Origin: an uncultured Flavobacteriaceae bacterium
GTDB lineage: Bacteria; Bacteroidota; Bacteroidia; Flavobacteriales; Flavobacteriaceae
Direction of reading: 5' to 3'
NCBI GenBank assembly: GCA_938011315.1
Contig: CALLUG010000001.1
Coordinates: 1-64,000, forward strand
Length of the DNA: 64,000 nucleotides
In this document: piece after piece, positions 1-64,000 of the stretch
Layout: every line of letters starts with the position of its first letter
How positions within the stretch are numbered: position 1 is the first letter of the stretch
The notes under the pieces: generated by a model
What the model saw: only the letters and a program-made list of their open reading frames with translations
Told to the model about the DNA's origin: nothing
Databases searched by the model: none
Program-made: the position numbers and the translations under genes

Positions 1-1
1 A

Positions 2-643
2 ACGTTAAATGTTTTAAAGACTTTTACCGAATTTACTTTTGATGATATAAGTATAAACGAACAAACTTTTGAAGATTACAAAACCCAATATTTAGATTTA
101 AGAGATAAGGTAAAAAGAGAAAATGCAAAAGAAAAAGTTTCGATACTAAACGATATTGACTTTGAATTAGAACTGATTCACAGAGACGAAATAAATGTTA
201 CGTACATTTTAAAATTACTAGCGAATCTTAAAAACGCTGTATCTGTAGACGAGAAAGAAAAGCAACTGAAAAACATTATGGATATAGTTGCAGGAGATAC
301 GCAGTTGAGAAGTAAGCGTGAGTTAATTGAAAAGTTTATTAATGAACACTTACCAATAATTGAAGATTCAGATGATATTCCAGATGAGTTTGTTCAGTTT
401 ATGACAGCTGAAAAATTACAAGCTATAAAATCGTTAAGTAAAGAAGAAGGATTAGACTCTGAAAAACTAGAAAAAGTAATTGGAGATTATATGTTTACGG
501 AGAAAATTCCTTTACGAGATGATATTATTGGGACAATGAATACTCGACCAAGCTTGAAGGAAAGAAAAACCAAAGCAGAAAGAATAACGAATAAAATATT
601 AGAATTTGTGGAGACATTTATTAGCGGAATTGTTACGGAATAA
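2..643 (+). CDS. Type I restriction enzyme R subunit (HsdR), C-terminal fragment cut by window start
   Basis: The frame of the 278..643 ORF stays open to the window edge (TLNVLKTFTEFTFDDISINEQTFEDYKTQYLDLRDK...). The C-terminus resembles the HsdR helical domain (LKNIMDIVAGDTQLRSKRELIEKFINEHLP). Confidence 0.75.
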   Translation, partial: TLNVLKTFTEFTFDDISINEQTFEDYKTQYLDLRDKVKRENAKEKVSILNDIDFELELIHRDEINVTYILKLLANLKNAVSVDEKEKQLKNIMDIVAGDTQLRSKRELIEKFINEHLPIIEDSDDIPDEFVQFMTAEKLQAIKSLSKEEGLDSEKLEKVIGDYMFTEKIPLRDDIIGTMNTRPSLKERKTKAERITNKILEFVETFISGIVTE

Positions 644-832
644 ACCAACGCACGGTCGAGCACATTTATTTTTTGCCAAGTCGTCAATTTTTTAAATTTG
701 GTATAATTAAAAAAGAAAAATAATTAACAAAATTTAAAAAATCGGTTTACATTTAATCCGAAAAGTATTGCTTACAACTGTTGTGCTTTTCTTATACTAG
801 ATTGTTACATACCAATTTTATTTTGGGGAATA

Positions 833-1123
833 ATGACTGTCGGATTTGAACAATGGTTCGGAGCCACACTCGGAAATTTATTTGTTGGACTAAAACCTGT
901 GTCAATTCGAAAACCAGCTGACAGTTCAACTTTTAGCGAAACGGACGAAAAATTGACTTTTGGACAATCTTTGAAAAGACATTTACTTGACCCAATAGAT
1001 ATGTTCTTTTTTGGACTAATCGGAATTATAACAATAAAAAATACAGATAAAAATCAACGATTAGGAGATATTTGGGGAAATACAATTGTTGTAAAGACAC
1101 CTGAATTAAATAAAACGGAATAA
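833..1123 (+). pseudogene. RDD family protein, apparently N-terminally truncated
   Basis: GATLGNLFVGLKPVSI...FGQSLKRHLLDPIDMFFFGLIGIITIKNTDKNQRLGDIWGNTIVVK resembles the C-terminal half of RDD membrane proteins. The frame is open upstream only to about 728 and the RDD N-terminal helix is not visible. Confidence 0.5.
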
Positions 1124-1314
1124 AAAAACATATAGTAGTACCGTACAAAATTAATTATTTGTTTTTTGCTCACTTACAAAATCCTTTCAAATTTTATATT
1201 CGATTTTTATTTAATAAATTCAGCGCTTACACACGCAATAAACCATACACAAAACCGCTATAATTACCTAAATGAAATTTAGGCTAAAACCATCTTTTTA
1301 GTACGATAAAAGAT

Positions 1315-1322
1315 TACTTTTG
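1315..1322 (+). promoter_or_regulatory. Bacteroidota -7 promoter element TACTTTTG, 5 nt before the ATG of the 1328 gene
   Basis: Exact TAnnTTTG motif. Confidence 0.5.
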
Positions 1323-1327
1323 TAGTA

Positions 1328-2389
1328 ATGAAAACCCTAGATTATATCGTTGTAGGTTGTGGCTTGGCAGGAATTTCGTTTTGTAATATTTTAAAACAAA
1401 ACAAAAAAACAGTGGTCGTTGTAGATAATGCAAAAAAAGAAAGTTCATCTATGGTTGCAGGGGGCTTATATAACCCCCTAGTATTAAAACGATTTACAAA
1501 AGCTTGGAATGCAGAACAACAACTAAGCGTAGCATTGCCAGTATATGCACAATTGGAGCAAGATTTGAATATTACGTTAGACTACAAAACTCCAGTTTAT
1601 AGACTATTTGCCTCTGTAGAAGAGCAAAACAATTGGTTTGAGGCTTCAGACAACCCTAATTTATCAGCGTACTTATCACCAAAAATAATAAAGGAAGTAC
1701 ACCCACATATTCAAAACAACTTTGGTTTTGGAAAGGTAATTAATACAGGACGAATTGATACCGCACTTTTGGTTAAAGCTTACAAAAAACATTTAAGTAA
1801 TTCCAATACATTATTACAAGAAGAGTTTGACTACAATTCTCTTCAAATACAAGAAACCTGCGTAACCTATAAAAACTACAATGCAAAGCAAATTATATTT
1901 GCTGAAGGTTTTGGACTAAAACAAAACCCATTTTTTAATTATCTCCCTTTAGACGGAACAAAAGGAGAGTTGTTAACACTACACATTCCAGATTTAGATA
2001 TTAGTTGTGTTTTAAAATCCAGTGTATTTTTAATTCCGCTAGGAAATCACTATTACCGCCTTGGCGCAACCTACGACTGGAAAGACAAAACAACGCAACC
2101 CACCTTAGCGAGCAAAGATGCTCTACTACAAAAACTAAATCGATTTTTGACCTGCAAATTTACTGTCGTTAATCATTTTGCAAGCATACGACCAACGGTT
2201 AACGACAGAAGACCATTAGTTGGAGCACACCCAAAATATCATAACGTATACGCTCTTAATGGTTTAGGAACAAGAGGCGTTATGATAGGGCCCTATGTAG
2301 CTCAAAAATTATACGATGCTATAGAGTACAAAACACCTTTAGATAACACTATCGCTATTAGCAGGTATAATAAGTTATTGTTTCCCTAA
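1328..2389 (+). CDS. NAD(P)/FAD-dependent oxidoreductase (DAO family)
   Basis: N-terminal Rossmann motif DYIVVGCGLAGISFCNIL; C-terminal RPTVNDRRPLVGAHP...ALNGLGTRGVMIGP typical of DAO-type oxidoreductases. Confidence 0.85.
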   Translation: MKTLDYIVVGCGLAGISFCNILKQNKKTVVVVDNAKKESSSMVAGGLYNPLVLKRFTKAWNAEQQLSVALPVYAQLEQDLNITLDYKTPVYRLFASVEEQNNWFEASDNPNLSAYLSPKIIKEVHPHIQNNFGFGKVINTGRIDTALLVKAYKKHLSNSNTLLQEEFDYNSLQIQETCVTYKNYNAKQIIFAEGFGLKQNPFFNYLPLDGTKGELLTLHIPDLDISCVLKSSVFLIPLGNHYYRLGATYDWKDKTTQPTLASKDALLQKLNRFLTCKFTVVNHFASIRPTVNDRRPLVGAHPKYHNVYALNGLGTRGVMIGPYVAQKLYDAIEYKTPLDNTIAISRYNKLLFP

Positions 2390-2764
2390 TTCTTTATCGT
2401 AGCTCATAAACATATTAATCCAAATATTGCGAGACAGCCTTAAAATAATAGGAAAACTAACAATAATTGCCACTACAATTGCTATAAACGAAATAGTGGC
2501 ACTGGTTCCCAATATAACATAAGTAATGATAAACACAGCAACCGCAAAAGCAACACCTACAGCATAACTTACATACATTGCACCATAAAAAAATGAAGGT
2601 TCAATTTTATATTTAGTATGGCAGTTAGAGCAACGTTCATGCATTTTTAAAGCCTGAGATAATAGGTAAGCATTTTTGTTAATATACATACTTCCGGTAT
2701 GGCAGCGAGGACAACTGCCAGATAAAATGCCATATAATTTATTCCCTTTTTTTAACATAAACAA
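2375..2764 (-). CDS. DUF983 domain-containing protein
   Basis: Zinc-ribbon-like CPRCHTG...CSNCHTKY followed by two TM helices. Confidence 0.85.
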   Translation of the reverse strand: MFMLKKGNKLYGILSGSCPRCHTGSMYINKNAYLLSQALKMHERCSNCHTKYKIEPSFFYGAMYVSYAVGVAFAVAVFIITYVILGTSATISFIAIVVAIIVSFPIILRLSRNIWINMFMSYDKELGKQ

Positions 2765-2766
2765 TT

Positions 2767-2870
2767 ATACCAATTAGGACTCAAAATGAACTATCCAATT
2801 CGTTTCTATCGCGTCTATATATCAATATATTCCAAATTAGTTATAACTCATTTTAAATAACAATTGGTAT
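2767..2870 (-). repeat. MITE-like intergenic repeat, copy 1 (reverse orientation)
   Basis: Reverse complement ATACCAATTGTTATTTAAAATGAGTTATAACTAATTTGGAATATATTGATATATAGACGCGATAGAAACGAATTGGATAGTTCATTTTGAGTCCTAATTGGTAT. Terminal inverted repeat ATACCAATT/AATTGGTAT. Homologous to 11225..11339 and 16407..16509. Confidence 0.75.
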
Positions 2871-2938
2871 TACCTACTTTTGTAGCCTTAATATAAGCGC
2901 AAAATTAAGGGTTAATTTTCTAAATTTTTACAGTAAGT

Positions 2939-4849
2939 ATGTTTAATATACATAAGGTGTCTATTTCGTTTCAAGGCGAAAATTTATTTGAAGATATTAC
3001 GTTTAGGCTAGGCAACGGTGATCGTGTTGGCTTAGTAGGAAAAAACGGAGCAGGAAAATCAACCTTATTAAAAATCTTGTCTAAAGACATTGAACCTACC
3101 ACAGGACAAATAGCCGAAGACAAAGATTTAAAAATAGGATTTTTAAGACAAGATATCGATTTTGTACTAGGACGTACCGTGCTAGAAGAATCTTACCAAG
3201 CATTTAAAGAAATTAAAATTCTTGAAGCTGAAATTGAAATTATTAACACACAATTAGTTGAACGAACAGACTACGAAAGTGAAGCCTACAACCAACTAAT
3301 GATTGACCTAAATGATACGCAACACCAATACGAAATTTTAGGAGGATACAACTACCAAGGAGAAACCGAAAAAATACTGCAAGGCTTAGGGTTTTTAAGA
3401 ACAGATTTTAATAAGCTAACCGACACCTTTTCTGGGGGCTGGCGTATGCGAATAGAGTTAGCCAAATTACTACTTCAAAATAACGATATATTACTCCTAG
3501 ATGAACCTACAAACCATCTAGATATCGAGTCTATTATTTGGTTGGAGTCTTTTCTTAAAAGCTATGCAGGTGCCGTGGTTATTGTCTCTCACGACAAAAT
3601 GTTTTTAGATAATATTACCAATCGTACTATAGAAATTTCTTTAGGTAAAATTTATGATTACCCTAAGCCGTACACACAATATTTAGTACTTCGTGAAGAA
3701 ATGCGTACACAACAATTGGCGTCTCAAAAAAACCAACAAAAACAAATAGAACAAACCGAAAAACTTATTGAAAAATTTAGAGCTAAAGCCTCTAAAGCTA
3801 CGATGGCACAATCGCTTATAAAAAAATTAGACAAAATAGACAGAATAGAAGTAGACGTAGATGACAATAGTGTCATGAAACTAAACTTTCCGGTATCTAT
3901 TACCCCGGGCAAAGTTGTTGTAGATTTAGAAAATATATCAAAAAACTATGCCGATTTACAAGTACTAACCAATGTAAGCCTTTTGGTAGAGCGTGACTCT
4001 AAAACAGCATTTGTGGGGCAAAATGGACAAGGAAAATCTACCTTAGCCAAAATTATTGTTGGAGATATTAAGGCAAGTGGCAACCTAAAGTTAGGTCATA
4101 ATGTACAAATAGGATATTTTGCACAAAACCAAGCCGAATATTTAGATGGTAGTAAAACCGTTTTGGATACCATGATTGATGCAGCGAATGAAACCAATAG
4201 GAGTAAAGTACGCGACATTCTAGGTTCTTTTTTGTTTAGAGGAGAAGAGGTAGACAAATACGTAAGAGTATTATCTGGAGGAGAACGTAACCGATTGGCA
4301 CTAGCAAAACTATTGTTGCAACCGCTTAATGTTTTGGTTATGGATGAGCCTACAAACCACCTAGACATAAAATCAAAAAATGTCCTTAAAGAAGCTCTGC
4401 ATAGGTTTGAGGGAACATTAATTTTAGTCTCGCACGATAGAGATTTTTTGAAAGGATTAACCAATAAAGTTTATGAGTTTAAAGATCAAAAAATAAAAGA
4501 ATATCTAGGAGATATCGATTTTTACTTAGAGCAGCGTAACTTGCAAAATATGCGAGAGGTAGAAAAACGAACTACAATTAAGACAAAACCTAAAACAACA
4601 ACAACAAAACAATCTTACGAAAATCAAAAAAAACTAAAAAGCTTAAATAATAAATTAAGCAAAATAGAATCTGAAATTAATCAGTTGGAAAAAGAAATTA
4701 AAAATGATGATATCGATTTAGAAACCAATTACGATACTACCGTAGCTCAGCCTAATTTTTTTGACAGCTATCAATCAAAAAAAGAGCGCTTAAACCAGTA
4801 TATGAAGCAATGGGAAGAAACCCAAGAAGCTATAGATAACTTGGTTTAG
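2939..4849 (+). CDS. ABC-F family ATP-binding protein
   Basis: Two ABC domains (GKNGAGKST, LSGGERNRLALAKLLL, LLLDEPTNHLD, VMDEPTNHLD) with no TM helices. Confidence 0.95.
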   Translation: MFNIHKVSISFQGENLFEDITFRLGNGDRVGLVGKNGAGKSTLLKILSKDIEPTTGQIAEDKDLKIGFLRQDIDFVLGRTVLEESYQAFKEIKILEAEIEIINTQLVERTDYESEAYNQLMIDLNDTQHQYEILGGYNYQGETEKILQGLGFLRTDFNKLTDTFSGGWRMRIELAKLLLQNNDILLLDEPTNHLDIESIIWLESFLKSYAGAVVIVSHDKMFLDNITNRTIEISLGKIYDYPKPYTQYLVLREEMRTQQLASQKNQQKQIEQTEKLIEKFRAKASKATMAQSLIKKLDKIDRIEVDVDDNSVMKLNFPVSITPGKVVVDLENISKNYADLQVLTNVSLLVERDSKTAFVGQNGQGKSTLAKIIVGDIKASGNLKLGHNVQIGYFAQNQAEYLDGSKTVLDTMIDAANETNRSKVRDILGSFLFRGEEVDKYVRVLSGGERNRLALAKLLLQPLNVLVMDEPTNHLDIKSKNVLKEALHRFEGTLILVSHDRDFLKGLTNKVYEFKDQKIKEYLGDIDFYLEQRNLQNMREVEKRTTIKTKPKTTTTKQSYENQKKLKSLNNKLSKIESEINQLEKEIKNDDIDLETNYDTTVAQPNFFDSYQSKKERLNQYMKQWEETQEAIDNLV

Positions 4850-4890
4850 TGTTTTATGTATATTTTAACGTGCAAATACCCTTGTTTAAG

Positions 4891-4898
4891 TAATTTTG
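4891..4898 (+). promoter_or_regulatory. Bacteroidota -7 promoter element TAATTTTG upstream of efflux operon
   Basis: Exact TAnnTTTG motif about 40 bp before the 4939 start. Confidence 0.45.
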
Positions 4899-4938
4899 TA
4901 GTTTAAATCAGACAAATCAAATTAAGATTGTTAAAAAT

Positions 4939-6057
4939 ATGAGACAAATAGTGCTTACACTTATAGGATTACTTTTAATAGCTATGTCGATTTTTGTAGT
5001 AAAAAAGATTTCTAATAGCAAAAAAGATAAACGGCCTATACCTGCCAAAGTTGTAAAAACAGTCTTTGCAAACCAAATAAAAAATACAACAGTCCCTATT
5101 GTTATTCCCGCCAATGGCACTCTAGTGGCTAAGCGACGAATAGAGGTTTTTGCTGAGGTTCAGGGTGTTTTTAAGGCAGGAACTAAGGCATTTAAGCCAG
5201 GTCAAAGGTACCGTACAGGGCAAGCACTAATTACAGTTGATAACTCAGAGTATTACGCTACAGTACAATCTGCTAAAAGTAATTTTTACAATGCAATAAC
5301 GGCAATAATGCCAGACTTACGCTTAGACTTTCCAGACGTTTTTAGCAAATGGCAGCAGTACCTTAATACTTTTAAAATAGAGCAAACAACGTCCAAGTTG
5401 CCCGAAATGAACTCGGAGAAAGAACGTTACTTTATTACAGGAAGAGGTATTGTGTCTAATTACTACGATATTAAAAACTTGGAGCAACGCCTTTCAAAGT
5501 ACAGCATTAAAGCACCATTTAATGGTATTTTAACACAAGCCTTAGTTACAGAAGGGTCCTTAATAAGAAACGGACAAAAACTAGGCGAATACATCGACCC
5601 TTCTGTTTACGAAATGGAAGTGGGTATAAGCAAATCCTATATTGATTTGCTACAAGTCGGAAAAAAAGTAAGTTTAAGCAATTTAGAACACACACAAACT
5701 TACCAAGGAACCGTATCGCGTATTAATGGTAGTGTTGACCCCACAACACAAACCGTAACAGTCTATATAGAGGTTAAAGACAATACACTAAAAGAAGGCA
5801 TTTACTTAGAAGCGCAACTTGCCGCAAAACAAGAGGAAAACGCCATAGAAATTGACAGAAATTTACTTTTAGAAAACAACAAAATATTTGTTGTACGAGA
5901 TACTGTATTAGACCTTATTGCCGTAAAACCTGTCTATTTTGGAAGCTCTAAAGTTGTTTTAAAAAACGTTCCGGAGGGCACTGTTATTTTGTCTAAACCA
6001 CTACAAGGTGCTTTTCCCGGAATGCGTGTAAAAGTAGCAAACAAAAACACGCTTTAA
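4939..6057 (+). CDS. Efflux RND transporter periplasmic adaptor (HlyD/MFP) subunit
   Basis: Single N-terminal TM, lipoyl/barrel-type motifs (YSIKAPFNGILTQALVTEGSLIRNGQKLGEY); immediately precedes an RND permease. Confidence 0.9.
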   Translation: MRQIVLTLIGLLLIAMSIFVVKKISNSKKDKRPIPAKVVKTVFANQIKNTTVPIVIPANGTLVAKRRIEVFAEVQGVFKAGTKAFKPGQRYRTGQALITVDNSEYYATVQSAKSNFYNAITAIMPDLRLDFPDVFSKWQQYLNTFKIEQTTSKLPEMNSEKERYFITGRGIVSNYYDIKNLEQRLSKYSIKAPFNGILTQALVTEGSLIRNGQKLGEYIDPSVYEMEVGISKSYIDLLQVGKKVSLSNLEHTQTYQGTVSRINGSVDPTTQTVTVYIEVKDNTLKEGIYLEAQLAAKQEENAIEIDRNLLLENNKIFVVRDTVLDLIAVKPVYFGSSKVVLKNVPEGTVILSKPLQGAFPGMRVKVANKNTL

Positions 6058-6081
6058 GAAAAGAAAATACCCCTATTGGTA

Positions 6082-9000
6082 ATGAGAAAAATTATTGCTT
6101 ATTTTATAAAGTACAGTGTTGCCGTTAATGTTGTTGTAGGAGCATTTTTTATTTTTGGATTTTATGGTGCCTATACCCTAAAATCTTCCTACTTTCCATT
6201 AGTAGACTCAAAAAATGTAACCATAACAATAAGCTATCCAGGAGCCTCACCTCAAGAGGTAGAAGAAGGAATTGTACTCAAGATAGAAGATAATCTTAAA
6301 GGTTTAAATGGTATTGATCGAGTAACATCGGTTTCTAGAGAAAATAGCGGAACTATAACTATAGAAATTGCCAAAGGCAAAAACATCGATTTTATGCTTT
6401 TGGACATAAAAAACGCTGTAGATCGTGTGCCGTCTTTTCCTGTTGGTATGGAGCCATTGGTTGTTGCTAAACGAGAAGCTGTAAGAGAAACCATTTCTTT
6501 TGCCATTAGTGGCAATAATGTTCCGTTGAGAGCCTTAAAGCAAATAGGCAGGCAGGTAGAAAATGATGTAAGAGGAATTAATGGAATTTCTCAAATTCAA
6601 ATTTCTGGATATCCCGATGAGGAGATTGAAATTGCAGTAAATGAAACCGATTTATTAGCTTATAATTTATCCTTTGCAGAAGTTTCTAATGCCGTTAATC
6701 AAGCCAGTTTAATTACAACAGGAGGCACTATAAAAACCAATGCAGAAGAGTACCTAATTAGAGCCAATAGCAGATCGTATTACGCAAACGAATTGTCTAA
6801 TATTATTGTCAAGTCAGAACCCTCAGGAAACAACATTCGGTTAAAAGACATTGCTGTTGTTAAAGACCAATTTTCAGAAACACCTAACGCAAATTATTTT
6901 AATGGAAACCTATCTGTAAATGTAACCATTACAAGCACTAACACAGAAGATTTAATTAGCTCTGCAGAAAGCATAAAACAATACATAAACACTTTTAACC
7001 AAAAACACGATAGCATTAAACTAAGCGTTGTTAACGACTTGTCTATAACCCTAGTGCAACGCACAGCATTACTCACAGAAAATGCAGTGATTGGAATGTT
7101 TTTGGTACTCATATTTTTATCATTATTTTTAAACACACGACTGGCGTTTTGGGTTGCCTTTGGATTGCCCGTAGCGTTTTTAGGAATGTTTGTCTTTGCA
7201 GGATATTTTAATATAACCATAAATGTATTGTCCTTATTTGGTATGATTATCGTTATTGGCATTTTGGTCGATGATGGTATTGTAATTGCCGAGAATATTT
7301 ATCAACATTACGAAAAAGGAAAAACACCAACACAAGCAGCTATAGATGGCACTATGGAAGTATTGCCCTCTATTATATCGGCAATACTTACAACTATTTT
7401 GGCTTTTAGTATTTTTTTGTTTTTAGATGGAAGAATTGGAGAGTTTTTTGGAGAAGTTTCTGTAGTTGTTATCCTAACTCTAGTTGTTTCTCTTATAGAA
7501 GCACTTATTGTTTTGCCGGCACATTTAGCACACTCAAAAGCGCTAAGGGCCCAAACGAATGCTCCCAAAAGAGGCTTCTCTAAACTATTTTCTATATTAC
7601 GCTACATAAACACGTTTGGCGATACAATTATGAGGTGGCTACGCGATAAAATATACAGTCCAATATTGAGCTTTGGGCTAAAGTATAAATTTCTAACCGT
7701 AGCTTTTTTTATTGTATTTTTTATTTTAACTATTGGTGGCTTTGAAGCTGGTGTTATAAGAGGAGCCTTCTTTCCGCGTATAGCTAGTGATCGAGTGCAA
7801 ATTACGTTAAACATGCCTAACGGAACAAACCAGAAGGTTACAGACAGCATTATTTCGTTAATTGAAGATAAAGCAATTATTGCAACTAACGCCATTAACG
7901 AACAATATGCAAGACCTACAGACGAGCATCTAGTAAAAAACATGATAAAGACTTTGGGTCCAGGATCTTCGGTAGCCTCACTAACCATCAATATGCTCCC
8001 TGGCGAAAAACGATCTAACAGCATTACATCAAATATAGTGACTAACAAAATAAGAGAGCAGGTAGGCCCAATTATTGGTGTAGAAAGTTTAGTATATGGC
8101 GGTGGCGGAAATTTTGGAGGTAGGCCCGTATCTGTATCCTTATTAGGAAATAATATTACAGAACTAAAGGCTGTAAAAGCAGAATTAAAAAGAAATTTAG
8201 AAAACAATATCCTTCTTAAAGATGTTACAGATAATGATCCCGCAGGAATTAAAGAAATCCGAATCGAGCTAAACGAAAGCGCCTACGCTTTAGGTTTAAA
8301 CTTACAAACAGTGATGAGGCAAGTCCGTTCGGCATTCTTTGGAGCCTTATCACAACGTTTTCAAAGAGGGCAAGACGAGATAAGAGTTTGGGTACGTTAC
8401 AATAGAGCCAATAGGTCATCGATAACAAATCTCGACAATATGCGCATCACTACTGCTACGGGAAGTAAAGTGCCATTAAAAGAAATTGCGAGCTATCGTA
8501 TTATAAGAGGCGATGTCGCAATTAACCACCTAGAAGGACAACGAGAAATACAAATATCGGCAGACCTAAAAGACAGCAAAAAAACAAGTGCAACCGATGT
8601 TATGGCAGAAATTAAAACTGTAGTTATGCCAGAAATACTATCAAAATACCCCAGCGTAACCCCATCTTACGAAGGACAAAATAGAGAAGCAGGTAAACTT
8701 ACAGCCTCTTTAGGACCAGTAGGTTTAATTATTTTAGGACTAATCTATATTGTAATTGCCTTCACATTTAGAAGTTATAGTCAACCACTCATTTTACTCT
8801 TGCTCATTCCGTTTAGTTTACCCGCAGTAGCATGGGGGCATTGGATTCATGATTTTCCTGTTAATATCCTATCTATGCTAGGTGTTATAGCCTTGATAGG
8901 AATTATGGTTAACGATGGTTTAGTGCTTATTAGCAAATTTAATAGCAACTTAAAAGAAGGCATGTTATTTAATGACGCTATATACCAAGCTGGACGTTCA

Positions 9001-9336
9001 CGCTTTAGAGCAATATTTTTAACCTCAATCACAACAATAGCAGGATTAGCACCATTAATTCTAGAAGAAAGCAGGCAAGCACAGTTTTTAATTCCTATGG
9101 CAGTTTCTATAGCCTACGGTATTGGGTTTGCAACGATACTAACCCTTTTGGTTTTACCTATATTTTTGTCGTTTAGCAATTGGTTTAAACAAAAAACAAA
9201 ATGGCTAATTACAGGATTAGCTATCACGCCAGAGGAGGTAGAACGTGTTGTTAAAGAAAAGAAATTAGAAACCCAAAATACATTATTGCTTTCTAATCAT
9301 GATAATGAATTGTATAAAAAAAATGATACGCATTAA
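6082..9336 (+). CDS. Efflux RND transporter permease (AcrB/D/F family)
   Basis: SYPGASPQEVEEGIVLKIED, two sets of TM helices, GIMVNDGLVLISKFN. The track start at 6076 is TTG; the ATG at 6082 is more likely. Confidence 0.95.
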   Translation: MRKIIAYFIKYSVAVNVVVGAFFIFGFYGAYTLKSSYFPLVDSKNVTITISYPGASPQEVEEGIVLKIEDNLKGLNGIDRVTSVSRENSGTITIEIAKGKNIDFMLLDIKNAVDRVPSFPVGMEPLVVAKREAVRETISFAISGNNVPLRALKQIGRQVENDVRGINGISQIQISGYPDEEIEIAVNETDLLAYNLSFAEVSNAVNQASLITTGGTIKTNAEEYLIRANSRSYYANELSNIIVKSEPSGNNIRLKDIAVVKDQFSETPNANYFNGNLSVNVTITSTNTEDLISSAESIKQYINTFNQKHDSIKLSVVNDLSITLVQRTALLTENAVIGMFLVLIFLSLFLNTRLAFWVAFGLPVAFLGMFVFAGYFNITINVLSLFGMIIVIGILVDDGIVIAENIYQHYEKGKTPTQAAIDGTMEVLPSIISAILTTILAFSIFLFLDGRIGEFFGEVSVVVILTLVVSLIEALIVLPAHLAHSKALRAQTNAPKRGFSKLFSILRYINTFGDTIMRWLRDKIYSPILSFGLKYKFLTVAFFIVFFILTIGGFEAGVIRGAFFPRIASDRVQITLNMPNGTNQKVTDSIISLIEDKAIIATNAINEQYARPTDEHLVKNMIKTLGPGSSVASLTINMLPGEKRSNSITSNIVTNKIREQVGPIIGVESLVYGGGGNFGGRPVSVSLLGNNITELKAVKAELKRNLENNILLKDVTDNDPAGIKEIRIELNESAYALGLNLQTVMRQVRSAFFGALSQRFQRGQDEIRVWVRYNRANRSSITNLDNMRITTATGSKVPLKEIASYRIIRGDVAINHLEGQREIQISADLKDSKKTSATDVMAEIKTVVMPEILSKYPSVTPSYEGQNREAGKLTASLGPVGLIILGLIYIVIAFTFRSYSQPLILLLLIPFSLPAVAWGHWIHDFPVNILSMLGVIALIGIMVNDGLVLISKFNSNLKEGMLFNDAIYQAGRSRFRAIFLTSITTIAGLAPLILEESRQAQFLIPMAVSIAYGIGFATILTLLVLPIFLSFSNWFKQKTKWLITGLAITPEEVERVVKEKKLETQNTLLLSNHDNELYKKNDTH

Positions 9337-10666
9337 AAATCTAATTCTTATTTTGATGTTAATTACAATAACATCAACCCAAGCACAAGAGGTGCTAACT
9401 AAAGATAATGCAATAAAACTCACTTTAGAAAACAACTTTGGAATACAATTGAGTAATAATCAAGTTGCTATTGCAGAAAATAATACGAGTATTTTAAATA
9501 CAGGATATTTACCAACACTTACCGGAAACGCAGGCGCAGATTTTGACAGAACCTCTACGAATACCAGTTTTAGTACAGATAACGATGGAACGACCCGCCC
9601 CGACTTAGTTATTAATAATGCCGAAACGAATAGACTTAATGCCTCTATTAATTTAAACTACACGCTTTTCGATGGTTTAGGCAGACGCTACAATTATAAA
9701 GCCTTACAAGAGCAGTATAACTTAACACAACTACAAGCAAGAGAAACAATAGAGAACACCGTACTGCAATTATTTTCAGTTTATTTTGAAGTAGCTCGAC
9801 TTACCGAAAATGTATTCGTTCTAGAGTCGCTATTGCAAATTACTAAAGCTCGTGTTAAACGAGCACAATATCAATTTGAATTTGGACAAACAAACAAACT
9901 ACAAGTTTTAAACGCTAAAGTGGACGTTACTACAGATAGCACCAATGTGCTAAACGCACGACAAAGATTAAGAAACGCACAACGCGACCTAAATGTTATT
10001 ATAAATCAAGACCTAGAGCATACTGTTTTGGTCGATACTACAGTTACATTCATGAATCCGTTAGCGATTGAAACACGTATTAATAAAGCTACGCAAGAAA
10101 ACGTTAGAATACTACAAGCTCAAAAAAATATAACGATAAGTAATTACCAAATTAAACAAGCAAAAGCTTTGTTTTTGCCAACAGTAGGATTAACGGGTAG
10201 CTATGGTTGGAACAGGGCAGATAACCCTGCAACTACATTTTTTCCTGGCAATGTGCAAAATAGAAATGCCTTTACGGCAGGGCTAAATTTACGGTGGAAT
10301 ATTTTTGATGGTGGAAGTACGATGACTAATTTAAAAAACAGTAAAATTGCAAAAGAAAACCAAGAATTAAGCCGAAAACAAATTGAAAAACAAGTGCTTA
10401 GAGATATTGCTAATGCTAAAGGCGATTACCAAAATGCGCTAAGTATTTTAAAATTACAAACACAAAACTTAATTACCAATAAAAATAATTTTGAACGTTC
10501 ACAAGAACAGCTAAAATTAAGCCAAATTACAAGTGTAGAGTTTAGGCAAGCTCAACTAAATTTGCTAAACGCTCAGTTTGCAAAAAATTCTGCAAAATAC
10601 ACAGCTAAAGTCGCAGAATTGTTATTGCTTCAGCTTAGTGGTGCACTCCTAAACGTAAACTTTTAA
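9299..10666 (+). CDS. TolC family outer membrane efflux protein
   Basis: Signal peptide, paired helical repeats (NLNYTLFDGLGRRYNYKAL, NLRWNIFDGGSTMTNLKNSKI); third gene of an RND operon. Confidence 0.92.
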   Translation: MIMNCIKKMIRIKNLILILMLITITSTQAQEVLTKDNAIKLTLENNFGIQLSNNQVAIAENNTSILNTGYLPTLTGNAGADFDRTSTNTSFSTDNDGTTRPDLVINNAETNRLNASINLNYTLFDGLGRRYNYKALQEQYNLTQLQARETIENTVLQLFSVYFEVARLTENVFVLESLLQITKARVKRAQYQFEFGQTNKLQVLNAKVDVTTDSTNVLNARQRLRNAQRDLNVIINQDLEHTVLVDTTVTFMNPLAIETRINKATQENVRILQAQKNITISNYQIKQAKALFLPTVGLTGSYGWNRADNPATTFFPGNVQNRNAFTAGLNLRWNIFDGGSTMTNLKNSKIAKENQELSRKQIEKQVLRDIANAKGDYQNALSILKLQTQNLITNKNNFERSQEQLKLSQITSVEFRQAQLNLLNAQFAKNSAKYTAKVAELLLLQLSGALLNVNF

Positions 10667-10682
10667 TATTAAATAAAACACA

Positions 10683-10862
10683 ATGCTACACTATTTTCAA
10701 TGCCCTCATTGTTGGGAAACGATTTCTATGTTGCTAGACCCAAGTGTTGCTGAACAAACTTATATTGAAGATTGTGAGGTTTGCTGTAACCCAATAGAGC
10801 TAACGCCCTGCTTTAAACATGCAGAACTCATTTCTTTCAACGCGATAAATATTGAACAATAA
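10683..10862 (+). CDS. CPXCG motif-containing cysteine-rich protein (59 aa), not in the supplied ORF track
   Basis: Translated by hand: MLHYFQCPHCWETISMLLDPSVAEQTYIEDCEVCCNPIELTPCFKHAELISFNAINIEQ*. Two CxxC motifs. Confidence 0.85.
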   Translation: MLHYFQCPHCWETISMLLDPSVAEQTYIEDCEVCCNPIELTPCFKHAELISFNAINIEQ

Positions 10863-10901
10863 TTTTTTAGAATAAACGCTTGTTTAACATAAAAAGGATT
10901 G

Positions 10902-10909
10902 TATCTTTG
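10902..10909 (+). promoter_or_regulatory. Promoter for tRNA-Met: TTG-N19-TATCTTTG
   Basis: TTG at 10880-10882, 19 bp spacer, TATCTTTG; matches the Bacteroidota -33/-7 consensus. Confidence 0.65.
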
Positions 10910-10971
10910 TAGCTTATAATAATCATTTTGGTTTTATGCCCAAAAAAAAATTGATTGTTATGACAATATAT

Positions 10972-11044
<73 letters not shown>

Positions 11045-11050
11045 CAACAT

Positions 11051-11083
11051 GCAACTTATTGACTATCAATAAGTTGCTTTTTT
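11051..11083 (+). terminator. Rho-independent terminator downstream of tRNA-Met
   Basis: Perfect 11-bp stem GCAACTTATTG-actat-CAATAAGTTGC followed by TTTTTT. Confidence 0.88.
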
Positions 11084-11224
11084 GTTTTTACAAAGTCCCT
11101 TATATACACCTCAAAATAAATTTCGATAACCGCTTTTTTTTACACAAGTTTTGGACTTGAGGTAACTAGATAAATCTTTGAGATATAAAACCAATTAAGG
11201 TTTAAAATACAATACCAAAATGTT

Positions 11225-11339
11225 ACATCAATTGTTATTTAAAATGAGTTATAACTCATTTGGAATATATTGTACTTAATATATCATATAGACGTAATAG
11301 AAACCAAAAATATGGCTTATTTTGAATCATATTGGTGTT
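11225..11339 (+). repeat. MITE-like intergenic repeat, copy 2
   Basis: CAATTGTTATTTAAAATGAGTTATAACTCATTTGGAATATATTG...ATATAGACGTAATAGAAACCAAAAATATGGCTTATTTTGAATCATATTGGTGT. Contains the perfect 16-bp palindrome ATGAGTTATAACTCAT. Confidence 0.72.
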
Positions 11340-11411
11340 ATTTATCAAATGTGAATATTGCTGCAAACTAGGATTATAACTTAAAGTCGTTTGCGAATGT
11401 TTTTTAATACT

Positions 11412-11419
11412 TATTTTTG
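11412..11419 (+). promoter_or_regulatory. Bacteroidota promoter TTG-N18-TATTTTTG
   Basis: TTG 11391-11393, TATTTTTG 11412-11419, upstream of the 11457 CDS. Confidence 0.55.
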
Positions 11420-11456
11420 TAAACAGGTAAACTAACTTTAGACTTAAATTACTATT

Positions 11457-12251
11457 ATGAAAAATATTTTAGTGCCAATAGGAAATTCTAAAAATGTATT
11501 AAACCTTTTGCAATATGCTATAGACTTTGCAGCTTCTTTTGGTGCTAAACTCTATTTATTACAAGTGTATAATATATATACCAAAGCAGGGACAATGCTT
11601 AATATTGATGATATTTTAAAACGTGAAGGACAAACATACTTAGAAGACCTTATTAAAAAAGTAGATACTAAGGGTGTTACCATTTTGCCAAGAACCATAA
11701 AAGGAGATTTAATCGATACCTTAGAGCTTGCTGCAAAAACATCTGATATAGATTTAATTTTAATAAGCCCTAAAACAAGCTCTATAAAAGATGAAGTTTT
11801 TTTAGGGAAAATTTCAGGGAAAATCATAAAAAAAACTAACATTCCTGCACTTATAGTTCCAGACAATTTTGTTTTTAAGCCTTTAAACAAAATACTAATG
11901 GCAGTAAAATCTGCAATAATAAAAAAACCAGATGCCTTAGAGCCTTTACAAATCCTAAAAACTCATTTTAGTGCTACAGTGAATTTACTATTGGTTAAAA
12001 CACCGTACTATAAAGAAGGTGATTTTGAAATTAATAAAGAACTTACAAGTCTAGTAACCAATGTCACTACAACAGAAAACGCAACAACCTTTCAGGGTGT
12101 TTTAGAACATTTTCAGTCTAATGACCCAGATATGCTATGTGTTGTAAGACGAAAGCGTGGGTTTTTTACAAAAAAATGGGAGAAAAATACTGTACTTAAA
12201 AAAGAATTTCACAGCACACGCCCAGTTTTGGTGCTGCGAGGTTTAAAGTAG
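11457..12251 (+). CDS. Universal stress protein family
   Basis: MKNILVPIGNSKNVLNLLQYAIDFAASFGAKLYLLQVYN...IKKTNIPALIVPD; UspA-like fold motifs. Confidence 0.85.
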   Translation: MKNILVPIGNSKNVLNLLQYAIDFAASFGAKLYLLQVYNIYTKAGTMLNIDDILKREGQTYLEDLIKKVDTKGVTILPRTIKGDLIDTLELAAKTSDIDLILISPKTSSIKDEVFLGKISGKIIKKTNIPALIVPDNFVFKPLNKILMAVKSAIIKKPDALEPLQILKTHFSATVNLLLVKTPYYKEGDFEINKELTSLVTNVTTTENATTFQGVLEHFQSNDPDMLCVVRRKRGFFTKKWEKNTVLKKEFHSTRPVLVLRGLK

Positions 12252-12441
12252 TAATTGGCATACTATTAAATTATCGCAACAACACCAATCAATTTATGAA
12301 TAAAGACAATGTTGGTTGATTTGATATAGGGTATTGAAGGTATATAGTTTCTTTAAATTTAAAAATCCATTGCATATAAAACTACTAAAGAATTCAATTA
12401 TTTTATAGGATTTGCCTACCTTTGCTAGACTAAACCTAGTG

Positions 12442-14844
12442 ATGACAAAATTACCTACAGTTGGCTTTTGGGAAAGCGTTGCACGATTAATTCTCAGAAA
12501 TAAAATTGGCATATTAACAGCCATTTTTGTTGCTACATTTTTTTTAGGGTCTCAATGGGATAAAATGCACTTTACTAATAATGAAGCCAACTTATTGCCT
12601 GACAAGCATAAAGTAAATTTAGAGTACAACGCATTTTTAAAAATATTTGGAGAAGAAGGGAATTTAATTGTACTAGGAGTTAAAGATTCTACACTATTTA
12701 CTGTCGAAAAATTAAACGCATGGAATACCCTAGCGAGTGAGTTTAAAACCTACCCAGAAGTAGAAACCGTGATCTCTATTGGTGATCTTCAAAAACTTAT
12801 TAAAAACAAAGAAGAACAAAAGTTTGATTTAGAACCGTTTATAAAAGATAGTATTCAATCTATCACACAACTAAACACTTTAGAAAAAGAATTATTTGAG
12901 CAATACCCTTTCTATGACAATTTTTTGTTTAATTCAAAAACAAAGACGGTTCGCTCTGCAATTTACTTGTATGAAAATATTGTTAATTCAGATATAAGAA
13001 GAGATTTTATACTTAAAGACTTAATCCCAAAAATTGAAGCTTTTGAAACGGCGTACAATATGGATGTTCGTGTTTCAGGGATGCCCTACATTCGTACACT
13101 AAACTCCAAAAACATTAAAGATGAAATAGGAGTGTTTATTATTGCAGCACTACTGGTTACCTCTATTATTTTCTTTTTCTTTTTTAGATCGTTTAGAGCA
13201 ACATTTTTAGCAATGTTTGTTGTTATAATTGGAGTGATGTGGACCTTTGGTATTTTAGGCCTTTTGGAATATGAAATTACGGTACTAACAGCATTAATAC
13301 CTCCTCTAATTATTGTAATTGGGATTCCTAACTGTATATTTCTTATTAACAAGTACCAGCATGAAGTTAACTTACATGGCAATAAAATAAGATCGTTACA
13401 CCGCGTCATCTCTAAGGTAGGTAATGCAACCTTAATGACCAATGTAACCACGGCTTCTGGTTTTGCAACATTTATAATTACAGAAAGCAAACTTTTAAAA
13501 GAATTTGGCATTGTAGCGTCGTTAAGCATTTTAGCTATTTTTATTTTGGCGATTTTAATTATCCCTATCGTTTATAGTGTAATGCCAATGCCAAAAGAAA
13601 AACATTTACAGCACTTAAATAAACGTTGGATTAACACCTTTGTAAACTGGATGGAAAAAATGGTAAAACACCATAAAATAACCATCTACACAACATCACT
13701 TATTCTTTTAATAGCAAGTATTATAGGGATTTACCAAATTAGAATTTCAGGAAGTCTTCTTGATGATATGCCTCAAAAATCAGAATTTTTCAAGGACATT
13801 CGCTTTTTTGAGAAAGAATTTAATGGTGTAATGCCTTTAGAAATAATGATAAACACGAAGCGTAAAAAAGGGGTCATGAAACTCAATACCCTTAAGCGCA
13901 TGGATGAGCTAGAGGATCTTATTATAGAAATCCCGGAACTTTCAAAACCGATATCGATTATAAGCCTTGTTAAGTATTCTAAACAAGCATATTACAACGG
14001 AAATCCAAAATACTATCAGTTGCCAACAGCTCAAGAAAACAACTTTATATTATCCTACGCAAAAAAGTCGTCCTCTAATGTCGATTTACTCAAAAACTTT
14101 GTCGATAGCACAGGACAATATGCAAGAATAACCTCATTCCTAATGGATGCAGGGAGTGACAAAATGGATGCGATTGAAACGCAAATAAAAAATAAAATAG
14201 ACAAGGTGTTACCTAGCAAAAATTATGACGTGTCTATAACCGGTAAAGCCTACCTATTTCAAAAAGGAACAAAATACCTAGTAGATAATTTAATATTATC
14301 GTTATCGCTTGCCATTGTGTTAATTTCGTTATTTATGGCGTATATGTTTCGGTCGTTTAAGATGATTATTGTATCGCTAATCCCTAATTTATTGCCCTTG
14401 CTTATTACCGCTGGATTAATGGGATACTTAGGCGTACCTATAAAGCCTTCTACAATACTGGTTTTTAGCATTGCCTTTGGTATTTCGGTAGATGATACTA
14501 TTCATTTTTTAGCCAAATATAGACAGGAGCTTATTGCAAACGATTGGAGGATTAAAAAATCTGTTTATGCCGCCTTAAAAGAAACAGGGGTAAGTATGTT
14601 TTACACCTCTATAGTGCTTTTCTTCGGGTTTTCAGTATTTGTGCTCTCTAGTTTTGGAGGTACCGTAGCGTTAGGAGCCTTAGTTTCTGCCACCTTACTG
14701 TTTGCCATGTTAGCCAACTTGCTATTACTACCGTCATTACTACTCTCGCTGGAACGAAGTATCGCAAACAAAAAAGTGTTAAAAGCACCAAACTTTAAAA
14801 TTATACCAGAGCAAGACAAGAGAAATTCCAACTTGCCAAAGTAA
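12442..14844 (+). CDS. RND/MMPL family transporter (patched/SSD-like)
   Basis: 12 TM-type hydrophobic pattern, two repeats, FGISVDDTIHFLAKYRQEL. Start moved from 12412 to 12442 because a TACCTTTG promoter element lies at 12417-12424. Confidence 0.88.
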   Translation: MTKLPTVGFWESVARLILRNKIGILTAIFVATFFLGSQWDKMHFTNNEANLLPDKHKVNLEYNAFLKIFGEEGNLIVLGVKDSTLFTVEKLNAWNTLASEFKTYPEVETVISIGDLQKLIKNKEEQKFDLEPFIKDSIQSITQLNTLEKELFEQYPFYDNFLFNSKTKTVRSAIYLYENIVNSDIRRDFILKDLIPKIEAFETAYNMDVRVSGMPYIRTLNSKNIKDEIGVFIIAALLVTSIIFFFFFRSFRATFLAMFVVIIGVMWTFGILGLLEYEITVLTALIPPLIIVIGIPNCIFLINKYQHEVNLHGNKIRSLHRVISKVGNATLMTNVTTASGFATFIITESKLLKEFGIVASLSILAIFILAILIIPIVYSVMPMPKEKHLQHLNKRWINTFVNWMEKMVKHHKITIYTTSLILLIASIIGIYQIRISGSLLDDMPQKSEFFKDIRFFEKEFNGVMPLEIMINTKRKKGVMKLNTLKRMDELEDLIIEIPELSKPISIISLVKYSKQAYYNGNPKYYQLPTAQENNFILSYAKKSSSNVDLLKNFVDSTGQYARITSFLMDAGSDKMDAIETQIKNKIDKVLPSKNYDVSITGKAYLFQKGTKYLVDNLILSLSLAIVLISLFMAYMFRSFKMIIVSLIPNLLPLLITAGLMGYLGVPIKPSTILVFSIAFGISVDDTIHFLAKYRQELIANDWRIKKSVYAALKETGVSMFYTSIVLFFGFSVFVLSSFGGTVALGALVSATLLFAMLANLLLLPSLLLSLERSIANKKVLKAPNFKIIPEQDKRNSNLPK

Positions 14845-14885
14845 AATGATTATAAACTATATTTAAACACGTTAATTAACTACCA

Positions 14886-16319
14886 ATGACACACCATACT
14901 GTTGCAGAATTATTATCTAATACTAAAACACCTATCGAAATTGAAATAAAAGGATGGGTACGAACCTTTAGAGCAAATCGATTTATTGCTCTTAACGACG
15001 GCTCTACAATTCATAACATACAATGTGTCATTAACTTTGAAGATACTGATCCAAAACTGCTAAAACGCATTACTACAGGGGCATCAGTATCCATACAAGG
15101 CACTTTAGTCAAAAGCCAAGGAAAAGGACAATCGCTGGAGGTACAAGTAAATGCGATACAAGTACTAGGAGATTCCGATCCAGATACCTACCCTATACAA
15201 CCCAAAAAACACTCGTTTGAGTTTTTAAGAGAAAATGCACATTTACGTACTCGCACAAACACGTTTAGCGCAGTGATGCGTTTGCGATCTTCATTGTCGT
15301 TTGCCGTCCATAGTTACTTCAATAGTAATGGGTTTTACTATATGCACACTCCAATTATTACGGGAAGTGATGCTGAAGGTGCAGGAGAAATGTTTAGAGT
15401 AAGTACTTTAGACCAAAAGAAACCGCCACTAACAGAACAAGGGGAAGTAGATCATTCTAAAAATTTTTTTGGAAAAGACACCAACCTAACTGTTTCTGGC
15501 CAGTTAGAAGCAGAAACCTACGCTATGTCTTTAGGCAAAGTTTATACATTTGGACCTACATTTAGGGCAGAAAACTCTAACACCTCACGCCATTTATCCG
15601 AATTTTGGATGATAGAGCCAGAAGTTGCTTTTATGGATTTAGCAGGAAATATGGATCTTGCAGAAAGCTTTATGAAATACGTTATTAACTACATATTAGA
15701 ACATAACCCAGACGACATAAAATTTTTAGAAGACCGATTGCTACAAGAAGAAAAAAACAAACCTCAAGCAGAACGTAGCGAAATGACCTTGTCGGACAAA
15801 TTACGATTTGTTGTAGATAATAATTTTAAACGTGTAAGTTATACCGAAGCTATAGATATTTTAAGACAAAGTAAACCAAACAAAAAGAAGAAGTTTAAAT
15901 ACCTTATTAACGAATGGGGAGCAGACTTACAATCGGAACACGAGCGATTTTTAGTTGAAAAACATTTTAAATGTCCTGTTATTTTATTTGATTATCCGGC
16001 TAATATAAAAGCATTCTATATGCGCTTAAACGAAGACGGTAAAACTGTTCGTGCTATGGATATTTTATTTCCAGGCATTGGAGAAATTGTTGGAGGCTCT
16101 CAACGTGAAGAACGCCTAGAAGTCCTAAAAGAAAAAATGGCAGCATTGCATATTCCAGAAGAAGAACTTTGGTGGTATTTAGACCTCAGAAAATATGGAA
16201 CAGCAGTACACTCTGGATTTGGTTTAGGTTTTGAGCGTTTAGTAATGTTTGCTACTGGGATGAGTAATATAAGAGATGTTATTCCTTATCCGCGAACTCC
16301 CCAAAATGCAGAATTTTAA
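14886..16319 (+). CDS. asnS: Asparagine--tRNA ligase
   Basis: Class II aaRS motifs, FRAENSNTSRHLSEFWMIEPE, GFGLGFERLVMFATGMSNIRDVIPYPRTPQNAEF. Confidence 0.97.
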   Translation: MTHHTVAELLSNTKTPIEIEIKGWVRTFRANRFIALNDGSTIHNIQCVINFEDTDPKLLKRITTGASVSIQGTLVKSQGKGQSLEVQVNAIQVLGDSDPDTYPIQPKKHSFEFLRENAHLRTRTNTFSAVMRLRSSLSFAVHSYFNSNGFYYMHTPIITGSDAEGAGEMFRVSTLDQKKPPLTEQGEVDHSKNFFGKDTNLTVSGQLEAETYAMSLGKVYTFGPTFRAENSNTSRHLSEFWMIEPEVAFMDLAGNMDLAESFMKYVINYILEHNPDDIKFLEDRLLQEEKNKPQAERSEMTLSDKLRFVVDNNFKRVSYTEAIDILRQSKPNKKKKFKYLINEWGADLQSEHERFLVEKHFKCPVILFDYPANIKAFYMRLNEDGKTVRAMDILFPGIGEIVGGSQREERLEVLKEKMAALHIPEEELWWYLDLRKYGTAVHSGFGLGFERLVMFATGMSNIRDVIPYPRTPQNAEF

Positions 16320-16406
16320 TTTATGTATAGCATCAAACTATTCATACTTCTCAAAAGTTTTATAACACTGTTTTAGCTTTATTTTTAATTAAGCCTATAG
16401 GTATTA

Positions 16407-16509
16407 ATACCAATTGTTATTTAAAATAAGTTATAAATATTTTGGAATATATTTTATATAGACGCAATAGAAACGAATTATATGGCTTGTTTTGAGTAAT
16501 AACCGGTAT
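16407..16509 (+). repeat. MITE-like intergenic repeat, copy 3
   Basis: ATACCAATTGTTATTTAAAATAAGTTATAAATATTTTGGAATATATTTTATATAGACGCAATAGAAACGAATTATATGGCTTGTTTTGAGTAATAACCGGTAT; clear similarity to copies 1 and 2. Confidence 0.75.
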
Positions 16510-16553
16510 AACCATCGAGTTTAGGTCGAAAGTTAATTTCAATAATTTATGTA

Positions 16554-17174
16554 ATGACTATTTTGAACCACCAAATGGATTTCCCAAAAGTGATAACAGC
16601 CAATAAAGATGGGTTATTGGCTATTGGCGGAGACCTGTCTGCCAAACGCTTACTGTTGGCTTATAAAAGTGGTATTTTTCCTTGGTTTGAGGCTAATGAT
16701 CCTATTTTATGGTGGTCGCCAGACCCACGTTTTGTACTTTTTCCCGAACACTTAAAAGTGTCTAAAAGTATGCGACAAGTAATGCGTAATAGTAATTTTG
16801 AAGTTACGATTAATAAGGCATTTGAAGACGTAATAAGCACTTGTTCTAAAATAAAACGTCAAGGAGAGGTTGGTACATGGATTACAAAGTCGATGATTAA
16901 AGGCTATACAGAGTTACATAAATTAGGATATGCAACCTCTGTAGAAGTTTGGCAAAACAAACGCTTAGTTGGAGGCTTATATGGTGTCGATTTAGGAACT
17001 ATGTTTTGTGGAGAAAGCATGTTTTCTAAAGTAAGTAACGCTAGTAAAGTAGCACTTATCAGTTTTATTAAAAATACAAGTTATAATATTATAGACTGCC
17101 AGCTATACACCAATCATCTTGCTAGTTTAGGGGCGGTAAGTATCTCTAGAAAAAGATTTTTAGACTACCTATAA
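16554..17174 (+). CDS. aat: Leucyl/phenylalanyl-tRNA--protein transferase
   Basis: GLLAIGGDLSAKRLLLAYKSGIFPWFEANDPILWWSPDPRFVLFP; GLYGVDLGTMFCGESMFS. Confidence 0.96.
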   Translation: MTILNHQMDFPKVITANKDGLLAIGGDLSAKRLLLAYKSGIFPWFEANDPILWWSPDPRFVLFPEHLKVSKSMRQVMRNSNFEVTINKAFEDVISTCSKIKRQGEVGTWITKSMIKGYTELHKLGYATSVEVWQNKRLVGGLYGVDLGTMFCGESMFSKVSNASKVALISFIKNTSYNIIDCQLYTNHLASLGAVSISRKRFLDYL

Positions 17175-17299
17175 TTTTAATTTATTGTTCTACAAAACAG
17201 GGTACACTTACTCTTACAAAATAAATACATGTGTTTTTGAGGAAAAAAAACTTAACTTTCTTTAAAATTATTATATTAGTAAATTAAATTTTTGATAAT

Positions 17300-18607
17300 G
17301 TGAATATACGAAAAGAGGTGTTTATTACAGGCTTTGCCTTATTTGCCATGTTTTTTGGTGCAGGAAATCTATTACTCCCACCATTATTAGGATATAAATC
17401 TGGAAGCGATTGGTATTTGGTTACCATTGGTTTTATAATTGCAGCAGTAATTATTCCTATTTTTGGAATATTTGCGCATGCCAAATTGCAGGGTACTATG
17501 TACGATTTTGGGAAAAAAGTATCTCCTGTTTTTAGCTCCGTTTATTGTATTTTAGTGTATCTTATTTCTGTTGCAATCCCATCGCCTAGAACGGCTTCTG
17601 CAACTCATGAGATAGCAATCCATCCTTTTTTTGGAACCGATCCATTATTAACCAGTAGTGTTTATTTTGCTCTAGTGTTGGTTTTTGTTTTAAATCGTAG
17701 TAAAATTTTAAATATTATAGGGAAGTTTTTAACGCCACTCATTGTCATTACTTTATTTTTAGTCGTTATTATAGGGCTGTTTTCTAGCCATTTTGGGATG
17801 AATGCTTCAGCCTTTAAAACTCCAGTTATAAGTGGTTTGTTAGAGGGGTATCAAACTTTTGATGCCATAGGGGCTGTACTTGTTGGTGGTGTTATTATTA
17901 TTTCATTAAATCTAAAAGGATTTACAGCATCTCAAACAAAAAAAGAGCTTATAAAAAAAGCAGGGCTAATTTCGGGCATTGGTTTATTTATTGTTTATGG
18001 AGGACTCATCTCCGTAGGGGCGTTTTATGGGTCAGAAATTATTGTTGACACTGGTTTGAGTAACGATATGCAGCGTGCTACACTACTTCGTAATATTAGC
18101 TTAAATACCTTGGGTAACTTTGGGAATACGATATTAAGTGTGCTCATTGCACTCGCCTGTTTTACTACCGCAGTAGGTATTGTAACTGGCACGGCCGATT
18201 ATTTTAAGGGCCTTTTTAAGGGATCTCAAACAGCTTACAACACTGCAGCAGTAATTAGCTGTGTTTTTGGTATTGTTGTTGGGCAATTAGATTTCCATTC
18301 TATTATCGTTATAGGGCTTCCTATATTAATGTTTATATATCCCATAACGATTGTTTTAATCTTCTTAAATGTACTTCCAGAAAAGTATGCTAGTAATTTG
18401 GTGTTTAAAATTGTGGTTCTTGTTACCTTTATATTTAGTCTTCCCGAAGTTTTAAAATTTATAAGCCCTTCTCAAGAGCTGAATAACATAAAACAGTATA
18501 TCCCGTTGTCGCAATATACTTTAGGCTGGGTATTGCCTGCGGTTATTTCATTTTTGATAATTACTATCAAAAATTTGCTAAACTCTAGTGCAGTTAAACA
18601 GGGTTAG
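17300..18607 (+). CDS. brnQ: Branched-chain amino acid transport system II carrier protein (LIVCS family)
   Basis: MFFGAGNLLLPPLLGYKSGSDW, 12 TM pattern; GTG start. Confidence 0.93.
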   Translation: MNIRKEVFITGFALFAMFFGAGNLLLPPLLGYKSGSDWYLVTIGFIIAAVIIPIFGIFAHAKLQGTMYDFGKKVSPVFSSVYCILVYLISVAIPSPRTASATHEIAIHPFFGTDPLLTSSVYFALVLVFVLNRSKILNIIGKFLTPLIVITLFLVVIIGLFSSHFGMNASAFKTPVISGLLEGYQTFDAIGAVLVGGVIIISLNLKGFTASQTKKELIKKAGLISGIGLFIVYGGLISVGAFYGSEIIVDTGLSNDMQRATLLRNISLNTLGNFGNTILSVLIALACFTTAVGIVTGTADYFKGLFKGSQTAYNTAAVISCVFGIVVGQLDFHSIIVIGLPILMFIYPITIVLIFLNVLPEKYASNLVFKIVVLVTFIFSLPEVLKFISPSQELNNIKQYIPLSQYTLGWVLPAVISFLIITIKNLLNSSAVKQG

Positions 18608-18660
18608 TATAATAAATATAAGCTCTAATAATTATAAAAAGCTAGACTTTTGTTTTCTTC

Positions 18661-20559
18661 TTAATAAGCTCTTTCATTTTTGCCTTCATAAAAATTTATA
18701 AAAGCTCTATTAACAACTCTATTGCCACCATGGGTTGGGTAATTTCCTGTAAAATACCAATCGCCCAAATTTTTAGGACAGGCCTTATGTAAATTATCGA
18801 CCGACTGAAAAATTATTTTAACCTCTGCCTTAATGCTTGTATCACTTAATAAGTGAGAAATTTTATCAGAAATTTGCTCATCAGTAAAATTAGCATAAAT
18901 TTCTTTTACAAAATTTTGAACCTTATCGTCCTTTAATTCTGTTTGTGCTTTGCATTTTTTGTATACCTCTTCAACTATACCATAATTATTAGTGTCTTTT
19001 AATAAAGCTAAAGCAGCCCTAAAAGCGACTAAACTCTCTAGGCGAGCCATATCGATACCGTAGCAATCGGGGTATCTTATTTGTGGCGCCGACGATACAA
19101 CAACAATCTTTTTGGGGTTTAAGCGGTCCATCATTTTAAGGATGCTCTTTTTTAAGGTGGTGCCCCTAACAATACTATCGTCTATAATGACAAGGTTGTC
19201 TGTAGGCTTTATTACACCATAAGTAACATCGTACACGTGTGCTACTAAGTCGTCTCTACTGCTGTCTTCTGTAATAAATGTTCTTAGTTTAGCGTCCTTA
19301 ATGGCTATCTTTTCTATCCTTGGTCTAGTCGATAAGATTTCGGTAACTCTACTCGAGGACAATTCACCTTTTCCTTTTAGGATTTCTGCGGTTTTTTGCT
19401 CATTAAGTAATGCCTCAACCGTTTCAATCATTCCAAAAAAGGAAGTTTCTGCAGTATTAGGAATGTATGAAAACACTGAATTTTCAATATCATTATTTAT
19501 AGACGCCATTACTTTTGGCATAATTAGCTTACCAAGTAGTTTTCGTTCTTTATAAATTTCGGCATCACTTCCTCTAGAGAAATAAATGCGTTCAAAAGAA
19601 CAGGCTTTTCTTGGTAGCGAATCGAGTATTTGTTTAATTTGTACTTGTCCTGCTTTTTTAATAATTATGGCGTGCCCTGGGGTTAGCTCCATAACATCGT
19701 TATAATCTACATTAAAGACAGTTTGTATAACAGGGCGCTCTGAGGCTACAACAACAACTTCATCATCTTTATAATAGTAAGCGGGTCTTATGCCTGCTGG
19801 ATCACGAAGTACAAAGGCATCTCCATGCCCCATAAGTCCTGCCATAGCATAACCTCCATCCCAATTTTTTGCTGCTCTTTTTAAAATTTTTGCAATTTTA
19901 AGGCGCTCTGCAATATGTGGTGACGCTTGTTCCTTAGTATACCCTTCTTTTTTTAAATCTTTATAAATTTTTGATACGGCATCGTCTAAGAAATGTCCTA
20001 TTTTTTCCATTATAGTAATAGTGTCCGTATATTCTTTGGGGTGTTGCCCTAGTTCAATAAGGTTAGCAAAAAGTTCTTTAACATTAGTCATATTAAAGTT
20101 TCCTGCCATAATTAAATTCCTGTGCATCCAGTTGTTTTGTCTTAAAAAAGGATGGACACTTTCCACACTGTTTTTGCCAAAAGTACCATAACGAACGTGT
20201 CCTAAAAACAACTCTCCTAAATATGGTATGTGTTCTTTTTGTAGAGCTACATTATCTGTGTATTCGGGATACTTGGTTAACTCGGTATTAATACGATCGT
20301 TAATTTTTGAAAAAATATCTTGAATAGGTTGTTGCTCAACAGAGCGTATTCTACTTATATAGCGCTGCCCTGGTTTGGTATCTAGTTTTATGCTTGCAAA
20401 CCCAGCACCGTCCTGCCCACGGTTGTGCTGTTTTTCCATTAGGAGATACATTTTATTTACACCATAAAAAGCACTTCCATATTTTTTTTTATAAAATTCT
20501 AACGGTTTTAGGAGTCTAACAAGTGCAATTCCACACTCATGTTTTAAAGCATCACTCAT
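18661..20559 (-). CDS. purF: Amidophosphoribosyltransferase (class II glutamine amidotransferase plus PRTase)
   Basis: HECGIALVRLL, KQHNRGQDGAGFASIKL, LVIIDDSIVRGTTLKKSILKMM. Confidence 0.9.
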   Translation of the reverse strand: MSDALKHECGIALVRLLKPLEFYKKKYGSAFYGVNKMYLLMEKQHNRGQDGAGFASIKLDTKPGQRYISRIRSVEQQPIQDIFSKINDRINTELTKYPEYTDNVALQKEHIPYLGELFLGHVRYGTFGKNSVESVHPFLRQNNWMHRNLIMAGNFNMTNVKELFANLIELGQHPKEYTDTITIMEKIGHFLDDAVSKIYKDLKKEGYTKEQASPHIAERLKIAKILKRAAKNWDGGYAMAGLMGHGDAFVLRDPAGIRPAYYYKDDEVVVVASERPVIQTVFNVDYNDVMELTPGHAIIIKKAGQVQIKQILDSLPRKACSFERIYFSRGSDAEIYKERKLLGKLIMPKVMASINNDIENSVFSYIPNTAETSFFGMIETVEALLNEQKTAEILKGKGELSSSRVTEILSTRPRIEKIAIKDAKLRTFITEDSSRDDLVAHVYDVTYGVIKPTDNLVIIDDSIVRGTTLKKSILKMMDRLNPKKIVVVSSAPQIRYPDCYGIDMARLESLVAFRAALALLKDTNNYGIVEEVYKKCKAQTELKDDKVQNFVKEIYANFTDEQISDKISHLLSDTSIKAEVKIIFQSVDNLHKACPKNLGDWYFTGNYPTHGGNRVVNRAFINFYEGKNERAY

Positions 20560-20667
20560 TTGTTCGTGTTGTTATGTATTTATAAATTAAAAACACAGTC
20601 TTATTATTGAGCATGTTTTTTATGATAATGTTTTGCCTGTATGTTATTTGTCTTTCTAATAGCGATG

Positions 20668-20675
20668 CAAATGTA
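20668..20675 (-). promoter_or_regulatory. Bacteroidota -7 promoter element TACATTTG upstream of purF
   Basis: Exact TAnnTTTG on the minus strand. Confidence 0.4.
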
Positions 20676-20679
20676 TTAT

Positions 20680-21609
20680 CTATTTATCTAAAATAATTTC
20701 AAATTGTGTTAATTCTTTAAATTGGAGTAAGCGTTTTCTAACGGCTTCGCTTGTGAGTTGTTGCATTTGCTCTGTTCCAAACTTTTGCACACAAAATGAT
20801 GCTAGCGTTGACCCATAAACGACTGCTTTTTTCATATTCTCGAAAGAAAAATCGCCCGTTTTAGCAAGATAACCTGCAAAACCTCCTGCAAAAGTGTCTC
20901 CTGCTCCTGTTGGGTCAAAAACGTCTTCTAGTGGTAAGGCGGGGGCATAAAACACATTGTCATTATGAAATAATAATGCGCCATGCTCTCCTTTTTTAAT
21001 CACAACATACTTTGGCCCCATAGCATGTATTTTTTTTGCTGCAGTAACTAAAGCATATTCGCCAGTAAGTTGTCTAGCTTCCTCATCGTTAATGGTAATA
21101 ACATCTACGTTTTTAATTACGGCTAATAAATCTTTTAAAGCGATATCCATCCAAAAATTCATAGTATCCAAAATACTGAGCTTTGGTTTTTTGTGCATTT
21201 GGTCTAAGACACTTTGTTGCACTAAGGGATGTAAGTTTCCTAGCATTACGATTTCGGCATCTTTATAATGTTTAGGAACAACAGGACTAAAATGCTCTAA
21301 TACATTAAGCTCTGTAACTAGGGTGTCGCGAGTATTCATGTCATTATGATATTTTCCGCTCCAAAAAAAGGTTTTCCCTTCTTTTACTACTTCTAAATTT
21401 GAGATATCAATATTTTTATTCGCTAACAAATCTAGATAGCTCTGAGGAAAGTCACCTCCTACTACAGAGACTATAGCGGCATCAACATTAAATTGCGAAG
21501 TTGCTAAACCTATATAGGTTGCTGCGCCGCCTAGTATTTTGTCTGTTTTACCAAATGGTGTCTCTATGGCATCAAACGCAACGGTGCCTACAATAACGAG
21601 TTTATTCAT
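20680..21609 (-). CDS. PfkB family carbohydrate kinase
   Basis: GGAATYIGLATSQF and DPTGAGDTFAGGFAGYLA signatures. Confidence 0.93.
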   Translation of the reverse strand: MNKLVIVGTVAFDAIETPFGKTDKILGGAATYIGLATSQFNVDAAIVSVVGGDFPQSYLDLLANKNIDISNLEVVKEGKTFFWSGKYHNDMNTRDTLVTELNVLEHFSPVVPKHYKDAEIVMLGNLHPLVQQSVLDQMHKKPKLSILDTMNFWMDIALKDLLAVIKNVDVITINDEEARQLTGEYALVTAAKKIHAMGPKYVVIKKGEHGALLFHNDNVFYAPALPLEDVFDPTGAGDTFAGGFAGYLAKTGDFSFENMKKAVVYGSTLASFCVQKFGTEQMQQLTSEAVRKRLLQFKELTQFEIILDK

Positions 21610-21685
21610 GACTAAAGTATTTTTGCGTAAAGATACGTAGGATTAATCATAAATAAGTCAAGGTTTTGTTTATAACGTGCAAGAA

Positions 21686-22327
21686 TTATTTTCGTCCAAA
21701 ATCTGCAGGAATTTCTCCCCAGGCTTTGGTTTCCCATTTCACTATAGTTGTTGTATAATCGTTTTTTTTAAGCCAAAGGACTGCTCTATCTACCAAATCA
21801 AAAACAGGCTTATTGCGTTCATTTCGTTTTAGCTTGGAGTTACATTTCTTGTTACGTATCCAGCTCATAGCTGTTTTAGAGTCTGTATATAATATATATT
21901 TACTATTATTTTGTTTTAAAAAAGCCAAACCGTGTACTAATGCTAAAAACTCTCCTATATTATTTGTTGCATCTTTAAAGGGGCCTTGTATAAATAATTG
22001 TTTTTTAGTTTTTGTGTCTACACCTCTATATTCCATATTGCCCGGATTACCACTAGAAGCAGCGTCTACACAAATAGAGTTATAGTTAGGCTGTCCTATG
22101 GCTTTGAGTTGCAAAGGGCTTAACTCACTGGCGAATGATTTGTTTTGCCCGATGTGTGTTTTGTAATCGTCTTTAAACGCCTGTTTTGCAGTAATAAATG
22201 TAGGGAATGACTTAAATAATGCCCCTTCAAAGTTGTTAATTTGTGCTTTGCACTCGTCCCAAGATTCAAAAACACCAACCTTATGGCCTTTCCAAACGGT
22301 GTAATATTTCTTTTTCTTTTTAGACAC
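21686..22327 (-). CDS. Ribonuclease H family protein with N-terminal viroplasmin (RHBD) domain
   Basis: KKKYYTVWKGHKVGVFESWDECKAQINNFEGALFKSF (viroplasmin) plus RNase H domain (CVDAASSGNPGNMEYRG...NNIGEFLALVHGLAFL...LYTDSKTAMSWIRNKKC). Confidence 0.92.
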   Translation of the reverse strand: MSKKKKKYYTVWKGHKVGVFESWDECKAQINNFEGALFKSFPTFITAKQAFKDDYKTHIGQNKSFASELSPLQLKAIGQPNYNSICVDAASSGNPGNMEYRGVDTKTKKQLFIQGPFKDATNNIGEFLALVHGLAFLKQNNSKYILYTDSKTAMSWIRNKKCNSKLKRNERNKPVFDLVDRAVLWLKKNDYTTTIVKWETKAWGEIPADFGRK

Positions 22328-22344
22328 TTTGTTTCGTATGAATT

Positions 22345-22911
22345 TTATTCCGTTAGTAATTTGTTAACCACTTGTGGGAAATACATCATTTCTAAATGGT
22401 GAACTTTTTTGGCAATATCTTCGGCAGAATCTGACGGTTTTACATCACATTTTGCCTGAAAAATAATAGTGCCTTCATCATAATGTTCGTTTACATAATG
22501 AATTGTAATCCCTGTTTCAGTTTCTTTTTCAGAAATAACAGCTTTATGTACATGCATACCGTACATTCCTTTTCCTCCAAATTTTGGGAGTAGAGCTGGA
22601 TGCAAATTAATTACCTTATTAGGAAATGCCTTCAATATATTTTGAGGGAATTTCCATAAAAATCCAGCAAGAATAATTAAGTCTGGTTGTGCTATTTTTA
22701 AAATATTAAAAACATCTTCGGTGTTTTCAAAAGCCACCTTGTTAAACGACAAAGCACTAACGTTCAAATTTTTACATCGCTCTAATATGTTTGCTTTAGG
22801 ATTATTTGTTAGCACTTGAGTAATAGAAATAGTAGGGTTATCACGAAAAAAAGTAATTAAATTTTCGGCGTTAGACCCATTTCCAGAGGCAAAAATAACA
22901 ATACGTTTCAT
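22345..22911 (-). CDS. purN: Phosphoribosylglycinamide formyltransferase
   Basis: VIFASGNGSNAENLI, INLHPALLPKFGGKGMYGMHVHKAVI, TGITIHYVNEHYDEG. Confidence 0.95.
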   Translation of the reverse strand: MKRIVIFASGNGSNAENLITFFRDNPTISITQVLTNNPKANILERCKNLNVSALSFNKVAFENTEDVFNILKIAQPDLIILAGFLWKFPQNILKAFPNKVINLHPALLPKFGGKGMYGMHVHKAVISEKETETGITIHYVNEHYDEGTIIFQAKCDVKPSDSAEDIAKKVHHLEMMYFPQVVNKLLTE

Positions 22912-23053
22912 GTGTTGTTTAGACTATAGCGTATGGTTGTAAAACCACACTAATTTGTAAACAAATATAGAAGAAAAGGACTACTTATATTTGAAATTAT
23001 GCAAATTAAAATCACATTTTTACTCTAAAAGCTTGATTTAAAATAAAGTTTTT

Positions 23054-23061
23054 TATTTTTG
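23054..23061 (+). promoter_or_regulatory. Bacteroidota promoter TTG-N18-TATTTTTG upstream of acpP
   Basis: TTG 23033-23035, TATTTTTG 23054-23061, acpP ATG at 23094. Confidence 0.6.
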
Positions 23062-23093
23062 CTGCCTAAACTTAAAATTAAAATTGAATTATT

Positions 23094-23327
23094 ATGTCAG
23101 ACATTGCATCAAGAGTAAAAGCGATTATCGTAGATAAACTAGGCGTTGACGAAAACGAAGTTGTATCAGAAGCGAGTTTTACTAACGACCTAGGAGCAGA
23201 CTCATTAGACACGGTAGAATTAATAATGGAATTTGAAAAGGAATTTGATATTCAAATCCCAGACGATCAAGCTGAAAATATTGCAACAGTAGGTCAAGCA
23301 ACGTCTTATATTGAAGACGCAAAATAA
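23094..23327 (+). CDS. acpP: Acyl carrier protein
   Basis: [32 protein letters not shown]; phosphopantetheine Ser. Confidence 0.98.
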
Positions 23328-23340
23328 GTAAATTAACGTT

Positions 23341-24591
23341 ATGGAACTTAAGCGCGTAGTAGTTACAGGCCTTGGAGCTTTAACACCAATTGGAAACACC
23401 ATTGAAGAGTATTGGGATGGTCTTGTTAATGGTAAAAGCGGAGCTGCGCCTATAACTTATTTTAATACCGAAAAGTTCAAAACTAAATTCGCTTGCGAAT
23501 TAAAAAACTTCAATGCGACCGACTTTTTTAATAGAAAAGACGCGCGCAAAATGGATAAGTTTACACAATATGCCATGGTCGCCTCAGATGAAGCGATACT
23601 GGACTCTAAATTAGATCTAGACAGCATCGACAAATTGCGCGTAGGCGTTATTTGGGGTGCAGGTATTGGTGGTATTGAAACTTTCCAACAAGAAGTATTA
23701 AACTTTGCTCAAGGGGATGGAACTCCAAAGTTCAATCCCTTTTTTATTCCTAAAATGATTGCCGATATTGCTCCAGGTAATATCTCTATCAAAAACGGCT
23801 TTATGGGGCCTAACTATACTACGGTATCAGCTTGTGCCTCATCCGCAAATGCAATGGCAGATGCCTTAAACTACATACGTTTAGGCCATTGTGATGTTAT
23901 TGTAACAGGCGGAAGCGAAGCTGCAGTAACTATAGCAGGAATGGGAGGCTTTAATGCAATGCACGCACTATCAACACGAAATGACGATCCACAATCGGCA
24001 TCCAGACCATTTGATGCTAATCGAGATGGGTTTGTCCTTGGAGAAGGTGCTGGAGCATTAATATTAGAAGAGTATGAACATGCAAAAGCCCGTGGGGCAA
24101 AAATATATGCAGAGTTTGTAGGTGCAGGACTATCATCCGACGCACACCATATGACAGCGCCACACCCAGAGGGGATTGGCGTTATTGCTGTAATGAAAAA
24201 CTGTTTGCAAAATGCAGGGCTTAACCCCGAAGATGTTGATGCCATTAATACACACGGAACGTCTACACCACTAGGTGATGTAGCAGAACTAAAAGCAATA
24301 TCAAAAGTTTTTGACACTCATGTCAAAACCATGAATATTAACTCTACAAAATCTATGACAGGCCATTTACTAGGTGCGGCAGGTGCTATTGAAGCAATTT
24401 CTGCAATCCTATCGATGAAACATGGTATTGTACCCCCTACAATTAATCACAGTACGGTAGATAGTAATATAGATTCGCAGCTAAATTTAACCCTAAACAA
24501 AGCTCAAAAAAGAGATGTTAACGTGGTAATGAGTAATACTTTTGGCTTTGGTGGTCATAACGCTTGTGTATTATTTAAAAAAATAGACTAA
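23341..24591 (+). CDS. fabF: 3-oxoacyl-ACP synthase II
   Basis: VVVTGLGALTPIGNT, VSACASSANAMADA, NTHGTSTPLGDVAE, NSTKSMTGHLLGAAGAIEA. Confidence 0.98.
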   Translation: MELKRVVVTGLGALTPIGNTIEEYWDGLVNGKSGAAPITYFNTEKFKTKFACELKNFNATDFFNRKDARKMDKFTQYAMVASDEAILDSKLDLDSIDKLRVGVIWGAGIGGIETFQQEVLNFAQGDGTPKFNPFFIPKMIADIAPGNISIKNGFMGPNYTTVSACASSANAMADALNYIRLGHCDVIVTGGSEAAVTIAGMGGFNAMHALSTRNDDPQSASRPFDANRDGFVLGEGAGALILEEYEHAKARGAKIYAEFVGAGLSSDAHHMTAPHPEGIGVIAVMKNCLQNAGLNPEDVDAINTHGTSTPLGDVAELKAISKVFDTHVKTMNINSTKSMTGHLLGAAGAIEAISAILSMKHGIVPPTINHSTVDSNIDSQLNLTLNKAQKRDVNVVMSNTFGFGGHNACVLFKKID

Positions 24592-24598
24592 ACCCCGA

Positions 24599-25342
24599 AT
24601 GAAATTCATTCGTAACATACTAAAAAATCCCCGCTCCAAAAAGGACGGGTTTTTTTTTACTGAATTAGAAAAAATCTTAGGCTTTAAGCCCAAGCAAAAA
24701 GCATATTACAGAAGGGCATTTACCCATCGTTCTATGAATAAAAAGAATGAGGACGGAATGCCTATAAATTACGAACGCTTGGAGTTTCTTGGTGATGCTA
24801 TGTTAAGCGCTATTATTGCAACTTACCTATTTAGTAAATCGCCACATGGTGATGAAGGTTATTTAACCAAAATGAGATCTAAAATAGTAAGTAGGTCGTA
24901 CCTAAATATGTTAGGACAAGAACTAAAGCTTGTTAACTTAGTACAAAGTAAAATCCCAAATAATAATTTTGGGGCTAATATTTATGGCAATTTGTTTGAA
25001 GCCCTAATAGGTGCTATTTATCTAGATCGTGGATATTTATATTGCGAAAAATTTGTATTTAAAACCCTAATTAAGCCTTATGTTAATATTGAAACTTTAG
25101 AAGGCAAAATAACTAGCTATAAAAGTTTACTCATTGAGTGGTGTCAAAAAGAAAAAAAAGCCCTACACTTTAACACTTATGAAGATACAGGTAATGACTC
25201 TATTAAACATTTTTCAGTAAAACTCGTCGTAGATAATAACGTAATTTCTAAAGGAAGGGACACTTCAAAAAAGAGAGCAGAGGAAAAGGCCTCAAAGCGA
25301 GCTTTTTTCGCCCTTCAAAAAGAAATAACGTCTTCTACATAA
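24599..25342 (+). CDS. rnc: Ribonuclease III
   Basis: NYERLEFLGDAMLSAIIATYLF signature; C-terminal dsRBD. Confidence 0.97.
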   Translation: MKFIRNILKNPRSKKDGFFFTELEKILGFKPKQKAYYRRAFTHRSMNKKNEDGMPINYERLEFLGDAMLSAIIATYLFSKSPHGDEGYLTKMRSKIVSRSYLNMLGQELKLVNLVQSKIPNNNFGANIYGNLFEALIGAIYLDRGYLYCEKFVFKTLIKPYVNIETLEGKITSYKSLLIEWCQKEKKALHFNTYEDTGNDSIKHFSVKLVVDNNVISKGRDTSKKRAEEKASKRAFFALQKEITSST

Positions 25343-25510
25343 TAACCGGTATGTAGCTGTTGTGACTAATTATAGAATAATATAGAAAAAACAAATAAAA
25401 GACTATTTAAGGACTATAAGAAAACAGCTAAGGAAATTATTTTACCTTTACTATCCATAATGAGAGAAAATTATTTTTTTTAGGTAAAATTAAGTAGTTA
25501 AATCTAGCTG

Positions 25511-25544
25511 GAAAACATTTAAATACCAATCAATAAATGTTTTC
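25511..25544. repeat. Perfect 11-bp inverted repeat in the rnc/IPExxxVDY intergenic region
   Basis: GAAAACATTTA-aataccaatcaa-TAAATGTTTTC; no T-tract follows. Confidence 0.6.
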
Positions 25545-25774
25545 GACAAAGTTTTTAAATTAGATATTAATTTAGAGTCCGCATTCGATTACATTTGAAT
25601 CTACTCAGAACTGCAAACATCAGTGCTAAATTGAAAATTAACGTATATTAACCCGTAACAGAGGTCATATGAAACCGTTTTAATAACAATACATAAAAAG
25701 GGTAAAGAAATACAAACGAGTAATGATTATTATCCTTAATAGACTATATTTACATTTCAGAAGCTTTTGTTTTT

Positions 25775-26251
25775 ATGCATAAACTAATTGTAGATGACTT
25801 TTTAGACAGCGATTATGTGCTCTTTGCGATACATACATCTCTAATAGATTATCGTCTTGCTTATCTTTTAAATTGCTGTTTGAATATAAATTTAAAACGT
25901 AGACCTAAAGATTTAGACTTTAAGTACATACAAATGTCTTATCCTATTTTTGAATGGAAAGATTTGGAGCAGTTAAAAACTTGGAATTTAGTATCTAATA
26001 TCTGTATAAAAGAAGAAGAGAGCATAATTAGTACAGGCTCGTTATTTAATAATACGACTAAACTTATAAAAAAACACACTCTAATTCCAGAGTTTAAAAC
26101 AGCAAATTTTTTATTAAAAATGAGCAGTAACTGTAACGTTATTAACCCAAAAACGATTATGGCTAACATCCAAAAAATAGTACAAATAGCCCTTGTGTAT
26201 CCTATAGACCTGAATCAAATAAAATCGAAAACCAACCTAATTTTTAATTAA
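25775..26251 (+). CDS. IPExxxVDY family protein
   Basis: Small protein between rnc and pyk; overlaps pyk start (TAATG). Confidence 0.75.
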   Translation: MHKLIVDDFLDSDYVLFAIHTSLIDYRLAYLLNCCLNINLKRRPKDLDFKYIQMSYPIFEWKDLEQLKTWNLVSNICIKEEESIISTGSLFNNTTKLIKKHTLIPEFKTANFLLKMSSNCNVINPKTIMANIQKIVQIALVYPIDLNQIKSKTNLIFN

Positions 26252-27705
26252 TGCCATTAAAACGAAAAAAAACCAAAATAGTCGCTACTCTAGGACCATC
26301 TACAAACAAAAAAGAAGTCCTAAAGGCAATGATAGAGGAAGGCGTAAACGTATTTCGCATTAACTTTTCTCATGCTAATTATGACGATGTAAAGCAGCGC
26401 ATTGAAACAATAAGAACCCTAAATAAGGAACTAGACTGCAACGTATCTATATTAGCAGATTTACAAGGGCCAAAACTTAGAGTAGGAGTTATGGATCACG
26501 ACGTTGTGGTTAATCCTAATGATGAAATTACTTTTGTAACAGGAAAAGAATTTAAAGGAAATAAGGAGCGGATTTACATGAACTACGATAATTTTCCTAG
26601 AGATGTAAAACCAGGAGAACGCATTCTATTAGACGATGGTAAGTTAGCCTTTGAAGTACTTAAAACAGACAAAAAAGCAAAAGTTTTAGCTAGAGTAATA
26701 CAAGGAGGACCACTAAAGTCTAAAAAAGGCGTTAACCTCCCAAACACAAACATCTCGCAACCAGCATTAACTAAAAAAGATATACAAGATGCCATATTTG
26801 CTATTAAACAAAAAGTAGATTGGCTCGCTTTATCATTTGTACGCCACGCAGACGATTTAAAATTACTACAAAAGCTAATTAACGAGCATAGTGATCATAA
26901 AATTCCCATTATTGCAAAAATTGAAAAACCAGAAGCTGTTGAAAATATAGATAAAATAGTAGCTTACTGCGATGCATTAATGGTTGCTAGAGGCGATTTG
27001 GGTGTTGAAATTCCTGCAGAAGAAGTACCTTTAATTCAAAAACAACTTGTACTAAGAGCCAAAAAGGCACGAATCCCTGTCATTATAGCGACACAAATGA
27101 TGGAAACCATGATTACCAGCTTAACCCCTACTAGAGCAGAAGTAAATGATGTCGCTAACTCTGTTATGGATGGCGCAGATGCTGTAATGCTTTCTGGAGA
27201 AACCTCTGTAGGGAAGTACCCTGTACAGGTTATTAGGCAAATGGCAAATATTATTCGTAGTGTTGAAGATTCGCCACTAATTCAGGTGCCACATTTACCC
27301 CCTCATATTCGTACCAATAGATATATTACAAAATCTATTTGTTATCATGCTGCACATATGGCTAACGAAATTGATGCTCAAGCAATCTCTACACTAACTA
27401 ATAGCGGCTACACTGCCTTTCAAATTTCGGCATGGCGACCATCGGCAAATATTTTGGTCTTTACGTCCAATAAACGAATTCTTACGCAGCTTAATTTGTT
27501 ATGGGGTGTTACTGCATTTTTTTACGATAAATTTGTAAGTACAGACGAAACTATTGATGACGTTAACAAAATTGCTTGTGAAAAAGGGTACCTAAAAGAA
27601 GGCGATATGCTAATTAGCCTTGCTGCAATGCCTATTCAAGATAAAGGAATGGTAAATACCTTGCGAGTTACAGAAATTGAGCAATGCAACTTTACAGTGA
27701 GTTAG
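26251..27705 (+). CDS. pyk: Pyruvate kinase
   Basis: KIVATLGPST, MVARGDLGVEIPAEEVPLIQKQ, IIATQMMETMI, MDGADAVMLSGETSVGKYP. Confidence 0.98.
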   Translation: MPLKRKKTKIVATLGPSTNKKEVLKAMIEEGVNVFRINFSHANYDDVKQRIETIRTLNKELDCNVSILADLQGPKLRVGVMDHDVVVNPNDEITFVTGKEFKGNKERIYMNYDNFPRDVKPGERILLDDGKLAFEVLKTDKKAKVLARVIQGGPLKSKKGVNLPNTNISQPALTKKDIQDAIFAIKQKVDWLALSFVRHADDLKLLQKLINEHSDHKIPIIAKIEKPEAVENIDKIVAYCDALMVARGDLGVEIPAEEVPLIQKQLVLRAKKARIPVIIATQMMETMITSLTPTRAEVNDVANSVMDGADAVMLSGETSVGKYPVQVIRQMANIIRSVEDSPLIQVPHLPPHIRTNRYITKSICYHAAHMANEIDAQAISTLTNSGYTAFQISAWRPSANILVFTSNKRILTQLNLLWGVTAFFYDKFVSTDETIDDVNKIACEKGYLKEGDMLISLAAMPIQDKGMVNTLRVTEIEQCNFTVS

Positions 27706-27728
27706 TACAATTAGAGTTTAATGGCATA

Positions 27729-27766
27729 AAAAAGCCACTTGAAAACTAGTTTTCAAGTGGCTTTTT
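27729..27766. terminator. Bidirectional rho-independent terminator between convergent pyk and DUF3078 gene
   Basis: Perfect 38-bp palindrome AAAAAGCCACTTGAAAACTAGTTTTCAAGTGGCTTTTT. Confidence 0.9.
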
Positions 27767-27826
27767 AGACTAAAAAATTATATAAATGTAATCCGTTTTT
27801 TTTGGTTGGGTATGGCTATAATTTTA

Positions 27827-28732
27827 TTAAAATGCGTAGCTTAATCCTAGAGTCCAAAATGTTTGTAAATCATTATCTGCTGCACTTAAAGATACTCCTT
27901 GAAAATTTGCGGCTTCTTGCCTGTTGCTTCTTAAACCAAAATCAAATCCAACACCAATTTTTTTCCATAAAGTGTATGAGAATGAGTTATTCCATGTCCA
28001 GTTAGACAAATCACTTTCTTCGTAGCTTTGAAAGGTTGAAAAATTTGTTTTAAAGTTTATAGCACCTATTTTACGAGTGTAATCTGCTACTATTTTTGCT
28101 CCTAGTGAAGACTCAAAAACATTGTCACCACTACTAAATACAAAATTGTAGTTAGCAGGGTTAATAGTTATTACTAAGTTTGTTATTGGCGTCCATGTAA
28201 ATCCAATACCAAGGTCTAAATACCCGGGGTCATTAAAATTACTTAATATTGTTGTTCTGTATTCTGCAAGAGCAGAGTATGCTAGTTTTTTATTAATATT
28301 TCTACCGTAAAGGGATGAAATATTAAAGACGTCTGTAGCTTCTCTAAATCCATCATCGTCTAGAGGGTCGTTTCTGTCGTCTATTTTTACCCAAGTTAAA
28401 TTAACATTAAGCGAGTTTCTCCAAAAAAACTTGTCTTGTATTAAGTTAGCATAAGCATTTGCTGTAATACCTATGTTTCCGGCTGAGTTGTCTGGTATTC
28501 CTTGAGCAAATGAGTTTCTAAATTCAGAAATACTACCACCTATTGTTCCAAAAATAGCTTTTCTCCATCCTGGTAGAGCATCTATTTTTGCTTGAGCAGC
28601 ATTTGCTATGGCTTGAGCAGAATCTGCAACTTTTTGTGCCTTTGCTTTTTCTTCTTTAAGTGTTTCTTTAGTTTGTGCCTGCACTGAAATAATTGACATA
28701 CAGAGCATAAGAAAAAATACTATTTTTTTCAT
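27827..28732 (-). CDS. DUF3078 domain-containing (predicted outer membrane) protein
   Basis: Signal peptide, coiled-coil KETLKEEKAKAQKVADSAQAIANAAQ, then barrel-like NSLNVNLTWVKIDDRND...YTLWKKIGVGFDFGLRSNRQ. Confidence 0.8.
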   Translation of the reverse strand: MKKIVFFLMLCMSIISVQAQTKETLKEEKAKAQKVADSAQAIANAAQAKIDALPGWRKAIFGTIGGSISEFRNSFAQGIPDNSAGNIGITANAYANLIQDKFFWRNSLNVNLTWVKIDDRNDPLDDDGFREATDVFNISSLYGRNINKKLAYSALAEYRTTILSNFNDPGYLDLGIGFTWTPITNLVITINPANYNFVFSSGDNVFESSLGAKIVADYTRKIGAINFKTNFSTFQSYEESDLSNWTWNNSFSYTLWKKIGVGFDFGLRSNRQEAANFQGVSLSAADNDLQTFWTLGLSYAF

Positions 28733-28866
28733 TTTTAAATTAATTAAGTTAGTTGTTATGACTGATTTTATTAGGGTAATTTTTCGAGTGCAAAAATAAT
28801 CACACTACTGCATTGTCTACGCAATACAGTTAATAATAATTGTAGGTTTCGATAAAATGTATCTTT

Positions 28867-29370
28867 TTATCTTTTAAATAAAGGAACCGATGAACATGCT
28901 TCACCGTACATAATAGACTTTGCTATGGGGATTAACTTTATAGTTAATTGTAAATAAGCGTTTTTAGGTATGGGCTTGTTTGCGCAGCCTTTTATAATAA
29001 TAGGTTTGTTTTTATATTGTGTAACGTCTAAATTGGCAATAATATCTTGATATATTGAAGATTCCAATTGTTCTAAGTCCCCGACAATTATTTTTTTTGC
29101 ATAAGGCTCTAAGGCTATAGTTAATAAAGTGTACGCCCATACAGGAATAATAGCATCGGTACTACAGGTTATAGCGATGTATTGATCTTGATGTATAGCC
29201 CAGTTGTAGTTTTTAATGGCCTGACGAAAGTTTTTTTCTTGTAGCACAAGACCTTCGTACAACCAGTTTTTAATATCAAAACTTAAGCGGTCTCCTTTTG
29301 GATAATAGTCTTCTAGGTTTAAGGTAATAAGTTTGCTATTTGCTACACGATTTATAATTTGATCTGTCAT
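28867..29370 (-). CDS. DUF2480 family protein
   Basis: NWAIHQDQYIAITCSTDAIIPVWAYTLLTIALEPYAK; adjacent to SUF genes as in other Flavobacteriia. Confidence 0.82.
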   Translation of the reverse strand: MTDQIINRVANSKLITLNLEDYYPKGDRLSFDIKNWLYEGLVLQEKNFRQAIKNYNWAIHQDQYIAITCSTDAIIPVWAYTLLTIALEPYAKKIIVGDLEQLESSIYQDIIANLDVTQYKNKPIIIKGCANKPIPKNAYLQLTIKLIPIAKSIMYGEACSSVPLFKR

Positions 29371-29389
29371 AATCTAAATATGCTTTATT

Positions 29390-29716
29390 TTATAACATGC
29401 CAAGCTCTAGTTTTGCTTCTTCGCTCATTAAGTCCTGTGTCCAGGGAGGGTCAAATGTAATTTCTACTTCAGATGATTTTACATCTTTAAGAGATCTTAC
29501 TTTTTCTTCTACTTCTAGGGGTAGTGTTTCTGCAACAGGACAATTTGGGGTGGTAAGGGTCATTAGTATTTTTACATCATAATCCTCATTAACAAATACA
29601 TCGTATATTAATCCCAGCTCGTAGATATCTACAGGAATCTCTGGGTCGTATATGGTTTTTAATACGCGAACTATTTTTTCGCCCAAATCATTAACGTCTA
29701 TTGGTGTTGTGCTCAT
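29390..29716 (-). CDS. SUF system-associated metal-sulfur cluster assembly factor (DUF59/PaaD-like)
   Basis: VRVLKTIYDPEIPVDIYELGLIYDV...MTLTTPNCPVAETLPLEVEEKV. Confidence 0.92.
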   Translation of the reverse strand: MSTTPIDVNDLGEKIVRVLKTIYDPEIPVDIYELGLIYDVFVNEDYDVKILMTLTTPNCPVAETLPLEVEEKVRSLKDVKSSEVEITFDPPWTQDLMSEEAKLELGML

Positions 29717-29775
29717 CTAAAAAATATGATTTATGTTTGTAATAAATATTTTGTTTTAGCTTATGTTGTAAAACA

Positions 29776-30198
29776 TTATTTTATTTGTGTTTGGTAAGCT
29801 ATTGCGTATAGCTTTATTTGCTTGAGCATACTTAACAAGCCGTTAGCTCTAGTTGGTGATAAATGTTCTTTTAGTCCAATCTCATCTATAAAGCTTGTAT
29901 TTGCTTCTATAATGTCTTTAGGATGCTGATTAGAAAATACTCGCAATAATATTGCAATAATGCCTTTTGTAATAATTGCATCGCTGTCTGCTGTGTATAC
30001 AATAGTATTGTTGTCCATTTTGGCATGAACCCAAACTTTACTTTGACAGCCTTTTATAATATTATCGTCCGTTTTATACTGCTCTTCTATTAGGGGAAGC
30101 GATTTGCCTAACTCAATCATATACTCATAACGCTGCATCCAATCATCAAACATTGAAAATTCGTCAACAATTTCGTTTTGTATTTCTTGTATACTCAC
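29776..30198 (-). CDS. sufE: SufE family protein
   Basis: MQRYEYMIELGKSLPLIEEQYKTDDNIIKGCQSKVWV. Proposed GTG start at 30198 (MSIQEIQNEIVDEF), since the tracked ATG at 30231 lies upstream of a promoter element. Confidence 0.92.
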   Translation of the reverse strand: MSIQEIQNEIVDEFSMFDDWMQRYEYMIELGKSLPLIEEQYKTDDNIIKGCQSKVWVHAKMDNNTIVYTADSDAIITKGIIAILLRVFSNQHPKDIIEANTSFIDEIGLKEHLSPTRANGLLSMLKQIKLYAIAYQTQIK

Positions 30199-30214
30199 TG
30201 CTTGTAATTTTACA

Positions 30215-30222
30215 CAAAAGTA
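30215..30222 (-). promoter_or_regulatory. Bacteroidota -7 promoter element TACTTTTG upstream of the sufE GTG start
   Basis: caaaagta on + strand, 16 bp before GTG. Confidence 0.5.
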
Positions 30223-30272
30223 CAACAACAATTAGTGTTTGTCAATACTTTAAGTAAACCATAAAGGTTTAG

Positions 30273-31490
30273 TTAAATAGAGAGCATTGTTTTTGCTTTT
30301 TTTACAGCCTTTACCAAAGCATCAATCTCTGCTTTAGTGTTATAAAATGAAAACGATGCTCTTACTGTTCCTGGGATTTCAAAAAAATCCATAATGGGTT
30401 GTGCACAATGGTGTCCTGTACGAACAGCAATGCCTAATTGATTAAGGATACTTCCTACATCGTAAGGGTGTATTTCTTTAAGATTAAAAGAAATAACCGC
30501 AGTTTTTTGCTTTGAAGTACCATAGATTTTTAATCCTTCGATAGTTAATAATTGTTTGGTGGCGTAGTTTAATAGCTCATTTTCGTAAGCAGCTATAGTT
30601 TCAAAGCCAATAGTATTCATGTAGTTTAGCGCAACACCAAAGGCAATGCCTCCACAAATGTTTGGTGTTCCTGCTTCAAATTTATGAGGCAATCCTGCAT
30701 AGGTTGTTTTTTCAAAAGAAACGTCAGCAATCATCTCACCACCACCTTGATATGGCGGCAATTTGTTTAGCCATTTTTCTTTTCCGTAAAGCATTCCTAC
30801 ACCGGTAGGGCCACAGAGTTTGTGAGCAGAAGCAACATAAAAATCGGCGTTTAAGGCTTGCAGATCTGGTTTTATGTGTGGGCAAGCTTGCGCTCCGTCT
30901 ATTAGCACAGCAGCATTTACGTTATGCGATTTTTTAATAATATGCTCAATAGGGTTTATAGTGCCAAGGGCATTCGAAACGTGATTTACAAAAACAAGTT
31001 TTGTTTTTTCAGAAACTAGCTCGTTAAATGCCTCTACAATTAGTTCTCCATTTAGATTTATTGGAATAACCTTTAGTATTGCCCCAGTACGTTGGCAAAG
31101 CATTTGCCAAGGTACAATATTGCTATGATGCTCTAGGGCAGAAACTATAATTTCGTCTCCTTTTTTTAAAAATTCGGAAAAACCATTTGCAACAATGTTA
31201 ATGCTATGTGTCGTTCCAGAAGTTAGTATAATTTCGTGAGCGTGTTTCGCATTAAAGTGTGTTTGTATATCTTGTCGTGCATGTTCGTAAGCATCTGTTG
31301 CTTCTTGACTTAGCGTATGTACACCACGATGAATATTAGCATTATACTTAGAGTAATACGTTACGATAGCATCAATAACAACTTGTGGGGTTTGTGATGT
31401 TGCTGCATTATCAAAGTATATTAAGGGGTTCCCGTTTATCTGTCTAGAAAGTATAGGAAAATCGTTTCGAATATTTTGTATGTTTAGCAT
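30273..31490 (-). CDS. sufS: Cysteine desulfurase, SufS type
   Basis: YFDNAATSQTPQVVIDAI, NIHRGVHTLSQEAT, DFYVASAHKLCGPTGVGMLYG, VRTGHHCAQPIM. Confidence 0.96.
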   Translation of the reverse strand: MLNIQNIRNDFPILSRQINGNPLIYFDNAATSQTPQVVIDAIVTYYSKYNANIHRGVHTLSQEATDAYEHARQDIQTHFNAKHAHEIILTSGTTHSINIVANGFSEFLKKGDEIIVSALEHHSNIVPWQMLCQRTGAILKVIPINLNGELIVEAFNELVSEKTKLVFVNHVSNALGTINPIEHIIKKSHNVNAAVLIDGAQACPHIKPDLQALNADFYVASAHKLCGPTGVGMLYGKEKWLNKLPPYQGGGEMIADVSFEKTTYAGLPHKFEAGTPNICGGIAFGVALNYMNTIGFETIAAYENELLNYATKQLLTIEGLKIYGTSKQKTAVISFNLKEIHPYDVGSILNQLGIAVRTGHHCAQPIMDFFEIPGTVRASFSFYNTKAEIDALVKAVKKAKTMLSI

Positions 31491-32197
31491 AAGTTGTATT
31501 AATACGCTTAGTCGCTTTTTTTTAACTTGTTATAATATAAGGGGTTTGTTTCACTATTTATTGTACAATAGTTTGTAGCTAAATAATAAATTTTAAACTC
31601 AAACTTTAAGTTTAATTTTTTGATTTAAGTTTCCCTTATTAGCAAAATCAAAAAAAATGGAAGATTTGTGTTATAAATTATCCGTAACTTAACTTTTGAA
31701 CAAAGATACTCAATAGAAGTAATGCTTGTGGCAAGAGATAGTAAAAAAGACTAAAATAGATACGATTAGAAATTGTTGCAAAAGCTATATTATTGCTGCA
31801 ATCTTTGTTTTTATAATTATTTTTAAATTTTTATCGTTTACTTAATTTCTTTAAACAATCTTTAAAATTTTCCTTGTAGAATTTTACTCTAAAGGGACGT
31901 TGATTTGTATAAAAACGTTAGTTACTGAATTTAAAAATCGACCAGTGCATTAGTACCAGAATACAAGATAAATCCTTTCAATTTTTTAGAGACAATGATT
32001 AAGAGTATCGACCGTCTTTATATTTTGTCTTACTTTATTAGATTGCTTTATTAAATTTTTACCGATATTTGTATAGTTATGGAAGCACTTTGGTCAGACA
32101 TATTAAAATATCTTCATTACTTTCTTAAAAGAAATCCTGAATAATTATAGATTTATTCTAAATAAAAAAGGACATTAATTTTTAATCCCTAAGCAAA

Positions 32198-33358
32198 ATG
32201 CCATTTTATCATAAACTAGGAGAGATACCACATAAGCGACATACTCAATTTAGAAAGCCAGACGGAAGCCTATATGCCGAACAAGTTTTTGGAACGATTG
32301 GTTTTGAAGGGATGTCAACCATTAGCTATCACTTACAACCACCAACACAAGTAAAATCTATAGGAAAACAATACAGCGTTGCCCCAAAAATTGCTAAAGC
32401 AAACAATATGCAATCCTTTCGTTTTCATGGATTCAAAATAGAGCCAAAAAACGATTATCTAGAAAGTAGGACTATATTGCTAACAAATAGTGATTGCCAC
32501 ATCACACTAGCTGCGCCACAAAATAAAACTACAAATTATTTTTATAAAAACACAGACTCAGACGAACTTATCTTTATCCATAAAGGCGCTGGAAAATTAA
32601 GAACGCACTTAGGAACTATAGACTTTAAGTATGGAGACTACTTATTAATTCCTAGAGGGGTTATTTACAAATTAGATTTTAACACTACGGATAACCGATT
32701 GTTTATTGTTGAATCAAAACGCCCTATTTACACCCCAAAACGATACAGAAATTGGTTTGGGCAGCTTATGGAACACGCCCCATTTTGCGAACGTGATATT
32801 AGGCGACCAAATAACTTAGAAACTAATAATAGTCTAGGTGATTTTTTGATGAAAGTAAAAAAAAATGACGAAATTATAGACATCACTTACGCTTCACACC
32901 CTTTTGATGTAGTAGGTTACGATGGCTACAATTATCCATACGCTTTTTCTATTCATGATTTCGAACCCATTACAGGCCGCGTGCACCAGCCGCCACCAGT
33001 ACACCAAACGTTCGAAACCGATGCTTTTGTTGTTTGTAGTTTTGTACCGCGCCTATACGATTATCACCCTCAAAGCATCCCTGCACCATACAACCATAGC
33101 AATATAGATAGCGATGAGGTAATTTATTACGTCGATGGTGATTTTATGAGCAGAAACGATATCGACAAAGGTCATATTTCATTACACCCTTCGGGGATCC
33201 CACACGGACCCCATCCTGGCACAGTAGAGAAAAGCATAGGAAAAACCAAAACAGAAGAACTTGCCGTTATGGTCGATACCTTTAAACCACTTTTAGTAAC
33301 AGAAGCTGCCATGAAAATAGCAGATAATGACTATTACAAATCTTGGCTAAATCACTAA
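32198..33358 (+). CDS. hmgA: Homogentisate 1,2-dioxygenase
   Basis: DVVGYDGYNYPYAFSIHDFEPITGRVHQPPPVHQTFET; HPSGIPHGPHPGT metal/active site residues. Confidence 0.95.
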   Translation: MPFYHKLGEIPHKRHTQFRKPDGSLYAEQVFGTIGFEGMSTISYHLQPPTQVKSIGKQYSVAPKIAKANNMQSFRFHGFKIEPKNDYLESRTILLTNSDCHITLAAPQNKTTNYFYKNTDSDELIFIHKGAGKLRTHLGTIDFKYGDYLLIPRGVIYKLDFNTTDNRLFIVESKRPIYTPKRYRNWFGQLMEHAPFCERDIRRPNNLETNNSLGDFLMKVKKNDEIIDITYASHPFDVVGYDGYNYPYAFSIHDFEPITGRVHQPPPVHQTFETDAFVVCSFVPRLYDYHPQSIPAPYNHSNIDSDEVIYYVDGDFMSRNDIDKGHISLHPSGIPHGPHPGTVEKSIGKTKTEELAVMVDTFKPLLVTEAAMKIADNDYYKSWLNH

Positions 33359-33395
33359 CAGTAAAATAAACACCACACAAATAAAACCCAAACAG

Positions 33396-34556
33396 ATGAG
33401 CAAACACATAGAGTCGGTAAATTACGGATTAGAAAAAATATTTAAAGATGCAAAAGACTTTTTACCTCTCTTGGGTACCGATTATGTCGAGTTTTATGTG
33501 GGTAACGCAAAACAAGCCGCACATTTTTATAAAACAGCATTTGGATTTCAATCATTAGCCTATTCAGGATTAGAAACAGGCGATAGAGAAAAAGCAAGCT
33601 ATGTACTAAAGCAAGATAAAATTAAACTTGTTTTAACAACCCCACTAACTAGCACATCCAAAATAAACGATCATCTTGCCAAGCATGGCGACGGCGTAAA
33701 AGTAATCGCACTTTGGGTAGATGATGCCAAAAAAGCCTACGAAGAAACCACTTCGCGTGGTGCGAAATCCTATCTAGAACCAGTTGTAGAGCAAGATGAA
33801 AATGGCGAAGTAGTAAAGTCCGGAATTTACACCTATGGCGAAACCGTACATATGTTTGTAGAACGCAAAAACTATAAAGGTACCTTTTTGCCAGGATACC
33901 AAAAGTGGGAGTCAGACTATAACCCAAAACCTGTAGGATTAAAATACATTGATCATATGGTAGGTAATGTAGGTTGGGGAGAAATGAACCAATGGGTAGA
34001 TTGGTACGAAAAAGTAATGGGCTTTGTCAACTTTTTGTCTTTTGATGATAAACAAATTCATACAGAATACTCTGCCCTAATGAGTAAAGTAATGAGTAAC
34101 GGCAATGGGCGTATTAAGTTTCCAATAAACGAGCCTGCCAAAGCAGCAAAACGCTCTCAAATAGAAGAATATCTCGATTTTTATGAAGGCCCAGGCGTAC
34201 AGCACTTAGCCGTAGCTACAGATGATATTATAACCACCGTAGCCCAATTAAAAGCAAGAGGAGTTGAGTTTTTGCCACCACCACCACAAGATTACTACGA
34301 TAATATCCCAGCACGCTTAGGCGCTCATAAAGATATGATGAAAGAAGACATTAAGGAGCTACAAAGATTGTCTATCTTAGTAGATGCAGATGAAGAAGGT
34401 TATTTACTTCAAATCTTTACAAAGCCTATAGAAGATCGTCCAACCTTGTTTTTTGAAATAATTCAGCGCATGGGAGCAAAAGGATTTGGAGCAGGAAATT
34501 TCAAAGCCCTATTCGAGTCTATTGAAAGAGAGCAAAGCAAACGAGGAACGCTTTAA
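33396..34556 (+). CDS. hppD: 4-hydroxyphenylpyruvate dioxygenase
   Basis: IDHMVGNV, GPGVQHLAVATDDIITTVAQLKARG, YLLQIFTKPIEDRPTLFFEIIQRMGAKGFGAGNFKALFESIEREQ. Confidence 0.97.
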   Translation: MSKHIESVNYGLEKIFKDAKDFLPLLGTDYVEFYVGNAKQAAHFYKTAFGFQSLAYSGLETGDREKASYVLKQDKIKLVLTTPLTSTSKINDHLAKHGDGVKVIALWVDDAKKAYEETTSRGAKSYLEPVVEQDENGEVVKSGIYTYGETVHMFVERKNYKGTFLPGYQKWESDYNPKPVGLKYIDHMVGNVGWGEMNQWVDWYEKVMGFVNFLSFDDKQIHTEYSALMSKVMSNGNGRIKFPINEPAKAAKRSQIEEYLDFYEGPGVQHLAVATDDIITTVAQLKARGVEFLPPPPQDYYDNIPARLGAHKDMMKEDIKELQRLSILVDADEEGYLLQIFTKPIEDRPTLFFEIIQRMGAKGFGAGNFKALFESIEREQSKRGTL

Positions 34557-34610
34557 GAAACAACAATACGAAAAACCAAAATATAAGTTTGATAACATTT
34601 TTTGGTTTAA

Positions 34611-34618
34611 TACTTTTG
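34611..34618 (+). promoter_or_regulatory. Bacteroidota -7 promoter element TACTTTTG upstream of DUF3108 gene
   Basis: Exact TAnnTTTG. Confidence 0.45.
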
Positions 34619-34667
34619 GAATAGTAATTGTATTTCATAACAAACAAAAATCCGATTACTGACTTGT

Positions 34668-35432
34668 ATGAAAAAAATAAGATTTATAATATTGCTAACA
34701 TTATTAACGCAACTTAGTTTCTCTCAAGAAAAAAGCGCTTTTGCATCTGGCGAATGGTTTAAGTTTAAAATGAGTTATAGTGGATTTTTAAAAGCAGGAA
34801 ACGCCACTTTAGAAATTAAAGACGATGTATTAAACGGGACACCCGTATATCACGTTGTAGGAAATGGTTGGACTACAGGCCCAGTAAGTTGGTTTTTTAA
34901 TGTTGAAGATTTGTACGAAAGTTACTTTGATAAAACCACAGGATTACCCTACAAATTTATACGCAAAATAGATGAGGGCGGACACACAAAAGATATTGTT
35001 ATCGATTTTGATCAGGATAACCAAAAAGCATATATTAACAACATTAAGCGCAACAAAAAAACGGTAGAAGATACCAAAGCTAATGTACAAGATATGGTTT
35101 CGGCATTCTACTATTTACGAAACCAGTACGACAATACTAACATAAAGGAAGGTAATGAAATTGCAATTAACATGTTTTTTGATTCCGAAAATTTTAAATT
35201 TAAACTTCGCTTTTTAGGAAGAGAAACTATAAGCACAACATTTGGAAAAATAGAATGTTTAATATTTAGACCCTTAGTATTGGCAGGTCGCGTTTTTAAA
35301 GAAGAGGAAAGCTTAACACTATGGGTAAGTGCAGACAGTAATAAAATACCTTTACGCCTCAAAGCCGATTTGGCTGTAGGCTCATTAAGAGCGGACTTAA
35401 CAGAGTATCGAGGATTAAAACACCCTTTTTAA
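34668..35432 (+). CDS. DUF3108 domain-containing secreted protein
   Basis: Signal peptide; ASGEWFKFKMSYSGFLKAGNATLEIKDDVLNGTPVYHVVGNGWTTGPVSWFFNVEDLYESYFD. Confidence 0.88.
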   Translation: MKKIRFIILLTLLTQLSFSQEKSAFASGEWFKFKMSYSGFLKAGNATLEIKDDVLNGTPVYHVVGNGWTTGPVSWFFNVEDLYESYFDKTTGLPYKFIRKIDEGGHTKDIVIDFDQDNQKAYINNIKRNKKTVEDTKANVQDMVSAFYYLRNQYDNTNIKEGNEIAINMFFDSENFKFKLRFLGRETISTTFGKIECLIFRPLVLAGRVFKEEESLTLWVSADSNKIPLRLKADLAVGSLRADLTEYRGLKHPF

Positions 35433-35446
35433 ACACAATTTGCTAA

Positions 35447-36382
35447 ATGGCTAATACCAGTAAAAAAATAGATAATATACTAGACAACCTTCACGAAAAG
35501 TATCATAATATTAACCAAGATACAGAAACGCACCTAGAAGGCTTATTACATTCAAAACCTATAAATTACTGGGACTATATCCATACAGATGCACTTTTAA
35601 ATTTACAAATACAGCGCAGCATTCATGCCGACGAAATGGTATTTATAATGTATCATCAAATTAACGAACTGCTGTTTAAAATGATACTTTGGGAAATTGA
35701 TCAAGTTGCAAAAAAAGAAAAAATAGACGCTGCTTTTTTTTCAGAAAAGTTAATGCGAATTAGCCGTTATTTCGATATGCTAACTTCCTCTTTTAGTATT
35801 ATGAAAGACGGAATGGATGTAGCACAATACAATAAGTTTAGAAAAACGCTAACCCCAGCGAGTGGGTTTCAAAGTGCTCAATATCGTAAAGTAGAATTTG
35901 CTTCAACAGAACTTATTAACCTAATAGACAATAGGTATAGAGCAACTATAGATAGAAACACACCTTACGAACATGCCTTTGATCACTTATATTGGCAAGC
36001 CGCAGGAAAAGATTACAACACAGGGAAAAAAAGTTATTTTTTAAACGCTTTTGAAGATAGGTATAAAGAAGAATTTATTAGATTCACAAAATTTTATAAT
36101 ACACACAACCTTTGGACAAAATTTAAAACCTTAACAGAAGATGTAAAGACAAACAAAACCTTAATTAAGGCGATGCGACACTACGACTATACCGTAAATA
36201 TAAAATGGGTAATGGCACACTATAATACAGCAAATCATTATTTGAATATTAACGGCAAAACAGCCGAAGCAACAGGGGGTAGTGAATGGGTAAAATATAT
36301 GCACCCTAAATATCAAAAAAGAATATTTTTTCCAGATTTATGGAGCGAAAAAGAATTAAAACATTGGGGAGAAGATTTATAA
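35447..36382 (+). CDS. kynA: Tryptophan 2,3-dioxygenase family protein
   Basis: NYWDYIHTDALLNLQIQRSIHADEMVFIMYHQINELLFKMILWEID; heme dioxygenase motifs GFQSAQYRKVEF. Confidence 0.9.
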   Translation: MANTSKKIDNILDNLHEKYHNINQDTETHLEGLLHSKPINYWDYIHTDALLNLQIQRSIHADEMVFIMYHQINELLFKMILWEIDQVAKKEKIDAAFFSEKLMRISRYFDMLTSSFSIMKDGMDVAQYNKFRKTLTPASGFQSAQYRKVEFASTELINLIDNRYRATIDRNTPYEHAFDHLYWQAAGKDYNTGKKSYFLNAFEDRYKEEFIRFTKFYNTHNLWTKFKTLTEDVKTNKTLIKAMRHYDYTVNIKWVMAHYNTANHYLNINGKTAEATGGSEWVKYMHPKYQKRIFFPDLWSEKELKHWGEDL

Positions 36383-37650
36383 TAACACTCATAATTGGGA
36401 TTATGTTTTGTAGTTGTAAAAACGATAACTCAATTCAAAATCAAAGCAAGGGAATAGACGTTGACCTAAAAGACCATTGTGAGTTTGGGTTTAACCTAAA
36501 CAACTACATCGTAAAACGAGATACCATTAAAAGTGGCGACACCTTTGGGCTTATTATGGAGCACCATAACCTAAGCTATCCTGAAATATATAATATTGTT
36601 GAAAACACAAAACAAGATGTTGATATTAGTACCCTTCAAAAAGGAAAGCCCTACGTGTTGCTATGTTCCAAAGATTCCTTAGAGCAACCACAACGTTTTA
36701 TTTATCAAAAAAACATAGAAGACTACACTGTTATTAATTTTAAAGATTCTATATATGCTTACAATAGTAAAAAGCCCATAAGTTACGTTGAGAAAACTGC
36801 ATCAGGAATCATTACAAAAGGCAAAGGGATTTCTGTAATTATGGAAGAACAAGGGCTAAGTCAAGTACTAGCCTATAAAATGGCAGACGATATTTATGCT
36901 TGGACTATAGATTTTAGACGTCTACAAGAAGGGGATCGCTTTAAGGTAATTTATACAGACAAGTACATAAACGATAGTATTTATGCAGGAGTAAGCCATA
37001 TCAAAGCAGCTTATTTTGAGCATAACAAAGAACCATTTTATGCTTTTGATTTTGAAACAGACACCATAAGAGGGTTCTCAGATTATTTTAGTGAAGATGC
37101 AAAAAATTTAAGACGTGCGTTTTTAAAATCCCCAGTTAAGTTTAGCCGCATCTCTTCTCGCTATAATTTAAAACGCAGAATAGCGCATTATAACTACAAA
37201 ATTAAGCCTCACAGAGGCACAGATTTTGCAGCACGTAAAGGAACGCCTATTTTAGCAACAGCCAACGGAACAGTAACTAAGTCTAGTTATACAAGAGGCA
37301 ATGGAAAATACGTAAAGATAAGGCATAATGCAACTTACGAAACACAATACTTACACATGTCCAAAAGAGCTGTTAAGGTAGGACAATTTGTAAAGCAAAG
37401 TGATGTTATTGGCTATGTAGGGAGCACCGGAAGTTCTTCTGGCAATCATGTATGTTATCGTTTTTGGAAAAACGGAAAAGAAGTTGATCCTTTTAAACAA
37501 AAACTACCTGAAGCAGAGCCGATAACAAAAGAATTAAAAATTAAATACCTAAAAACGATACAACCTATAAAAGCCCAATTGGATACTATAGCATATCCAA
37601 AGTTAAAAATAGAGCCACAAGAAAAAGCGTTAATCAGTAAAATTAATTAA
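36340..37650 (+). CDS. M23 family metallopeptidase (lipoprotein; peptidoglycan DD-metalloendopeptidase)
   Basis: Lipobox GIMFCSC; HRGTDFAARKGTPILATANGTVTKSSYTRGNGKYVKIRH...QYLHMSKRAVKVGQFVKQSDVIGYVGSTGSSSGNHVCYRFWKNG. The exact start is uncertain because the ORF overlaps the preceding gene. Confidence 0.92.
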   Translation: MERKRIKTLGRRFIITLIIGIMFCSCKNDNSIQNQSKGIDVDLKDHCEFGFNLNNYIVKRDTIKSGDTFGLIMEHHNLSYPEIYNIVENTKQDVDISTLQKGKPYVLLCSKDSLEQPQRFIYQKNIEDYTVINFKDSIYAYNSKKPISYVEKTASGIITKGKGISVIMEEQGLSQVLAYKMADDIYAWTIDFRRLQEGDRFKVIYTDKYINDSIYAGVSHIKAAYFEHNKEPFYAFDFETDTIRGFSDYFSEDAKNLRRAFLKSPVKFSRISSRYNLKRRIAHYNYKIKPHRGTDFAARKGTPILATANGTVTKSSYTRGNGKYVKIRHNATYETQYLHMSKRAVKVGQFVKQSDVIGYVGSTGSSSGNHVCYRFWKNGKEVDPFKQKLPEAEPITKELKIKYLKTIQPIKAQLDTIAYPKLKIEPQEKALISKIN

Positions 37651-37651
37651 A

Positions 37652-39250
37652 ATGGGTTTGGCAAAAATAAATCCAACACATACCAAAGCGTGGCAAAAAC
37701 TGCAAGCACACTTTAATACCATAAAAAATACCCATATGAGCGATTTATTTGCTCAAGATAAAAGTAGAGCCAATACATTTAGTATCCAATGGGAAGATTT
37801 TTACCTCGATTTTTCTAAAAACAGAATTACCTCAGAAACTTTCAAATTATTGCTCGATTTAGCAAAAGAAGTTAAGCTTAAAGAGGCTATAGAATGTTAT
37901 TTTCGAGGAAATAAGATTAATGAAACAGAAAGTAAAGCCGTACTACATACGGCTTTAAGAACAACAAAAAACAAGGAAATTGTAGTAGATGGGAAAGATA
38001 TTGTCCCTGAAATTAACCAAACAAAACAACGTATAGAAACACTTACCAATGCAGTAATAAATGGACAGAAAACAGGGTACACAGGCAAACCCTTTACAAC
38101 AATCGTTAATATAGGTATTGGAGGCTCTGATCTTGGTCCAGCAATGGTTGTAGACGCTTTAGACTTTTATGCCAATCACCTTAATATTTATTTTGTAAAT
38201 AATATTGATAGTGATCATCTTAGTAAAATTATTAACGATATAGACCCAGAAACCACACTTTTTGTAATTGTATCCAAAACCTTTACCACTCAAGAAACAC
38301 TTTGTAACGCCAATACACTAAAAAAATGGTTTTTAAAATCGGCTCCACAAACAGCAATTCAAGACCACTTTGTAGCAGTATCTGCAAATATAAAACAAGC
38401 AAAACTATTTGGAATAAATGACTCAAAAATATTCCCTATATGGGATTGGGTTGGAGGGCGTTTTTCGTTGTGGAGTGCCGCAGGTTTAACCATTAGTTTA
38501 GCCATTGGGTACGATAATTTTAATAAACTATTGTTAGGTGCTAATTGTATGGACACACACTTCAAAACCCAAAGTTTTGACAAGAACATTCCTGTAGTAT
38601 TAGCGATTATTAGTATTTGGTATAACAACTTTTTTAATACAGAAAGCGAGGCTGTAATACCTTATACACAAAGTTTAAAACAATTTATTCCGTTTTTACA
38701 ACAGGTTTCGATGGAGAGTAATGGTAAATGTGTAGATCGCAATCAAAACTCTGTGCAGTACCAAACAGGAAATATTATTTGGGGGGGTGTAGGTACAAAT
38801 TCGCAACATGCATTTTTTCAATTAATTTACCAAGGGACTAAGTTAATTCCTGCCGATTTTATTGCATTCTCACAATCTCTTGACGGTAATCGGGAACATC
38901 AAAAAAAGTTGATTTCAAATTTTATTGCTCAAACAGAAGCCTTATTATATGGCAAAACTCAAAACACAAATTTTCCCTTTAAAGTTTTTGAGGGCAATAA
39001 ACCCACTAATAGCATCTTAATAAAACAACTTAATCCCGAGAGTTTGGGTAAGCTTATTGCAATGTATGAGCATAAAGTTTTTGTACAAGGAGTAATTTGG
39101 AATATTTTTAGCTTTGATCAATATGGTGTAGAGTTAGGAAAGAAACTAGCCAATAATGTTCTTAATACAATAAACAATAGTACTCCAGAGGCAATCCATA
39201 ATGATGCAACAACAAATATATTACAGCAATTTTTAATGGATTTTAATTAG
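37652..39250 (+). CDS. pgi: Glucose-6-phosphate isomerase
   Basis: VNIGIGGSDLGPAMV, PIWDWVGGRFSLWSAAGLTISLAIG, FDQYGVELGKKLA. Confidence 0.98.
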   Translation: MGLAKINPTHTKAWQKLQAHFNTIKNTHMSDLFAQDKSRANTFSIQWEDFYLDFSKNRITSETFKLLLDLAKEVKLKEAIECYFRGNKINETESKAVLHTALRTTKNKEIVVDGKDIVPEINQTKQRIETLTNAVINGQKTGYTGKPFTTIVNIGIGGSDLGPAMVVDALDFYANHLNIYFVNNIDSDHLSKIINDIDPETTLFVIVSKTFTTQETLCNANTLKKWFLKSAPQTAIQDHFVAVSANIKQAKLFGINDSKIFPIWDWVGGRFSLWSAAGLTISLAIGYDNFNKLLLGANCMDTHFKTQSFDKNIPVVLAIISIWYNNFFNTESEAVIPYTQSLKQFIPFLQQVSMESNGKCVDRNQNSVQYQTGNIIWGGVGTNSQHAFFQLIYQGTKLIPADFIAFSQSLDGNREHQKKLISNFIAQTEALLYGKTQNTNFPFKVFEGNKPTNSILIKQLNPESLGKLIAMYEHKVFVQGVIWNIFSFDQYGVELGKKLANNVLNTINNSTPEAIHNDATTNILQQFLMDFN

Positions 39251-39258
39251 TATCTTTG
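39251..39258 (+). promoter_or_regulatory. Bacteroidota -7 promoter element TATCTTTG
   Basis: Immediately after pgi stop, 23 bp before the 39282 ATG. Confidence 0.5.
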
Positions 39259-39281
39259 TTATTCAACAATAATCTTGAATT

Positions 39282-39674
39282 ATGCATAGTACCATGCAAA
39301 CCCTACACTCTTACTGGGCATATTTAGTCCTACTTATGTTAGTTATAGCAACAATTAATGGTGTGATAAAATTTTTGATAAAAAAAGAATATCACGCAAA
39401 AGATTTTAGAATAGCATTGTTTACACTTATCGTAGTGCACATTATGTTTTTAATCGGTGTAGTCCTTCTTTTAGTGCCACCAATGGGCTTAAAAGGGGTA
39501 AGGATAGATCATCCCATAGTAATGATTGTAACAGCTATTGTAGTAACTATTGGTTACTCTAAGCATAAAAAAAAGCTAACTTCCAATGGAAAGTTCAAAA
39601 TGATTTCTATTTTTTATGCCATAGCCTTACTGTTATGTTTATCTAGAATCCCTTGGTCTAACTGGATAGGGTAA
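39282..39674 (+). CDS. Small integral membrane protein (cytochrome B-like annotation common in Flavobacteriia)
   Basis: Four hydrophobic helices, LHSYWAYLVLLMLVIATING. Confidence 0.6.
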   Translation: MHSTMQTLHSYWAYLVLLMLVIATINGVIKFLIKKEYHAKDFRIALFTLIVVHIMFLIGVVLLLVPPMGLKGVRIDHPIVMIVTAIVVTIGYSKHKKKLTSNGKFKMISIFYAIALLLCLSRIPWSNWIG

Positions 39675-39680
39675 TTAATA

Positions 39681-39710
39681 AATGCCTTATAAAAAAGGCA
39701 TTCTTTTTTT
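39681..39710 (+). terminator. Rho-independent terminator
   Basis: AATGCC-ttataaaaaa-GGCATT followed by CTTTTTTT. Confidence 0.7.
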
Positions 39711-40767
39711 AATTAATCTCTCTTATAACATACATATAAACGGGAAAATGATCGCTAAATCCGTTTGTAAATTTACCATTAGCAAAGCTCCTATAAGGGT
39801 AACCTTTAAAGCGTCCTTTTGGAGTTACTAAATACTTAGCGTTAAAAATCCCTGCTTTATAAAATCGAAACGAATCGTATTTTTTGCTTAACAAAGGTTT
39901 GGTTATCATAATTTGGTCAAACAAGCTCCAACTATCCCTAAAAGCATTGGAGCCAATTCCTTTTTTAAAAAACGATTCCATAGGATTGTAAATTCCCTTA
40001 AATGGAACGTTTTCTTTTTCCTTTATCGTTTTCAAAACACGCTTTACACTCGTATTAGTAGGATTGTCATTTAGGTCTCCCATAATAAAAATTTTAGCAT
40101 AGGGGTTAATCGATTGTAAGGAGTCTACAATACGTCTATTTAATCTCGCAGCAGCAACCCGCTTGCTTTGGCTTCTAGCTTCGCCACCACGTCTAGAGGG
40201 CCAATGATTAACAATAACATGAATCATTTCTTTCTCTAACGTTCCTGAAACCAGCAATTGGTCTCTAGTATATATGCGTTTTTTAGTTATGTTATCATAA
40301 ATCTTTAATTCATGGTTACTAATATGTATGGGCGTAAATAATTTTTTTTGATACAAAAGAGCAACATCAATTCCCCTTGAGTCTGGAGAATTAAAATGAA
40401 CAATGCCATAATCTTTTTTAACTAAATCGTTGCTATTAACCAAGTCTTCTAAAACAGATTTGTTTTCAATTTCTGCCAACCCAATAATAGCAGGCGTATT
40501 GTTTGTGGTTTTAAAACCTATGTCAGAAATTACCTTTGCCGTATGCTCTATTTTCTTTTTGTAAACAAAAGAACGTTTGCTTTTTAGTTCCATAATAGGA
40601 CTATACTCATCAAACTTATTAGGATCGTTTATGGTGTCAAATAAATTTTCAGCATTATAAAAAGCAATCGTATGTATTTTAAATTTTTTAGTGTTTTGTG
40701 CACTTAAGTTAAACGTTATCAATATAACTACAACAAAAACGCATTGTCTAATTAATCTGTTTTGCAT
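39709..40767 (-). CDS. Endonuclease/exonuclease/phosphatase family protein (secreted)
   Basis: Signal peptide; AFYNAENLFDTINDPN, VNHWPSRRGGEARSQSKRVAAA, IMGDLNDNPTN, GFSDHFPVYM. Confidence 0.9.
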   Translation of the reverse strand: MQNRLIRQCVFVVVILITFNLSAQNTKKFKIHTIAFYNAENLFDTINDPNKFDEYSPIMELKSKRSFVYKKKIEHTAKVISDIGFKTTNNTPAIIGLAEIENKSVLEDLVNSNDLVKKDYGIVHFNSPDSRGIDVALLYQKKLFTPIHISNHELKIYDNITKKRIYTRDQLLVSGTLEKEMIHVIVNHWPSRRGGEARSQSKRVAAARLNRRIVDSLQSINPYAKIFIMGDLNDNPTNTSVKRVLKTIKEKENVPFKGIYNPMESFFKKGIGSNAFRDSWSLFDQIMITKPLLSKKYDSFRFYKAGIFNAKYLVTPKGRFKGYPYRSFANGKFTNGFSDHFPVYMYVIREIN

Positions 40768-40973
40768 ACCTAATTTTAGTTTAAAAATAATGTTTACACT
40801 GCAATAAAATAAGTTATAGAGGAAATAAGTTCTAAATTTTTGAAATTAATGTATTTTAAAGTTAAAACTATTTATGTCAAATTACCTACTGTATTTTTAA
40901 AAACAATAGAAAATTAGCATCTTACTCTAAAATTTTATATTCATTTTAGAGCCTTTATAAAACAGAAATAACC

Positions 40974-40981
40974 TATTTTTG
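40974..40981 (+). promoter_or_regulatory. Bacteroidota -7 promoter element TATTTTTG upstream of bioB
   Basis: Exact TAnnTTTG. Confidence 0.45.
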
Positions 40982-41006
40982 GAGGGTAGAAACACATTTG
41001 GATGTT

Positions 41007-42095
41007 ATGAGCGAAACAAGACACAACTGGACCACAGCAGAAGTATTAGAAATTTATAATAAACCCTTAATGGAGTTGCTTTATGATGCAGCAACAACAC
41101 ACCGCAAATATCACGACCCTAATACCGTACAGGTGTCAACCTTACTCTCTATAAAAACAGGTGGATGCCCAGAAGACTGTGGTTATTGTCCGCAAGCAGC
41201 ACGATACCATACTAAGGTAGAGGGTAATGATTTAATGACTGTTCCTCACGTAAAAGCACAAGCTTTACGAGCAAAGGCCTCCGGAAGCTCTCGTGTATGT
41301 ATGGGAGCTGCTTGGCGTAATGTAAAAGACGGCAAAGAGTTTGATCAAGTTTTAGAAATGGTGCGTACCATAAATAAACTAGACATGGAAGTTTGTTGTA
41401 CGCTAGGGATGATTACCGAAAACCAAGCCAAACGTTTGGCCGAAGCAGGATTGTATGCTTATAACCATAACTTAGACTCATCGGAAGAGTATTATAAAGA
41501 AGTTATTTCTACTCGCGGCTATGAAGACCGCTTGCAAACCATCGATAACGTTAGAAAAACAAATGTAACCGTTTGTTCAGGAGGCATTATAGGTATGGGA
41601 GAAAAGCTAGAAGACCGTGCAGGGATGTTGGTTGCACTATCTACCTTAAGCCCTCAGCCAGAATCTGTACCCATTAACGCTTTGGTTGCCGTAGAAGGAA
41701 CCCCACTGGCAGAAGAAAAACCAGTATCTATTTGGGACATGATTAGAATGGTTGCTACAACACGTATTATTATGCCACAAACACAAGTGCGCCTAAGTGC
41801 AGGACGTACTCAAATGAGTCGTGAAGGACAAGCAATGTGCTTTTTTGCAGGGGCTAACTCTATTTTTGCAGGCGATAAATTACTAACAACCCCAAATCCG
41901 GATGTTAATGAGGATATGGAAATGTTTAAGTTACTAGGCTTAAACCCTCAAAAACCATTTGTTAAAAAAAGTCAGCCAGAAACTATTGAAGCCAATAACT
42001 CTAAGTTTCAACCTTTGGGTGAAAAACCAAAATGGTCTCGTCCAGAACACAAAATTGAACGTAACGAATTGGCAAAACAAAATTCAAAACAATAA
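41007..42095 (+). CDS. bioB: Biotin synthase
   Basis: SIKTGGCPEDCGYCPQAARYHT radical SAM motif; NHNLDSSEEYY. The track start at 40998 is TTG; the ATG at 41007 is preferred. Confidence 0.97.
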   Translation: MSETRHNWTTAEVLEIYNKPLMELLYDAATTHRKYHDPNTVQVSTLLSIKTGGCPEDCGYCPQAARYHTKVEGNDLMTVPHVKAQALRAKASGSSRVCMGAAWRNVKDGKEFDQVLEMVRTINKLDMEVCCTLGMITENQAKRLAEAGLYAYNHNLDSSEEYYKEVISTRGYEDRLQTIDNVRKTNVTVCSGGIIGMGEKLEDRAGMLVALSTLSPQPESVPINALVAVEGTPLAEEKPVSIWDMIRMVATTRIIMPQTQVRLSAGRTQMSREGQAMCFFAGANSIFAGDKLLTTPNPDVNEDMEMFKLLGLNPQKPFVKKSQPETIEANNSKFQPLGEKPKWSRPEHKIERNELAKQNSKQ

Positions 42096-42956
42096 TTGCA
42101 GCTCCAACTACAAAACATTCCTCGTGTAAAAACAATTAGTAAAAACGAGTTTATTACACAATATTTTAAACCACAAAAACCTGTGGTTATCGAAAACTTT
42201 ATAAGCCATTGGCCTGCTTATAAAAAATGGAATTTAGAGTATATAAAGACTATTGCAGGAGACAAAGAAGTGCCGCTATACGATGATAGACCTGTAGATT
42301 TTAAAGACGGTTTTAATCAGCCTCACGCCAAAATGAAAATGCGTGACTATATTGATTTGCTAAAACGAGAACCTACAAAATTTAGGATTTTTCTTTGGAA
42401 CGTACTAAAAGAAGTGCCACAACTTCAAAAAGATTATAGTTTTCCAGACTTTGGATTAAAACTAATGAAAGGTTTGCCTATGCTATTTTTTGGAGGGACA
42501 AACTCCCATACCTTTATGCACTACGATATTGATTTGGCAAATATATTTCATTTCCATTTTGAAGGTAAAAAACAGTGTGTATTATTTAACCAAAAACAAA
42601 ACAAATACTTATATAAAATACCACATTCATTAATTGTTAGAGAAGACATCGATTTTTCAAACCCCGATTTTAAAAAATGGCCTGCATTACAGTATGCAAA
42701 AGGATATGTTACAGAGCTAAACCACGGAGAAGTATTATATATGCCGGAAGGCTACTGGCATTATATGAAATATCTTAGCCCTGGATTTTCTATGAGTTTG
42801 CGCGCTATTGCAAGACGTCCCAAACACTTAGCTAAAGCAATTTATAATATTGCTATTATGCGTTTTATAGACTACACTATGCGCCGTCTTAAAGGACAAC
42901 AATGGATAGATTGGAAAAACGCAAAAGCCATTACAAATACCAATAAAGCCTTATAG
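42096..42956 (+). CDS. Cupin-like / JmjC-domain protein, TTG start directly after the bioB stop
   Basis: KPVVIENFISHWPAYKKW, HTFMHYDIDLANIFHFHFEGKKQCVLF, GEVLYMPEGYWHYMKYLSPGFSMSLRA. Confidence 0.88.
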   Translation: MQLQLQNIPRVKTISKNEFITQYFKPQKPVVIENFISHWPAYKKWNLEYIKTIAGDKEVPLYDDRPVDFKDGFNQPHAKMKMRDYIDLLKREPTKFRIFLWNVLKEVPQLQKDYSFPDFGLKLMKGLPMLFFGGTNSHTFMHYDIDLANIFHFHFEGKKQCVLFNQKQNKYLYKIPHSLIVREDIDFSNPDFKKWPALQYAKGYVTELNHGEVLYMPEGYWHYMKYLSPGFSMSLRAIARRPKHLAKAIYNIAIMRFIDYTMRRLKGQQWIDWKNAKAITNTNKAL

Positions 42957-42960
42957 ATAA

Positions 42961-42997
42961 TAAGGTTTAATTGATTTTGTTAACCAATTAAACCTTA
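42961..42997. terminator. Inverted repeat between convergent genes, possible bidirectional terminator
   Basis: 13-bp perfect stem TAAGGTTTAATTG / CAATTAAACCTTA, 11-nt loop; weak T-tract. Confidence 0.5.
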
Positions 42998-43028
42998 ATA
43001 ATTGTACGATTTTAAAAGCAGTGTATTA

Positions 43029-43685
43029 TTATTTAGTACAACTGTTGTTATAATATTTTACAATAGCTTCTAAGTCTTTTTTCTTATAGGTTTTATTTTC
43101 TAGTTTACTAACTAAGCTACTACAGTCTTTAAAATACTTAATAGCTCGTTTTTTAAATGATTTTGAAAGACTCCAATTATTAAAAACTTCAGGAATATCA
43201 TTGCCTTTTACAACCAACATCTGGTTGTGCGATTGAACGCCAGATGGAATAGAAGATGCTCCAGGTCCAGCGCCAACACTGGCATTACCTGTAGTTACCG
43301 TTCGTGCTAGAAGTTTTACTTTTCCATCAACAAGGAGTTCTACAAAATATGGGTTTTTCCTTTTTTTTCTTAAGTAGGTTGTAATGAATTTTTTTGTAAC
43401 TATTTTTTTTACTTTTTTCCCATTTACCTTTTCTTTTTCAGTTGCACGAAAGGTAATATAAGAGATATCTTTAGCATCAATTTTTTGTTTTTTTTGTTTT
43501 TTTGCTTTTCTAAAGCGTGCACGTTCTTTTTTTCCAATGATTAAGCCTGAGGGCGACTGTGGTACTTTAGCTTCTCCTTTTAAAACGGTTCCATTTTTTA
43601 GGTGTACTTCGGCAGGAGTCCAACTGTACTGAGCATAAGTTACATTAATAATTAGAAATAATGTGATGGTTAAAATTTGTTTCAT
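43029..43685 (-). CDS. Secreted hypothetical protein, Lys-rich
   Basis: Signal peptide MKQILTITLFLIINVTYAQ; AEVHLKNGTVLKGEAKVPQSPSG; no family recognised. Confidence 0.75.
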   Translation of the reverse strand: MKQILTITLFLIINVTYAQYSWTPAEVHLKNGTVLKGEAKVPQSPSGLIIGKKERARFRKAKKQKKQKIDAKDISYITFRATEKEKVNGKKVKKIVTKKFITTYLRKKRKNPYFVELLVDGKVKLLARTVTTGNASVGAGPGASSIPSGVQSHNQMLVVKGNDIPEVFNNWSLSKSFKKRAIKYFKDCSSLVSKLENKTYKKKDLEAIVKYYNNSCTK

Positions 43686-43715
43686 TGTGTTTTTTGGTTA
43701 TGTTTATAAATTAAA

Positions 43716-44753
43716 CTAAGGTGCTGGGTTTGGTATCACTGCATGGACATTATTTATTTGTTCTAAAATGTCGGGGGTTAAGCCTATATCTATGCTAGCA
43801 ATATTTTCTTTAAGCTGGTTTAGGTTGGTTGCGCCAATAATACTACTTGTTACAAAGGGCTGTTGGTTTACAAAAGCAAGTGCCATTTGTACCAAAGTCA
43901 TCCCGTTATTTTCTGCTATTTCTAGGTATTGTTTGGTTGCCTGTGTTGATTGATCGCTACTGTAACGTGCAAATCTCGGAAATAGTTTTAGCCGTGCGTT
44001 ATCTGCAGCTGTATTTTTTATGTATTTTCCAGAAAGGACTCCAAAGGCTAGGGGGGAATAAGCTAACAAACCAACATGTTCTCTTATAGATATTTCTGCC
44101 AAATCGCCTTCAAAAGTTCTATTTAATAATGAGTATGAGTTTTGTATACTAATGGGTCTTTGTGTATGATTAGCGCTCGACTCTTGTAGATAACGCATAG
44201 TTCCCCATGCTTTTTCGTTTGACAAGCCTATATGTCTAATTTTCCCTTCTTTAATTAGATGACTAAGAGTTTCTAAAACTTGCTTAAAGTTATCCTCCCA
44301 TTTATCGTTAGGATTATGCTTATAATCTCTTATCCCAAAAGTATTGGTAGACCGCTCGGGCCAGTGCAATTGGTATAAATCAATATAGTCGGTTTGTAGG
44401 CGTTTTAGTTCTAAGTGAACAGCATCTTTTATAGCCTGTGCACTAAACCCTGTGGTTCTAATATGAGCTGTATAGTCTCCTGGTCCTGCAATTTTTGAAG
44501 CCAAGATGACTTTGTCTCTATTTCCTGATTTTTGTAACCAAGAGCCAATAATTTTGCTTGTTCGCCCTTGTGTTTGGGCTGTTGCAGGTACTGGGTATAG
44601 CTCAGCTGTGTCTATAAAGTTAATCCCTTTACTAAAAGCATAGTCAAGTTGTTGATGCCCTTCGGATTCTGTATTTTGGTTTCCCCAAGTCATAGACCCA
44701 AGGCATATCTTACTTACACTTATTGTGGTATTTGCTAATGTTGTATATTTCAT
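43716..44753 (-). CDS. Aldo/keto reductase (Tas-like)
   Basis: ICLGSMTWGNQNTESEGHQQLDYAFSKGINFIDTAELYPVP; DYIDLYQLHWPER; IGLSNEKAWG. Confidence 0.94.
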   Translation of the reverse strand: MKYTTLANTTISVSKICLGSMTWGNQNTESEGHQQLDYAFSKGINFIDTAELYPVPATAQTQGRTSKIIGSWLQKSGNRDKVILASKIAGPGDYTAHIRTTGFSAQAIKDAVHLELKRLQTDYIDLYQLHWPERSTNTFGIRDYKHNPNDKWEDNFKQVLETLSHLIKEGKIRHIGLSNEKAWGTMRYLQESSANHTQRPISIQNSYSLLNRTFEGDLAEISIREHVGLLAYSPLAFGVLSGKYIKNTAADNARLKLFPRFARYSSDQSTQATKQYLEIAENNGMTLVQMALAFVNQQPFVTSSIIGATNLNQLKENIASIDIGLTPDILEQINNVHAVIPNPAP

Positions 44754-44794
44754 ATATTTTGTAAAAATAACATTTTTAAGTGTAATTTTCGACG

Positions 44795-45754
44795 TTATAT
44801 TTTATGCAATAATTTAGAAATTTCGTCTAGTTTAGGAGTTAAAATAACTTCAATGCGCCTATTTTTTGCTTTTCCTTCTGCGGTAGTGTTGCTTGCAATA
44901 GGGGCAAATTCTCCTCGTCCTGCTGCGGTTAAATTTTCGGCATTAATATTAGCATTTTCTCTTAAAATAGTAACAATTGCAGTTGCTCTTTTAGTCGATA
45001 AATCCCAATTGCCTTTAATTTGTCCTGTTCCTCCATAAGGAACATTATCGGTATGTCCTTCAATTAAAACGGCAATTTCTGGGTTGTTCCCTAGTACGTT
45101 ACCTAGTTGCTGTACTGCTTTTCTGCCTTCATTGCCAACCGTCCAACTGCCAGAGTTAAATAACAGTTTATTTTCTAAGGAAACATAAACTTTTCCGTTA
45201 CGTTGTTCAATGGTTAAACCTTTGCCTTCGAAGTCTGTTAATGCTTTAGAAATTGCATTTTTGAGGTTGGTTAGTGCCGCGTCTTTTGCTGCAATAACGC
45301 TTTCGAGTTCTGCGATACGTTGAGAGCCGTTTTCGAGTTCTTCTTTTAGTTTGTTTAATCTATTATTTTCATTGGCTAGAGCTTGCTCTTTGGCTTCTAA
45401 TTGTGCTAGCAGTTCTCTATTTTTTTTAGAATTCTCGGCAATTGCCGATGAGCTATTTTCTTCTAAAGCTTTATAAGATGCTTGTAAGTTATCATAATTT
45501 GTTTTTGTGGCATCGTAGTCAGCTTGTAATTGATTTCGTTGCGCCAGGGTAGTTTGGTAATCTTTTTTTAGTTGTTCTAACTCGTTTTCTGCTTTAGTTT
45601 TTGCAGATAAAAGTAGTTCATTGTCTTGAGACAGTTGTTTGTTTTCTTCTTTTAAAGTTGTGTATTTTCCTTCTAATTCTTTATAAACTTTAGGAGACAC
45701 ACAGGAGCTTAACATTATCGTAATTAGACCTAGGCATATTATTTTTTTTATCAT
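44795..45754 (-). CDS. OmpA family lipoprotein with coiled coil
   Basis: Lipobox MLSSCVS; long coiled coil; OmpA domain IEGHTDNVPYGGTGQIKGNWDLSTKRATAIV...ENLTAAGRGEFAPIASN..KAKNRRIEV. Confidence 0.93.
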   Translation of the reverse strand: MIKKIICLGLITIMLSSCVSPKVYKELEGKYTTLKEENKQLSQDNELLLSAKTKAENELEQLKKDYQTTLAQRNQLQADYDATKTNYDNLQASYKALEENSSSAIAENSKKNRELLAQLEAKEQALANENNRLNKLKEELENGSQRIAELESVIAAKDAALTNLKNAISKALTDFEGKGLTIEQRNGKVYVSLENKLLFNSGSWTVGNEGRKAVQQLGNVLGNNPEIAVLIEGHTDNVPYGGTGQIKGNWDLSTKRATAIVTILRENANINAENLTAAGRGEFAPIASNTTAEGKAKNRRIEVILTPKLDEISKLLHKI

Positions 45755-45764
45755 GATTTTGGTT

Positions 45765-46523
45765 TTAGTGTGTTTCTAATAAAATTGGACAGTGATCACT
45801 ATGTACTGCGTCAGACAGTATAACGGCTCTTTTTAGTTTTTCTTGTAAGGGTTGTGATGCCATAGCATAATCTAATCGCCAGCCTTTATTATTTGCCCTA
45901 GAGTTAGCACGATAACTCCACCATGTATATTGTTGAAGGTCTTTATTTAAGTATCGAAATGAGTCAATAAACCCACTAGCAATAAACGTCGTTAACCACT
46001 CTCGTTCTTCTGGCAAAAACCCAGAAACACCTTTCATTTTAGGATTATGAATATCGATGGCTTCATGACAAATATTATAATCGCCACAAACTACTAGGTT
46101 TGGAATTTCGTTTTTTAGTGAAGATAGATAGTCTAGAATATCATCCATATACTTAAACTTAAAATCTAATCTAGCATCATTACTTCCAGAGGGGAGGTAC
46201 ATACTCATCACGGAAATATCGTTATAATCTACACGAATGTTTCGTCCTTCAAAATCCATTGCTTCAATACCTGTACCATACGCAACGTGATTGGGTTCTT
46301 TTTTGCATAGTATGGCAACGCCACTGTATCCTTTTTTTTGTGCGCTAAACCAATAATTGTAGTTATACCCTGCTTCTTCAAACACACTGAGATCTAATTG
46401 CTCTTTTTGTGCTTTAGTTTCTTGTAAGCAAAGTACATCTGGATTTGCACTTATTAACCAATCGATAAACCCTTTTTTTAGTGCTGCTCTAATTCCGTTA
46501 ACATTGTAGGATATAATTTTCAT
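45765..46523 (-). CDS. xth: Exodeoxyribonuclease III
   Basis: MKIISYNVNGIRAALKKGFIDWL, DVLCLQETKAQKEQL, VCGDYNICHEAIDIHNPK, DYAMAS, HSDHCPILLE. Confidence 0.95.
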   Translation of the reverse strand: MKIISYNVNGIRAALKKGFIDWLISANPDVLCLQETKAQKEQLDLSVFEEAGYNYNYWFSAQKKGYSGVAILCKKEPNHVAYGTGIEAMDFEGRNIRVDYNDISVMSMYLPSGSNDARLDFKFKYMDDILDYLSSLKNEIPNLVVCGDYNICHEAIDIHNPKMKGVSGFLPEEREWLTTFIASGFIDSFRYLNKDLQQYTWWSYRANSRANNKGWRLDYAMASQPLQEKLKRAVILSDAVHSDHCPILLETH

Positions 46524-46656
46524 ACTATTTATAAACTTTAAGAAAATAATTTTAGCTAAAATAAATAATACTCTAATTTTATGCCATTAATTTATAGACG
46601 ATTTAACTAAAACTGTCAACAAACTATAGGCTGTTATTTTTAGTAAATTAAATACA

Positions 46657-49600
46657 ATGAAGATAACCATTACACTGCTTATTTTTTTAATTAGTTTTTG
46701 TGCTTTTTCACAGCGTGTTCCTTCTAGTATTAGAACAAAAAAAGTAGCTGCAAAAAATCGTATTTTAATTGATAGTTTGAGTATTAACCCCAGTTACTTT
46801 GTTATAAAAAACAACAATGGTGTTGTAATAGACACTTCGCTCTACAGGGTCAACTTTTCCAAAGCAACGTTAACATTAAAAACAGCATTAATAACTGATA
46901 CGCTTATTATTGAGTATTTGCGCTTTCCTAGGTTTTTGACCAAAACGTATAAGCAGCTAGATGAAGCACGGATAGTTAAAAACACAAATAATTTAGATAA
47001 GTTATACAAATTATCGCGGCCTAACACCACACGTACATTTAAACCCTTTGATGGACTTAACACCTCTGGGAGTATCTCTAGAGGAGTTACCATTGGAAAC
47101 AACCAAAACTCTGTTGTTAATAGTGAGTTGGATTTGCAAATTACAGGAAAATTAAACGATAAGGTGTCATTGCGAGCCTCGATACAAGATGCTAATATCC
47201 CGTTGCAAGAGCGTGGGTTTTCGCAGCGGCTAGATGAGTTTGACCAAGTATTTATAGAGTTACTTAGTAAAAACTGGAACATTAGAGCAGGAGATATTGA
47301 TCTTCAGAAAACAAATTCAATTTTTGGAAATTTTTCTAAACGTGTACAAGGTCTTAATGTCAATGCGTCTCTATTGCATAAGAACGCTAGTACAAAACTG
47401 TTTGCCTCGGGAGCTTTAGTTCGAGGTCAGTTTGGTAGAAGTCAGTTTACCGCACAAGAAGGCAACCAAGGGCCTTATAAGTTGGAGGGGCCAAACGGCG
47501 AGTTATTTGTTCTTATAGTTTCTGGAAGCGAAACTGTTTATGTAAATGGTGTTGCGCTATCGCGTGGCGAAGACAAAGATTATGTCATTAATTACAACGC
47601 AGGGGAGCTTGTGTTTAATGCTACTTTTCCTGTAACCTCAGAAATGCGTGTTACTGTAGATTATCAGTTTACTGAGCGTAATTTTTCACGATTCATTGCT
47701 TACGGAGGTGGGTATCACACTACTGAAAAATTAAAAATTGGGGTTTCTGTATATAGCGAAACCGATGCTAGAAACCAACCTTTACAACAAAACTTATCTC
47801 AAGAGCAAGTGCAGTTGCTAGAGCTTGCAGGCGATGATAGGGAGTTAATGACAGCCCCTTCTGCAGTTGCTCAATCTTTTGATGAGAATAGAATTTTGTA
47901 TCGTAAAGACATTATAGGAGTCCAAGAGGTATTTGTATTTTCTAACAATCCAGACGATGAATTGTTCGATGTACGGTTTACTTTAGTAGGAGACAACCAA
48001 GGCGATTATGTTTTAACAAACAATAACGCAATAGCTAATGTTTTTGAGTTTATCGCGCCAATAGCTGGTGTGCCTCAAGGCAATTTTGCGCCAGTAACAC
48101 AGTTGGTTTCACCCGTTAAATTACAGGTAGCTGTAGTTAACGGAACGTACACGCCTACAAAACAAACAACAATTAGCTTTGAAACTGCAGCAAGTATAAA
48201 CGATTTGAATTTATTTTCGAGCTTAGATGACGAGGATAATACTGGATTTGCAGCCGATTTTAAAATTAATCAAACCCTTATAAAAAAAGATAGTCTCTGG
48301 GCTTTAACGGCTTTTGCTAATAGCACTTTTGTGCAAGATAATTTTAAAACGATAGAACAATTATACAATGTGGAGTTTAATCGCGATTGGAATATTAATA
48401 CCCCCCTTGGAAATCAGTCGCTTATTAATACAGGGGTTGAGTTGCATCATAATCAAGGTGGGCTTGTAAAGTATCATTTTGAGCATTTAAATTACGCTCA
48501 AAATTTTAATGGAAATAAGCATAGTGTATCTGCCAATTTTGGATTTAAAAAACTTAATATTTTTTCTAATTCTAGTGTTTTAAATGCAACGTCTAACAGT
48601 AGTAATTCTAGATTTTTAAGATCGTACAATCGCTTTATCTATACACAAGGCAAGTCTTGGCTTGGCGCAAAATTTGCCTTAGAGTCTAACGAGCAGCGCT
48701 TAGGTAGTAACGACTCATTAACAGGGTTGAGTCAAAAATTTAGAGCCTATGAAACTTTTGCAGGACTTGGCGATAGCACAAAAGTATTTTTTAAATTAGG
48801 ATACAAAAACAGAGTTAATGATAGTGTAAGAAACAATCGTTTACAGAGTGTAAACACCTCTAACACCTATTATTTAGACACCAAATTATTTCAAAACTCG
48901 AACACTAATTTGTCACTTTATGTTAACTATAGAGTTTTAAAAAACAACGACACAACTCTAGTTAATGAGCAATCGCTTAACTCTAGATTACAATACAGCC
49001 AAAAACTTATAAACCGCTTGTTACTTTGGAATACTGTTTTTGAAACGAACTCTGGCACGTTGCCACAACAAGAATTTACGTTTGTAGAGGTCGATCCTGG
49101 TCAAGGTGTTTTTCAATTTATAGATTTTAACGAAAATGGAATTCGAGAGTTAGATGAGTTTGAAACAGCTACGTTTCAAGATCAAGCTAATTTTATTCGT
49201 GTATTTTTACCGAATCAAGTATTTATACAAACGCATCAAAACAGGTTAAGCCAAACCCTTACATTTAACCCAAAACATTGGGAATTATCAAAACATGGGG
49301 TTAAAAAGTTCTGGTCTCATTTTCACAACCAAACATCATATTTAATAGATAGACGCATAAGACGTAATGGCAATAACTTTAATGTTAATCCTTTTCAAAC
49401 TAACGCAGAAAACCAATTGGGTTTACAATTAAACATTCGTAATGTGCTGTTTTTTAACAGAGGGCTGCAACGATACACAAGCTCTTATACTTACCTGTCT
49501 AATAAATCTCAGAATGTGCTGTCGATAGGATTTGTAGAAAATGAATTGACAAGTCATCAACTTAATTTTAATCATAAATTTGCAACCCATTGGCTTTTTA

Positions 49601-50064
49601 GCCTTGCATCTAGTTTTGAAGTAAATCAAAGCAATACTGAAAATTTTGCAAATAGAAATTTCAGTTTAGACCAAACTGAAATAGCCCCTAGGTTATCTTA
49701 TTTGTTAAACGACAATACACAATTTAACTTATTTTACAGTAATAGCACGAAAGACAACACGTTGGGAATGGAATCTCTTAATCAACAAAATTTGGGACTT
49801 TCCTTTTCTTTTGCAAATGCACAAAAAGCAGCAATAAGTGGGGAGTTTAATTTTTTCTCTAACGATTTTTTAGGCAATGCTAATACGCCTGTCGGATTTC
49901 AAATATTAGAAGGATTACAGCCTGGAAGGAATTTTACATGGCGTTTATTGGCTCAAAAAAAGTTGACTAAATTTTTAGATTTAAACCTAAATTATTTGGG
50001 TAGAAAATCCGAAAATAGCCGTACAATACACACAGGTACAATACAGTTAAAAGCATATTTTTAA
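46657..50064 (+). CDS. Large predicted outer-membrane beta-barrel protein (1135 aa), function unknown
   Basis: Signal peptide; N-terminal beta-rich segment; GSISRGVTIGNNQNSVVNSELDLQITGKLNDKVSLRASIQDANIPLQ; many alternating-hydrophobicity strands; C-terminal LKAYF. Confidence 0.8.
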   Translation: MKITITLLIFLISFCAFSQRVPSSIRTKKVAAKNRILIDSLSINPSYFVIKNNNGVVIDTSLYRVNFSKATLTLKTALITDTLIIEYLRFPRFLTKTYKQLDEARIVKNTNNLDKLYKLSRPNTTRTFKPFDGLNTSGSISRGVTIGNNQNSVVNSELDLQITGKLNDKVSLRASIQDANIPLQERGFSQRLDEFDQVFIELLSKNWNIRAGDIDLQKTNSIFGNFSKRVQGLNVNASLLHKNASTKLFASGALVRGQFGRSQFTAQEGNQGPYKLEGPNGELFVLIVSGSETVYVNGVALSRGEDKDYVINYNAGELVFNATFPVTSEMRVTVDYQFTERNFSRFIAYGGGYHTTEKLKIGVSVYSETDARNQPLQQNLSQEQVQLLELAGDDRELMTAPSAVAQSFDENRILYRKDIIGVQEVFVFSNNPDDELFDVRFTLVGDNQGDYVLTNNNAIANVFEFIAPIAGVPQGNFAPVTQLVSPVKLQVAVVNGTYTPTKQTTISFETAASINDLNLFSSLDDEDNTGFAADFKINQTLIKKDSLWALTAFANSTFVQDNFKTIEQLYNVEFNRDWNINTPLGNQSLINTGVELHHNQGGLVKYHFEHLNYAQNFNGNKHSVSANFGFKKLNIFSNSSVLNATSNSSNSRFLRSYNRFIYTQGKSWLGAKFALESNEQRLGSNDSLTGLSQKFRAYETFAGLGDSTKVFFKLGYKNRVNDSVRNNRLQSVNTSNTYYLDTKLFQNSNTNLSLYVNYRVLKNNDTTLVNEQSLNSRLQYSQKLINRLLLWNTVFETNSGTLPQQEFTFVEVDPGQGVFQFIDFNENGIRELDEFETATFQDQANFIRVFLPNQVFIQTHQNRLSQTLTFNPKHWELSKHGVKKFWSHFHNQTSYLIDRRIRRNGNNFNVNPFQTNAENQLGLQLNIRNVLFFNRGLQRYTSSYTYLSNKSQNVLSIGFVENELTSHQLNFNHKFATHWLFSLASSFEVNQSNTENFANRNFSLDQTEIAPRLSYLLNDNTQFNLFYSNSTKDNTLGMESLNQQNLGLSFSFANAQKAAISGEFNFFSNDFLGNANTPVGFQILEGLQPGRNFTWRLLAQKKLTKFLDLNLNYLGRKSENSRTIHTGTIQLKAYF

Positions 50065-50098
50065 TTTCAGAATTTCTTTTTCCAAGGTTAAACTAGCA

Positions 50099-51088
50099 TT
50101 ACACCAAATTGTGTTGTACTAAATACTCGGCAATTTGTACGGTATTAGTTGCTGCACCTTTTCTCAAGTTATCACTTACAATCCACATATTGAGGGAGTT
50201 GGGCTGCGATTCGTCTCGCCTAAGCCTTCCTACAAACACCTCATCTTTATCCTTAGCGTATATGGGCATAGGATAGGTGTTTGTATCGATATTATCTTGT
50301 ACAACAACCCCAGGAGTGTCGTTTAGCAAATGACGTACTGTGCTTAAATCAAAATCGGTTTTAAAAGCAACATTTACAGACTCGCTATGTCCACCAGAGG
50401 TAGGTATTCTAACGGCTGTGGCAGTTATTGCGATGCTTCTGTCGTCAAGAATTTTTTGAGTTTCTCTTACAAGCTTCATTTCTTCCTTAGTGTAGCCATT
50501 CTCTTCAAACACATCGCAGTGTGGTAAGGCGTTTTCATAAATTGGATAAGGATAAGCCATTTCACCCTTAACGCCTGTCATTTCATTTTTTAGCTGCTGT
50601 ACTGCTTTTACCCCTGTACCTGTTATAGATTGATAGGTAGAAATAACCAAACGTTTAATGCTGTATAGTTTATGTAATGATGATAAGGCTAATACCATTT
50701 GTATGGTAGAGCAATTAGGGTTGGCAATAATTTTGTTAGCTTTTGTTAGTTGCGTTGCGTTAATTTCTGGAACTACTAAAGGTATGGTGTGATCCATTCT
50801 CCATGCAGAAGAATTGTCTATTACCGTAGTTCCTACTTTTGCAAATTTGGGAGCCCACTCTAGAGATGTACTACTTCCTGCAGAAAACAAGGCTATACTT
50901 GGTTGTTTTGCAATAGCAGTTGCTAAATCTACAATGGTATAGGTCTTATTTTTAAAAACGATTGTTTTTCCTACACTACGCTCTGATGCCACTGGGATTA
51001 GCTCCGAAACAGGAAAGTTTCGTTCTTCCAAGATTGTTAGCATTACAGTACCTACTAAACCTGTAGCACCTATAACAGCAATTTTCAT
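50099..51088 (-). CDS. asd: Aspartate-semialdehyde dehydrogenase
   Basis: VIGATGLVGTVMLTILEER, IANPNCSTIQMVLALSSLHKLY, RIPTSGGHSESVNV. Confidence 0.97.
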   Translation of the reverse strand: MKIAVIGATGLVGTVMLTILEERNFPVSELIPVASERSVGKTIVFKNKTYTIVDLATAIAKQPSIALFSAGSSTSLEWAPKFAKVGTTVIDNSSAWRMDHTIPLVVPEINATQLTKANKIIANPNCSTIQMVLALSSLHKLYSIKRLVISTYQSITGTGVKAVQQLKNEMTGVKGEMAYPYPIYENALPHCDVFEENGYTKEEMKLVRETQKILDDRSIAITATAVRIPTSGGHSESVNVAFKTDFDLSTVRHLLNDTPGVVVQDNIDTNTYPMPIYAKDKDEVFVGRLRRDESQPNSLNMWIVSDNLRKGAATNTVQIAEYLVQHNLV

Positions 51089-51142
51089 ATATCTATATTA
51101 TTTTTATACAAAAATAAATATAATACGTTTAGCGTTGAACAT

Positions 51143-51176
51143 AAAAAAGCACCTCTTTACTAATAGAGATGCTTTT
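51143..51176 (-). terminator. Rho-independent terminator downstream of mscL
   Basis: On the minus strand AAAAGCATCTCT-attagtaa-AGAGGTGCTTTTTT (one mismatch). Confidence 0.75.
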
Positions 51177-51218
51177 AATACAAATATATTGGTTGGTTAT
51201 ATATTTTTGGTTTAAATT

Positions 51219-51620
51219 TTACTTTTTAAGTAAGTCTCTTATTTCTGACAATAATTCATTATCTGATGGTCCTGCAGGTGCAGCTGGTGCAGGAGGTGTT
51301 TTTGTTTTATTATAAGCTTTTATAATTACAAACATAACCAAACCTACAATTAATAAGTTGATAATTGTATTTACCCAAGCACCCCATAAAATAGCATTTT
51401 CTGGAGTTGCAACAACACCTGCGGCGTCGACTACAGCTTCGTCAAGAACAATTTTTAATTGTGAAAAATCTGTTCCTCCTGTAAAGTGCCCTACAATAGG
51501 CATAATAATACTATTTACAAATCCATTAACCACTAGGCCAATTGCAGTTGCCATAATAACAGCCACGGCAAATTCTACCACGCCGCCAGTCATTATAAAT
51601 GCTCTAAACTCTTTTAACAT
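51219..51620 (-). CDS. mscL: Large-conductance mechanosensitive channel
   Basis: MLKEFRAFIMTGGVVEFAVAVIMATAIGLVVNGFVNSIIMPIVG. Confidence 0.97.
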   Translation of the reverse strand: MLKEFRAFIMTGGVVEFAVAVIMATAIGLVVNGFVNSIIMPIVGHFTGGTDFSQLKIVLDEAVVDAAGVVATPENAILWGAWVNTIINLLIVGLVMFVIIKAYNKTKTPPAPAAPAGPSDNELLSEIRDLLKK

Positions 51621-51700
51621 AATTATCTATTTTTAGTTATTTTATGCCGCCAATTTAGTTAATTTTTTTAACTATTAAATTAAAAATTACTTTTTTATTG

Positions 51701-52813
51701 CTATTTATCTCGATAAAATATTCGTTTTACACGTTGAGATATACTTGCTAATATTTCGTAGCTAATTGTATTTATAGGATTTGCAAGGTTTTCAATAGTA
51801 TGTGTGGTGTCAAATATAATAACTTCATCACCCTCTTTACAACTAATTTCTGTAATGTTTACCATAATCATGTCCATACAAACATTACCAATTATTACTG
51901 CTTTTTTTTGGTTTATGTATACAAATCCTTTTCCGTTTCCTAGCTGACGTGTTATGCCGTCGGCATGTCCTATAGGGATGGTTGCTATTTTTTGAGGGCT
52001 ATTACTTTTGTAGGCACGGTTATACCCTACGGTATCTCCTTTTTGAATGTAATGAATTTGAGAAATTACAGATTTTAAGGTTGCAATTGGTTTTAAGTTT
52101 TTATTTTGTATTTCAGAATTTCCAAAGCCGTATAAGCCAATTCCGCTACGTACCATATTGAAATGTGCTTCTGGATAGTTTAATAACCCTGAAGTATTGC
52201 ATAAATGCAGTAAGGGTTTATGCTGGAGTTGTTGCGACAGCATATGTGCAACGTTTGTAAATGTTTTAATTTGTGTTTTTGTAAACTCAATTTCGTTAAT
52301 ATCCTCACTGGCAGCTAAGTGCGAAAAAATGCCTTTTAGATGTATTGCTTTAGTGTTTTGAAGTGTTTTGAGTAATTCACCACAGTCATTTTTGGAAAAC
52401 CCTATCCGATTTAGTCCTGTATTAAGTTTTATGTGTACTGGGTAATTTGTTTTATGTTCTTTGTCGAGAATGCTTATAAACTCGTTTAAAATATTAAACT
52501 GATATAAGCTAGGTTCTAAACAATATGCGATAAGTTGTTTTAAGTTTACTGCTTGTGGGTGTAGCACTAAAATGGGAGTAGTAATTCCTGCCTTTCTTAA
52601 TGCAACTCCTTCGCTCGTATATGCTACCGAAAAATAATCTATGCCAAGTGTTTCTAAATATTTTGCAATTTCAATAGCATCACTGCCATATGCAAATGCT
52701 TTTACAACGGCCATAAATTTTGTGCTAGGCTGCAGTTTTGATTTTAAATACTTAAAATTTTGTTTTAAGGCACTTAGGTTTATTTCAAGTACGGTTTCTT
52801 TAGCTTTCGGCAT
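51701..52813 (-). CDS. alr: Alanine racemase
   Basis: [37 protein letters not shown] (PLP Lys), [25 protein letters not shown]. Confidence 0.96.
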
Positions 52814-53450
52814 TATGATTTGGTTTAGAAAGCGTTTTTTTAGTGCTATTAGTTTGTTCGTTCTTGAGATTAGATTTTTGCATTGCTTTGTAGTATGCAG
52901 CTCTGCTTAGGGGTTCATAGGCTTCAACTTCTCCGAGCATAACAAGGGTGTTGTTGTTGGATTTGCGGTAGCTATACTGCGCCAAGTTTCCTGTTTTGGT
53001 ACATACAGCGTGTACTTTGGTTACATACTCTGCCGTAGCCATTAAATTGGGCATTGGACCAAAAGGATTTCCTTTAAAATCCATATCTAACCCAGCAACA
53101 ATAACCCGAATGCCCTTGTTGGCTAGGTTGTTACAAACACGTACAATTTCGTTGTCAAAAAACTGTGCTTCGTCTATTCCAACCACGTCACAATTATCTG
53201 CCAAAATAGGAATGTTAGCAGCAGCAGGTACTGCTGTAGATAAAATTTGATTGTTGTCGTGCGATACGACGTTGTCTTGATCGTAACGAGTATCTATGGT
53301 AGGCTTAAATATTTCAACCTTTTGTTTAGCAAATTGCGCTCGTTTTAGCCTTCGGATTAGCTCCTCGGTTTTTCCAGAAAACATAGAGCCACAAATAACT
53401 TCTATCCAGCCAAACTGTTCTTTAGGATTTACTGTATTTTCAAGAAACAT
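52800..53450 (-). CDS. tdk: Thymidine kinase
   Basis: [51 protein letters not shown]; overlaps alr start. Confidence 0.97.
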
Positions 53451-53515
53451 GCTCTAGTGTTAGGGGGTTAACATAAATTTTGTTGTGTATAAAAGTACAA
53501 TAATTTTTGAGTACA

Positions 53516-54553
53516 TTAAGTATTATTTATGCACTCTATACCAGAGGCGATAAGTTGCCATTGTAAACGTAATTGATCGTCCCAAGGCATCGGTTTTATG
53601 TTTAGATTTTGCATTTCTTTAGTTAAGTTTGAAGCACTTAAATCTCCAGAAATTAATAAGGATTTCCATAATGAAAACTGAGCAGACCATTCTTGCAAAT
53701 AAGTATCTGGCCAAACCAAAGGGCGTTCTTTTTTAGGAAATAAAAATAAAGGCATCTCTGAAACTAAGCTCAAACAATCCCCTCCTAAACTGCGGATAGA
53801 CTCCATAGAGTTTGCGTGAAACTTATTCGCCATTTTAGGCTCGTTACGGTTTAGAAAATAATGCTGCATACCTTTAGCACTTGGGCAAGAACAAAATCCT
53901 TCTGCAATACGGTAAAACCCTTTTTCTCCATGTCTATCCAAATCGAATAAGTCATAACCTAAAGAGCTTGTTCTCTTTGCGCATTGTTGTTGTAAACTGT
54001 ATGTTTTATTTGCCCAAGCCCTATTAATTAAAAACCAAGCGCCATAGGCTTTTGCCATTCCATGAAGAGAAACATGGAGGTTAAATGGGGCTTTTGCAGT
54101 TTTCCAAAAATTGTAAACAGCAGTGTTTTCTGGACGTAAAGCAGCTATACGTTTATCAATTGGGTATCCAAATTCTAAGTCTTTGCCAGGGGGTTCCCTA
54201 ACAACATTTATAAGATACTTAGCCAAATCGGTATTTTTATCCTTATAACTATACCATTTTTTATTAACAAACTCACCGTCAGGATTAGTATGTGGTACGA
54301 TATACCAACTGTAGTTTTTTAGTAAGCTATTTGTTTTTGGTAAGTTAGATAGGTAAGATACGAGCTTTTTTAGTAATAATGGTCCAATAGGTTCATCGGC
54401 ATGATTTCCGGCAATTAAGCTTATGTTTTTTAAGCCTTTTCCAAATTTAAACCCTTGTATTGATCTTCCTTTAACAGAGGTTCCTATGGTGCAGCCTTCA
54501 ACAGCAACTAAGGGTTGTTTTAAGATTTCATTAATATGAGAATACAGAGTCAT
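53516..54553 (-). CDS. M14 family zinc carboxypeptidase
   Basis: SLIAGNHADEPIGPLLLKKLVSYL (HxxE-like), WYIVPHTNPDGEFVNKKW, NLHVSLHGMAKAYGAWFLI. Confidence 0.87.
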   Translation of the reverse strand: MTLYSHINEILKQPLVAVEGCTIGTSVKGRSIQGFKFGKGLKNISLIAGNHADEPIGPLLLKKLVSYLSNLPKTNSLLKNYSWYIVPHTNPDGEFVNKKWYSYKDKNTDLAKYLINVVREPPGKDLEFGYPIDKRIAALRPENTAVYNFWKTAKAPFNLHVSLHGMAKAYGAWFLINRAWANKTYSLQQQCAKRTSSLGYDLFDLDRHGEKGFYRIAEGFCSCPSAKGMQHYFLNRNEPKMANKFHANSMESIRSLGGDCLSLVSEMPLFLFPKKERPLVWPDTYLQEWSAQFSLWKSLLISGDLSASNLTKEMQNLNIKPMPWDDQLRLQWQLIASGIECINNT

Positions 54554-54582
54554 AATGTTACGGCATGTTCACATTAATCTTG

Positions 54583-54993
54583 CTATAGTTTTCTGTCTGC
54601 CTCATTAATTTTATAATCATTAATACTTGCGTAGCGTTTTGTCATAAGACCATTAGAATCAAACTCCCAATTTTCATTTCCGTAAGCCCGAAACCATTGT
54701 CCTGCTTTATTTCGGTATTCATATTCAAATCGCACAGCAATTCTATTATTGTTATAAGCCCAAAGTTCTTTTTTTAGTTTGTAGTCGATTTCATTATTCC
54801 ATTTGTTTTCCAAAAAAGCACGAACTTCTTCTCTACCATTAATAAATTGGGATCGATTACGCCACTCAGTATCCACACTATAAGCCATAGCTACTTTTTC
54901 TGGATTTTTAGTGTTCCAAGCATCTTCTGCGGCTTGTATTTTTTGTTGTGCTGTTTGTAGTGTAAAGGGCGGTAAGGGTAGTTTTTGTTCCAT
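54583..54993 (-). CDS. NTF2-like / DUF1348 family protein
   Basis: AWNTKNPEKVAMAYSVDTEWRNRSQFINGREEVRAFLENKW...ELWAYNNNRIAVRFEYEYRNKAGQWFRAYGNENWEFD. Confidence 0.93.
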   Translation of the reverse strand: MEQKLPLPPFTLQTAQQKIQAAEDAWNTKNPEKVAMAYSVDTEWRNRSQFINGREEVRAFLENKWNNEIDYKLKKELWAYNNNRIAVRFEYEYRNKAGQWFRAYGNENWEFDSNGLMTKRYASINDYKINEADRKL

Positions 54994-55084
54994 AATAGTT
55001 AATTACTATTGGCTACTAATTGTAAGGTTTAGAAATTAAAAAACTGCAATTGAATTGTTCTTAATTAGGCTCAATCTAATATTT

Positions 55085-56338
55085 TTATAGATTAAAGGCT
55101 GTTTTTATGTCGTTTACGTAATCTAGTTTTTCCCAAGTAAATAGCTCTACGTCTATGGTTTGCGATTCCCCATTGGGTTTGTAAAATGTTTTGGATACGA
55201 TTTCGTTTTTTCTTCCCATATGTCCATAAGCAGCTGTTTCGCTATACATTGGGTTACGTAGTTTTAAACGGGACTCTATAGCAGCTGGTCGCATATCGAA
55301 AATAGCACTAATTTTTTTTGCAATGTCGCCATCACTAATATTGAGAGGGCATGTGCCGTAAGTGTTTACAAAAATCCCCATAGGTTCTACAACGCCAATG
55401 GCATAGGAAACTTGTACTAAAATTTCGTTACAAACACCTGCGGCAACTAAGTTTTTAGCAATGTGCCTTGTTGCATAGGCAGCACTTCTGTCAACTTTGC
55501 TTGGGTCTTTTCCTGAAAATGCACCGCCACCGTGAGCTCCTTTTCCGCCGTAAGTATCGACTATAATTTTTCGTCCTGTCAATCCGGTATCGCCGTGTGG
55601 TCCCCCAATCACAAATTTTCCGGTAGGGTTTATATGGTATGTAATATTATTATTAAACAGTGCTTGTATATTGCTAGGGAGTTGCGCAATAACTCTAGGG
55701 ATTAAAATGTTTATAACATCTTCCCTAATTTTACTAAGCATGGCATCGTCTGTGTCAAAATCGTCATGTTGTGTGGATACTACAATAGCATCAATACGTT
55801 GAGGGATATTGTCGTCGTTGTAAGCTATGGTTACTTGGCTCTTGGAGTCGGGCCTTAGGTAGGTAACGTCGTTATTTTCTCTTCGTAATTTTGCAAGTTC
55901 TATTAAAATTTTGTGAGACAAATCTAGCGCTAAAGGCATGTAGTTTTCTGTTTCTTTAGTTGCGTAACCAAACATCATTCCTTGGTCTCCAGCGCCTTGT
56001 TCGTCTTTGCTAGCTCTATCTATGCCACGGTTAATATCATCAGACTGTTCGTGTATGGCAGAGAATACGCCGCACGAGTTGCCATCAAACATATATTCGC
56101 TTTTTGTGTAACCAATGTTGTTTATGGTTTCTCTTGCTATTTTTTGAACATCAAGATATGTTTTAGATTTTACCTCTCCAGCAAGAACAACTTGTCCTGT
56201 AGTGACTAAGGTTTCGCAGGCTACTTTTGAGTTTTTGTCGAAAGCTAAAAAATTATCGATTAGTGCATCGCTAATTTGGTCTGCTACTTTGTCTGGATGT
56301 CCTTCTGAAACACTTTCTGATGTAAATAAATACCCCAT
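55085..56338 (-). CDS. metK: S-adenosylmethionine synthetase
   Basis: [65 protein letters not shown]. Confidence 0.98.
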
Positions 56339-56389
56339 TCTATTTTTTAAATTATATTGAAGATTTGACGAAAGCGTCGAAGGAAGTTT

Positions 56390-56470
56390 ACACTGCCTTT
56401 AGCATTTTTATCTCAAACAATAATACGTGTTAGAGTGAGGTTGCAATCAGTCAAATCTATCCTCATGTTG
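56390..56470 (-). ncRNA. Probable SAM-II riboswitch upstream of metK, with an extra hairpin
   Basis: Minus strand: TGAGGATAGATTTGACTGATTGCAACCTCACTCTAACACGTATTATTGTTTGAGATAAAAATGCTAAAGGCAGT. P1 TGAGG/CCTCA, GATTTnAC..ATTGCAA core, ATAAAAATGCTAAAGGCAG 3' core, pseudoknot ACTG/CAGT. Directly downstream of TATCTTTG. Confidence 0.8.
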
Positions 56471-56475
56471 TTATA

Positions 56476-56483
56476 CAAAGATA
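56476..56483 (-). promoter_or_regulatory. Bacteroidota -7 promoter element TATCTTTG for the riboswitch-metK transcript
   Basis: caaagata on + strand, about 10 bp before the P1 stem. Confidence 0.65.
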
Positions 56484-56656
56484 CATATTATATCTAAAAA
56501 AAACAGACTAAATAAAAGAACAAAGTTTAACTAACAGAAATGTAAATTAATAGTATGAATCATATTGTAATTTTGATTATGAAATACTTTGTGTAAGTAG
56601 CTGTAATTAATGAATGGTAAGCGACTTGTATCCTTGCTTTTTTTGGTAGAGATAGT

Positions 56657-58039
56657 TTATAAGTATATTTCGTCTTTTACATAACTTGCATTTAACCAAA
56701 AACAATGTTTTGTATACTCGGTAAGCTTTGTTAATTTATCTGCAATTGGTAATTCATAAGTATCGTCTTTGTCTCTTGCATGCGGTCTAACGTGGCTAAT
56801 TCTATTTTCGATTTTCTTTGGAAAAAAGGTTTTTCTAACTCCTTTTTCAGTTACTTCTTTTACAATTTTTCCTTTCGAAACAGTTTCTACCATTTTTTTC
56901 CAAACTTTCTTTGCTTCAAGAATATCAGAATGTTGCATATTCCAAAATTTAACTTTTCTTAAAATCAACTTTTCTCCCTCAAATTGATAAAACACAAAGA
57001 AAAATTTACTTTCCAAAATGTTTTTAAAACCTGAGTCTTCCCAATCTGTTTCAATAAGTTCTTGATATTGAAATGTTGGAAATGAAATGTCTTCTTTTGG
57101 TAAATTATTTTCTTTAAGTCTGATTGTTTTCACTTGAATATCAGCTTTTTCAAATTCCTCTATTTTTTGACCAAGTTTAAGCCCTAAAATTGCATTTGTT
57201 AAGTTTGCAAAATAGCTTTTTGCATTTTGATTAAGATTTAATTCTAGGTCTTTTTCTATTTGTTCTGCGGATTTTCCATAGAACGGATGAAACTTTAAAA
57301 TTACTATTTCTTCTAAAGATTGAACCTTGTCTAAAATTTCAGGTCTTTCAATTATTTTGCCATAAATAGCAGTTTCTTCTTGGGCAATATTTGCAATTAT
57401 ATGATTTACATAACCTTGTTTTAAAGAATATGCTCTTTGTTTCGCTTTTTTTTCATTGAAAGGTTGGTCTCTAAACGATTTTAAAGCTGTTGAACCTTTT
57501 GTACAAGCGCCAAGATAAAAGGTGTCTCCTTCGGATAATTCGTGTGCTTTTCCGTCCTTAATTTTTTGATTGATATATTCCCAATCTTGTTTTATGATTT
57601 TTAAATCTTCACTTGGGTATTTCCAACTGTCAACTAATTTTATAATGTAGTCAAGTAGGCTTAAATCTCTATTGTGAAGATAAAATATTAATAGCAAATG
57701 ACAATTTTTCTTCCAAAATGAACTTGTTTCAAAATCTTCTTCGTGTACTTTTAAGTAATTAATAATATTTAAAACTAACCTTTCTTTAGAGCGAAATTCT
57801 CCATTTTTTAGAATTTTTAATGGACTTGATTTAAGTTCCATTCCAGCTTCTCTAAAATCAGGTTCTGCATCTGAATTTGGTTCGTAACCGAAATAGAATT
57901 TTTCTAATATTTGACCAAAATTACCTTTTCCTTTATAACCATGTTTTTCAATTTCAATGCCACAAGCCTCCCTTAAAGTTTGGTCTTTTAATAATTTAGC
58001 AAATTCAATAATTGAGTCTGCTGAATTTATATTATACAT
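56657..58039 (-). CDS. Sau3AI/MutH-like type II restriction endonuclease (predicted GATC-type)
   Basis: GYKGKGNFGQILEKFYFGYEPNSDAEPDFREAGMELKSSPLK resembles the MutH/Sau3AI catalytic region (E..DxxxxGxELK). The track start at 58045 is TTG; the ATG at 58039 overlaps the methyltransferase stop (ATGTATAA). Confidence 0.85.
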   Translation of the reverse strand: MYNINSADSIIEFAKLLKDQTLREACGIEIEKHGYKGKGNFGQILEKFYFGYEPNSDAEPDFREAGMELKSSPLKILKNGEFRSKERLVLNIINYLKVHEEDFETSSFWKKNCHLLLIFYLHNRDLSLLDYIIKLVDSWKYPSEDLKIIKQDWEYINQKIKDGKAHELSEGDTFYLGACTKGSTALKSFRDQPFNEKKAKQRAYSLKQGYVNHIIANIAQEETAIYGKIIERPEILDKVQSLEEIVILKFHPFYGKSAEQIEKDLELNLNQNAKSYFANLTNAILGLKLGQKIEEFEKADIQVKTIRLKENNLPKEDISFPTFQYQELIETDWEDSGFKNILESKFFFVFYQFEGEKLILRKVKFWNMQHSDILEAKKVWKKMVETVSKGKIVKEVTEKGVRKTFFPKKIENRISHVRPHARDKDDTYELPIADKLTKLTEYTKHCFWLNASYVKDEIYL

Positions 58040-59264
58040 ACTCAAATTGATTTATCTGTTTATAAAGTTCTATTCCAATGTTTTCGATTATTCCAATTAC
58101 TAGAGCATTTCCCATAAAGAATGCGCGTTTTGTGTTTGTAATTCCATCTAACTTGGTGTGGTTGTCTGGGAACATGTTTAGTCGCTCCAATTCAATTGGG
58201 GTTAATCTTCGCAAACCTCGATTGGAAACAATTACGTGCTTAAATCTTGAGGGTGATTTTCCACCTTCTCCCGTTATTATAGTTCTTGAAGCATTGTCTA
58301 GGGCATCAGGGTAAATCATTCCACCTTCTGAATATTTGTAAACAAAGCCGTCTGCTGATTTTCGCTCAATGGTTTTTGCTCCCTTTAAATATTCCCATTT
58401 TTGCTTGTCTTTTTCAGCTATAAAAAATTCAGAAGTTACTTCTCCGTTTTGTAAAACATCACCTAAAACAGTTTTTTCTCCGTTATAATTTGGGACTGTT
58501 TTAGTTGTATAAACTTTATTTTTTATAAGTAAACCTGTATTTTGAAAAGGGGATAATTTTCCGTTTTTATTGAAATTGTTAGTTATTTCTACTAAATTCC
58601 CTTTTAATTCAACGTTTTGAATTGAATTTGTTTTTTCTACAGGAAAAGCATTTGCAATCGTTCCTTCTTTGGTTAACCAATTTGTTTTGTTAGATTTTTG
58701 AAGTCTTTTGTAGATTTCTGTAGATTTATGATAACCAATAAAGAAAACTCTTCTTCTTCTTTGTGGCATTCCGTATTCTGCTGCGTTTATAACCCTCCAC
58801 TCTACTGCATACCCTAAATTGTTTAAGCTTTGCAGCATTACTGCAAAATCACGTCCTCTTTGTTTTGCTGGTGATTTAAGTAGTCTGTCAACGTTTTCTA
58901 AAAACAAGTATTTTGGTTTATTCTTTTTAGTTTCTAAAATTTGATGAATTGACCACCAAAGAACACCTTTTTTTCCTTTCAACCCTTTTGAGTTGTGTAA
59001 TGTTGTTGCAACTGAATAATCTTGACAAGGAAATCCGCCAACTAATAAATCGTGATCTGGAATTTCTTCTACGTTTCTAGCTACAATCTTATTAATATCT
59101 TCGTTTGAGTGATTTTCTTTTCCAAAACGTTTTTCATACACTTTTGATGCGTGTTGCATTTTTGTTGATGGTTCCCATTGATTACTCCAAATAACTTCAT
59201 AGTTGCTTTTTTCAAGACCAAGACGAAAACCTCCAACTCCCGCAAATAACTCTACAACTTTCAT
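58032..59264 (-). CDS. DNA (cytosine-5-)-methyltransferase
   Basis: MKVVELFAGVGGFRLGLEKSNYEVIWSNQWEPSTK, DLLVGGFPCQDYSVA (PC motif), FLENVDRLLKSP, NAAEYGMPQRRRRVFFIGY, RRLTPIELERLNMFPDN. The second Met at 59264 is the preferred start. Confidence 0.95.
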   Translation of the reverse strand: MKVVELFAGVGGFRLGLEKSNYEVIWSNQWEPSTKMQHASKVYEKRFGKENHSNEDINKIVARNVEEIPDHDLLVGGFPCQDYSVATTLHNSKGLKGKKGVLWWSIHQILETKKNKPKYLFLENVDRLLKSPAKQRGRDFAVMLQSLNNLGYAVEWRVINAAEYGMPQRRRRVFFIGYHKSTEIYKRLQKSNKTNWLTKEGTIANAFPVEKTNSIQNVELKGNLVEITNNFNKNGKLSPFQNTGLLIKNKVYTTKTVPNYNGEKTVLGDVLQNGEVTSEFFIAEKDKQKWEYLKGAKTIERKSADGFVYKYSEGGMIYPDALDNASRTIITGEGGKSPSRFKHVIVSNRGLRRLTPIELERLNMFPDNHTKLDGITNTKRAFFMGNALVIGIIENIGIELYKQINQFEYV

Positions 59265-59265
59265 T

Positions 59266-59570
59266 TTAGTATTTTTCATTTTCTTGTGCTTTGTAATAGT
59301 TGATTTTTTCTTGTGCTATTTTCAATATTTCGGAAATAGATTCTGTATGCTTTAGCTTGTCTGTAATTTTTTTGAAAACCAATTTATTAGAAGTTCATTC
59401 TCCAAAAGCTTATAAAATTTAGCAACTCTTACGATTTGTTTTTTCATTTTTCTCAAACTTACTAGTTAGGGATTGGTCAATATTTATTTTAGCCGCAATT
59501 TTACGTAGAGTTAAACCTTTTTCTTGCCTTGCGCATGTCAAAGTATTTTTTAGTGTTTTCAGTGGTATAA
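59266..59570 (-). pseudogene. Frameshifted XRE/HTH-type controller gene upstream of the methyltransferase
   Basis: Minus strand frame from 59532: ARQEKGLTLRKIAAKINIDQSLTSKFEKNEKTNRKSC*. A second frame gives VRVAKFYKLLENELLINWFSKK, and a third, after an A7 run, gives KITDKLKHTESISEILKIAQEKINYYKAQENEKY*, ending 1 nt before the 59264 ATG. Confidence 0.7.
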
Positions 59571-59678
59571 AAACATTTTTTATTAACCTCGATATTCTGC
59601 AAGAAAGTTTAGTTTTGATTTTTAGAGCTTTAAAATAAAGTATAAAGGTTAAATGTATAATTAATTAAATGGACTATT

Positions 59679-60758
59679 TTAATTGCTTTCAGTTTGGACT
59701 GTATTAACATTTACCTTAGCATCATGCGATAGATTAATATTACCAGAAATAATAACTTCTTGTCCTTCGGCTAAGCCTTTGCTAATAGCGTACACAGTAC
59801 TATTTTCTGCCAAAACATCTACATATTTCCATTTTGCTAAACCACTTTTTTTATCGTAGATAAAAACCACTTTTAGGTTAGAACGCAATACTAAGGCTGT
59901 TTTTGGAACTACGATAATGTCTTTAATGGGATGATTAATATGCACTTTAACATGCATACCATCGAATAGCTTTATATTATTGCGATTAATTTTGGCTTTA
60001 ATTTTAATTAAACCATTGTTGTCTACTAAGGGGTTAATTTCGCTAATACTTCCTTTGTAGGAAATGTCACTATTAACAAACGATGTAATTGTAATGTCTT
60101 GGTTGTTGTTTAGGTAAGGGAGTTCATTTTCTAATACAGAAAAGACGACTTCCATTTGATTTTGGCTTATAACGATGCAAAAAACATCGGACGAGGTGGC
60201 ATAGTTCCCTGTTTTGGCTTCAATATTAGCAATTACACCAGCAAAAGGTGCGCGTAGTTTTGTTTGGTTGTATTGCAATTGTGCTTCTTTTAGAGCGTTT
60301 TTAGCTTCAAATAGACCACTTTTTATTTGCAAATTTTTAAGCATTTCGTCCGAGATGTTGGCGTCGTTGGCAACGCCGTAGTTTATTTTTTCTTCTTGAA
60401 ATTTATTTTCTGCTTTTTCTAATTCTATTTCTGCTTTTTGTATTGTATTGGCTAAAGCTTCGCTATCTAATGTGGCAAGTAGTTGTCCTTTACTAACGCG
60501 TTGTCCGTTTTTTACGTGTATGCTTGCAATACGCTCACTAGTTTTAAAACGCAATTCGCTTTTTTGTAGCGCTTCTATTTTACCGTTAGCCACAATTTGT
60601 TTTTGAAAGACTTCTTTTTTAACAAGTGATGTTGTTACGGTTACCCCTTTGCTCTCTATAGTAGAGGCTGCTATTTCTTGTGTTTCAGTGTTTTCTGTTT
60701 TGGTATTACAACTCACAAGTAGTGTTATTGCAAAAGCAAAAATGATGGTTTTGTGCAT
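59679..60758 (-). CDS. Efflux RND transporter periplasmic adaptor (HlyD/MFP), orphan lipoprotein
   Basis: Lipobox LLVSCNTK; IASIHVKNGQRVSKGQLLATLDSEALANTIQKAEIELEKAENKFQEEK; LRAPFAGVIANIEAKTGNYATSSDVFCIV. Confidence 0.9.
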   Translation of the reverse strand: MHKTIIFAFAITLLVSCNTKTENTETQEIAASTIESKGVTVTTSLVKKEVFQKQIVANGKIEALQKSELRFKTSERIASIHVKNGQRVSKGQLLATLDSEALANTIQKAEIELEKAENKFQEEKINYGVANDANISDEMLKNLQIKSGLFEAKNALKEAQLQYNQTKLRAPFAGVIANIEAKTGNYATSSDVFCIVISQNQMEVVFSVLENELPYLNNNQDITITSFVNSDISYKGSISEINPLVDNNGLIKIKAKINRNNIKLFDGMHVKVHINHPIKDIIVVPKTALVLRSNLKVVFIYDKKSGLAKWKYVDVLAENSTVYAISKGLAEGQEVIISGNINLSHDAKVNVNTVQTESN

Positions 60759-60896
60759 AGGTTGAATTTTACAAGTTCTAAAGTAATCAAATTAATATTA
60801 TAAATTATGAAAAATATTAAGTTATTTTGATTAAAAAAACAAGTATTAACATTTTACTCATTCTTGTTTAATGGTATAAAAAGAATTAGCGTGTAG

Positions 60897-62438
60897 TTAC
60901 ATTTTCATTAACCAAGATTTTACATCAACCTCTTGTGCTATAATTGTTTTTAAATTTTTTATAGCTACGCGCTCTTGCTTCATTGTATCTCTATGGCGTA
61001 TGGTTACACTATGGTCTTTTAGGCTATCGTGATCTACTGTGATACAAAAAGGTGTTCCGTTAGCATCTTGTCGTCTGTAACGTCTTCCTACAGCATCTTT
61101 TTCGTCGTAAGTAATATTAAAATCCCATTTTAGCTCATCAACAATGTTGCGAGCAACTTCGGGCAAGCCATCTTTTTTTACCAGTGGTAAAATGGCTGCT
61201 TTAATTGGTGAGAGTACTGCGGGTAGTTTTAAGACGGTACGTGTTGTGTTGTTTTCTAGCTGTTCTTCTACCAGGGCATTGGATAATACTGCCAAAACCA
61301 TACGGTCTAAACCGATAGAGGTTTCTACAACATAAGGGGTGTAGTTTGTATTATCGTCATGATCAAAGTACTGTAGTTTTTTGCCTGAATGCTCTTGGTG
61401 GGCCTTTAGGTCGAAGTCGGTACGCGAATGGATCCCTTCTAGCTCTTTAAAACCAAAGGGGAATTTAAATTCAATATCTGCGGCAGCATCGGCATAATGG
61501 GCTAGTTTTTCGTGATCATGAAATCTGTAGTTATCTGCGCCCATTCCTAGAGATAAATGCCATTGTAACCGTGTTTTTTTCCAGTGTTCGTACCATTGCT
61601 TTTGGCTGCCTGGTTTTACAAAAAATTGAAGTTCCATTTGTTCAAATTCCCGCATTCTAAAAATAAATTGCCGTGCTACAATTTCGTTTCTAAAGGCTTT
61701 ACCTGTTTGTGCTATTCCAAAGGGAATTTTCATTCGCCCTGTTTTTTGTACGTTTAGGAAGTTAACAAAAATCCCCTGTGCTGTTTCTGGGCGTAGGTAC
61801 AAATTCATAGCTGAGTCTGCCGATGCTCCTAGTTTGGTGCCAAACATTAGGTTAAACTGTTTTACGTCGGTCCAGTTTTTGCTTCCTGTTAGGGGGCAGG
61901 CTATTTCAAGCTCTTCAATAAGTAATTTGACGTCTTCTAGTGCTTCATTTTGCAGAGCAGTTGCCATTCGCAAAAGGATACGTTCTATTTTTTCTTTGTA
62001 GCCCAACACTCGAGGGTTGGTAGCTATAAATTCTTCTTTGTTAAAAGCATCTCCAAAACGTTTTGCTGCTTTTTTAATTTCTTTTTCTATTTTAATTTCT
62101 ATTTTGGCACAATAGTCTTCTATCAAAACATCTGCTCGATAGCGTTTTTTGGAATCTTTATTGTCTATAAGTGGGTCGTTAAAGGCATCGACATGCCCGG
62201 AGGCTTTCCATGTCGTAGGGTGCATTAGTATTGCAGCATCTAGCCCAACAATATTATCGTGCATTTGCACCATTGCTTTCCACCAATACTCACGAATATT
62301 TTTTTTTAATTCCACACCGTTTTGTGCGTAATCATAAACTGCGCTTAACCCGTCGTATATTTCGCTACTTTGAAAAATGTAGCCGTACTCTTTTGCATGA
62401 GAGATTACTTTTTTGAATTGATCGTCTTGATTTGCCAT
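60897..62438 (-). CDS. glyS: Glycine--tRNA ligase (dimeric type)
   Basis: YGYIFQSSEIYDGLSAVYDYAQNGVELKKNIREYWWKAMVQ, LRPETAQGIFVNFLN, FRMREFEQMELQFFV, VETSIGLDRMVLAVL. Confidence 0.97.
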   Translation of the reverse strand: MANQDDQFKKVISHAKEYGYIFQSSEIYDGLSAVYDYAQNGVELKKNIREYWWKAMVQMHDNIVGLDAAILMHPTTWKASGHVDAFNDPLIDNKDSKKRYRADVLIEDYCAKIEIKIEKEIKKAAKRFGDAFNKEEFIATNPRVLGYKEKIERILLRMATALQNEALEDVKLLIEELEIACPLTGSKNWTDVKQFNLMFGTKLGASADSAMNLYLRPETAQGIFVNFLNVQKTGRMKIPFGIAQTGKAFRNEIVARQFIFRMREFEQMELQFFVKPGSQKQWYEHWKKTRLQWHLSLGMGADNYRFHDHEKLAHYADAAADIEFKFPFGFKELEGIHSRTDFDLKAHQEHSGKKLQYFDHDDNTNYTPYVVETSIGLDRMVLAVLSNALVEEQLENNTTRTVLKLPAVLSPIKAAILPLVKKDGLPEVARNIVDELKWDFNITYDEKDAVGRRYRRQDANGTPFCITVDHDSLKDHSVTIRHRDTMKQERVAIKNLKTIIAQEVDVKSWLMKM

Positions 62439-62442
62439 ACTG

Positions 62443-62450
62443 CAAAAGTA
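62443..62450 (-). promoter_or_regulatory. Bacteroidota -7 promoter element TACTTTTG, 4 nt before glyS ATG
   Basis: caaaagta on + strand. Confidence 0.5.
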
Positions 62451-62527
62451 TAAAACCCTTTGTATTATTAATGACAGTTTTTGTAAAATTTAATTCTTAA
62501 ATTTGATTCTACTTTTTGTTCTAGTTG

Positions 62528-63211
62528 ATGATTATTAATACTGTTTTAAATTTGTTTTTTCCTAAGGTATGCTATGGCTGTCATGCAGTATTATCGGACA
62601 ACGAACAAGACATTTGTACGGTATGTAGGGATGAGTTACCGGTAACAAATTATCATTTTACAAAGTCTAGTGTAATTCATGAAATTTTTTATGGACGCTT
62701 ACAGTTACAATCTGCAACGGCACTTTTTAAATTTCACAAAAAAGGGATTGTGCAGCAGCTTCTTCATAATTTAAAATATAGAGGTCACGAAATTATCGGC
62801 ACTATTTTAGGAGCTTGGTTAGGTAGCGAACTCAGTGGCTTAGCAGATTATAAGTGTATTGATATTGTTATCCCTGTGCCATTACACAAAAGCAAACTAA
62901 AGCAACGAGGATATAACCAAATGGCTGCGTTTGGAACTGAAATTGCAAAGGCCCTAAGCGCTGAGTATATTGATAATGTTCTAGTTAAAACTTCTGCTAC
63001 AAAAACTCAAGTGTTTAAATCGCGAAATTCACGTTGGAATAGTATTCGTCATACATTTAGTATAAATAATGCAAACTTGATTCACAACAAGCATATTTTA
63101 ATTGTAGATGACATCATTACTACAGGAGCAACCATAGAGTCTTGTGTTAATGTCTTAAACACGAATGCTCAAAACTTAAAGATAAGTGTTGCAACGATAG
63201 CCCTTGCTTAG
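62528..63211 (+). CDS. comF: ComF family protein (phosphoribosyltransferase-like)
   Basis: CYGCHAVLSDNEQDICTVCRDELP zinc finger; VIPVPLHKSKLKQRGYNQ; ILIVDDIITTGATIESCVNVL. Confidence 0.94.
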   Translation: MIINTVLNLFFPKVCYGCHAVLSDNEQDICTVCRDELPVTNYHFTKSSVIHEIFYGRLQLQSATALFKFHKKGIVQQLLHNLKYRGHEIIGTILGAWLGSELSGLADYKCIDIVIPVPLHKSKLKQRGYNQMAAFGTEIAKALSAEYIDNVLVKTSATKTQVFKSRNSRWNSIRHTFSINNANLIHNKHILIVDDIITTGATIESCVNVLNTNAQNLKISVATIALA

Positions 63212-63291
63212 TTTATAGGGTAATAAATTTGTAAAATTGACTTAGCCTGAATTATAAATATATTGTTTCTTTGTACGAAATCTATTTTTTG

Positions 63292-64000
63292 ATGAAAAAA
63301 CGATACTCAAAAATTATTTTTAGCATCCTTTTAGGGACACTGTTAGTTAACTGTGCTAAACGCAGTACACCTTCTGGTGGGGAAATTGACGTTACTCCTC
63401 CAAAAATTAAAAAATCAACTCCAGAAAACTACAGTACTAATTTTTCTAGTAATAAGATTCGTATAGACTTTGATGAGTATGTAAAAATTAAAGCGTTACA
63501 AAAACAACTTGTTATTTCGCCTCCAATGAACACTCCGCCAGAAATAACACCTTTAGGTGGTGCGAGTAAATCTGTTACCATAAAATTGTTTGACACCTTG
63601 CAGCCCAATACAACATATGCCATTAATTTTGGAGAAAGTATTGTAGATAATAATGAAGAAAATCCTTATCCATTTTACCGTTATGTATTTTCTACGGGAG
63701 CATACATTGACTCACTTAGTTTAAAAGGTGATATTGTAGATGCTTTAGAGAAATATACAGACGACTTTGTATCGGTATTACTGCACGAAATAGATTCTAC
63801 GTTTAAAGATTCTATAGTATATCACAAAAAACCAAAATACATTACCAATACGCTAGACAGCACAACAGCTTTTAAACTAAATAACCTAAAAGCAGGAACG
63901 TATCTACTCACAGCATTAAAAGAGCCTAATAATAATTATATTTTTGACCCAAAAACAGATAAAATAGGATTTGTAAATAAGCGTATTACCCTACCCGCCG
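63292..64000 (+). CDS. Ig-like-domain lipoprotein (SbsA-type Ig), cut by window end
   Basis: Translated by hand: MKKRYSKIIFSILLGTLLVNCAKRSTPSGGEIDVTPPKIKKSTPENYSTNFSSNKIRIDFDEYVKIKALQKQLVISPPMNTPPE...; no stop before the window end, so absent from the ORF track. Confidence 0.82.
   Translation, partial: MKKRYSKIIFSILLGTLLVNCAKRSTPSGGEIDVTPPKIKKSTPENYSTNFSSNKIRIDFDEYVKIKALQKQLVISPPMNTPPEITPLGGASKSVTIKLFDTLQPNTTYAINFGESIVDNNEENPYPFYRYVFSTGAYIDSLSLKGDIVDALEKYTDDFVSVLLHEIDSTFKDSIVYHKKPKYITNTLDSTTAFKLNNLKAGTYLLTALKEPNNNYIFDPKTDKIGFVNKRITLPA

What the first reader, a model, noticed from the sequence alone, without database searches (positions are those of the whole stretch)
59266..59570. Broken XRE-type controller gene in front of the R-M module, missed by ORF calling
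The 400-bp gap upstream of the C5-methyltransferase encodes, in three successive minus-strand frames, a recognisable HTH protein: ARQEKGLTLRKIAAKINIDQSLTSKFEKNEKTNRK / VRVAKFYKLLENELLINWFSKK / ITDKLKHTESISEILKIAQEKINYYKAQENEKY. The second break falls at an A7 homopolymer (TCAAAAAAATTACAG). The last frame stops 1 nt before the methyltransferase ATG, as expected for a former or current operon. Either the controller is dead while R and M stay intact, or the A7 run is a slippage/phase-variation switch, or there is sequencing error. Loss of the controller should change R/M balance.
Basis: partly seen in the sequence, partly recalled or inferred. Interest (0 to 1): 0.6.

Follow-up and report, generated by a model that had tools for sequence, protein, structure and literature searches.

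The report
Dead regulator before intact restriction-modification pair
A small regulatory gene that in related bacteria sits in front of a Sau3AI-type DNA-cutting and DNA-protecting gene pair has decayed here together with its own switch site, while the pair itself is kept intact; it is an ordinary pseudogene, but one of several natural cases showing that this system can live without its controller.

Summary
Window 59562-59266 (minus) is the remnant of a 102-aa XRE/HTH_19 gene ("C"). Intact copies lie in the same place in 19 of 39 related loci, overlapping the C5-methyltransferase (M) gene, usually with the Sau3AI-family endonuclease (R) next. The window copy has lost its ATG (CTG), carries a 14-nt deletion, one net base lost where the A7 run now is, and a mutated stop. 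Of 69 positions invariant in 16 relatives, 17 are changed (at most 4 in any relative), against 4/296 in M and 5/282 in R: C has decayed, M and R have not. The regulatory site is gone too: all 19 intact loci carry a -7 promoter box fused to a palindrome (consensus TAnnTTTGGACA-N5-TGTCT); the window and its genome lack it. The A7 run is not ancestral and one more A could not mend the gene, so slippage switching is rejected; sequencing error alone cannot explain four lesions plus many substitutions. C, M and R overlap in one operon, so losing C should change expression level rather than R/M ratio. Six relatives keep M and full-length R without this C. Ordinary, moderately informative.

The parts
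59266..59562 (-). Pseudogene of the XRE/HTH_19 regulator (C) of the C-M-R operon
   Evidence: Match to intact homologue, E 6.5e-27, 3 internal stops; alignment with 19 intact copies
59560..59562 (-). Lost start codon: CTG where 18 of 19 relatives have ATG and one (L047) has TTG
   Evidence: alignment
59438..59447 (-). Site of a 14-nt deletion (RKPTM region of relatives), first frameshift
   Evidence: alignment
59367..59373 (-). A7 run; one net base fewer than relatives (G then A6); second frameshift, restoring the first frame
59266..59271 (-). Original stop mutated to TAC; reading ends one codon later at TAA
59563..59615 (-). Eroded promoter/operator region; no TAnnTTTGGACA-N5-TGTC site left
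   Evidence: PWM best score in region 10.8 against 23-32 for 18 members; shuffles reach 16.8; exact pattern absent from the whole genome
58032..59279 (-). C5-cytosine DNA methyltransferase (M), intact, overlapping the C remnant by 14 nt
   Evidence: PF00145 E 1.3e-68; TIGR00675; motifs PCQ, ENV, QRRR present
56657..58039 (-). Sau3AI-family restriction endonuclease (R), intact, overlapping M by 8 nt
   Evidence: NF040973 535.7 bits, cut-off 300; PDB 4pxg E 2.7e-73; PF02976

Best explanation
This is a dead regulator gene at the head of a C-M-R operon. In relatives the 102-aa XRE protein most likely binds a GACA-N5-TGTC palindrome fused to the -7 box of the operon's own promoter and represses C, M and R together (negative feedback). 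In the window lineage the protein gene, its start codon and the promoter/operator have all decayed, so the overlapping M and R genes are now expressed from some other promoter or by read-through, without this control. Shown: homology, lesions, loss of the site, conservation of M and R, other C-less relatives. Inferred: repression (about 0.6 likely), present-day expression and activity of M and R, and the new promoter.
For: Intact C in the same place in 19 of 39 loci related to M. Start loss, 14-nt deletion, -1 and stop change in the window. Leave-one-out test: C 17/69 invariant sites changed against at most 4/77 in relatives; M 4/296 and R 5/282, both within the relatives' range. Window-vs-relatives median dN/dS for C is 0.137, against 0.063 among relatives; M 0.064 against 0.060; R 0.082 against 0.060. 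The -7 box plus palindrome is in 19/19 intact loci and in the distant L062 (C 39% identical), occurs once in 61 genomes searched, in front of C, and is absent from the window and its genome. M with full-length R but no such C directly upstream: L038, L054, L057, G081, G229, G126. GATC is below expectation in the window (70 seen, 113 expected).
Against: No expression or activity data. dS is near saturation, so the timing of C death is rough. GATC depletion is not specific: several other 4-bp palindromes are low as well (GGCC 0.47, CATG 0.67). Repression is inferred from operator position; known C proteins can both activate and repress. M and R could have been refreshed by recombination after C died.
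Confidence: 0.88

Rival explanations
1. Phase variation: slippage in the A7 run switches the controller on and off.
For: An A7 run does lie at the second break.
Against: Relatives have a G before A6 there, so the run is not a conserved switch; the 14-nt deletion and the missing start codon remain whatever the run length; promoter and operator are also gone.
Confidence: 0.02
2. Sequencing or assembly error in an intact gene.
For: One of the breaks is a single base in a homopolymer; no reads are available.
Against: Homopolymer error does not produce a 14-nt deletion, a start-codon change, a stop change, 17 substitutions at invariant residues and an eroded operator, while M and R next door are clean.
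Confidence: 0.03
3. A shortened or frame-shifted product is still made and works, for example through ribosomal slippage on the A-rich tracts.
For: The two frameshifts compensate and both lie in A-rich stretches.
Against: Two slips would be needed from a CTG start with no promoter box; five residues of the HTH region are missing; conserved residues are changed at a high rate; no operator is left for it to bind.
Confidence: 0.03
4. A paralogous HTH protein in the same genome takes over control in trans.
For: An intact 44%-identical homologue exists at G000:C12:113598, in front of a ResIII-type helicase gene.
Against: The operator in front of M is gone, so there is no known site for it to act on.
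Confidence: 0.04

Closest known systems
C.Csp231I / C.EcoO109I-type controller proteins of Type II R-M systems
   Same: Small HTH proteins encoded directly in front of R-M genes, with a palindromic site of 5-N5-5 geometry (CTAAG-n5-CTTAG for Csp231I) in their own promoter; Csp231I keeps high endonuclease activity after deletion of C (PMC4824078).
   Different: Here C precedes M, then R, all overlapping in one operon; the site is GGACA-N5-TGTCT fused to a -7 box and single rather than double; no solved C protein is found by sequence search up to E = 1.
C.Kpn2I
   Same: A C protein that represses the methyltransferase promoter rather than activating R (PMC6237814).
   Different: Kpn2I genes are transcribed separately with C and M divergent and the binding site inside the C gene.
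Sau3AI restriction-modification (GATC)
   Same: R is a Sau3AI-family enzyme above the curated cut-off; M is a C5 methyltransferase.
   Different: In the flavobacterial relatives an XRE regulator heads the operon; whether the original Sau3AI locus has one was not checked here.

Membership tests
Sau3AI-family type II restriction endonuclease (window R) | NCBIfam equivalog NF040973 above its curated cut-off | tested here: met
   535.7 bits, cut-off 300
Sau3AI-family type II restriction endonuclease (window R) | Cleaves GATC and is blocked by C5 methylation from the neighbouring M | not testable with these tools
   needs enzyme assay
C5-cytosine DNA methyltransferase (window M) | PF00145 / TIGR00675 and catalytic motifs | tested here: met
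Controller (C) protein of a Type II R-M system (intact relatives) | Small XRE HTH protein encoded next to R-M genes | tested here: met
   PF12844 45.8 bits, cut-off 30.2; 19 loci
Controller (C) protein of a Type II R-M system (intact relatives) | Palindromic C-box in its own promoter | tested here: met
   19 of 19 loci, and the distant L062; binding itself untested
Controller (C) protein of a Type II R-M system (intact relatives) | Sequence similarity to a structurally solved C protein | tested here: not met
   no protein named as an R-M controller among PDB matches to E = 1
Controller (C) protein of a Type II R-M system (intact relatives) | Regulates R and/or M transcription | not testable with these tools
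   needs reporter or RNA data
Functional controller (window copy) | Open reading frame with start codon and operator | tested here: not met
Phase-variable gene | Repeat-length change alone restores the frame of a full product | tested here: not met
   14-nt deletion and lost start remain

The most novel reading that the evidence does not exclude
The intact relatives define a C-protein class not described in the papers read here, in which one palindrome fused to the -7 promoter box controls a whole overlapping C-M-R operon, and lineages repeatedly discard the controller once the system is established; the window catches that loss half way, with protein, start codon and operator all eroding while M and R stay under selection.
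Probability: 0.5. Interest if true: 0.42.

Novelty: new member of a known kind. Interest (0 to 1): 0.3.

Why it matters
Controllers are thought to matter most when an R-M system enters a new host. A family with intact, dying, internally deleted and absent controllers beside conserved methyltransferase (and often endonuclease) genes lets one test whether the controller is needed only for establishment. The conserved site gives a simple marker for finding intact members.

Tried and rejected
Slippage switch, sequencing error, programmed frameshifting and trans-control by the C12 paralogue were considered and rejected or given low weight. The palindrome search of the own genome with one mismatch gave 2 places (4 strand-hits) against 10 strand-hits for the reversed control, so nothing above chance. 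A viral-contig scan with M found no relatives. No terminator-like site lies between the upstream HlyD-type gene and M, and the one sigma70-like match is below the chance mean; the RNA fold of the leader is unremarkable (z 0.66). A literature search for C loss in flavobacterial systems returned nothing. A loss of C shared with the sister L038 is possible but the fork is weakly supported (90/88), and L038 keeps no C sequence upstream of its M start.

Full report
What is there. On the minus strand the order is HlyD-type gene (60758-59679), the remnant (59562-59266), M (59279-58032) and R (58039-56657). M is a C5-cytosine methyltransferase and R a Sau3AI-family endonuclease well above the curated cut-off.

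What the intact gene looks like. A scan with M gave 39 related loci. In 19 of them a 102-aa ORF, MKTLGDTLKCAREEKELILRKVAAEVDIDQSLISKFEKNERKPTMEQ..., stands in the same place; a 39%-identical one stands in front of M in L062. It is an HTH_19 protein (45.8 bits). Its last codons overlap the conserved start of M by 11 nt. Seventeen of the 19 loci have a Sau3AI-like R beside M, although L031's R is frame-broken near its end and L034 has an extra gene between M and R.

The lesions. Aligned with 19 intact copies, the window copy has CTG for ATG, a 14-nt deletion, one base fewer at the A7 run and TAC for the stop. The indels add to -15, so the outer segments share a frame. Relatives read G before A6 at the second break; the A7 run therefore came with the lesion.

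C has decayed, M and R have not. Among positions identical in 16 relatives (leaving out the divergent L047), the window C differs at 17 of 69, whereas no relative differs at more than 4 of 77 when tested the same way. M differs at 4 of 296 (relatives 0-6) and R at 5 of 282 (relatives 0-20). L047 itself is divergent (23 of 73) but intact and keeps the switch site, so divergence alone does not mean death; the lesions do. Pairwise dN/dS agrees in direction, with dS close to saturation. If M or R had drifted as long as C, dozens of such changes would be expected; this is an inference, and later recombination of M and R is not excluded.

The switch site. All 19 loci, including L047 with its C at about 60% identity, have a -7 box running into a palindrome, consensus TAnnTTTGGACA-N5-TGTCT; L062, whose C is only 39% identical, has it too. 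TAnnTTTG is the -7 box of the flavobacterial main sigma factor (PMC9723704). The exact pattern occurred once in 61 genomes, directly upstream of a C gene (G046). That paper places the box at -12 to -5, so the palindrome would cover the transcription start, which suggests repression; this is inference. In the window the best match scores 10.8 against 23-32 for members, and shuffled sequence reaches 16.8.

Controllers are lost repeatedly. L045 keeps the site but its C is reduced to a few codons; L044 and L050 keep neither; these three also lack the Sau3AI-type R. L038, L054, L057, G081, G229 and G126 have M and full-length R without this C directly upstream. On the M tree the C label needs 6 changes, at least 3 forced by well-supported branches; gains cannot be told from losses in all of them. 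In the 400-genome family sample M-like genes were in 64, R-like matches in 19 and C-like matches in 18 genomes.

How it works. The likeliest intact design is an autorepressed operon in which C sets the level of M and R together. Losing C and its site should then alter level more than ratio. Csp231I shows that endonuclease activity can stay high without C, although the deletion strain was outcompeted (PMC4824078).

Verdict. A real, dead regulator; ordinary as a pseudogene, useful as one point in a natural series of controller loss.

Noticed in passing
G000, 12 places: The window's genome holds 12 matches to C5 methyltransferases, several with an HTH gene just upstream (e.g. C10:18520, C12:82736), so R-M-like loci are numerous for a 2.25 Mb genome.
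   Followed up: partly
L044, L045, L050 about 5166-5834: In three Winogradskyella loci M is followed by a 206-222 aa ORF with an IDEKAQ stretch and, for the L045 copy, no Pfam or NCBIfam match; possibly a different endonuclease paired with the same M.
   Followed up: partly
L034 5221-6390: A 389-aa ORF without Pfam match is inserted between M and R.
   Followed up: partly
L138 (G202), L140 (G265): M and R are both cut by an inserted block with an HTH gene and a 156-aa ORF of the same kind in both genomes.
   Followed up: no
L023, L024, L025, L027: Four family genomes show only a 3'-end stub of R (57-109 aa open frames) away from contig ends.
   Followed up: no
L083 1489-3287: A 44%-identical HTH gene in the same genome stands directly before a ResIII-type helicase gene.
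   Followed up: partly
window 1-64000: GGCC (39 seen, 82.7 expected) and GATC (70 seen, 113.3 expected) are low in the window.
   Followed up: no
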